From: a bacterium
Lineage (GTDB): Bacteria; Patescibacteriota; Saccharimonadia; Saccharimonadales; UBA4665
Direction: 5' to 3'
Length of the DNA: 39,334 nt
NCBI GenBank assembly: GCA_021804085.1
Contig: JAJZKM010000007.1
Span: forward strand, 1 to 39,334
The notes beneath the pieces are model-generated. The model made no database searches, was not told where the DNA came from, and worked only from the letters and a program-made list of their open reading frames with translations. The translations under genes and the position numbers were made by a program. Positions 1-39,334 of the stretch are shown here, piece by piece (position 1 is the first letter of the stretch; every line of letters starts with the position of its first letter).

Positions 1-244
1 AGTGTTTTACTGCCATCCGGTATGCTTTTGATCGTCGTTCAAGTTTTGATCGTGTCTTAACTACTGCATTTTTTTCACTTTTCTTATCAATAGTTTGCTT
101 GGCTAATTTTCGTTCTTCCTTGAGCTTTATGGCTTCAGTTTCTTTAATTACTTTGGCACTTCTCTTACCTGATTTAGCTAAAGGTTCTGATTTTATAACT
201 TTGACATTTTCTTCTGAAGTCTTTTCGTTCTTTAATTCGGGCAT
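1..244 (-). CDS. rplA: 50S ribosomal protein L1, N-terminal part only (runs off window)
   Basis: Minus-strand open frame from ATG at 244: MPELKNEKTSEENVKVIKSEPLAKSGKRSAKVIKETEAIKLKEERKLAKQTIDKKSEKNAVVKTRSKLERRSKAYRMAVKH; lies just downstream of rplK, with a charged N-terminal extension and L1-like start. Confidence 0.7.
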   Translation of the reverse strand, partial: MPELKNEKTSEENVKVIKSEPLAKSGKRSAKVIKETEAIKLKEERKLAKQTIDKKSEKNAVVKTRSKLERRSKAYRMAVKH

Positions 245-310
245 TTCGTATCCTTTCGTGGTTCAAACGGCTTATACCAAGCCTCCCAGCATGATTGATT
301 TATTAAACTA

Positions 311-739
311 TTATTCGATTTCAACACCCATACTTCTGGCTGTTCCTGCAATCATTTTCTTTACTGCATCGATATCTTCTGTATTCATGTCTTTGACTTT
401 TTCTTCTGCGATTTTTGTTAGATCTGACTGACTTAATTTCTTTGTAATTTTTTCGCTATTAGGTCGTCCCGATCCTTTTTCTATTTTCAGTGCAGCCTTA
501 ATTCTGTCATCAGCTGGAGGGCTAGTTACACGAAAATTAATACTACGATCTTCGAATACTGTTATGTGTACGGTAAGTTCAGCTCCCTGCATGTCTTTGG
601 TTTGTTCGTTGAATGGGTTAATGAAGTCCATCATATTCACTCCATATTGACCAAGCACACTACCTACTGGTGGCGCAGGACTAGCCGCACCGGCTTTAAT
701 TTTCATCTTTAAATTTGCCCTAACGGGTTTGGTTGCCAT
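311..739 (-). CDS. rplK: 50S ribosomal protein L11
   Basis: Protein contains KIKAGAASPAPPVGSVLGQYGVNMMDFINPFN, typical L11. Confidence 0.98.
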   Translation of the reverse strand: MATKPVRANLKMKIKAGAASPAPPVGSVLGQYGVNMMDFINPFNEQTKDMQGAELTVHITVFEDRSINFRVTSPPADDRIKAALKIEKGSGRPNSEKITKKLSQSDLTKIAEEKVKDMNTEDIDAVKKMIAGTARSMGVEIE

Positions 740-1225
740 AAAAACTCCTTAAAAACGAGTACGTAACAGATTAATATACTACTATCAACACCGATTATTT
801 GCAAGCAAGTATTTATAAAATTTTTTTTACTCGCCATATATATTGCACACTTTCATTAAACTAGAAAGGAATGAAAGTGGGACATATTATTTAAGGATTA
901 ATTGTTATTGCTGTTGAGAGGTTGCTCTGTTCTGCTAACTATTTTGCTAGTTTGTGATGACAATACATGAAAGCTTAGTGAGTTCTTCGAGTATAGTTCC
1001 GAATCGGAAATCAAGACTGGATTTCGGGAAGCATTTAACATCCATATCTAAGCGACCTATATAATTTATAATATTATCTCTTTACTATAAATTAATTGCG
1101 ATCGCTAGAATTTAATAAGTGTATGATTTCGACTAACGTTAATCTAGCCATTAATTTGTCGTTATGGGTATATTTTTTAAGTACTGCTAGTACGGAGAAA
1201 TTCTGCTAAGACAATAACCAGTATG

Positions 1226-1789
1226 CTACCCTACTCGTTTAACCTGCAAGCTGTCTAATTCAACAGGTGTTTCGCGACCAAACATATTTACTAGTACTTT
1301 CAATTTACCTTTTTGTAAGTCAATTTCGCTAATGCTCCCATCAAATCCTTTGAATGGTCCGTCTGTTATATTTACGACGTCTCCAATCTCGTAATCAATT
1401 TTGTGCTTTGGCTGTTCTAATCCCATGCGCTTTTGAATTTTTTCAATTTCATCTTGTTCTATAGGAGTTGGATCTGTGCCACTACCTACAAAACCAGTAA
1501 CGCTAGGAGTGTTCCGTACAGTATACCAAGCATCTTCACTAAGCTTCATTTGTACCAGAACATACCCTTGAAAAATTTTCTTTTCTACTACTCGTCGCTT
1601 GCCGTTTTTTATTTCGATCATTTTTTCTTTCGGGACCAGCACTTCGTATATTTTATCACCCATATCTAGACTATCTGCTCGTTGTCTAATACTTTCGGCG
1701 ACTTTTTCTTCATATCCACTGTATGTATGAATTGCATACCAACGTTTATTGGTGTCATATCTCTTACTGTTCGTGGTAGTCATGGTCAT
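1226..1789 (-). CDS. nusG: Transcription termination/antitermination protein NusG
   Basis: KRWYAIHTYSGYEEKV...IFQGYVLVQMKL...TGFVG, KOW motif GDVVNITDGPFKGFDGSISEID. Confidence 0.98.
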   Translation of the reverse strand: MTMTTTNSKRYDTNKRWYAIHTYSGYEEKVAESIRQRADSLDMGDKIYEVLVPKEKMIEIKNGKRRVVEKKIFQGYVLVQMKLSEDAWYTVRNTPSVTGFVGSGTDPTPIEQDEIEKIQKRMGLEQPKHKIDYEIGDVVNITDGPFKGFDGSISEIDLQKGKLKVLVNMFGRETPVELDSLQVKRVG

Positions 1790-1808
1790 GTGATATCCTC
1801 CTCTGTTT

Positions 1809-2186
1809 TTAATTATGTTTACCTAAAATAATATTCTTGAATAGATGGCTCAGGCCGTAATCAAGCGTAGCCACTATAGCGCCAATAACAATAGCAAAAG
1901 CAAGTACAGCCATTGTTAGGCGGATTGAAGTTTTTCGATCTGGCCATGTAACCATCCGAATTTCTTTCCAGCTATTACGAAAAAAAGTCGGCACAATAAT
2001 TTTACCGATAATCCGAAAAGCTTTATAGCGACCAAAGAATTTAGAACATTTAACGAAAGGTGCTGTTATCACTAATCTTGTTTTTAGATAATTCCGCTTC
2101 TTTTTATTATGCGGCTGATTAGCCTCATTGGCTTTTTCTCTCAAAGATTGTGGTGGTTTGAGTCGGCGCTTTGGTTTCTCCGCCAT
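1809..2186 (-). CDS. secE: Preprotein translocase subunit SecE with N-terminal extension
   Basis: NSWKEIRMVTWPDRKTSIRLTMAVLAFAIVIGAIVATLDYGLSHLF is the SecE signature; directly upstream of nusG. Confidence 0.93.
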   Translation of the reverse strand: MAEKPKRRLKPPQSLREKANEANQPHNKKKRNYLKTRLVITAPFVKCSKFFGRYKAFRIIGKIIVPTFFRNSWKEIRMVTWPDRKTSIRLTMAVLAFAIVIGAIVATLDYGLSHLFKNIILGKHN

Positions 2187-2206
2187 TCTTATATTCTCTC
2201 TTTCCT

Positions 2207-2238
2207 AATTAAAAAGCCTACAATTAATCATTGTAGGC
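2207..2238 (-). terminator. Intrinsic terminator-like hairpin in the secE leader (candidate attenuator)
   Basis: Minus strand GCCTACAAT-GATTA-ATTGTAGGC-TTTTTAATT: 9-bp perfect stem, 5-nt loop, T-run; about 20 nt upstream of secE ATG. Confidence 0.75.
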
Positions 2239-2341
2239 ATCTAATGTCAAGTTTATCACTGCATGCCATTGCCTGACAAGTGCCTGTTTTGTTTTTTACT
2301 CTATGTATATAGTCTTTACTTAGTGATAGTATGTATTTTTA

Positions 2342-3826
2342 GTGACACTGTTTGTGATTGTCTTATTGGTTGCATCTGTAATTGTTGAGCTTGTTTTAGT
2401 GTGTAAACCGATTTGGCGCCATCGGAGGAATTTTGCTAGGTTATTACTTACATTATTGATATTAGAAAGTGTATGGCTGTTGCTTTTGGAACCATTCCAT
2501 ATTTACGTATGGATAATCTCAATAATATCTTTCTACCGTGCTGTAAATATCTATCGCATTTTGAAAAACAGGTTTAGTAATGAGCATTTGTTGTATTCCT
2601 TTCAAAATACATCTCGAAAACTTATCCTTGCTCAAATCATAATCGGAATTATTGGTATATATTTGGATACTCTTAGGGTTTCAAATGATTTGTGGATTTT
2701 TGATGCATTATTGGGTTTATTGATCGCTATCGCTATGACAATAAGCATAGTGCCTATTAAGCGTTCTAGTTCCTTGATTAATGCCGAAAAACTTGCTGTG
2801 AGTAAACTGCCCACTTTGAGCGTGTTGATACCGGCTAGAAATGAGAGTGACTCGCTTAACGAATGTTTGATCTCTTTGTTGGCTTGTAACTACCCAAAAT
2901 TAGAAATAATAGTGTTGGATGATGCTTCGTCGGATAGGCGAACTCCTGAGATAATCAGATCATTTGCGCATGATGGTGTTATCTTTATTCCCGGAAAAGA
3001 ATGCCCATCGAAATGGTTGGCTAAAAATTGGGCTTATCAGCAACTTCTTGATTCTTCTAATGGTGAGTTAGTTTTATTTTGTGGTGCAGATACAAAGTTT
3101 AATCCAAGTGCACTCACAGATTTAGTGAGTGAATTGATGGAGCATGAATTAATGATGTTATCTCTTATGCCGGTTAACGTCTACTCAACTCAAGTAAGAT
3201 ATAGGATTTTGCAACCATTAAGGTATAGCTGGGAAATTGCTCTACCTCGTCGTCTTTTATGGCGTCCACCAGTCTTGTCAACGTGTTGGCTGGCTAAACG
3301 TTCGTTCCTTTTTGGCTCAGGAAGCTTTAAGGCTATTTCGAGACGTATTTCTCCTGAAAGTTACTTTGCAGGAATTGCTTTTCGTAGCCATAAATATAAA
3401 TTTTTACGAACATTGCTGGTTACTAGTAATAAACCAGTAAAAGATCAACTAGAAACCAGCATAAGGGTTAGATATCCACAACTCAGAAGAAGACCTGAGA
3501 TTGTCGCACTATTCACGATGCTTGAAATATTTAATTTTTTTGGCTTAATTCCACTGTCGTTGGTCGCCGGTCTTGATGGAAATTGGATTTTGATGAGTAT
3601 TGGCCTAGTCGGTATTGTATTTTATTTTTTTACTTTCGGTTTCGTTACCTCGTTAACTTATCGGCGATTTGTTTTTTCTGGATATTTTTTTTGGCCTTTG
3701 GCGGTTCTTGTCGATATATGGTTGATTAATGTTTCAATGATTAAATATGAATTTGGAACTGTATCTTGGAAAGGACGAAACATAGATCATTCTGTTATGA
3801 ATCCTCAAGCTGACAATGTTTCGTAG
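2342..3826 (+). CDS. Membrane glycosyltransferase family 2
   Basis: N-terminal TM segments, then LSVLIPARNESDSLNECLISLLACNYPKLEIIVLDDASSD (GT2 fold), C-terminal TM segments; GTG start. Confidence 0.88.
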   Translation: MTLFVIVLLVASVIVELVLVCKPIWRHRRNFARLLLTLLILESVWLLLLEPFHIYVWIISIISFYRAVNIYRILKNRFSNEHLLYSFQNTSRKLILAQIIIGIIGIYLDTLRVSNDLWIFDALLGLLIAIAMTISIVPIKRSSSLINAEKLAVSKLPTLSVLIPARNESDSLNECLISLLACNYPKLEIIVLDDASSDRRTPEIIRSFAHDGVIFIPGKECPSKWLAKNWAYQQLLDSSNGELVLFCGADTKFNPSALTDLVSELMEHELMMLSLMPVNVYSTQVRYRILQPLRYSWEIALPRRLLWRPPVLSTCWLAKRSFLFGSGSFKAISRRISPESYFAGIAFRSHKYKFLRTLLVTSNKPVKDQLETSIRVRYPQLRRRPEIVALFTMLEIFNFFGLIPLSLVAGLDGNWILMSIGLVGIVFYFFTFGFVTSLTYRRFVFSGYFFWPLAVLVDIWLINVSMIKYEFGTVSWKGRNIDHSVMNPQADNVS

Positions 3827-3827
3827 C

Positions 3828-4937
3828 CTAATTAAGGCTTGGAAAGTATATATTAAAAGTCGTACCAACATTAAGTTCACTTTTAAAAGTTATATCAGTA
3901 TTGATTAAATTTGCTAATTTCATTGATACATATAACCCCAAGCCAGTTCCACTAGATTGTCTAGTCCTGTAGTCTTCGGATCTAAAAAATTTGTCAAAAA
4001 TTCGCAATTGGTCAGGTTTACTGATGCCGATTCCCGTATCAATGATATTAATTTCTATTCCTTTTTCATGCTGCTTCGCGGCTATGGTTACTCCACCATT
4101 TGCGGTGTATTTAAGTGCATTGGTAATAATATTTTGTAATATTTCTACAACATACAGTTTTGAAGATCTCAAGGTTTCGAGTTTTGGATCGATAATAGCT
4201 TTAATATATAATCCCTTGTTTGTTGCCGTGCTTTGATAATTGCGAACTAGCTCTTCTATTAAATCAGGGACATTAATATTTTCAGTATCAAAGTTTTCTC
4301 TTCCCCTCTCTGCATGACTAAGCGTAGCTAGATCGTTGATCATATCGGCCAAATAAAGGATTTGGCGATGCGCTTCCTGGAGCGCTTTATCTATCGTCTC
4401 TTGTGGTCCATGCTGCGAAAATATAAGTAATGCATTAGATATATTACCTTCTGCGATTGTAACCGGTGTTCTGAGCTCATGAGACACAACGCTAACAAAT
4501 TCATCTTTCTCGTCCTCAAGAGATTTTTCGTAAGTGATATCTCTTAACATGAGCACATATCCTTCTTGCCCGTCAGCACCGAAGCCTGGATGAACAGGTG
4601 TTATGCTCATATACAAATTAGACATGCTACCATCTTCATATACAATGTGCATGTCTCGATTTGAAGTTGGAATTGTAATATCGTTAATTAATTGTCGCAT
4701 ATCTACTGGCTGATTATTTTTATCCAATGGTTTTAATACATTAGTGAGTGGCTCGCCTGAGTTAAGATTATTACGGTTAAGAATATTCAAAGCCGCACCG
4801 TTAAATAACACAATATTAATATTTTTATCTATTGCTATTACGCCATCCGACATGCTGTTAATTAGGCTAATTAGACGACCATAGGACAAATGCTCAGTGG
4901 GCTCAATGTTTGGTTGCGTTATGTTTTGTGTGTTCAT
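3828..4937 (-). CDS. PAS-domain sensor histidine kinase
   Basis: PAS-like N-terminus, H-box FVSVVSHELRTPVTIAEGNI, N-box LQNIITNALKYT, G-boxes DTGIGIS and SSGTGLGLYVS. Confidence 0.95.
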   Translation of the reverse strand: MNTQNITQPNIEPTEHLSYGRLISLINSMSDGVIAIDKNINIVLFNGAALNILNRNNLNSGEPLTNVLKPLDKNNQPVDMRQLINDITIPTSNRDMHIVYEDGSMSNLYMSITPVHPGFGADGQEGYVLMLRDITYEKSLEDEKDEFVSVVSHELRTPVTIAEGNISNALLIFSQHGPQETIDKALQEAHRQILYLADMINDLATLSHAERGRENFDTENINVPDLIEELVRNYQSTATNKGLYIKAIIDPKLETLRSSKLYVVEILQNIITNALKYTANGGVTIAAKQHEKGIEINIIDTGIGISKPDQLRIFDKFFRSEDYRTRQSSGTGLGLYVSMKLANLINTDITFKSELNVGTTFNIYFPSLN

Positions 4938-4950
4938 ATTAGTCTTTACT

Positions 4951-5685
4951 TTATATCTTGTTTAAATTAATTTCATTATTTTTATTAATAATAATAGGTG
5001 CGAAGTTGTTCAGTTGTCTTCTATTTTCACGAGCTTTAGGTTGCATAGATTCAAGCATATCCCAAAAGTCTTTACCGTGATTCAAATGTTTCGTGTGAGT
5101 AAGTTCATGTAAAATTACATAATCTATTAACTCCCAAGGTAGTTGAACTAGATAAAGATTTAAAACTATTTTCTGTTTCTGGTCACAGCTACCCCAGCGA
5201 CGCCGCATGGCTTTAATGCTGATGCTCGAAAAATTTAGTCCATTGACTGATGCTAAAGAAATTAGACGGGCTGTAAGTAGATTTTCTGCTTGTAGTCGTA
5301 AAGCGCGAGTAGCTGCCAGTATAGCCACTGACTGTACTTCTTCGGACTCTATGCCTAAAAGATGTGGATACTTTATAATTATTTGATTGCCGCTTATGCG
5401 AGAATGAGGTTTAGAGGTGACATTATCTATTGGTTTAAAAGTAAGATGATGTGCTTTTCCTATTTGCTGTCCGTCATAAAGTGGGTTTGTCCTGGTAATT
5501 CGTTCGTTAATCCATGTTTTTCTTGAATTGACAAAATCGACTGCAGCTTGATATGAAGTCCACGTAGGTATTGAAACCCTAATAACACCTTCTGGAGATA
5601 ATGTAATTTTTAAATTTTGATTGGAACGCCGTTTGGTTATTTTTACTGGTCCTACGTTCTCAAGCACAAACGTTTTGCTAGGCAT
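4951..5685 (-). CDS. YgjP-like (DUF45/WLM) zinc metallopeptidase
   Basis: RRRWGSCDQKQKIVLNLYLVQLPWELIDYVILHELTHTKHLNHGKDFWDML. Confidence 0.92.
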   Translation of the reverse strand: MPSKTFVLENVGPVKITKRRSNQNLKITLSPEGVIRVSIPTWTSYQAAVDFVNSRKTWINERITRTNPLYDGQQIGKAHHLTFKPIDNVTSKPHSRISGNQIIIKYPHLLGIESEEVQSVAILAATRALRLQAENLLTARLISLASVNGLNFSSISIKAMRRRWGSCDQKQKIVLNLYLVQLPWELIDYVILHELTHTKHLNHGKDFWDMLESMQPKARENRRQLNNFAPIIINKNNEINLNKI

Positions 5686-5702
5686 TTTTATCTTTCCGAA
5701 AA

Positions 5703-6368
5703 TTATCTGATCATAATGTTTCGTCGACGGGTAGCATCTACTCTTCCTCCGGAGGGGTTTGGAATCAAATTTACTAATCCCGGCTTTGGCAGCCCGGCAC
5801 CTACGTCGTTAACATGCAGCATATTCATATCATGAAGTTTTTTTAGGATTGCCGATAATTGAGTAGAAAATTCATGCTTACCACTTATAACTACATAGTC
5901 TTCCGCGTTTGTTGGGTTTTGCATATAACTTAGTATCGAATCGAAAGTGGTGCGATCTATTGGTGATGAGTAGCGATCATCGACACGGCGTCGATCGCGT
6001 TTTTGTGTTCTCAAAAACGCCGACTCAGCATCTATTTGTATCCAAACAACAAGTGGTTGGGCGTTTGATTTTCTAGATACATCGCGTAATCTGTGACGTT
6101 GAGCTGCACGTAGCGCGTTCGTATCGTAAATTACACTTATCCCAGCTGCAATAAATTCTTCTGTCATATAATCCATTAGTTGAGACACAGCATTGTTTTC
6201 CTGTTTGTCGTAACGAGGATGCTCAAACAAATCGTTACGTATCTTTTCGCCTTGTACATGTGTAGCTCGTAAGTTCTGAGCTAATTGTCTAGCGAAATAA
6301 CTTTTTCCAGCACCCGGATATCCGTAAAGCATTATAAGTAGCGGTTTCGTTAGATCAATTTTACTCAT
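5703..6368 (-). CDS. P-loop AAA_33/zeta-like predicted kinase
   Basis: Walker A GYPGAGKS near N-terminus; VIYDTNALRAAQRHRLR pattern of AAA_33-type kinases. Confidence 0.85.
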   Translation of the reverse strand: MSKIDLTKPLLIMLYGYPGAGKSYFARQLAQNLRATHVQGEKIRNDLFEHPRYDKQENNAVSQLMDYMTEEFIAAGISVIYDTNALRAAQRHRLRDVSRKSNAQPLVVWIQIDAESAFLRTQKRDRRRVDDRYSSPIDRTTFDSILSYMQNPTNAEDYVVISGKHEFSTQLSAILKKLHDMNMLHVNDVGAGLPKPGLVNLIPNPSGGRVDATRRRNIMIR

Positions 6369-6473
6369 TTATATATTATGTATAGCAGATATAAGACTAA
6401 TTGAAAAGTGTTAGTGTTTATTTTTTTAATTAAAAATTTTTTAATTAAATGCTATAGTCTATGCAGTAACATT

Positions 6474-6548
6474 AGGGGTGTCCGTTAATGGCTAAGCGGC
6501 AGCTCTCCAAAAGCTGTGCTGTCGGTTCGAATCCGACCACCCCTGCCA
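6474..6548 (+). tRNA. tRNA-Trp (anticodon CCA)
   Basis: AGGGGTG...CACCCCT acceptor stem, anticodon arm CAGCT-CTCCAAA-AGCTG, T arm GTCGGTTCGAATCCGAC, encoded CCA. Confidence 0.95.
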
Positions 6549-6679
6549 ACTATCTTTTTGTTCTTATTTTTAATCGATGATTAAATTTCAATAGCTCAAT
6601 AATAACTAGTTAGAAGGGTTTGTTAATAGATATTTATTATTTATAAAATAACCAAAAGCAGTATTTAGGAGTTGGGGGG

Positions 6680-6708
6680 TTGCGCTTAAGCTTTGATTTT
6701 TCTATAAT
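6680..6708 (+). promoter_or_regulatory. Predicted promoter for the GT4-GH57-GH15 cluster
   Basis: TTGCGC-N17-TATAAT, about 33 nt upstream of the ATG at 6741. Confidence 0.55.
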
Positions 6709-6740
6709 TTCTAGAGGGCTGAATAAAATCTAAAAAAATA

Positions 6741-7946
6741 ATGAAAGTTTTAATGCTTGGCTGGGAATTGCCGCCACATAATAGTGGTGGTTTGGGGGTA
6801 GCATGTTATCAATTATGTGAGGCTTTGTCTAAAGATGAAGTTGATCTTGAATTTATCCTGCCATACAAAGCTGAGCATAGCATAGAGTTCATGAAAGTCT
6901 CGGCAGCCAGTCCAACTGGTGTTTTGGAGATTATACAATCTGGAATTGCATACGATAGTTATAAATTTATTTATAGTGACGGCCACGAAGAATGGAACGA
7001 CATCTATTCGCAAGTAAGATTCTACGAAAATGCCGTCGCTAACATGTCTAAGAACATTAGTTTTGATATTGTTCATGCTCATGACTGGCTAACTTTCAGA
7101 GCAGCGCTAAGAGTTAAGCAAATAAAGGGTTGCCCGGTTGTGCTGCACGTACATTCTATAGAATCTGATCGTGCAGGTGGAAATCCCGGTAATCCGTTAG
7201 TAAGAGAGATCGAAGAAATATCAATGCTTGCAGCTGATGTGATAGTTGCGGTTAGTCATCTAACAAAACAATCTATAATTCGAGAGTACGGTATTCCTGG
7301 GGATAAGATTGAGGTTGTGCATAATAGCATTGATCGTAATATATTTGACCCAATAGATGATCACAATGCCTATAGGTATTTGAATCAAATGAAGTCTCAG
7401 GGTTACAAGATAGTAACTAATATTGGACGACTTACGGTGCAGAAAGGTCTTGTTAATTTTCTGCATGCTGCGCGAATGGTCATTGACCAAGTTCCTAAAA
7501 CGATTTTTTTAATAGTTGGAAGTGGCGAACAATATCAAGAGCTAGTAACTCTTTCTTCAGATCTAGGTATAGGCGCCAATGTTATATTTACTGGTTTCCA
7601 GCGCGGTAAAAATTGGCGTGATTCGTTTTCAATTTCTGATTTATTTGTTATGCCTTCAGTTTCTGAGCCATTCGGATTAACTCCTCTTGAGGCTGGTTTT
7701 TATGGTGTTCCATCGGTAGTTAGCAAACAGTCTGGTGTAACCGAAATACTGCATAATTGCCTTAAAGTCGATTTTTGGGATGTTGTTGAGATTGCAAATA
7801 AAATCACCGCTGTTATCAAGAGTGATGTTTTAAGGGAAACATTAAGCCAAGAACTAGATAAAGAGCTACTGTCTCTTAGCTGGTCGGAGTCAGCTCGCAA
7901 AATTAAGACTCTATATAATCGTCACCTTGAGGGAGTAACGGCTTGA
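6741..7946 (+). CDS. Glycosyltransferase family 4/glycogen-synthase-like
   Basis: MKVLMLGWELPPHNSGGLGVACYQL; C-terminal domain with SVSEPFGLTPLEAGFYGVPSVVSKQSGVTEIL. Confidence 0.93.
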   Translation: MKVLMLGWELPPHNSGGLGVACYQLCEALSKDEVDLEFILPYKAEHSIEFMKVSAASPTGVLEIIQSGIAYDSYKFIYSDGHEEWNDIYSQVRFYENAVANMSKNISFDIVHAHDWLTFRAALRVKQIKGCPVVLHVHSIESDRAGGNPGNPLVREIEEISMLAADVIVAVSHLTKQSIIREYGIPGDKIEVVHNSIDRNIFDPIDDHNAYRYLNQMKSQGYKIVTNIGRLTVQKGLVNFLHAARMVIDQVPKTIFLIVGSGEQYQELVTLSSDLGIGANVIFTGFQRGKNWRDSFSISDLFVMPSVSEPFGLTPLEAGFYGVPSVVSKQSGVTEILHNCLKVDFWDVVEIANKITAVIKSDVLRETLSQELDKELLSLSWSESARKIKTLYNRHLEGVTA

Positions 7947-9148
7947 AATCAATTCTTATATATCTTCACGTTCATCAACCATTCAGGTTACGACATTACA
8001 CTATATTTGATGCTGGACTAAGCCATGATTATTTTAATTCAGACAATGACCCAAATATGTCTAACCGAAAAATTTTGGATAAAGTAGCGAAGAAAAGTTA
8101 TTTACCTACCAATAAGCGTTTACTTCAATTATTGAAAGATTATCCAGAATTTAAAATTAGCCTATCAATATCTGGCCTTTTATTGGAACAGCTTGAAGCC
8201 TGGCATCCTGAGGTTTTGAAGTCGTTTCAAGAATTGAGTAATACAGGTCGAGTTGAAATAGTTGCTGAAACTTATTATCACAGTCTGGCTTTTTTTTATT
8301 CTCGCAGCGAGTTCGAGACTCAGGTACAAATGCATCGAGACATAATTAAGCGACTGTTTAATCAAGAACCGACTATTTTTCGTAATACTGAGCTTGCATA
8401 TAATAATGATTTGGCTGCATGGGCTCAAGATGCAGGTTATAAGGGAGTAATCGCTGAAGGTTGGGACCAGTATCTTGATTGGAGAAGTCCAAATTACGTA
8501 TATACCCCCATAAGTGCTAAAAATACAAAACTTTTACTTAAGAATTATCGCCTTAGTGATGATATAGCGTTTCGTTTCGGAGATACGAGTTGGAGTGAGT
8601 GGCCCTTAACTGCTGATAAGTTTTCTCATTGGTTAAGTGAAGATAAAGATGCAACAAATTTTAATTTATTTATGGATTATGAAACATTTGGCGAACACCA
8701 ATGGGAAGAATCCGGGATATTAGAGTTTCTTAAAGCTTTGCCTAAAGAATGGTTAAAGACCCCCGAGCATACTTTCATGACCGTGAGTGAAGCAATTAAG
8801 TCAATTGATGCTGTTGGTGATATTGATAGCCCCAATACTGTAACTTGGGCTGACACTGAACGAGATCTAAGTGCATGGCTTGGTAACTCTATGCAACGCC
8901 AAGCCATTGAGGCTCTTTATCGTCTGGAAAGACCATTACTAGATCTTAATGATTGGTCATTAATAGATGATTGGCGTAAACTCCAAACCTCTGACCATTT
9001 CTATTATATGTGTGTTAAATGGTTTGAGGATGGGGATATACATGCGTATTTTAGTCCTTACGATTCGCCATATGACGCATATATTAATTTTATGAATGTA
9101 TATCACGACTTAAAGTCCAGACTTGTAGAAAATGGTGTTAGCGTGTAA
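7943..9148 (+). CDS. Glycoside hydrolase family 57 (alpha-amylase-like)
   Basis: ILIYLHVHQPFRLRHY start, TIFRNTELAYNNDLAAWAQDAGYKGVIAEGWD; TTG start overlapping the GT4 stop (TTGA). Confidence 0.93.
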   Translation: MKSILIYLHVHQPFRLRHYTIFDAGLSHDYFNSDNDPNMSNRKILDKVAKKSYLPTNKRLLQLLKDYPEFKISLSISGLLLEQLEAWHPEVLKSFQELSNTGRVEIVAETYYHSLAFFYSRSEFETQVQMHRDIIKRLFNQEPTIFRNTELAYNNDLAAWAQDAGYKGVIAEGWDQYLDWRSPNYVYTPISAKNTKLLLKNYRLSDDIAFRFGDTSWSEWPLTADKFSHWLSEDKDATNFNLFMDYETFGEHQWEESGILEFLKALPKEWLKTPEHTFMTVSEAIKSIDAVGDIDSPNTVTWADTERDLSAWLGNSMQRQAIEALYRLERPLLDLNDWSLIDDWRKLQTSDHFYYMCVKWFEDGDIHAYFSPYDSPYDAYINFMNVYHDLKSRLVENGVSV

Positions 9149-9170
9149 CTATGAGTAAAAAGGTGGGAAA

Positions 9171-11102
9171 ATGGCACGACCAGTAGTATTAAGTAATGGG
9201 CAACTTTTTGTTGGTCTTGACGATAATGGTCTAGTACATGATTTTTATTATCCATACGTTGGCCTCGACAATCTTACTAACGCAAGAAGCGTCCCCCATA
9301 AAATCGGAATATGGGTAAATGGAGAGTTTTCCTGGGTCGACGATGGATCGTGGGATATTAAAACTGATTTTGAAGATAGGGCCCTGATTAGCCACATTAC
9401 AATGACTTGCGATAAACTAGGGGTTAGCCTGGAGTTTAGGGACTTTGTGGATCAAGAATATACAGCTCTTGTGCGAAGAATAAAGGTTAAAAATCTGTAT
9501 ACCAAAGAGCGTGAAATTCGGATATTTATGCATCAAGTATTTGAGATATCTAGGCGTGGCCGAGCGGACACAGTGCTATATGTCCCTGATGATCATTATA
9601 TTCTTGACTATAAGGGACGATGTTGTCTACTAATTGCTGGAAAATTTGTTGACTCTGGAAATTATGATCAATATGCCGTTGGTAGTTTTGAGATAGAAGG
9701 AAAAGAAGGAACATTTCGTGACGCCGAAGATGGAGAACTTTCCAATAATGCTGTTGAACATGGTGGAGTTGATAGTGTTATACGTTTCGCGAGACGTCTA
9801 GGGGCTGGAAGTAGTTACGAAGTTGATTATTGGGTCGTGGCCGCGGAAAGCCAATATGACGCTCAACTTGTACATACTTATCTTAAGCATTACGATATTA
9901 GTGAACGTGAAGAGTCCGTACGAATCTCTTGGCATGAGTGGATAACACCCGTTACCGAAAAACTTGGTATGTTTAGTGCTGAGCATCATCAAGCAGTTAC
10001 TAAAAGTCTTCTTGTTATCAAGGCTCACTGTGACAGTCGAGGTTCGATACTTGCTAGCGGAGATTCATCTATTTTTAATTACGGACGAGATTATTATTGT
10101 TATTGTTGGCCAAGGGATGCAGCTTACGCTATCTGGCCATTAATTCGTCTTGGTATGTATAGCGAAGCTAAGGGTTTCTTTAATTTCGCCAGAGATACGC
10201 TTCATAATGAGGGCTATATGATGCATAAGTATCAACCCGATAGAGCCATAGGTTCAACCTGGCATCCTCTTGTCCACAACCGTATCAAGGAATTAGCTAT
10301 TCAAGAAGATGAGACTGCCGGTGTTCTATTTATGTTAGGTGAATATTATAAGGCTAGCAAAGATGAAGCATTAATACGAGATTTTTATGATTCATTCATT
10401 GCACCGTGTGCGCATTTTATTGCTAATTATATTGATCCGAATACGGAATTACCCCATGCGAGCTACGATCTTTGGGAAGAAAAATTTATGACTTCAACCT
10501 ATACGGCTAGCACCGTCATTGCCGGTCTTGATACTGCTGTTATTTTTGCAAAATTAATCGAACATGATGATGATGCAATAATCTGGAAAAAATCAGCAGA
10601 TAATATTCGTTCGAATTTATATAAGCTATTTCATCCAGACGGTTATTTGCGTAAAGGTTTTCTTTACGGCAAGGATGCTCCTTTAATTAATGATGACGTC
10701 TTAGATATTTCATCTTTATATGGACCTTATATGTACAGTGGTTTGCCGCTTGACGACCCAATGATTGTCAAAACTGCTGAGCAAGTAAAAACTCGCCTTG
10801 CCGGAGTAACCCCAATAGGTGGTGTAATACGTTATGAGAATGACAATTATTTCCTGAGTAAGAACAAATATGCGGGAAATCCGTGGGTGGTCTGTACTCT
10901 CTGGTTTGCACAATATCTCATTGCCGTGAATCAAAAAGATCAAGCTATGAAATATATACAATGGTCGCTAGATAGACAATTACCTAGCGGAATTATTGCC
11001 GAGCAGTTTGATCCAGAAACCGCACAACCTCTTAGCGTAGCTCCATTAGTATGGAGCCACGCAGAACTAATCAATACGCTGCTTGACTATTACGGTATAT
11101 AG
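9171..11102 (+). CDS. Glycoside hydrolase family 15 (glucoamylase-like)
   Basis: Full-length GH15-type protein: MARPVVLSNGQLFVGLDDNGLVHDFYYPYVG, YYCYCWPRDAAYAIWPLIRLG, ELPHASYDLWEEK. Confidence 0.93.
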   Translation: MARPVVLSNGQLFVGLDDNGLVHDFYYPYVGLDNLTNARSVPHKIGIWVNGEFSWVDDGSWDIKTDFEDRALISHITMTCDKLGVSLEFRDFVDQEYTALVRRIKVKNLYTKEREIRIFMHQVFEISRRGRADTVLYVPDDHYILDYKGRCCLLIAGKFVDSGNYDQYAVGSFEIEGKEGTFRDAEDGELSNNAVEHGGVDSVIRFARRLGAGSSYEVDYWVVAAESQYDAQLVHTYLKHYDISEREESVRISWHEWITPVTEKLGMFSAEHHQAVTKSLLVIKAHCDSRGSILASGDSSIFNYGRDYYCYCWPRDAAYAIWPLIRLGMYSEAKGFFNFARDTLHNEGYMMHKYQPDRAIGSTWHPLVHNRIKELAIQEDETAGVLFMLGEYYKASKDEALIRDFYDSFIAPCAHFIANYIDPNTELPHASYDLWEEKFMTSTYTASTVIAGLDTAVIFAKLIEHDDDAIIWKKSADNIRSNLYKLFHPDGYLRKGFLYGKDAPLINDDVLDISSLYGPYMYSGLPLDDPMIVKTAEQVKTRLAGVTPIGGVIRYENDNYFLSKNKYAGNPWVVCTLWFAQYLIAVNQKDQAMKYIQWSLDRQLPSGIIAEQFDPETAQPLSVAPLVWSHAELINTLLDYYGI

Positions 11103-11104
11103 CT

Positions 11105-11305
11105 TTATTTTCTCTTTGGCGCTTCGTTTCTGCCCAAGCTTTTCTTGGTCTCAGTAAATACAACGTGCCGTCTTAGTTTTGGACTATATTTTTTTAAACT
11201 TAGTTTTTCAGGTGTATTCATTGAATTTTTGGTAGTGTAATAGAGGCGCTCGCCACTTTCTTCACTAACTAATCCAATAATTTTCCTTTTATCGCCTTTT
11301 GCCAT
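11105..11305 (-). CDS. rpmG: 50S ribosomal protein L33 (Cys-free type)
   Basis: [36 protein letters not shown] matches L33. Confidence 0.93.
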
Positions 11306-11347
11306 AGATCTTTATCCTAACAGATTAGAATTATTATGTAAATGCCG

Positions 11348-11424
11348 TGGAGCCGCCTGTCGGATTCGAACCGACGACATTCAGTTTACAAAACTGACGC
11401 TCTAGCCAACTGAGCTAAGGCGGC
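11348..11424 (-). tRNA. tRNA-Thr (anticodon TGT)
   Basis: Minus strand GCCGCCT..TCAGT-TTTGTAA-ACTGA..GTCGGTTCGAATCCGAC..AGGCGGC-T-CCA. Confidence 0.95.
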
Positions 11425-11487
11425 AATATCATTTTTAGAAGTGTAGCAAAAACTATCATAATTTGCTATATTAAATCGGTTGCATAT

Positions 11488-11563
11488 GCCGCGATAGCTC
11501 AGTTGGTAGAGTGCATCCATGGTAAGGATGAAGTCCCGGGTTCGACCCCCGGTCGTGGCTCCA
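11488..11563 (+). tRNA. tRNA-Thr (anticodon GGT)
   Basis: GCCGCGA..CATCC-ATGGTAA-GGATG..CCGGGTTCGACCCCCGG..TCGTGGC-T-CCA. Confidence 0.95.
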
Positions 11564-11573
11564 GACATCACAT

Positions 11574-11659
11574 GCAGGGATAGTGAAGCGGTCAAACACG
11601 GGTGACTGTAAATCATCTGGCTTTCGCCTTCGGGGGTTCGAATCCCTCTCCCTGCACCA
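11574..11659 (+). tRNA. tRNA-Tyr (anticodon GTA), long variable arm
   Basis: GCAGGGA..GGTGA-CTGTAAA-TCATC, variable arm TGGCTTTCGCCTTCG, GGGGTTCGAATCCCT, TCCCTGC-A-CCA. Confidence 0.95.
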
Positions 11660-12409
11660 AACCATGACCACTATAAGGAAAATATACTAAGCGATTACCG
11701 ATTTTTCAGTTAGGACTATTGTTAAATACTAGCATCTAATATCATGCTTGACTGGAACATCTATAGAAATTGGCTTAGCTAATCTTATTTCGCACAGATA
11801 AATTGTTATGACTTCATTCCTAGTTTCATGTTATGGAGTATTAGTTATTGTTTTTGAAGTGACCAGGTTATATCTTTGAAATAAAATGAAACCGATGTCT
11901 CTATAGTAATCATATAATTAATCCTAGGCGGTTAGCATAGAAGGAATAATAATTCTATGCTCAAATGCCATTGCTCAGATGGCTGAGCAGGCACTTATAC
12001 AAGCTAGATTATTAAGTGGATACTTTTGACCAATGTAAGTCAAACTTATGGGCCGAACTAAAGCCGTGGTTGACAATATACTGAGAATGACACAAATCCC
12101 CCCAATGCCTGTGCGGCTTCGCGATTAACTGATTTAATAGTACAAAAGCTAATATATCGTCATTTACTTGATAAATTGGTTTAGTATATTTACTAATTAT
12201 TAATTAAAGTTATTTTAGTTACAAAATCTTATCATTTGAATGACTAGCTGCATTTTATGGCTTGATTAATCTATTATTTATCTTACATAATTTAATATTT
12301 AATCCAAGGAGTGTGTTTAGTTTTACTGAAAAAGCATTTTTTAATGAACAAATTAAAGTTTAATTTATTTCAGAAGATTTCTATAGAAAAATAATTATTT
12401 TTTAAAACC

Positions 12410-13063
12410 CTACACTACAACTCTTCGCGTTGGCCTGTGCATTCGTTTAGGTTTTTTAGATTTATCAATATTTTTAATTTTATCACTTACGAGATCAGCT
12501 TCTTTTTGCATTCCATTTGCTAGGTACGCTTTGCATAGTAATGTATAAGTTTCTTTATTGGGCTCCAGTTCGACGGCCCGTTCTAGCTCATAAATCATTA
12601 ACTTAATATTTCCTATTTTTTCCTGAACTTTGGCGTACGCGACATGCCTTGCAGCCATACTTTCGTCAAGTTTAATCGCTTGTTCAAATGCTATAGCAGC
12701 TTTGTCGTAGTTCTCTGTTTCATAATAAATGAGTCCTAGGTTATGCAGAGAAGATGAACTTGACTCAATACTGCTTGCTATCTCAAAACAATCTATAGCA
12801 TCACGGTATTCTTTTTGTTTGGCATATAATATGCCTAGTCTGTTGTAGGCTGCAGCATTTCGTTCATCTATTTTTAAAATGGTGAGTAAAGCTTTTTCTG
12901 CTCGTAACAATCTGTTTTCACGCATACTATCATGGGCAATGTCCCATAATTTCCCTACTCTGTCGCCAATTTTTCGTGATGCATTAACAAATTCATCACC
13001 ATGTAGAGTTGTGTTATAGTAAGCCAAAATCCCAAATGCTAATATGATCAATAATTCATACAT
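12410..13063 (-). CDS. TPR-repeat protein, membrane-anchored N-terminus
   Basis: Repeats such as AAAYNRLGILYAKQKEYRDAIDCFEIA and SLHNLGLIYYETENYDKAAIAFEQAIKL. Confidence 0.88.
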   Translation of the reverse strand: MYELLIILAFGILAYYNTTLHGDEFVNASRKIGDRVGKLWDIAHDSMRENRLLRAEKALLTILKIDERNAAAYNRLGILYAKQKEYRDAIDCFEIASSIESSSSSLHNLGLIYYETENYDKAAIAFEQAIKLDESMAARHVAYAKVQEKIGNIKLMIYELERAVELEPNKETYTLLCKAYLANGMQKEADLVSDKIKNIDKSKKPKRMHRPTRRVVV

Positions 13064-13088
13064 AAATTTATATATGTACCATTATATA

Positions 13089-13955
13089 TCAATTCGTTGA
13101 ACTTAGGTGAATCATAAAATAAGTCATTGCTAATTTTGAGTTTGATTTGTTATCTAGGAAGGTTTGGGTTTGATAGGTCGTCTGTAGTATTCGTTCCCAG
13201 TGACTGATTTGTTTATTAGAACTTATACCGGCGATTGATATATTTCTAGCTAAAATTAGAATGTTCCTCATAAGTTCTGGATTCTTAACTATTTGATTTA
13301 CCATGACTAGTCTTTCCGTTGTGTTTGACTGAAGTATTTGTTTTAGTTGGTTTGCCGCGATACTCATTGGGTGCGTAGATGGATCTCTAGCAATTTCATC
13401 AGCTGATATAATACTCCCTCCTGATATTGCAATCGACCTTGATATTACTTCGTCAGGCATGCCTTGATCTTTTAGATACCTGATAATATCTTCTCTGTCA
13501 GGATTTGTTAATCTAATAATACTAGATCGAGATATTACTGTTGGTAATATTAAATTAGTATCACTTGCTGACATCATAAACACAGTATCTAAGGGTGGTT
13601 CTTCTATATTTTTTAGCAAAGCATTTTGAGCCGTCGAAAGCATACCATCAGCATTATTAATCAATATGAGTCGACTTATAGCTGATTTCACTCCAGGAAC
13701 CGATAAAGATAAGAAATGCTCAATTTCTCTTACGCTATCTATAGTAATTTTTTCATCTTTAAGATTTAGACGTAAGATGTATGGATACTTATCTAAACTC
13801 TTTGGCTGTAAGTCTAAAATCCTTCCAGCAATCCAGTTTAATACAATTGAGTTTTCGCGGCTTGATGGCCCAATTAGTAATAAACTGTGGCCAGGATTTT
13901 TAATATAAGCATTTATTTGATGTTCAGTAATTCTGTTAAATAGTGGCTTATCCAT
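13089..13955 (-). CDS. holB: DNA polymerase III delta'-like subunit
   Basis: ISRLILINNADGMLSTAQNALLKNIEEPPLDTVFMMSASDTNLILPTVISRS is typical of the DnaX/HolB clamp-loader family. Confidence 0.82.
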   Translation of the reverse strand: MDKPLFNRITEHQINAYIKNPGHSLLLIGPSSRENSIVLNWIAGRILDLQPKSLDKYPYILRLNLKDEKITIDSVREIEHFLSLSVPGVKSAISRLILINNADGMLSTAQNALLKNIEEPPLDTVFMMSASDTNLILPTVISRSSIIRLTNPDREDIIRYLKDQGMPDEVISRSIAISGGSIISADEIARDPSTHPMSIAANQLKQILQSNTTERLVMVNQIVKNPELMRNILILARNISIAGISSNKQISHWERILQTTYQTQTFLDNKSNSKLAMTYFMIHLSSTN

Positions 13956-13958
13956 CTA

Positions 13959-14828
13959 CTAATTTTTAACTAATTCATAAAAGATTTCGGCAGGTTTAGA
14001 ATTAAATATTTGTTTTCCATTATCCGGCATAGTAAGCTCTAAGCTGGTTGCATGCAACATTAGTCGCGAATTCGTTGCTCCGCCGTAGATATTGTCCCCA
14101 ACAATAGGATGTCCAATGGCTTTTAGATGCACACGTATCTGATGAGTTCTGCCTGTTTCAGGCCTAAGTTCAATAAGAGTGTAATTTCCATTCGTAGATA
14201 CAACACGGTAATTAGTTATAGCAGATTTTCCATTGGCTCCTACTCTAAATATTGCAGGAACCTTCGGGTTTCGTTCTATTGGCATATTAATTATTGCCTG
14301 ATCATTTTCAAGTGTCCCCTGGACTACTGCCAAATATGTCTTTTTTACTTTTCGTGATGAGAATTGACGTTGTAGAAATTGTAATGTTTCAGGATTTTTT
14401 GCAGCTATTATTATTCCGGACGTGCCTCGATCTAAGCGATGCACTATACCTGCTCTGTCACCCTGCATTGGTCCATTTAGATATGGTTTAATGAAGCTAG
14501 CTACGCTGCCTTCATCATTATGAGCTCCATTACTGTGGGTAATAATGCCGCAGGGTTTGTCGATTACTATTACATTCTTATCTTCATATACTATTGGTAA
14601 CTTAATTTCTTTTGGTTTTTTTGTGATAAAAGTCTTACTGTCGAAGGATACTATGTCTCTTTTGTGTAATATTTGAGAGACTTTCGCTACTTTTTGATTA
14701 ACTTTAAATGGCTTATTGGTAATCGACTTAGCTATATAACTACGGCTAAAACTTGGATAAAGTTGTTTCAAATATGAATCAAGCCGCATCGGTTTATTGT
14801 CTTGGTATTGTTTATTAATGAATGACAT
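13959..14828 (-). CDS. RluD-family pseudouridine synthase
   Basis: S4-like N-terminus; AGIVHRLDRGTSGIIIAAKN and RPETGRTHQIRVHLKAIGHPIVGDNIYG. Confidence 0.95.
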   Translation of the reverse strand: MSFINKQYQDNKPMRLDSYLKQLYPSFSRSYIAKSITNKPFKVNQKVAKVSQILHKRDIVSFDSKTFITKKPKEIKLPIVYEDKNVIVIDKPCGIITHSNGAHNDEGSVASFIKPYLNGPMQGDRAGIVHRLDRGTSGIIIAAKNPETLQFLQRQFSSRKVKKTYLAVVQGTLENDQAIINMPIERNPKVPAIFRVGANGKSAITNYRVVSTNGNYTLIELRPETGRTHQIRVHLKAIGHPIVGDNIYGGATNSRLMLHATSLELTMPDNGKQIFNSKPAEIFYELVKN

Positions 14829-14834
14829 ACTTTC

Positions 14835-15869
14835 TTAGGATGAGATTGGTCTTAAGCCGACTTTTTGCTGAACTTTATATAATTTTTGATTGGCTACTAC
14901 GTTCATAGCGCTTTCGCCTCGCAATAATGTTTCAGTGAGACTGTCGTCCGTAATGGAGTTGAATTTATTCCCAACTTCATTTAATAAAATTTCAATTTGA
15001 TTAGCTACACATTGCTTAAGCTCACCATAGTTTGATTTACCCCTCCATTCCAAAATAGTTTCGTTTAGTGGTCGGTCCTGAATTAATGTAAGTATTTGCA
15101 ATAAATTACTAATTCCAGGTTGAGTATCGAAGTTAAAGTCTATCTTGTTATATGAATCTGTAGTTGCTTCATAAACCTTTTTCTTTGCAGTATTAACATC
15201 ATCCATCAATAGAATAGTCCCGGAAGGATCCGAGATACTTTTACTCATCTTGTTTTCTGGATGTTTTAGACTTCTGATTCTAATACCGTTTTGTAGGTTT
15301 TCGAATTGGAGTTGTTCCTTCCAAGTTTTAGGGATCGTAAACAAATCTCCGAATTGATTATTGATGCGTAAGGCTATGTCTCTGGTTAATTCTAGGTGTT
15401 GCCTTTGGTCTTCTCCAACTGGGATAAATTCTGCATCATATAGCAAAATGTCTGAGGCCATCAATGCAGGGTAGTTAAATATCCCAACACTTATGTTATC
15501 GTCATGTGTACTTTTTTCTTTAAATTGTGTCATGCGTTTTAGTTCGCCATAATAACTAAAACAATCAAGTATCCAAGTTAGTTCGCTGTGTGCAGGTATA
15601 TAGCTTTGCCTGTATATGAATGTTGACTGGTCGTTCAGATCGAGACCTGCCGCAACAAAATAGCGTAACGTAGACAATGTATTATTGTACAGCTCGTTAT
15701 ATTCTACTGATGAAATAATGCTATGCAGGTCAGGTAAAAATAAATTTACTTGATATTGACGCTTTTTCTGTAACCTGATTAGCGGTAGTATTGCTCCTAA
15801 ATAGTTTCCTAATGTCAGTGGGCCGTTCGATCTAATACCTGTAAGAACGATAGTTTTGTTGCTCATCAT
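14835..15869 (-). CDS. trpS: Tryptophanyl-tRNA synthetase
   Basis: TGIRSNGPLTLGNYLGAILPL, VGEDQRQHLELTRDIALRIN, KMSKSISDPSGTI. Confidence 0.96.
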   Translation of the reverse strand: MMSNKTIVLTGIRSNGPLTLGNYLGAILPLIRLQKKRQYQVNLFLPDLHSIISSVEYNELYNNTLSTLRYFVAAGLDLNDQSTFIYRQSYIPAHSELTWILDCFSYYGELKRMTQFKEKSTHDDNISVGIFNYPALMASDILLYDAEFIPVGEDQRQHLELTRDIALRINNQFGDLFTIPKTWKEQLQFENLQNGIRIRSLKHPENKMSKSISDPSGTILLMDDVNTAKKKVYEATTDSYNKIDFNFDTQPGISNLLQILTLIQDRPLNETILEWRGKSNYGELKQCVANQIEILLNEVGNKFNSITDDSLTETLLRGESAMNVVANQKLYKVQQKVGLRPISS

Positions 15870-15898
15870 CTTAAGTATAGCAACTAAATGCTATAAAA

Positions 15899-16309
15899 TT
15901 ATCGTTTTGTAAACTGTCTTTGTTTACGAGCTCCCTTAAGACCAAACTTCTTTCTTTCTTTCTCTCGTGGATCGCGTCCAAGAAGTCCGGCTCGCTTAAG
16001 TGTAGATCTTAAATCGGAATTATGTACGACTAAAGCCTTAGATATTCCAGCTCGTATGGCTTCTATTTGACCGTCGTGGCCGCCTCCTAAAACTTTAACA
16101 CTAACATCAAACTTGTTGATTAGATCAACTGCTAAAAAAGGTTCGTTTAGTTTATTCAGCAAATATTTACTATTAGAAAAGTAATCTGCTGCAGGCTTAT
16201 CGTTAACGATGATCTCTCCCTTGCCCTTAAATAACCGAACTCGGGCGGTAGCGCTTTTTCTTCTCCCAAGCGCATAGTAATAGGTATCGCTTCTATCTGG
16301 CGCACTCAT
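15899..16309 (-). CDS. rpsI: 30S ribosomal protein S9
   Basis: YALGRRKSATARVRLFKGKGEIIVNDK...RQFTKR C-terminus. Confidence 0.97.
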   Translation of the reverse strand: MSAPDRSDTYYYALGRRKSATARVRLFKGKGEIIVNDKPAADYFSNSKYLLNKLNEPFLAVDLINKFDVSVKVLGGGHDGQIEAIRAGISKALVVHNSDLRSTLKRAGLLGRDPREKERKKFGLKGARKQRQFTKR

Positions 16310-16758
16310 TAACTCAGGTCTCCTTTTTTGACGTTCAGTGTTTGTGGATTTTGTGCTTGATGTGAATGCTCACTACCTGCATATATTTTAAGCCTCTTCA
16401 TACGATCATCAAGCAATTTATTCTTGGGCAACATGCCGCACACGGCATCACTAAATACCTTAGTAGGGTCAATTTCAAGTTGTTCCTTTAGGCTTCTTTG
16501 GTGAAGTCCACCAGGATAATGACTGTGCCGATAATACTTCTTATCTGTTAGTTTATTACCTGTAACTTTTATGCTACCTGCATTAACTATAACAACATAA
16601 TCTCCGCAGTCTATATGCGAAGTAAACTGAGGCTTATTTTTTCCTAAAAGTAGTGTCGCGGCAATACTTGCTAGTCTGCCTAGTGTATCGTCCTTGGCGT
16701 CTAATAAATACCAACTACGTTTAACGTCTTTAGGTTTGGCTGAATAGGTATGGTTCAA
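16309..16758 (-). CDS. rplM: 50S ribosomal protein L13
   Basis: WYLLDAKDDTLGRLASIAATLLLGKNKP...HIDCGDYVVIVNA. Confidence 0.97.
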   Translation of the reverse strand: MNHTYSAKPKDVKRSWYLLDAKDDTLGRLASIAATLLLGKNKPQFTSHIDCGDYVVIVNAGSIKVTGNKLTDKKYYRHSHYPGGLHQRSLKEQLEIDPTKVFSDAVCGMLPKNKLLDDRMKRLKIYAGSEHSHQAQNPQTLNVKKGDLS

Positions 16759-17165
16759 GTTGTTTTCTCCTCTACTTCTAAGGCTGGTTGCTTTGGATAT
16801 TCCGAAATATCGTCGACAAATTCTATAGTTGCCATTTGAGTATTGTCTCCACGTCGCATATGCGTCTTAACCACTCTTAGGTAACCGCTATTCCTATTTT
16901 TAAGATTAGGGGCTATGTCATCTACTAGTTTATGAGCAGCGTCAAGAGTGCTTAATTTAGCAATAACTTGTCTACGATCGTGCAAATTAGCATCCTTGGC
17001 CTTTGTAATTAACTTTTCAACATAAGAACTCAATTCCTTGGCTTTTGGATAAGTAGTCTCAATCTTCCCATGTTTAACCAAAGAATCAGCTAGACCCTTA
17101 ATCAAGGCTTCTCTTTGATCTGTTTCTCGGTGAAATTTTCTTCCCTTATATCCGTGTCGGTGCAT
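16755..17165 (-). CDS. rplQ: 50S ribosomal protein L17
   Basis: MHRHGYKGRKFHRETDQREALIKGLADSLVKHGKIETT. Confidence 0.97.
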   Translation of the reverse strand: MHRHGYKGRKFHRETDQREALIKGLADSLVKHGKIETTYPKAKELSSYVEKLITKAKDANLHDRRQVIAKLSTLDAAHKLVDDIAPNLKNRNSGYLRVVKTHMRRGDNTQMATIEFVDDISEYPKQPALEVEEKTT

Positions 17166-17185
17166 TTTATTATCCTTTAATTTGT

Positions 17186-18139
17186 CTAAAGTTCAAGTTC
17201 TGCCATCTTCTCTTTAACCTCATCTAAAGCTTTAGATCCGAAACCTTTAAGATCCCTTAGCTCGACATCGTTTAGACTAAATAAGTCCTTAATCGTGTGA
17301 ATTTCATTGTTGATTAGCGCGTTAGTAGTTCGCGCAGAAAGATTTAAATCCTCAATTGACGTATTTAAAGCTGAGATTTCTTCGCCTATAATATCACTAT
17401 TGTAATCTTCCGATTTAGCTTCTTCAGATCCAATAGCTGGACTTAAGGCTATTCGTGTTTTGCCTGCTAATGCACTGTATTGGTTTACAAGGATAGCGGC
17501 AGCTTCTTCGAAAGCATCAGATGGGCTAATAGTACCATCAGTGTCGACAGTTAAAATTAATTTATCGAGATCTGTAATTTGTCCAACACGCGTATTTACT
17601 ACTTTATATCTTACTCTTAGAACTGGTGTGAAGACCGCATCAAGCGCAATCATATCGCTTGGTTTTTTTTCTGCCCCCTCTTCGATAGTTCTGTATCCGC
17701 GTCCAACTTCAACTACCATATCTATAACTAGCTTACCTTTTTCGTCTTCAATAGTTGCTATGGGGTGATCATTGTTTACAACTTCCACATCAGCGTTCAG
17801 TGTAATATCTTTTGCAGTAACAGGACCTTTCCCCTGCTTGCTTAGGCGTAGTGTCTGCACTTCATCACCGTAAACTCGAAAGCGGATTCCTTTTAAATTC
17901 ATCATAATGTCAACAATATCTTCTCTAATTCCCTTGACTGTAGTGAATTCATGGGAGCATCCCTCAACCTTAAAAGAAGTAATTACCGCTCCTGAAATAC
18001 TGGAAAGTAAAACTCTTCTAAGGGAGTTGCCAAGAGTCATGCCATAACCGCTATGCAGCGGTTCAATAGTAAATGTTGTTGAGGTCGGGTTATGTTCCTC
18101 AATCTTAACTACTCCTGGCGTATGAATTAGGTTTGACAT
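17186..18139 (-). CDS. rpoA: RNA polymerase alpha subunit
   Basis: FTIEPLHSGYGMTLGNSLRRVLLSSISGAVITSFKVEG; C-terminal LSARTTNALINNEIHTIKDL. Confidence 0.98.
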   Translation of the reverse strand: MSNLIHTPGVVKIEEHNPTSTTFTIEPLHSGYGMTLGNSLRRVLLSSISGAVITSFKVEGCSHEFTTVKGIREDIVDIMMNLKGIRFRVYGDEVQTLRLSKQGKGPVTAKDITLNADVEVVNNDHPIATIEDEKGKLVIDMVVEVGRGYRTIEEGAEKKPSDMIALDAVFTPVLRVRYKVVNTRVGQITDLDKLILTVDTDGTISPSDAFEEAAAILVNQYSALAGKTRIALSPAIGSEEAKSEDYNSDIIGEEISALNTSIEDLNLSARTTNALINNEIHTIKDLFSLNDVELRDLKGFGSKALDEVKEKMAELEL

Positions 18140-18158
18140 ATCTTATTTCTTCCTCCGT

Positions 18159-18776
18159 TTATCGTGAATAATACTCAACTATTAATTGCTCATTAATGTC
18201 TGGTTCTGCGTCATCCCTTGTCGGTAATGTTTGAACCAAAACCTCACCCTTTTTCCGATTTACACTAATCCAATCAGGTATGCTAGGTGGTGCTGGGCTG
18301 ATATCGTCAAGGTTCTTGAAATATGATGAAGATAGGCTATGCGGTCGAAATTGTACCTTATCTTTTGGCTTTAGTTGAATTGAAGGTATATCCACTCTAC
18401 GTTCGTTTAGTAAAAAGTGTCCATGGCTCACTAATTGCCTTGCTGCTCTACGTGATGGCGCGAATCCAGCTCTATATACCGCATTATCGATACGGCTTTC
18501 TAATAACTGCAGAAGAATTTCACCTGATTGACCTTGGTGGCGATTTGATTCCTTCATTAAATTAGAGAACTGCCTTTCGAGCAATCCGTATAACCTCTTT
18601 ACCTTCTGTTTCTCTCGAAGCTGCAATGAGTATTGGCTGGATTTAGCAGGCCTCGTTCTTGAGGACTGCTGTCCTGGTGGTGTTGGACGTTTTACTAAAG
18701 CTTTATGAGCTTTTGGATGAAGAGCATAACCCTCCCGTCGGCTCATTTTAACAATTGATCCTCTATCTCTTGCCAT
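18159..18776 (-). CDS. rpsD: 30S ribosomal protein S4 (Cys-free type)
   Basis: LLQLLESRIDNAVYRAGFAPSRRAARQLVSHGHFLLNERRVDIPS. Confidence 0.97.
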   Translation of the reverse strand: MARDRGSIVKMSRREGYALHPKAHKALVKRPTPPGQQSSRTRPAKSSQYSLQLREKQKVKRLYGLLERQFSNLMKESNRHQGQSGEILLQLLESRIDNAVYRAGFAPSRRAARQLVSHGHFLLNERRVDIPSIQLKPKDKVQFRPHSLSSSYFKNLDDISPAPPSIPDWISVNRKKGEVLVQTLPTRDDAEPDINEQLIVEYYSR

Positions 18777-19207
18777 TACACTCTCCTGGCCTTTCTTGGC
18801 CTGACTCCACCATGCGGAATACCGGTTACGTCTTGGATTGATTCAACGTTAATGTTTAATTGCCCCAAAGTTCTAATTGCGGAGTCTCTACCCAGGCCTA
18901 TACCTTTAACTTGAACTACAGCTGAGCTAAATCCGAACTGCTGTTTAGCTATCTGTCCAGCCCGTTCGGCTGCAACCTGAGCTGCGTAGGCAGTACCTTT
19001 TTTTGAACCTCTAAAGCCACATGCTCCAGCACTTGATGCGCTTATAACTGCACCTTGAGAATCGCTAAATGTAATAATTGTATTATTAAAGGTTGCTTGA
19101 ATGTGAACCTGTCCATTTGTGACAGATCTTTTGATCTTTCTTTTTTTAACAACAGGCGTCGCCTTGTCGTCAATATTTTCTATAGCGCTAATAGCTTCTT
19201 CTGCCAT
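18776..19207 (-). CDS. rpsK: 30S ribosomal protein S11
   Basis: GQVHIQATFNNTIITFSDSQGAVISASSAGACGFRGSKKGTAYAAQVAAE. Confidence 0.98.
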   Translation of the reverse strand: MAEEAISAIENIDDKATPVVKKRKIKRSVTNGQVHIQATFNNTIITFSDSQGAVISASSAGACGFRGSKKGTAYAAQVAAERAGQIAKQQFGFSSAVVQVKGIGLGRDSAIRTLGQLNINVESIQDVTGIPHGGVRPRKARRV

Positions 19208-19234
19208 TAAAATATTCCTTCAATACTCATAATT

Positions 19235-19621
19235 TTATGTTTTCTCCGCAACTTTCTTTGCGGTACCAGATACGGTAACTTTTTTGCCTCGACGAGTTCG
19301 TGCATTCGTCTTGGTTCTTTGACCACGTACTGGTAAGTTAGACCCGTGCCTAATACCCCTGTAGCTTTTAATGTCTTTTAGACGCTTTATATTGCCACTT
19401 ACTACTCTCTGCAACTCGCCTTCTACAATGTAGTTATTATTGATAACTTCTTGTATTTTGGAAATCTCATCGTCATTTAAATCCTTAGTTCGGACTGTAG
19501 GGTCAATTTTCGCTGATTTCAATATATCCATACTAGTTTTCGGACCAATACCGAATACGTAAGTTAATGATACCCAGACTTGTTTTTCGCTAGGAATAGT
19601 TACTCCAGAAATTCTTGCCAT
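19235..19621 (-). CDS. rpsM: 30S ribosomal protein S13
   Basis: MARISGVTIPSEKQVWVSLTYVFGIGPKTS...YRGIRHGSNLPVRGQRTKTNARTRRG. Confidence 0.98.
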   Translation of the reverse strand: MARISGVTIPSEKQVWVSLTYVFGIGPKTSMDILKSAKIDPTVRTKDLNDDEISKIQEVINNNYIVEGELQRVVSGNIKRLKDIKSYRGIRHGSNLPVRGQRTKTNARTRRGKKVTVSGTAKKVAEKT

Positions 19622-19624
19622 TAT

Positions 19625-19741
19625 CTAACCTTGCCTCTGCTTATGCTTAGGTTTTCGTTTATTAATAACATAGACCATTCCTTTTCGGCGGACTATTTTA
19701 TCATCTGGACTGATCTTTTTGACGCTGGCACGCACTTTCAT
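19625..19741 (-). CDS. rpmJ: 50S ribosomal protein L36 (Cys-free type); not in supplied ORF track
   Basis: Hand translation: [38 protein letters not shown], 38 aa, between rpsM and infA. Confidence 0.95.
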
Positions 19742-19797
19742 GCGGATCTGATGCTCCTTCTTGCTTGGGCACGACACTCTGCCGTTATTTAATTAAT

Positions 19798-20019
19798 TCA
19801 TGATTTGCGATAGGTGATTCTGCCCTTTGTAAGATCGTAAGGGGTCAACTCAACCGTAACGCTGTCGCCAGGAACTATGCGGATAAAATGCTTCCTCATT
19901 TTCCCTGCAACGTGGGCTATAATTTGATGACCATTTTCCAACTCAACCTTAAACTGTGTACCCGGGAGGGTGTCGACAATTGTCCCGCTGAGTTCGATTA
20001 CTTCCTTATTGTTGGCCAT
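19798..20019 (-). CDS. infA: Translation initiation factor IF-1 (start trimmed to MANNKEV)
   Basis: [73 protein letters not shown]. Confidence 0.95.
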
Positions 20020-20206
20020 ACCTATAACTAATGTGTAATTATACCAATTGCTTATTATGTTTGTAAAGAGTGAAATCAACTTAAATATTGGCGACTAATA
20101 TATATCAAATAGTCGCATAACATCTGCCTATATAATACCATCATTAGTTTATTTTTATAGCTGAAATAATTTTTTTAATTTTTATTGTCTGGAGTATTAA
20201 TAAATA

Positions 20207-21706
20207 TTATTTTTTTCTATACAAACGAGGTCGACGTTGTCCAAAACGTAGCCTTCGTGAGCCTGTAGCGGCTTCAAGGGGCGTCTCAGAATCGTAAAAG
20301 AAATCTGGTTGTGAATATTGATCGTAAGTTACCATTAGAGCTCTAGATTCTATTGCTCTTAATGTTTGTAATGCAACAGATACTAATATAAGAATGGATG
20401 TTCCCCCGATAGTAATATTAACGCTTATATATATCTGGGCAATAATTGGTAATAGTGCTAGTACGCCAAGACAAGCAGCACCGAATAGAGTTAATCTGTT
20501 AACGATTTTGGATAAGTATTTTTCAGTTTGTTTGCCGCTTCTAACACCTTCAAGAAAACCTCCTTGTTTTTGAAGATTTTCGGCTATCTCCTTAGCATTA
20601 AAGGTTATGCTCGTATAGAAGAATGTAAATACGAATACTAGCAAGAAATATACAACAGGATATATATATGCTTTCCATCCTTCAGTAGCAAATGTAGTGG
20701 ATGATGGAGTTTGGAACCAGGTTACAAGGTTGGATCCGATATGGCTCAGGGTAAGACTATGTGATCCGCTCATTAATTGCCCAGCAAAGCTAGGGACGCT
20801 CAAGAATGCAACTGCAAATATTATAGGTATTACTCCTGCAGTAATTAACTTTACGGGTAAAGTTGTTTTTACGCCTCCATATGCTCTATTTCCTTGGACA
20901 CGTTTAGCGTAATTTACTGTTAAGTTGCGTGATGCTTCATTTAGTTTAACTACTACCCATGTCAAAAACACGGTAACAAAAATGATACCGATTAGATAGT
21001 AAAAGGCGTGAGTGTCCATGGGAAGAGATTTTCCGAATACTTTCCAACGACTTTTTCCTAATTCAGAATTAACAATCTGATAAACATTAGACGGTAAGCG
21101 GCTAACAATACCGATTGTAATGATTAGTGATATGCCGTTTCCTATTCCTTGCTCTGTAATTAATTCTCCAAACCACATCAATAGCATTGAAGCCCCGCTA
21201 AGAGCTGCAACCATTATGATCCACTGTAGTATAGTTGCGTTATTAGCTATATTAATTGTACCGCCGGTGCTTTGAACTACTTCTTGAATCAGATAAATAG
21301 ACCCAATGGATTGAATGACGGCAAGAGGAAATGTTAGTATTCGTGTATATTGATTAATTTTCTTCTGACCAAATTCGCCTTCTTTGTGTAGGGCCTCTAG
21401 CTGTGGTATAGCCTTTGTCAGTAATTGCATGATAATTGAGGCATTAATATATGGACCCAATCCGGCTAGCATAATAGAAAAGTTGGCCAACGCTCCACCT
21501 GACAGAACGTTCATAAAGCTTAGGAATTGAGGGCTTTGTTTAGAATTAAAAAGATTAGTTAAAACCTGGTGTAGGTTTTGGGAACTTCCTATAGGGACGG
21601 GGATGTTAATTAAAATTCTAAAGACAAAAACTACACCAATAACAGCAAGGATACGCTTTTGCATATCCTTTTGGCTTAGTGATTGCCATATAACTTTCCA
21701 GTTCAT
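20207..21706 (-). CDS. secY: Preprotein translocase subunit SecY
   Basis: Multi-TM protein with FRILINIPVPIG, GLGPYINASIIMQLL, GELITEQGIGNGISLII. Confidence 0.98.
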   Translation of the reverse strand: MNWKVIWQSLSQKDMQKRILAVIGVVFVFRILINIPVPIGSSQNLHQVLTNLFNSKQSPQFLSFMNVLSGGALANFSIMLAGLGPYINASIIMQLLTKAIPQLEALHKEGEFGQKKINQYTRILTFPLAVIQSIGSIYLIQEVVQSTGGTINIANNATILQWIIMVAALSGASMLLMWFGELITEQGIGNGISLIITIGIVSRLPSNVYQIVNSELGKSRWKVFGKSLPMDTHAFYYLIGIIFVTVFLTWVVVKLNEASRNLTVNYAKRVQGNRAYGGVKTTLPVKLITAGVIPIIFAVAFLSVPSFAGQLMSGSHSLTLSHIGSNLVTWFQTPSSTTFATEGWKAYIYPVVYFLLVFVFTFFYTSITFNAKEIAENLQKQGGFLEGVRSGKQTEKYLSKIVNRLTLFGAACLGVLALLPIIAQIYISVNITIGGTSILILVSVALQTLRAIESRALMVTYDQYSQPDFFYDSETPLEAATGSRRLRFGQRRPRLYRKK

Positions 21707-21816
21707 TAAATTTCCAAAGGTTTTACAATGCTACCTATAGATCTTATATCTATTCGTTAGTCTTATATGCTAGTATGGCATGTGCTTACCGTAAAACCAA
21801 AACCCTCCCATATATT

Positions 21817-22293
21817 TTATTTGATTATAGCGGATTTATCTTTTGCAGGTCTTTTAATACGATCAGTTTTTGAATAGCTACCGCCGGCATCTTCAATTGA
21901 TTGTTTAGCTTTAGCGGAAGCATTAGGTAGGCAAACTTCAATTTTTCTAGTAATTTCTCCGCGAAAGAGTAATTTAATATTTTCATGTGCACTTGGTACT
22001 AACTTTTCCGTAAACAATGTCTCTGCGGTAATTTTATTTACTTTAATTTTGTTTAGTTGATCCGTAAACACATTTAAGCTCTTTGCCCGATGGCTTTTGA
22101 ACCCAGGTAGCTTTGGTAATTGCTGCATTAAGGGGTTCTGGCCTCCTGCAAAGCCTGGTCGCTTGCTCCACCCGGTTCGAGCTTTTTGTCCTTTAGTTCC
22201 TCTACCTGCGGTTTTACCTTGTCCAGCAGCAATCCCCCGGCCTACACGCTTAGATTTAATTTGTCTATTAGCTTTTAATTCGTGGTATTTCAT
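21817..22293 (-). CDS. rplO: 50S ribosomal protein L15
   Basis: KRVGRGIAAGQGKTAGRGTKGQKARTG. Confidence 0.97.
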   Translation of the reverse strand: MKYHELKANRQIKSKRVGRGIAAGQGKTAGRGTKGQKARTGWSKRPGFAGGQNPLMQQLPKLPGFKSHRAKSLNVFTDQLNKIKVNKITAETLFTEKLVPSAHENIKLLFRGEITRKIEVCLPNASAKAKQSIEDAGGSYSKTDRIKRPAKDKSAIIK

Positions 22294-22826
22294 TATTTAA
22301 CCTTCTCCAAAATTTCAGGTTTCTTTTGAGAATGGTAATTAAGCCAGTCTTTCTGTGCTTTTAGTTGCTTAAGTGCATCAATTGTAGCGTACGCGGTGTT
22401 AGCCTTATTTGATGAACCAAACGACTTACTCAATACGTTTGCCACGCCCGCTACATCTAAAATGCTACGAATTACACCACCAGCTATTAGTCCGGTTCCT
22501 GCAGATGCAGGTTTAAGCATAATTTTTGCACCACTAACTTTAGCCTCTACTTCGTGGGGTAAGGTACCTTTATGTAAAGGTACCTTAATCACGTTTTTCC
22601 TGGCAACTTCGTTTGCTTTTGTGACTGCGGCTGTTACATCTGCACCTTTGGCCATGCCAATTCCAACCATTCCCTTACGGTCACCAATTACAACCAATGC
22701 ACGAAATCGAAATCTTCGTCCGCCTTTTACGACTCGAGCTACCCGATCAATGTCTAATGTCAGCTCTTCAAATTGCTTACTTTCTGGTTCTTGGTTACTT
22801 CCTCTGAGACTATGCGTATTAGTCAT
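22293..22826 (-). CDS. rpsE: 30S ribosomal protein S5
   Basis: VVKGGRRFRFRALVVIGDRKGMVGIGMAKGADVTAAV. Confidence 0.98.
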   Translation of the reverse strand: MTNTHSLRGSNQEPESKQFEELTLDIDRVARVVKGGRRFRFRALVVIGDRKGMVGIGMAKGADVTAAVTKANEVARKNVIKVPLHKGTLPHEVEAKVSGAKIMLKPASAGTGLIAGGVIRSILDVAGVANVLSKSFGSSNKANTAYATIDALKQLKAQKDWLNYHSQKKPEILEKVK

Positions 22827-22828
22827 GA

Positions 22829-23182
22829 TTAAAATTCCAATCCTTCTTCTCTAGCAGCATCTGCTAAAACCTTGACTCGGCCATGATATAGCTTCTCGCC
22901 TCTATCAAATACTACTCGTTTAATATTCTTTTTCTTCGCCTTTTTAGCTATTTCAGTACCTATATGTCGCGCCTTATCAGTCATAGTTCCGCTAATTTTT
23001 AATCCCTGAGTTGAAATATAGGCAAGTGTTGTACTATGTTCGTCATCAATTAGCTGAGCGCTAACATGTTGAAGTGATATATGGACACTTAATCTAGGGA
23101 TTGTTTCGGTACCATTAAATTTACTTCTAACGCGGTTTTGTCGAAGTTTCAGACTACGGTTATTGTGAGCTATTCTATTCAT
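22829..23182 (-). CDS. rplR: 50S ribosomal protein L18
   Basis: RVRSKFNGTETIPRLSVHISLQHVSAQLIDDE; C-terminal VVFDRGEKLYHGRVKVLADAAREEGLEF. Confidence 0.97.
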   Translation of the reverse strand: MNRIAHNNRSLKLRQNRVRSKFNGTETIPRLSVHISLQHVSAQLIDDEHSTTLAYISTQGLKISGTMTDKARHIGTEIAKKAKKKNIKRVVFDRGEKLYHGRVKVLADAAREEGLEF

Positions 23183-23721
23183 TATTTTTCTTTACCACTT
23201 TTACCACTTTTACGAATCACATATTCTCCTTGGTAGCGTATTCCTTTTCCCTTGTATGGTTCGGGTTTTCGTAATTTTCTAATTTCGCTAGCTACTTGTC
23301 CGACCTGTTGTTTGTCTATTCCAGATATAGTAATTGTATTTTGTTCCAATTGAGCCTCTATTCCTTGTGGCAAATTATAAATAATATCGTGAGAGTAGCC
23401 CAAGTTAAACTTTAAGGATGAACCTTGTTGACTAACTTTGTACCCAACTCCATTAATCTCTAATTTTTTATTAAAACCTTCAGTTACTCCAGTGACCATA
23501 TTGTTTACTAGTGTTCGCATTAAGCCATGGTTTGATCTACATAGCTTAGATTCGTTATCCCTATTTACTCTTAGGACATCATTTTCCTGAATTATCTTTA
23601 TACCCTGAAGTATTGATTGACTTAATTTACCCTTTGCTCCACTTACCGAGACTAGAGATTCATCAATAGTCACGTTGACTCCATTTGGGATATTGATTGG
23701 TAATCTTCCTATGCGACTCAT
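23182..23721 (-). CDS. rplF: 50S ribosomal protein L6
   Basis: MSRIGRLPINIPNGVNVTI...IRKLRKPEPYKGKGIRY. Confidence 0.98.
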   Translation of the reverse strand: MSRIGRLPINIPNGVNVTIDESLVSVSGAKGKLSQSILQGIKIIQENDVLRVNRDNESKLCRSNHGLMRTLVNNMVTGVTEGFNKKLEINGVGYKVSQQGSSLKFNLGYSHDIIYNLPQGIEAQLEQNTITISGIDKQQVGQVASEIRKLRKPEPYKGKGIRYQGEYVIRKSGKSGKEK

Positions 23722-23724
23722 AAT

Positions 23725-24126
23725 TTAATACACCCTACAAATTAATTCGCCACCGAGTTTCTTACTTTTTGCTTCTGACCCGTTCATGATACCTTGAGAA
23801 GTAGAAATTATTACCATACCCCTACCTTGTCTGATTACTGGAATTTCTTTAGATGATACATAGCTACGTCGGCCTGGCTTACTAATTCTATCAATCTCGG
23901 TTATTTTAGCGTTTTGTCCTTCGTCAGTGATAACTATATTAAGGTTCTTTCCTGTTTCGGATTCGATAGTCTTAATACTTTTTAAATACTTCTCATCAAC
24001 TAATACTTTGCCCACTGATTCTTTAATACGAGAATAGGGTAGAGTGATTTCGTGCTTATTAACACCTATCGCATTTCTAATGCGTGTTAACATATCGGCT
24101 ATTGGATCTGTGCTTACTTTACTCAT
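23725..24126 (-). CDS. rpsH: 30S ribosomal protein S8
   Basis: TDPIADMLTRIRNAIGVNKHEI...QGRGMVIISTSQGIM. Confidence 0.98.
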   Translation of the reverse strand: MSKVSTDPIADMLTRIRNAIGVNKHEITLPYSRIKESVGKVLVDEKYLKSIKTIESETGKNLNIVITDEGQNAKITEIDRISKPGRRSYVSSKEIPVIRQGRGMVIISTSQGIMNGSEAKSKKLGGELICRVY

Positions 24127-24132
24127 AGTTAT

Positions 24133-24402
24133 TTACCAACTTGATTTAGTTACTCCTGGGATTTCACCCTTACTAGCATGTTCTCGAAAACTGATACGGC
24201 TTAGACCAAATTGTCGCATATAACCTCGTGGACGTTTAGTCTCAATACAACGATTCTTCCAGCGTGTAGGTGAGCTATTTCTAGGTAGTCGAGCCAGACC
24301 CTCGTAGTCGCCCATTTGCTTTAGTTCAGCTCGTTTAGCGCTATAACGCAATATCATAGCTTGGCGTTTTTCGTCCCGAACTACTATAGATTTCCTAGCC
24401 AT
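24133..24402 (-). CDS. rpsN: 30S ribosomal protein S14 (long, Cys-motif-free type)
   Basis: [14 protein letters not shown]...[51 protein letters not shown]. Confidence 0.97.
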
Positions 24403-24979
24403 TATTTTCTCCTTTAGTGAAAGGCATACCCATTTTCATAAGTAGTGCTTTCGAATGCTCGCGCTTTTGAGCTTTAATAACAATTATCACTTGTAGTCCG
24501 TGCGCTGGAGATGTTTCTTCAAAACTTAACTCCGGAAAGACGGATTGATCTGTTAATCCTAACGCATAATTACCCTCTTTGTCAAAGGCGTTAACATTAA
24601 TGCCGTGAAAATCACGCAGTCTTGGTAGCACAATAGTAATTAGCCTATCAAGAAATTCGTACATTCTTTCGCCTCTAAGAGTTACTTTAAGGCCAATTTT
24701 ATTACCTTCTCGAAGTTTAAAAGATGCAATTGATTTTTTAGCTACCGTCTGAATTGGTTGTTGACCTGTAATTTTTGTCAAAGTATTGGTTGCTGTTTCC
24801 ATTAATTTTTTGTCATCTTTAGCTTTACCAAGACCGGTATTAACAATAATTTTTTCAATTTTAGGAACTTGATTTATATTCTTTAAAGACAATTCCTTGA
24901 GTAGCTCTGGCGCATATTGAGATTGATAAAGAACACCAAGTCGTGCTCTATAGTTAGTCGCAGTAGATTTTGAAGTCAT
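24395..24979 (-). CDS. rplE: 50S ribosomal protein L5
   Basis: [17 protein letters not shown]...[28 protein letters not shown]. Confidence 0.98.
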
Positions 24980-25305
24980 TACTTTATCTCCTTGCCGCTA
25001 GCTGAATATACTCTAACCTTAACGCCATCTTTATCGATATAGCGAATTCGACTTGCTTTCTTAAGGGTTGGTTCGTAAATTCCTACTTTAGATATGTCAA
25101 TTGGTTTGGTAATTTCAATTATTCCACCCTGTGGATATGATTTGTTTGGCTTCATATGCCTTTTAATAATGTTAATTCCTTCAACTGTTACTTCGTTAGT
25201 TGATGGGTGTGTTGCGATAACCTTCCCGGTTTTACCTTTATATTTTCCGGCTCTAACAATAACGGTATCTCCCTTTTTTATACGAATAGTGTTAAGTTTA
25301 TTCAT
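24979..25305 (-). CDS. rplX: 50S ribosomal protein L24
   Basis: IKKGDTVIVRAGKYKGKTGKVIATHPSTNEVTVEGINIIKRHMKP. Confidence 0.97.
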   Translation of the reverse strand: MNKLNTIRIKKGDTVIVRAGKYKGKTGKVIATHPSTNEVTVEGINIIKRHMKPNKSYPQGGIIEITKPIDISKVGIYEPTLKKASRIRYIDKDGVKVRVYSASGKEIK

Positions 25306-25306
25306 A

Positions 25307-25675
25307 CTAAAGTACCTCTGGAGCTAAGCTTATAATTTTTGAATATCCTTGTTCACGTAATTCTCGAGGAACTGGTCCAAAAATACGTGTAGCTCGTGGT
25401 GTTTTATCGTCAGTAATAAGCACAGCCGCATTATCATCAAATTTAATAGTTGAACCATCACTACGTCTAATTTGTTCCGTAGTTCGTACGACTACTGCCT
25501 TAACAACACTTTTTTTCTTAACTGTGCCGTTTGGATTTGCCGATTTAACTGTAGCTACAATAACATCTCCTACCCTTGCATAACGCCTACGGCTACCACC
25601 TAGCACACGTATACATAGAATTTCTTTAGCGCCACTATTATCGGCTACTACTAGTCTAGTTTCTTGCTGAATCAT
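25307..25675 (-). CDS. rplN: 50S ribosomal protein L14
   Basis: [44 protein letters not shown]. Confidence 0.98.
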
Positions 25676-25977
25676 TTCTTTTTTTCCTTAGGTTCGATCT
25701 TTTGAGGTTTAATTACTTCAAGAGAGTCATCTCTTAAATCAGGCTTCTCTATTATCTTTACTAATGAAAAATGTTTTCTCTTACTCAATGGACGACATTC
25801 TTCAATTTCTACTTTATCTCCGACTAAAGCAATGTTTTTCTCATCATGAGCCATAATTTTTTTACTTTCAGAATACTGCTTATGATAGATCGGATGCGTT
25901 TTTCTACGTTCAATTTTTACGATAATGGTTTTGTCGCTCGATTTAGAACTAACTATACCGGTAATAGATTTAGACAT
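25672..25977 (-). CDS. rpsQ: 30S ribosomal protein S17
   Basis: [40 protein letters not shown]. Confidence 0.97.
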
Positions 25978-26177
25978 TATAGTTTCTCCTTAGCTAGTTG
26001 TTCAGATAAAACAGTTAAAATTCTAGCTAGGTCCTTTTTTTTATGCCTAACCAGCCTAACGTTAGTGGTTTCGCCTAATGATTGGCTTCTTTTTAGATCT
26101 ACTATTTCATCACGTAATTTAGAACTCTCTTTAGCTAGGTCAGATGTTGAAAGTTTTCGAATTTCGACAATTTTCAT
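25977..26177 (-). CDS. rpmC: 50S ribosomal protein L29
   Basis: MKIVEIRKLSTSDLAKESSKLRDEIVDLKRSQ...RHKKKDLARILTVL. Confidence 0.94.
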   Translation of the reverse strand: MKIVEIRKLSTSDLAKESSKLRDEIVDLKRSQSLGETTNVRLVRHKKKDLARILTVLSEQLAKEKL

Positions 26178-26180
26178 ACT

Positions 26181-26594
26181 CTATGCCTCCTCTCTAACTA
26201 TAAAACGAGTCTTAACGGATAATTTGTGTGCGGCTAATCGCATCGCTTCACGAGCGATTTCTTCGCTTACGCCCTGCATCTCAAATAAAATGGTTCCTGG
26301 CTTAACCTTTGCAACAAAAAATTCTGGACTACCCTTACCGCTACCCATCTTTACGTCCAATGGCTTGCGTGTGACAGGAGTATGAGGAAATATTCTTATC
26401 CATATTTTACCACCTCTTTTGATATGTCGAGTCATAGCTTGACGCGCTGCTTCTATTTGCCTAGAGGATATTCTGTCGTGTCCTTGTGCCTGTAAAGCAT
26501 AGTCACCATAGGCAATATAATTACCAGATGTGGCGACACCTCTAATTTTGCCTTTCCTTACTTTACGATATTTTGTTCGTGATGGAATTAACAT
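26181..26594 (-). CDS. rplP: 50S ribosomal protein L16 (start trimmed to [11 protein letters not shown])
   Basis: [19 protein letters not shown]...[35 protein letters not shown]. Confidence 0.97.
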
Positions 26595-26595
26595 G

Positions 26596-27225
26596 CTATA
26601 TGACCTCGCCCCTATAAATCCAGACTTTAACACCGATTAATCCAGTAGCAGTGTGAGCAGGTATGCAGGCATAGTCAATATCAGCGCGTATAGTGTGTAG
26701 CGGGACGGAACCGGCAATTTCTTTTTCACGACGACTCATTTCATTTCCATTAAGTCGTCCGGCAACTTCTATACGAATTCCTTTAGCTCCAGCGCGCATT
26801 GTTGCAGCACTCGCGCTTTTAATTGCTCTACGGAAACTCATTCTACGTTCTAATTGATGGGCTATGTTTTCGGCAACTAGTTTTGCGTAAAGATCTGGCT
26901 TTTTTACTTCTTCGATGTTTACCCTAACTGGAGATTTGTATATAAATTCAATAGCATCTTTTAGTTCTTGTGCCCCAGTCCCGCCACGTCCAATTACTAC
27001 ACCAGCTTTTGCGGTATGTATCGTTATAGTTGCTAGATTTGGTGTTCTACTGATTTCGACCCTATTAATAGCCGCACGACTACCTAGTTTGTCTACTATT
27101 AGCTTGCGAACCCTAAGATCTGTTTCTAAGTTTTTTGAGTAAGATCGTTTACCAGCAAACCAACGACTTGACCAGTCCTTGTTTAGCTGCAAACGCATGC
27201 TAATCGGATTAACTTTCTGACCCAT
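26596..27225 (-). CDS. rpsC: 30S ribosomal protein S3
   Basis: [24 protein letters not shown]...[18 protein letters not shown]. Confidence 0.98.
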
Positions 27226-27653
27226 TACTTTTTCTCCTTCTTGTCGTCAGCTATTGGTTTAGCTTTAGCCTTAGCTTTAGGCGCAACCTTGTTCAGTGGT
27301 TCTTTAGGTTTGACTTGTCTAATTTCGCCATCTACTACTACTCGAATATGTGAAGTCTTTTTCTGATAAGGATTAGCCTTGCCCCTTGCCGCTGGTCGTA
27401 TTCTTTTTAGTCTAGGCCCAGGAGTTACAGAAATTTCAGTTAATTTTAAAGTGTTAGGTTTGTATCCGTGGTTATAATCAGCATTAGCTCGAGCGCTTTC
27501 AATGACCTTCTTAACAGCAATAGCACTTCTTCGAGGTGTGTGTTCAAGTATAATCAAGGCATCATTAACTGTACGACCTCGAACTAGTGCAGCCACAACA
27601 GCTACTTTGCGAGGACTCTGTTTAACTCCTTTTGCAATTGCTTGTACAGACAT
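27225..27653 (-). CDS. rplV: 50S ribosomal protein L22 with A/K-rich C-terminal tail
   Basis: VKQSPRKVAVVAALVRGRTVNDALIILEHTPRRSA...RIRPAARGKANPYQKKTSHI. Confidence 0.97.
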   Translation of the reverse strand: MSVQAIAKGVKQSPRKVAVVAALVRGRTVNDALIILEHTPRRSAIAVKKVIESARANADYNHGYKPNTLKLTEISVTPGPRLKRIRPAARGKANPYQKKTSHIRVVVDGEIRQVKPKEPLNKVAPKAKAKAKPIADDKKEKK

Positions 27654-27655
27654 AA

Positions 27656-27934
27656 TTATTTCCTTGACGCCTTAGCTAATTTTCCGCCATGAGAGCGAAA
27701 TTTACGTGTAGGTGAAAACTCACCAAGTTTGTGTCCTACCATATTCTCAGTTATGAAAACGGGAACATGCACTTTACCGTTATGAACTGCAATCGTATGA
27801 CCAACAAAATCAGGAGCAATCGTACTGGCTCTTGCCCAGGTTTTTATTATGGTACGATCGTCTGACTCTAGTAAAGAAATTTTCTTTGCTAGTTTAAAGT
27901 CTATAAAAGGTCCTTTTTTAAGTGAACGGCTCAT
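27656..27934 (-). CDS. rpsS: 30S ribosomal protein S19
   Basis: [19 protein letters not shown]...[27 protein letters not shown]. Confidence 0.98.
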
Positions 27935-27937
27935 TGA

Positions 27938-28774
27938 TTATCTCCTCTTAGCCTGATGTCGGCTCCGGACTATATATTTATCGGTTGATTTATTGTGTCT
28001 TGTCTTTGCACCAAGTGTTTTTTGACCCCAAGGTGTTCTTGGTGCCTTCGCCATTCGGTGTCTTCCACCATCACCACCACCATGCGGGTGATCAACGGCA
28101 TTCATAACTACTCCTCTTACGCTTGGCCTAATGCCGCGATGTCTATTTCGACCGGCTTTACCAATGGAAATATTCTGATGCTGTTCATTGCCCACTGAGC
28201 CCAGGGTAGCAGTGCATTCAACACTCAAGATTCTGACTTCACCACTAGGTAGTTTTACTTGTGCGTTTTTATCATCCTTAGCTACTAGCTGTGCAGAGGT
28301 CCCTGCGCTTCTAACTAACTGTGCACCTTTTCCTGGTGTTAGTTCGATCGCGTGCACAAAACTACCTACAGGCATATCCTTAAGCTCTAATCGATTTCCA
28401 TTTTCTATTGGAGCTTCAGATCTGGCTTCAATTTTTTGGCCCTGTTTCATACCTTTAGCGGCCAAAATATAAAAATATACACCTTTTACGTCTTTGACTC
28501 TTGCTATGCGCGCACTACGATTGGGATCATATTCGATATGCTCAACAACGCCACTAAAGTCGTTTGGTAAAATAAAGCTTATATCCCTATAGAGTCTTTG
28601 GTTTCCGCCACCTTTATGTCTAGTAGTAATACGTCCCTGATTATTTCTACCTCTGCTGCGATTGATGCTATGGGTAAGCGACCGCAATGGTTTATGAGTA
28701 GTTATCTGATCAACATCTTGGCTGGTCATACCTCGCCGTGCATTAGTGGTGGGCTTATATTTAACAATAGCCAT
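27938..28774 (-). CDS. rplB: 50S ribosomal protein L2
   Basis: GRNNQGRITTRHKGGGNQRLYR...RPSVRGVVMNAVDHPHGGGDGG. Confidence 0.98.
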   Translation of the reverse strand: MAIVKYKPTTNARRGMTSQDVDQITTHKPLRSLTHSINRSRGRNNQGRITTRHKGGGNQRLYRDISFILPNDFSGVVEHIEYDPNRSARIARVKDVKGVYFYILAAKGMKQGQKIEARSEAPIENGNRLELKDMPVGSFVHAIELTPGKGAQLVRSAGTSAQLVAKDDKNAQVKLPSGEVRILSVECTATLGSVGNEQHQNISIGKAGRNRHRGIRPSVRGVVMNAVDHPHGGGDGGRHRMAKAPRTPWGQKTLGAKTRHNKSTDKYIVRSRHQAKRR

Positions 28775-28776
28775 GA

Positions 28777-29190
28777 TTACTTCTCCGCCTCACTTACTTT
28801 TTTCGCACGATGAATATGCTTTTTTGGCTTGCTTTCAGTTTCCTGTCGTTTATCAATTTCAGCTTGAACCTTTTGCTCGTGCTTTTCTTCTTCTTCGATT
28901 GCCTCGTAAAAAGGCAAGCTTCCTTCATGTAGAGTTACATATGCTTTATGCAAACTAGAGTCTTTGCCGGTTACCGAGGAACGTCCCTTTTTGATTACTG
29001 TTCTTCGTTTTTTGCCCTTAATGTTAACCTTATTAACTGATTTTACCTTAACGCCAAACTTTCTTTCTATTTCTCTTTTCACAGTTTGCTTGTTTGCTCC
29101 ATGTTCAATCTCAACAACATACACCTTAGAGTCCTTAAGGCTGTATCCTTTTTCACTTATTCTTGGCTTAATAGTTATTGGCTTATTCAT
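28777..29190 (-). CDS. rplW: 50S ribosomal protein L23 with charged C-terminal extension
   Basis: ITIKPRISEKGYSLKDSKVYVVEIEHGANKQTVKREIERKFGVKVKSVN. Confidence 0.95.
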   Translation of the reverse strand: MNKPITIKPRISEKGYSLKDSKVYVVEIEHGANKQTVKREIERKFGVKVKSVNKVNIKGKKRRTVIKKGRSSVTGKDSSLHKAYVTLHEGSLPFYEAIEEEEKHEQKVQAEIDKRQETESKPKKHIHRAKKVSEAEK

Positions 29191-29846
29191 TTCTCGGTAG
29201 CCTTTACTGGATTACTTGGTTTTAACCAATTAGCTAAAACTTCTAATGCTTGTTTCGTTATTAAAACTGTTTCAGCGTCTAGTAGTCTGGCAACATTTAG
29301 GTAATTTGCTGAGACAGCCTTTACGTCTGGATTGTTACGGCTTGCTAGCTTTAATTCCTTACTTAGGTTTTCGCTAACAATTAGCGTGTATCCCTTAATG
29401 TTAATTTTTGCCAATAATTTATTTAATTCACTGGTTTTGCATGATTTCAGTTCAATATCTTCTATAACAATTATTGCATTGCGTTGATTTAAGGCACTAA
29501 GAGCGTGTCTAATTGCCGTACGTCGAGACTTAATATTAAGTTTATGTGAATAATTCTCTTCACCCGTTGGACCAAAAACTATACCACCACCTCTCCATAC
29601 TGGTGTAGTACGTGATCCTACTCTAGCGCGTCCAGTTCCTTTTTGTGGCCAAGGTTTCTTTCCACTACCACTTACTAGACCACGTGTTTTAGTGCGAGCC
29701 AAGTTCAACCTGCCATTAGCAAGGTAGGCATCGTATGCTTGATGAAGTAATTGTTGATTAATTCGTTCTATTTCGAAAATTACTGGATCTAGCTTAATTG
29801 GTGTAGTGGACTTAGAACCCGTCTTAGTATATGTAGTTGCTGACAT
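29187..29846 (-). CDS. rplD: 50S ribosomal protein L4
   Basis: ARTKTRGLVSGSGKKPWPQKGTGRARVGSRTTPVWRGGGIVFGP. Confidence 0.98.
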   Translation of the reverse strand: MSATTYTKTGSKSTTPIKLDPVIFEIERINQQLLHQAYDAYLANGRLNLARTKTRGLVSGSGKKPWPQKGTGRARVGSRTTPVWRGGGIVFGPTGEENYSHKLNIKSRRTAIRHALSALNQRNAIIVIEDIELKSCKTSELNKLLAKINIKGYTLIVSENLSKELKLASRNNPDVKAVSANYLNVARLLDAETVLITKQALEVLANWLKPSNPVKATEK

Positions 29847-30454
29847 TACTTCATTTCCTTTACAATAACTATACCCTTGTTAGGTCCGGGGACTGAACCT
29901 ACGACTCCAATAGTATTATTTTCTATGTCTATATAACCTATATGTAATCCCTGAGTAGTTACCTTGACGTGTCCCATTCTTCCGGGCATTTTTTTACCCT
30001 TAAAAATATGTTGTGGGTACATTGACCCAATAGACCCTACTCTACGATAACTTCTACCACCGTGTGTTTTACGGCCACGGTGAAAGTTATGTCTTTTAAT
30101 TGTTCCAGCCCAACCCTTACCTTTACTAGTACCGGTCACAGATACTTTATCGCCTAAATTAAAAACATTGGCGTTTAATTTATCGCCAATGTTCATTGTG
30201 TCGCTATCGATATTTCGAAATTCTTTAATAATAGAAGCGTTTGATTCTGAATTTTTTAAAAACCCTGCTTGCGGCTTTCTTAGTTTCTTTTTATTGCCTG
30301 CACCAATAATAACTGCATCATACCCATCAATATCTAGTGTGCGCTTACCAACAACAATATTTGATTCAACGCTCAATAAAGTTAAGGGTACTATTTTCCC
30401 TTCGTCGCCAATCAAAGAACTCATTCCAAGTTTTCTGGTTATTAAAGCTTTCAT
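29846..30454 (-). CDS. rplC: 50S ribosomal protein L3
   Basis: [57 protein letters not shown]. Confidence 0.98.
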
Positions 30455-30659
30455 CTGATACTAATCTCAACCTTTATGTTAAGGCTAGACGTCCTTTCAT
30501 TAATAAACGGCCTAATTTAATGCTTGGCCGTTGCTTTAGTGATTTTCTGGTAACTACTTGGGAGTTTAACCAAATTAATTCAACAAAGATACCATACAAG
30601 AGTAGCAATATTATTATACGATGTCAATGCGTTGATAATATTACTTCAAGTCATTTTGT

Positions 30660-30986
30660 TTACATTTTTATCTCAACATCACAACCCGCAGGCAAAGAAA
30701 GGTTCATGAGACTGTCTATTGTCTTTGCTGTAGGATCAAAAACATCAATTAGGCGTTTGTGTGTACGCATCTCGAATTGTTCACGGCTTTTCTTAAAAAC
30801 GTGTGGGCTTTTAATAACCGTAAATGTTGATTTCTGTGTAGGTAATGGTATTGGACCTGCTAAACTTGCGCCGTTACGTAAAGCTGTGTCGATGATCTGC
30901 TTAGCAGCTTGATCAATCACTTTATGGTCATAAGCCTTTAGGCGTATTCTAATCTTTTGTCTAGGATCGGTTTTAGGTTCTACCAT
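30660..30986 (-). CDS. rpsJ: 30S ribosomal protein S10
   Basis: [39 protein letters not shown]. Confidence 0.98.
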
Positions 30987-30989
30987 ATA

Positions 30990-32171
30990 TTATTTGCTAA
31001 TTTTTGTAACAACACCCGCTCCAACTGTGCGACCACCTTCACGTATGGCGAATCTAAGACCCTGGTCCATTGCGATTGGGGAAAGCAATTTTACATTAAA
31101 TGTAATCGTATCACCCGGCATAACCATTTCTTTGTCTGCTGGCAATTCAACTTCGCCGGTTACGTCTGTAGTTCTAAAATAGAACTGAGGCTTATAACCT
31201 TTAAAGAATGGTGTATGACGACCGCCTTCTTCTTTCGTTAAGATATATACTTCACTCTCAAATTCTGTATGTGGCGTAATAGTACCAGGTTTAGCGAGTA
31301 CCTGACCTCTTTCAATATCATCACGCTCAATTCCTCTAAGGAGAATTCCTGCATTATCTCCAGCTCGACCTTCGTCTAGCTGCTTCTTGAATGCTTCGAT
31401 GCCAGTAACTACGGACTTTGCAGTAGGTCGAATTCCGACGATTTCTACTTCCTCGTTCATCTTTACTATGCCGGTTTCAATTCTTCCAGTAGCTACTGTG
31501 CCACGTCCCTTGATCGAAAATACATCTTCAATAGGCATTAAGAATGGTTTATCTAGATCTCGGACAGGCTCAGGAAAGTACTCGTCCATAGCATGCACTA
31601 ACTCCATAATAGAATCTTCGCTAGCCGCATCACCATCTAGTGCTTTAGTTGCAGATCCGCGAATGATTGGACAATTACGATCATAATCGTACTTAGCTAG
31701 AAGATCTCGAATTTCTTCCTCTACAAGATCAACTAGTTCTGGGTCTGCAAGATCCATTTTGTTCATATATACTAAAATACTAGGAACTCCAACTTGGCGT
31801 GCAAGCAATACGTGCTCACGAGTTTGAGGCATAGGGCCGTCTGCTGCGCTAACTACAAGAATTGCACCATCTATTTGAGCAGCACCTGTAATCATATTCT
31901 TTACATAGTCTGCGTGTCCTGGCATATCTACGTGTGCGTAGTGCCGTTTCTCTGTCTCATATTCCTCATGAGCTGTAGCGATGGTTATTCCACGCGCTCT
32001 CTCTTCAGGAGCCTTATCAATTTGATCGTAGGGAACGGCTTTGTTTACGTCGCTAGGTAATAATTTCGCTAAAACTTTAGTGATTGCAGCAGTTAGAGAC
32101 GTTTTTCCGTGGTCCACGTGTCCCATTGTGCCAACATTAATATGTGGCTTAGTACGGTCAAATATAGCCAT
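30990..32171 (-). CDS. tuf: Elongation factor Tu
   Basis: [48 protein letters not shown]. Confidence 0.99.
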
Positions 32172-32264
32172 TTTTGAGCTCCTTTGGTCGAATGATTTAC
32201 GACAAATTTAGATTATATTATATTTCGTTTCAATCTATTATAGTTTGATACGTTTTTACCGATG

Positions 32265-32313
32265 ATAGTATAGTTAAAGCACTTATCTTTGTAAAGAGTA
32301 TTAACTATACTAT
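32265..32313. repeat. 13-bp perfect inverted repeat ATAGTATAGTTAA...TTAACTATACTAT bracketing the tuf promoter
   Basis: Arms 32265-32277 and 32301-32313, 23-nt spacer, read directly. Confidence 0.85.
32267..32295 (-). promoter_or_regulatory. Predicted tuf promoter
   Basis: Minus strand TTTACA-N17-TATACT about 95 nt upstream of tuf ATG. Confidence 0.65.
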
Positions 32314-32589
32314 TTTATCAATCAGTGCTCATGCCTATCAATAGATCATAATTATGACACTCAGAACTTACTTAGGCAAATATTATTTAACTATGATTAG
32401 ATTGTAATGAATTATGGTCTTTTATTTTAGATATTTATTCTTATTCCCAAGTAAGTAAGCCATAGCTTTTTCGTGTTTACTGATATAGATAATTTAGCGC
32501 AAAATTTTATCAAAAGGCACAATCTTTAAGAAAAACAATTTGTATTGTAATGAGATGCTTGCATAAGCATGTTTGTTGTTGACTGCGGC

Positions 32590-34272
32590 CTAGAGTACTA
32601 CATTGTCCTTAAGAATGTAATTAAGCCAAGCATCAGCGATTGACCTTTGACTTGCTTGAGTGTTCGAAAGAAGTTTTTTACCTTTAAGCTTATCTTTTCG
32701 TTCGCTAAAAAGTCTAGCGATACTAACAACAAGTTCACCTTGAACTAAGAAAATATATCTATCAACCGCTGCTGAATATAAGAAGTTAATAGCATTTCCA
32801 TCATTCATGAGATGGAAATAATGGCCACGCTTCGAGTATCGTGTAATGTTATCAGTAATCTTATCCTTGGTATATTCATTGTCAATAAATCGTAAATCAA
32901 ACTCATCATCAGATGATGTGACAGATACCAAAAATGATCCTCGTTTCAGATGTCTGAACTTTAAAATGTCTATTGCGTGAGATCCAGTTGCACAGAAAAT
33001 TACGTCACTGTTTTTAAGGAGATGTTCAATAGGTACAACTTTCGCTCCATCACATGATGCTTGTACCGCTCGCATCGGGTCAATATCACATATATACGGC
33101 TGAATGCCGCGTTGCTGCAAATATTGAAAGATACCTCTGCCTATTTTTCCGTAGCCGATAATACCGCAGCTTTTATAAGTGATTAATGTATTCAGGTTAC
33201 GTAGCACAGTTTCTGCAGCATGAGCAACTCCATTACCAACTAGCTGATCCTCAAAGCTTTTAAGAGGACTACGTGCCACCGATATAACACGGAGATTTTC
33301 CGGCAGGTTCTTTTCGTATTTTTGATGACCATTTTCCGTATCTTCAATGACACCCAGTAGCTTTTTGCCAAGTCGCTTCTTGATAAAATTGATGCTTTCA
33401 CAGAAATACCCCCCTATGTCAACCATACAAATGTTATCGTATTTTGCTAGTAAGTCTGTCAGTTCTTTTGGATTTTTTGAGATACTTTCTCGGGTAAATT
33501 GATCAAGTATAGGTAAACCTATTTCTTTTAAGGAAGTTAACATCTTCTTGTTAATTGAATTTGGTTTTGGAATTACACCAATAAGATTAAAGTTTTCCTG
33601 CAAACCAAGGATATAGCTTTCAGAACTAGGAATAATATGCGATATCGCAATCACTGATATTTCTTTACTGTGATTATCCGCAATTGATTTAAAAAAGTCG
33701 CGAGGATTTGGCTCGAGTAATTCCTCGATCCTGTCAACTACAGGCATAAAGTGGGGGTCGTCAGCAAAAATTTCCCAATCAATCCACTTGAAGTTGTTTG
33801 ACTCATTAGGGTCAATAATGATATCAGATTTTTCAGTAATATACAGATAGCGAAGGTCGTGATGATAATGTCCAGGTTCTTTTTTGCGAGAATTTTCAGG
33901 TATGTAGTGGCTATCAATATGGAATGGTACGTCCGGATAGCGGTTTAGAACAGGCTGTAATGCAAGATCCTCGACTTTCAGACCTGTTTCTTCTTCTAAC
34001 TCACGTAAGGCAGTCTCGATCGGAGAACTATCGCTTTTTTCAATATGTCCACCTGGTTGCAGTAGTTTACCGAGCGATTTGTGCTGCAAGAGGAGTATCT
34101 TCTGAGTATGTTTGTTAATAACAAAAGCACTAGCTGTTATATGACCTACAAAATTCTTGCGAGAAGTGATATCTTGATCACTTTGATCGAGCTGCTCAGC
34201 TAACAGGCCAAGGCTAACAGTATCGTCCGGATGAATGGTTATGTATTTTTCGTATAATTCTGTAATCTGCAT
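32590..34272 (-). CDS. Nudix hydrolase domain fused to S-adenosylhomocysteine-hydrolase-like NAD-binding protein
   Basis: Nudix box GGHIEKSDSSPIETALRELEEETGL near N-terminus; C-terminal GIIGYGKIGRGIFQYLQQRGIQPYICDIDPMRAVQASCDGAKVV...VIFCATGS resembling the SAHH Rossmann domain. Confidence 0.85.
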   Translation of the reverse strand: MQITELYEKYITIHPDDTVSLGLLAEQLDQSDQDITSRKNFVGHITASAFVINKHTQKILLLQHKSLGKLLQPGGHIEKSDSSPIETALRELEEETGLKVEDLALQPVLNRYPDVPFHIDSHYIPENSRKKEPGHYHHDLRYLYITEKSDIIIDPNESNNFKWIDWEIFADDPHFMPVVDRIEELLEPNPRDFFKSIADNHSKEISVIAISHIIPSSESYILGLQENFNLIGVIPKPNSINKKMLTSLKEIGLPILDQFTRESISKNPKELTDLLAKYDNICMVDIGGYFCESINFIKKRLGKKLLGVIEDTENGHQKYEKNLPENLRVISVARSPLKSFEDQLVGNGVAHAAETVLRNLNTLITYKSCGIIGYGKIGRGIFQYLQQRGIQPYICDIDPMRAVQASCDGAKVVPIEHLLKNSDVIFCATGSHAIDILKFRHLKRGSFLVSVTSSDDEFDLRFIDNEYTKDKITDNITRYSKRGHYFHLMNDGNAINFLYSAAVDRYIFLVQGELVVSIARLFSERKDKLKGKKLLSNTQASQRSIADAWLNYILKDNVVL

Positions 34273-34321
34273 GAATTCTACCGTATTATCTATTATAAAC
34301 CAGACTTTCTTTATAAACTAA

Positions 34322-35305
34322 GTGTTTCAGCATCAAACCATTCATTTATCAATCAGGCCGCACTTATATACTAGACATTACCACTCTAACCCTGAAAATA
34401 GAAGTACGACAGAGGGTATTAACCCAATAGACTTTTATAAAAAGTTCCCTAATGAACAGTCTTGTCGGGATTATCTACAAAATGCTCGTTGGGGAGATAA
34501 CTCAACTTGTCCCAAATGCGGTGTGGTTGACGGTAAGATATATAAACTTAAAGATACTAGACTACTTAAGTGTGCTTTATGTAGACAACCATTTAGCGTA
34601 AGAGTCGGTACTGTCTTTGAGGATTCAGCTATACCACTCCAAAGCTGGTTTCTAGCAGTTTATTTAGCTACGAGTCTTAAGAAAGGTATATGCTCAGTAC
34701 AATTAGCTAAATATTTAGGTATGACTCAAAAATCAGCTTGGCATATGCTTCATAGAATTAGACACAGTGTAAAGTCAACTGTTGATGATAAGCCACTTGA
34801 AGGCATTGTTGAAGTAGACGAGACATACATTGGCTGTAAGACTAAAGAAAGAATTAAGTACGACAATAAGGCTGTAATATTTGGAGCGGTAGAGCGAAAA
34901 GGCAAAGATAAACTTTCTCACGTAAGAAGTCCAGGGGCTAGAGTTCTGCTACCCGAAATAGCAAAAAATATTAGCCCTAAAGCTACCATCTATAGCGATC
35001 AATGGAATGCCTACAAAACTCTAACTAGAAGAGGCTATGCTTATGCTAGCATTAATTACTCTGTCTTAGAGTTCGGTAGAGGCACAGTTCATACAAATAC
35101 GATTGAGGGCGGCATCTGGGATCACTTAAATATAGGACTTAAAGCCATCTACATGGGCGTTAGCCCTAAGCAAGCACTTATCTAAATAATGTGCTAATTT
35201 GTTTATAAATAAAACACTAGGCAGATGACTGTCGGTCAACGTTTTGATAACTGGTTTAACTCTAGTAGTAATAAGAAACTAACCTACAAAACCCTTGTAG
35301 ATTAA
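34322..35305 (+). pseudogene. IS1595-family (ISXO2-like) transposase, C-terminus interrupted by three in-frame TAA codons
   Basis: CPKCGVVDGK zinc ribbon, EVDETYIG, YSDQWNAYKTL, HTNTIEGG; TAA at 35183, 35195 and 35210, then in-frame NTRQMTVGQRFDNWFNSSSNKKLTYKTLVD to TAA at 35303. Confidence 0.85.
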
Positions 35306-35438
35306 ACCAAAAATACCCTATATCGATATTACCCTTTTCTTTTCACTTTTACCTCTGTTATTATAACTTTTTCTCTCTCCTTTTATATATAAAAGAATAA
35401 CTTAGCTATATTTCTAAGTCTTGTTTATTATTAATTGT

Positions 35439-35552
35439 ATGGACAAACCTAAGCCTAAGAAGCCTAGACAATCGCCATTAAAGATCGATATGACTTTAGA
35501 TGAAGCTTTGAAGTAGATTGATAAGGCTAAGTCGGTCCAGAAGGAAAAATAA
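35439..35552 (+). pseudogene. Small ORF MDKPKPKKPRQSPLKIDMTLDEALK*IDKAKSVQKEK with one in-frame TAG
   Basis: Open frame of 38 codons interrupted by TAG at 35514-35516. Confidence 0.4.
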
Positions 35553-35559
35553 CAATCGA

Positions 35560-36174
35560 CTAGTTTGAACTAAAGCCACTTAGAGCTTCGTTGACTTTTT
35601 CAAGGTAAGCTTGTTCTTCATTTGGTTGCAACGCAATTGGGTTATAAGGATATCCATGTGCTAAGTCGTGAGCAAGAACTTCGCCTGTAGCATGAACTAT
35701 ATCTGCTGCCAACTCTGGTCTTTCATGTATATCTAGCCAACTTGTTAACAGAATATTATATACCGAGCCATTTGGTGGAAATTCATATTCCTTTTTACCA
35801 ACTATTACTGAACCGGTGTAGGATCTTTTTATTAACCTAAGGTCATTTACCCTTGGCCCCCCGTAATCTTTCCTAAATGTAGCCTCGTATTCTTCGCATG
35901 TAAAATCGTCTGAAAGCCTTTCTACTCTCCTTACCCCAGTTCGTTCCAGTAATTTTCTTATAAGACTTGTTGGTGGCACATTGTGGTAACCATCATCTAC
36001 ATGCCATTCGACTAATTCAGGGAGGTCAGGGATGAGCCTCCTTATATTCTGATGTAAAGCAGGGTTCCTTAATCCCGCCTCCTCTATTACTAGCGGCTCT
36101 ACGTCACCAAGCAAAGCTTCCATTAAATTAACTGTTGTGTCTAGAGTCGGATTGTGGATCTCGGGATTTGTCAT
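35560..36174 (-). CDS. Hypothetical protein, no family recognised
   Basis: 204-aa ORF in a non-overlapping position, paired with upstream ORF on same strand. Confidence 0.65.
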   Translation of the reverse strand: MTNPEIHNPTLDTTVNLMEALLGDVEPLVIEEAGLRNPALHQNIRRLIPDLPELVEWHVDDGYHNVPPTSLIRKLLERTGVRRVERLSDDFTCEEYEATFRKDYGGPRVNDLRLIKRSYTGSVIVGKKEYEFPPNGSVYNILLTSWLDIHERPELAADIVHATGEVLAHDLAHGYPYNPIALQPNEEQAYLEKVNEALSGFSSN

Positions 36175-36194
36175 AAATTAGCTGTTTTAGGTGC

Positions 36195-36479
36195 CTAACC
36201 TACTGATCTTTGCTCACCTATATCGCTCAGTACACCAGAAATACGCTCGGCAACTTTTTGCCCGAAATCATTGATAGCACGAACAGTTTGTGGGTCTAGC
36301 TCCGTTAATTGAGCTTCACCAGTCACAAAATCAACAACTAAATTCCCAAGAGAAAATAAAGTTTCATATCCCTCGGGCTGAGGAACATATCCAGGCTTCT
36401 TTTCTCTATCTAATTGATCAGGTACACCCGCAAAAACCTTAGCGTTTAGAATATTCCTTAAGCAATCTCTAAGGGTCAT
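36195..36479 (-). CDS. Hypothetical protein (start trimmed to MTLRDCL)
   Basis: ORF track start MSTCTRL lies inside an IS-end repeat; MTLRDCLRNILNAKV at 36479 lies 9 nt after a -10 TATACT. Confidence 0.6.
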   Translation of the reverse strand: MTLRDCLRNILNAKVFAGVPDQLDREKKPGYVPQPEGYETLFSLGNLVVDFVTGEAQLTELDPQTVRAINDFGQKVAERISGVLSDIGEQRSVG

Positions 36480-36488
36480 AATACTGAC

Positions 36489-36517
36489 AGTATACAATAT
36501 TGGTCTACCATCGTCAA
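36489..36517 (-). promoter_or_regulatory. Predicted promoter, implies near-leaderless mRNA for 36195..36479
   Basis: Minus strand TTGACG-N17-TATACT, then 9 nt to ATG. Confidence 0.6.
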
Positions 36518-36530
36518 GTCTTGTGCACGT

Positions 36531-36552
36531 ACTCACTACATCGTGGACACTT
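36531..36552. repeat. IS-end direct repeat copy 1
   Basis: ACTCACTACATCGTGGACACTT. Confidence 0.85.
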
Positions 36553-37490
36553 TTCTACGTAGAATGGTTATTCCTAATGTATCACAAAACTCAGCAGGTG
36601 TTAGGTAGTTTAATGCCTGATGTGGTCTAAAGTAGTGGTAGTCATTAAGCCAAGTAATTATTTGAGCTTCTCTCTCTTCTAATGTCATATGGCTTCGATC
36701 TTCATCTAAGCACTCCTGCTGCAACTTACCGATTAGGTTTTCAACATGAGGTTTATCTTTTGGTGTATGAGGTCTAGTAAAGTATTGGGTGATGCTATGG
36801 CTTTTTAGATAATTGTAGGCGTGTTTGTAGTTTTCACTGCCGTTGTCATTAACAATAACCATTTCTGTGCCAAATATATCTACGGTCTTATCTAGTGCTA
36901 GCATGGCCTGGAAGCTGCTAGGCTGACGGCCTAGATGGATAACTGCTTCCTTGGTGTAAATATCTACCGCTACAAATGCATATTGCTTTACTCCCCCAAG
37001 ATAAATATGCTTCATATCGAATTCAATAACAGTCTTGGGCTTATCTGCCTTAAGTAAATAGGGCTTACGTTGTTTCCAGACTAAGGTCGCCTTCTTGGCT
37101 CTTTTTTTAGCAGCTAATATCTTAGCTCGGAAATAAAGGTTGTAGCGTTTAATTATTCGGCCTATGGTAGCAGCTGAATAGGTAATACCATAATCCCTAA
37201 ATACTACCCTAGCTAATTTCTTAGAAGAAAGATAAGGATAGTCAGTCCTAAGTTTACGAATGAGAGATACAAAGTTAATGTTATAGGTAGCTACTCTAGT
37301 TCTATGTGGCTTGCGACTTAAATCTTCTAGCGAACTAAGATCTCTAGGATTAAACCGTTTATACTATTTGTAGAAATAACTTCTACAGATACCAAAGTGT
37401 CTACAGGTAAGAGAGATGCTGTTACAACTTAGGTAATAGTCTATTACTCTAAGTCGGTTCTTGGCTGCTTTGGTTAATTTAACCGAGCGT
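36536..37490 (-). pseudogene. IS481/IS3-like DDE transposase with one in-frame TAG; approximate 5' boundary
   Basis: SVKLTKAAKNRLRVIDYYLSCNSISLTCRHFGICRSYFYK*YKRFNPRDLSSLEDLSRKPH...continuing in the same frame into MKHIYLGGVKQYAFVAVDIYTKEAVI...VNDNGSENYKH...PKDKPHVENLIGKLQQECLDED. Confidence 0.85.
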
Positions 37491-37497
37491 AGTGCAC

Positions 37498-37742
37498 TTA
37501 ACTCACTACATCGTAGACACTTCGACTCTTGGAATAGTTATGTTTAATGTAGCATAAGAATTCTTCAGGAGTTAGGTGGTTTAGTGCCTGGTGAGGACGG
37601 TAGAAGTGGTAATCGTTCAACCAGCGGTTAATCTGAGTCTGTAGTTTAGCTACACTATCGGCTGACCTGTCCTCATCCAGGCACTCCTGCTGCAACTTGC
37701 CAATAATGTTTTCTACATGTGGTTTGTCATTGGGTGTATGGG
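37498..37742 (-). pseudogene. Second, diverged IS481/IS3-like transposase remnant (C-terminus only)
   Basis: HTPNDKPHVENIIGKLQQECLDEDRSADSVAKLQTQINRWLNDYHFYRPHQALNHLTPEEF, parallel to the neighbouring copy. Confidence 0.82.
37501..37522. repeat. IS-end direct repeat copy 2
   Basis: ACTCACTACATCGTAGACACTT, one mismatch to copy 1. Confidence 0.85.
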
Positions 37743-38262
37743 TATAAAATATTTGAATTATTTTATGCTAGACTAGATAAGGATGCATACTTTTCGTAAT
37801 TGACGAATAAGATTATTGCCGAACACCCTGTTGACCCACCATACGTCTTGGAAACTAACATTAGTCTACGTGCATATACAATTATTGATTACTGCTCTAC
37901 ACCCAATTCGCACATGCCCGACAACATATTGGCATAGCAGCTATTGAACTGATATAGAAATACCAAATAAAGAAAGATACCTAATTAGACGAAGAGAACT
38001 GTATGTTTATTCTAGTTATGTTCTAAAAATAATCTCATACATCCTTATTCACTCATTATTTGTCGCAATAACTAAATAACAAACTTCAAAAGTTTAATCT
38101 ACACATTCATGAATTTATAGGCTAAAACCAATAAATCATCCAAGTTAACCTAAGAAATATCGATAAAATTATTGAATAGATCAAATATTCGTAAATAGAA
38201 CCTGAACGGCATTTAAAGCAAAAATCTTCTAATAGTCCTCAGACTCACAAAAACTTCCACAC

Positions 38263-39027
38263 TTATTTAGGGGTACCACAAAGAGTGTCAGCTGATATAG
38301 GAGATATAAGATCTTTTTTTGAAATAGACCCCTCTGCCATGGCTTGTTTCTCAAAATTTCCCACTTTAGACAATAACCTATCCACCTCAACTACATTACG
38401 TTGAAACCAAAAATCTGCAGTCTTAGCTCCTACAACAGTATAATCGTTTGGTTTAGTACCTACGCTAACTATCTGATCAAATTCACCACTCTTATCAACC
38501 GTACTATTAATATTACCAACCGAACACGAATAATCATAAGCACTTGGGATGTAGCTGTGACTACCAGGATTTGGGACACTGAATTGAATATTATCGTCGA
38601 CTACATTTTTCTGCCCATGAGCCTGTATTATTTCAATACCTAATGTCTCAATATCTTTTGAATATGGTAATTCGGATCTTGTAATCTTCTTAAGACTAGG
38701 TGGCATCCCGTACTGTTCACTTATAGTTAATGTAAATCCGTTTTTTTCTGGAAAAATCACCTGACTAGCTTTGACTCTACTACCAAAGCTAGACCAATAA
38801 TTCAGACCAATTTTGCGCGCATTGTTTTGTACTAATAGTACCTTCTCACCTATAGCAGCATATTCATTAGCAAAACGACTTTTATTTTTATTAGAGTTAC
38901 TCACGACATGAGCTGTAGCTGGAGCCTCATGGCCAATACCAACCGCAACCTTACCTAATCCGGTTAACGAAGACACACTCATACAAACCGCTAAACTTGC
39001 TTTACTAAATTCTTTAGAATGTTTCAT
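38263..39027 (-). CDS. Hypothetical protein with signal-peptide-like N-terminus
   Basis: 254-aa ORF starting MKHSKEFSKASLAVCMSVSSLTGLGKVAVGIGHEAPA; strong promoter immediately upstream. Confidence 0.7.
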   Translation of the reverse strand: MKHSKEFSKASLAVCMSVSSLTGLGKVAVGIGHEAPATAHVVSNSNKNKSRFANEYAAIGEKVLLVQNNARKIGLNYWSSFGSRVKASQVIFPEKNGFTLTISEQYGMPPSLKKITRSELPYSKDIETLGIEIIQAHGQKNVVDDNIQFSVPNPGSHSYIPSAYDYSCSVGNINSTVDKSGEFDQIVSVGTKPNDYTVVGAKTADFWFQRNVVEVDRLLSKVGNFEKQAMAEGSISKKDLISPISADTLCGTPK

Positions 39028-39034
39028 ATAGTTT

Positions 39035-39064
39035 AGTATACAACAACAATATACATATAGTCAA
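39035..39064 (-). promoter_or_regulatory. Predicted promoter, implies leaderless mRNA for 38263..39027
   Basis: Minus strand TTGACT-N18-TATACT, then 7 nt (AAACTAT) to ATG. Confidence 0.6.
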
Positions 39065-39068
39065 GTGC

Positions 39069-39334
39069 GTGTATCCGTCCATAACATATTGGACTGCCGT
39101 CCTTCTAATTGTAACCCATCTAGCATTGCTTTCATGGGGCTTTTTAATCTAAGAGTCCAATGAGGCCGTTCTGTGTTATACCAAATCAACCAATCCATCA
39201 GCTGGTAGTGTATCGGTCCATAACATATTGGACTTTCCAATTGTAACCCATCTAAAACATTTGCTTTCATGGGGCTTTTTAATTTAGGGATCCAATGGGA
39301 ACATTCTGTGTTATACCAATCAACCAATCCGTCA
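39069..39334 (-). pseudogene. Tandemly duplicated integrase-core (rve/IS481-like) C-terminal fragment, unit about 139 bp
   Basis: Two copies beginning GTGTATCnGTCCATAACATATTGGACT and sharing AATTGTAACCCATCTA and GCTTTCATGGGGCTTTTTAAT; encodes (L)WYNTERPHW.L.LKSPMKA. Confidence 0.75.

Follow-up and report, generated by a model that had tools for sequence, protein, structure and literature searches.

The window, by which we mean the whole 39,334-nucleotide stretch that was analysed, comes from a Saccharimonadales genome of the phylum Patescibacteriota, whose assembly amounts to 652 kb in 26 contigs and is 81% complete; genome sizes throughout this phylum are about 0.4-2 Mb. The gene under study occupies positions 32590-34272 of the reverse strand (stop codon included) and encodes, from an ATG start and with no internal stop, a protein of 560 amino acids in which a Nudix domain is joined to a domain resembling S-adenosylhomocysteine hydrolase (SAHH). 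The tuf gene (30990-32171) lies on the same strand, where the tuf-S10 ribosomal operon adjoins. On the other side, an IS1595-type element (34306-35213, forward strand) carries a transposase gene (34322-35185) between imperfect inverted repeats (34306-34321 and 35198-35213). Both lie upstream of the fusion gene, whose start codon is 50 bp from the transposase gene and 33 bp from the end of the element; inspection by eye where the inverted repeats end revealed no obvious direct repeat that would indicate a target-site duplication. A remnant of an IS3-type integrase is found at 36536-37015. The gene had been described as sitting at the edge of an IS-rich accessory region, which holds for the side with the transposase and the integrase remnant, but not for the side occupied by the ribosomal operon. 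Pfam gave no match at E 0.1 for two ORFs beside the IS remnant (35560-36536; 204 and 113 amino acids), and for a 254-amino-acid ORF (38263-39027) nothing better than a sub-threshold match. Elsewhere in the window, adjacent genes for glycoside hydrolases of families 57 and 15 (7943-11102) suggest alpha-glucan (glycogen or starch) breakdown in a small genome.

The two-domain architecture proposed for this ORF was confirmed. In Pfam, the Nudix domain (PF00293, E=1.4e-13) covers residues 44-169 (33766-34143, reverse strand) and the AdoHcyase_NAD match (E=2.3e-18) residues 355-497, both above their curated cut-offs. The closest solved structure to the Nudix domain is 3fcm, and the domain resembles Nudix hydrolases of the 3fcm/1jrk type in its intact REUxEExGU motif and in having stand-alone close relatives in the host's phylum (L002-L005); it differs from them in being fused to an SAHH-like domain and in its altered box. 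This box, GGHIEKSDSSPIETALRELEEETGL (residues 74-98; 33979-34053, reverse strand), follows the pattern G-x5-D-x8-REUxEExGU. The exact REUxEExGU and the Asp in place of the first Glu agree with the original prediction, to which one inserted residue has to be added as a correction, the fused box being one residue longer than the canonical G-x5-E-x7-REUxEExGU present in most of the relatives encoded by split genes.

The SAHH-fold domain extends over residues 188-560 (32593-33711, reverse strand) and comprises a substrate-binding half, an NAD-binding half with the motif GYGKIG (residues 373-378; 33139-33156, reverse strand) and a family-specific C-terminus; every SAHH-like landmark motif that had been quoted for it is present. 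Residues 236-497 align with adenosylhomocysteinase models of NCBIfam, but the best two of these score 79-90 bits, far short of their curated cut-offs of 275 and 498 bits. An AlphaFold2 model, built with 13 family members, has a mean pLDDT of 87, and its 50 best Foldseek matches in the PDB are all SAHHs or SAHH-like domains (best match, E 7.4e-21 and TM 0.75 normalised on the target). Since these matches cover both substrate and NAD domains, the C-terminal domain represents a whole SAHH fold, substrate half included, and the homology to SAHH is strong. The protein is 62% identical to its closest relative (L031), and comparison of the two genes gave, for the two halves, pN values of 0.25 and 0.24 and pS values of 0.83 and 0.85; pN being well under pS in each, purifying selection acts on both domains. 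Together with the full-length homologs in L031, L032, L033 and L049, this excludes a broken gene or a sequencing artefact.

SAHH is an NAD-dependent enzyme of the methyl cycle that is normally encoded as a stand-alone protein. Crystal structures show that in its active site Glu156 and Asp190 bind the 2'-OH, and Thr157 and Lys186 the 3'-OH of the substrate, Lys186 also acting as acid/base in the redox step. The 5'-OH is surrounded by His55, Asp131 and His301, of which Asp131 exchanges the proton at C4'; adenine is bound by Thr57 and Glu59, whereas Cys79 and Asn80 line a putative homocysteine channel (PMC4647836; PMC5414401). These positions were followed in a census of 19 family members aligned with 31 true SAHHs, the latter as a positive control. 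His55, Thr157, Lys186, Asp190 and the GxGxxG of the NAD site are retained in 19/19, so that the set for 3'-OH oxidation (Lys186 and Asp190 with Thr157) is complete in every member; Asn346 is also retained, and the Glu156 position is occupied by Asp in 17 of the 19. In the window protein, the signature EDTENGHQKYE (residues 310-320; 33313-33345, reverse strand) takes the place of EETTTG of SAHH, with D311 for E156 and T312 equivalent to T157, and VARSPLKSFEDQ (residues 332-343; 33244-33279, reverse strand) contains K338 and D342, equivalent to K186 and D190, together with R334 for D182.

Other positions set the family apart from SAHH. Asp131, invariant in the 31 SAHHs, is found in none of the 19 members, which have Ile, Met, Val, Thr or His instead, and His301 is replaced by Ser, Asn80 by Lys, Asp182 by Arg and Val304 by Asp in all of them; the residues for C4'-proton exchange and leaving-group handling are thus both missing, and the SAHH gate GHFDVE reads TSSDDE in the window protein (residues 452-457; 32902-32919, reverse strand), with Ser453 for His301. 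The adenine contacts are gone as well, Thr appearing at position 57 in none of the 18 residues listed and Glu59 in only 3/19, and the Asn191 position is mostly aromatic. Among the new residues, K236, R334, D456 and E313 (window numbering) are invariant in 19/19. A C-terminal tail of the KxxxYRY type was detected in 0/19 members, a weak comparison since just 15 of the 31 control SAHHs match the simple pattern used. The altered positions vary no more among the members than the retained ones do, which argues for a changed specificity and chemistry and not for decay. Judged from these residues, the family would have kept 3'-OH oxidation but would neither recognise adenine nor carry out elimination at C4', and a phosphate may be bound by the new Lys of the 5' channel; by alignment to SAHH, a phosphate-binding role can be proposed for the invariant Lys and Arg.

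Compared with SAHH itself (AHCY/SAHase; TIGR00936, PF05221/PF00670), the family therefore shares the fold of the substrate and NAD domains, His55, Thr157, Lys186, Asp190, GxGxxG and Asn346, and departs from it in the replacement of Asp131 and His301, in the Asn80 to Lys and Asp182 to Arg changes, in the missing adenine contacts and KxxxYRY-type tail, in scores far under the cut-offs and, in the window protein, in the fused Nudix domain. A genuine methyl-cycle SAHH joined by chance to a Nudix domain would explain the identical fold and NAD site and could fill a gap in the host, where a canonical SAHH was not found, an absence of little weight in a genome that is 81% complete. Given that Asp131, His301, Thr57/Glu59 and Asn191 are not conserved, that the scores fall so far below those of adenosylhomocysteinases (at most 90 bits against cut-offs of at least 275), and that the family forms a separate clade on a long branch (100/100), we regard this reading as very improbable and reject it on catalytic residues and scores. 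AHCYL proteins are regulators of other proteins, and in a similar manner the SAHH-like scaffold could be a pseudo-enzyme that would bind NAD(H) or a nucleotide and regulate its Nudix partner, as the loss of several SAHH catalytic residues would allow. K186, D190, T157 and the NAD site are however invariant in 19/19, K236, R334, D456 and E313 equally so, which argues for a different chemistry and not for an absent one, and the SAHH-like protein is often encoded by a separate gene and partnered with non-homologous enzymes; a regulatory role is consequently improbable.

Relatives were searched for with short peptide patterns on GTDB genomes and in plasmids. The genome scan returned 12 relatives, a distribution that is a lower bound because a short-pattern search is not exhaustive; three of them are fusions (L031, L032 and L033), and in the others the Nudix and SAHH-like genes are separate or a Nudix gene was not seen. 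The plasmid searches added members from Lactiplantibacillus/Pediococcus, Staphylococcus epidermidis, a Streptomycetaceae plasmid and Rhizobium. Scored with a profile of the SAHH-like region, the two members found in the host's phylum reach 309 and 484 bits and all other matches there at most 122 bits, and the same profile scored true SAHHs of the PDB at no more than 116 bits. The family occurs in two of the 380 genomes sampled in the phylum, the window genome and one other, and in the same two of 393 in the order, these surveys being overlapping, and vertical inheritance within the host's lineage was rejected on these counts. In the second genome (G361, locus L049) the fused gene lies between mnmA and a ribosomal-protein S16-like gene. 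A stand-alone Nudix gene of the same phylum (L002:1468-2061), 41% identical to the Nudix half of the window protein, also adjoins mnmA, as does the fused gene of L049 (1495-3180), and the mnmA neighbourhood is possibly an insertion site common to both.

In a maximum-likelihood tree of the 19 members and 31 SAHHs, the members form one clade apart from the SAHHs, on a long branch and with support of 100/100. The five fused members, whose hosts are Patescibacteria-like, Myxococcota, Bacteroidota and Planctomycetota genomes, group together (97/80), and so do three members partnered with an HD protein (100/100). The fusion is thus common to five distant lineages; the simplest reading of the tree is a single fusion event followed by horizontal transfer, although some hosts are metagenome-assembled genomes in which single contigs, such as L031, may be misbinned. 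The Patescibacteria-like copies, each a lone fused gene, were probably acquired horizontally. A member from a Francisellaceae metagenome-assembled genome (L039:7563-9623) has a C-terminal extension of about 250 amino acids past the SAHH-like domain and a gene for a DUF6891 protein upstream, and neither a Nudix nor an HD partner was seen there. The family was not found in 50,697 phage records, and the sole match among viral contigs (L075, from IMG/VR) encodes a protein 100% identical to that of the Lactiplantibacillus plasmids and is probably plasmid DNA wrongly classed as viral; a phage or viral origin was accordingly rejected. Assignment to a known anti-phage defence protein (PADLOC) was likewise rejected, the only match being a weak one of the Nudix region to PDC-S07 (E 3.6e-4). 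No NCBIfam models covering family members were found, nor any characterisation of the family, and no description of the fusion or of the plasmid cassettes was found in the literature searched, which left out most subscription journals. The fusion is a member of a branch of the SAHH superfamily that has gone unrecognised, moves horizontally and is spread across many phyla and plasmids.

A nucleotide pyrophosphatase-type protein is fused to, adjacent to or near the SAHH-like protein in 16 of the 19 loci, a count drawn from pattern-search and plasmid matches that are not an unbiased sample and that include near kin (L036-L038; L045 with L046). The Nudix domain is fused in five loci; a separate Nudix gene lies upstream in L034 and L035, downstream in L040, L041 and L043, and downstream past an intervening EamA-like transporter in L036-L038. 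A YedJ/YpgQ-like HD protein is encoded in L044, L045 and L046, and also in L034. In L039, L042 and L047 a pyrophosphatase partner was not seen in the DNA read. Partner profiles had no match in the loci of the 31 true SAHHs, which are short (about 2-4 kb). The HD protein matches 3gw7 (YedJ), PRK10119 and 5dqv, which we take to be Bacillus subtilis YpgQ; HD proteins of the YpgQ type convert nucleoside triphosphates to monophosphates. In Bacillota these phosphohydrolases occupy the place that Nudix has in other loci, whereas their fold is unrelated to that of Nudix and they are absent at the window locus. In L031 an HD phosphohydrolase gene (8515-9227), convergent with the fused gene, is frameshifted, either by decay or through an assembly error. 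Transporters also recur, of the EamA type in L035-L038 and of the MFS type in L044-L046.

The recurring pairing with pyrophosphatases and the loss of Asp131, His301 and the adenine contacts bear out the original view that the fusion does not serve housekeeping SAH recycling. The suggested adenosine- or NAD-derived substrate is not supported, the Thr57/Glu59 positions not being conserved. Two loci have neighbours that are informative, and these tend to belong to pyrimidine or general nucleotide metabolism: directly downstream of the fused member in L032 (9740-11453), genes resembling those for a dCTP deaminase, a deoxynucleoside kinase and an NMP kinase follow on the same strand in an operon-like arrangement, and a neighbour in L044 is annotated as orotate phosphoribosyltransferase.

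In Bacillota the family is plasmid-borne, as a cassette of MFS, HD and SAHH-like genes; in Lactiplantibacillus plasmids these genes stand alone as a unit of three. In a 24.9-kb plasmid of S. epidermidis (NZ_CP121498.1; L068) a family member belongs to a putative cluster (1654-10805), in which a row of genes annotated as LOG-type, ParB-N, HpaB-type hydroxylase, Nudix, Xaa-Pro peptidase, PLP enzyme and pyrE is followed by HD, SAHH-like and split MFS genes; Pfam confirmed the LOG-type and PLP genes and gave no match for ParB-N. This region looks like a nucleotide-based small-molecule cluster, of which no description was found in the literature searched. A self-resistance cassette would be expected to occur in this way, as a free-standing unit in one species and attached to a putative biosynthetic cluster in another, and we infer this role for the MFS-HD-SAHH-like unit.

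Among characterised SAHH-fold enzymes with a substrate other than SAH, the nearest is AgmF. This NAD-dependent dehydratase completes the biosynthesis of angustmycin A, and its cluster encodes a LOG-type phosphoribohydrolase, a phosphoribosyltransferase and a phosphatase; the enzyme retains the SAHH catalytic set, its essential residues are His56, Asp129, Lys184, Asp188 and His299, and alanine variants of Asp129 and His299 are inactive (PMC8599513). AgmF resembles the family in its SAHH fold, in its non-SAH substrate and, as regards one family locus (the S. epidermidis plasmid), in its nucleotide-handling neighbours; a Nudix fusion is not described for AgmF. The family could accordingly comprise nucleoside-tailoring dehydratases, which would oxidise the position next to the 4' carbon with NAD+, lose a 5' leaving group and re-reduce the product to give a modified nucleoside natural product. 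This reading draws on AgmF as an SAHH-fold precedent for a non-SAH substrate within a nucleotide-handling cluster (PMC8599513), and on the staphylococcal cluster with its LOG, PyrE-annotated, Nudix, HD and MFS genes. Against it, the equivalents of Asp129 and His299 (Asp131 and His301 of SAHH), which AgmF retains and needs, are absent in 19/19, most loci have no genes for sugar or base assembly, and the Lactiplantibacillus cassette consists of three genes only. We consider such a dehydratase unlikely. With both residues missing the family is neither SAHH nor AgmF, and may have in common with them the first step, the oxidation of a ring hydroxyl by NAD+.

Nudix enzymes cleave nucleoside diphosphate-X, and both the Nudix and the HD families act on many other substrates besides. 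With about an even chance of being right, in our estimate, the fusion is a bifunctional nucleotide-processing enzyme acting in two steps, pyrophosphatase cleavage and then NAD-dependent oxidation of the ribose 3'-OH. In the first step, as expected from its family, the Nudix domain would hydrolyse an NTP or other nucleoside diphosphate-X to a nucleoside 5'-monophosphate. In the second, the residues suggest that the SAHH-derived domain would hold a furanose through its 2'- and 3'-hydroxyls and that the retained Lys/Thr/Asp set would carry out the NAD+-dependent oxidation of the 3'-OH. The loss of the Asp responsible for C4'-proton exchange and of the His gate for homocysteine, together with the invariant Lys at the position lining the 5' (homocysteine) channel, points to a substrate with an anionic 5' group, which on this sequence evidence is likely to be a nucleoside such as the monophosphate formed in the first step, and not SAH. 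What the substrate is and what the enzyme does in the cell are the least supported parts of this proposal; the biological role, least certain of all, might be to destroy or convert an unusual or toxic nucleotide, often in combination with export. More tentatively still, and with considerable doubt, the two-step enzyme may be part of a mobile detoxification or self-resistance module, in which the pyrophosphatase would strip a toxic (d)NTP analogue to its monophosphate, C3' oxidation by the SAHH-derived, NAD-dependent enzyme would inactivate it and the transporter would remove the product; the S. epidermidis plasmid would then represent a producer, and the Lactiplantibacillus and Patescibacteria-like copies resistance-only forms. 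No description of C3' oxidation as a nucleotide house-cleaning chemistry was found in the literature searched.

Genome annotation labels members of this family as SAH hydrolases, for example in Lactiplantibacillus plasmids, which would wrongly imply a methyl cycle. An active site altered in the same way throughout the family and a recurring association with two unrelated nucleotide pyrophosphatases suggest instead an unassigned step of nucleotide metabolism and, if the detoxification reading is true, point to an undiscovered inhibitor of the nucleoside type.
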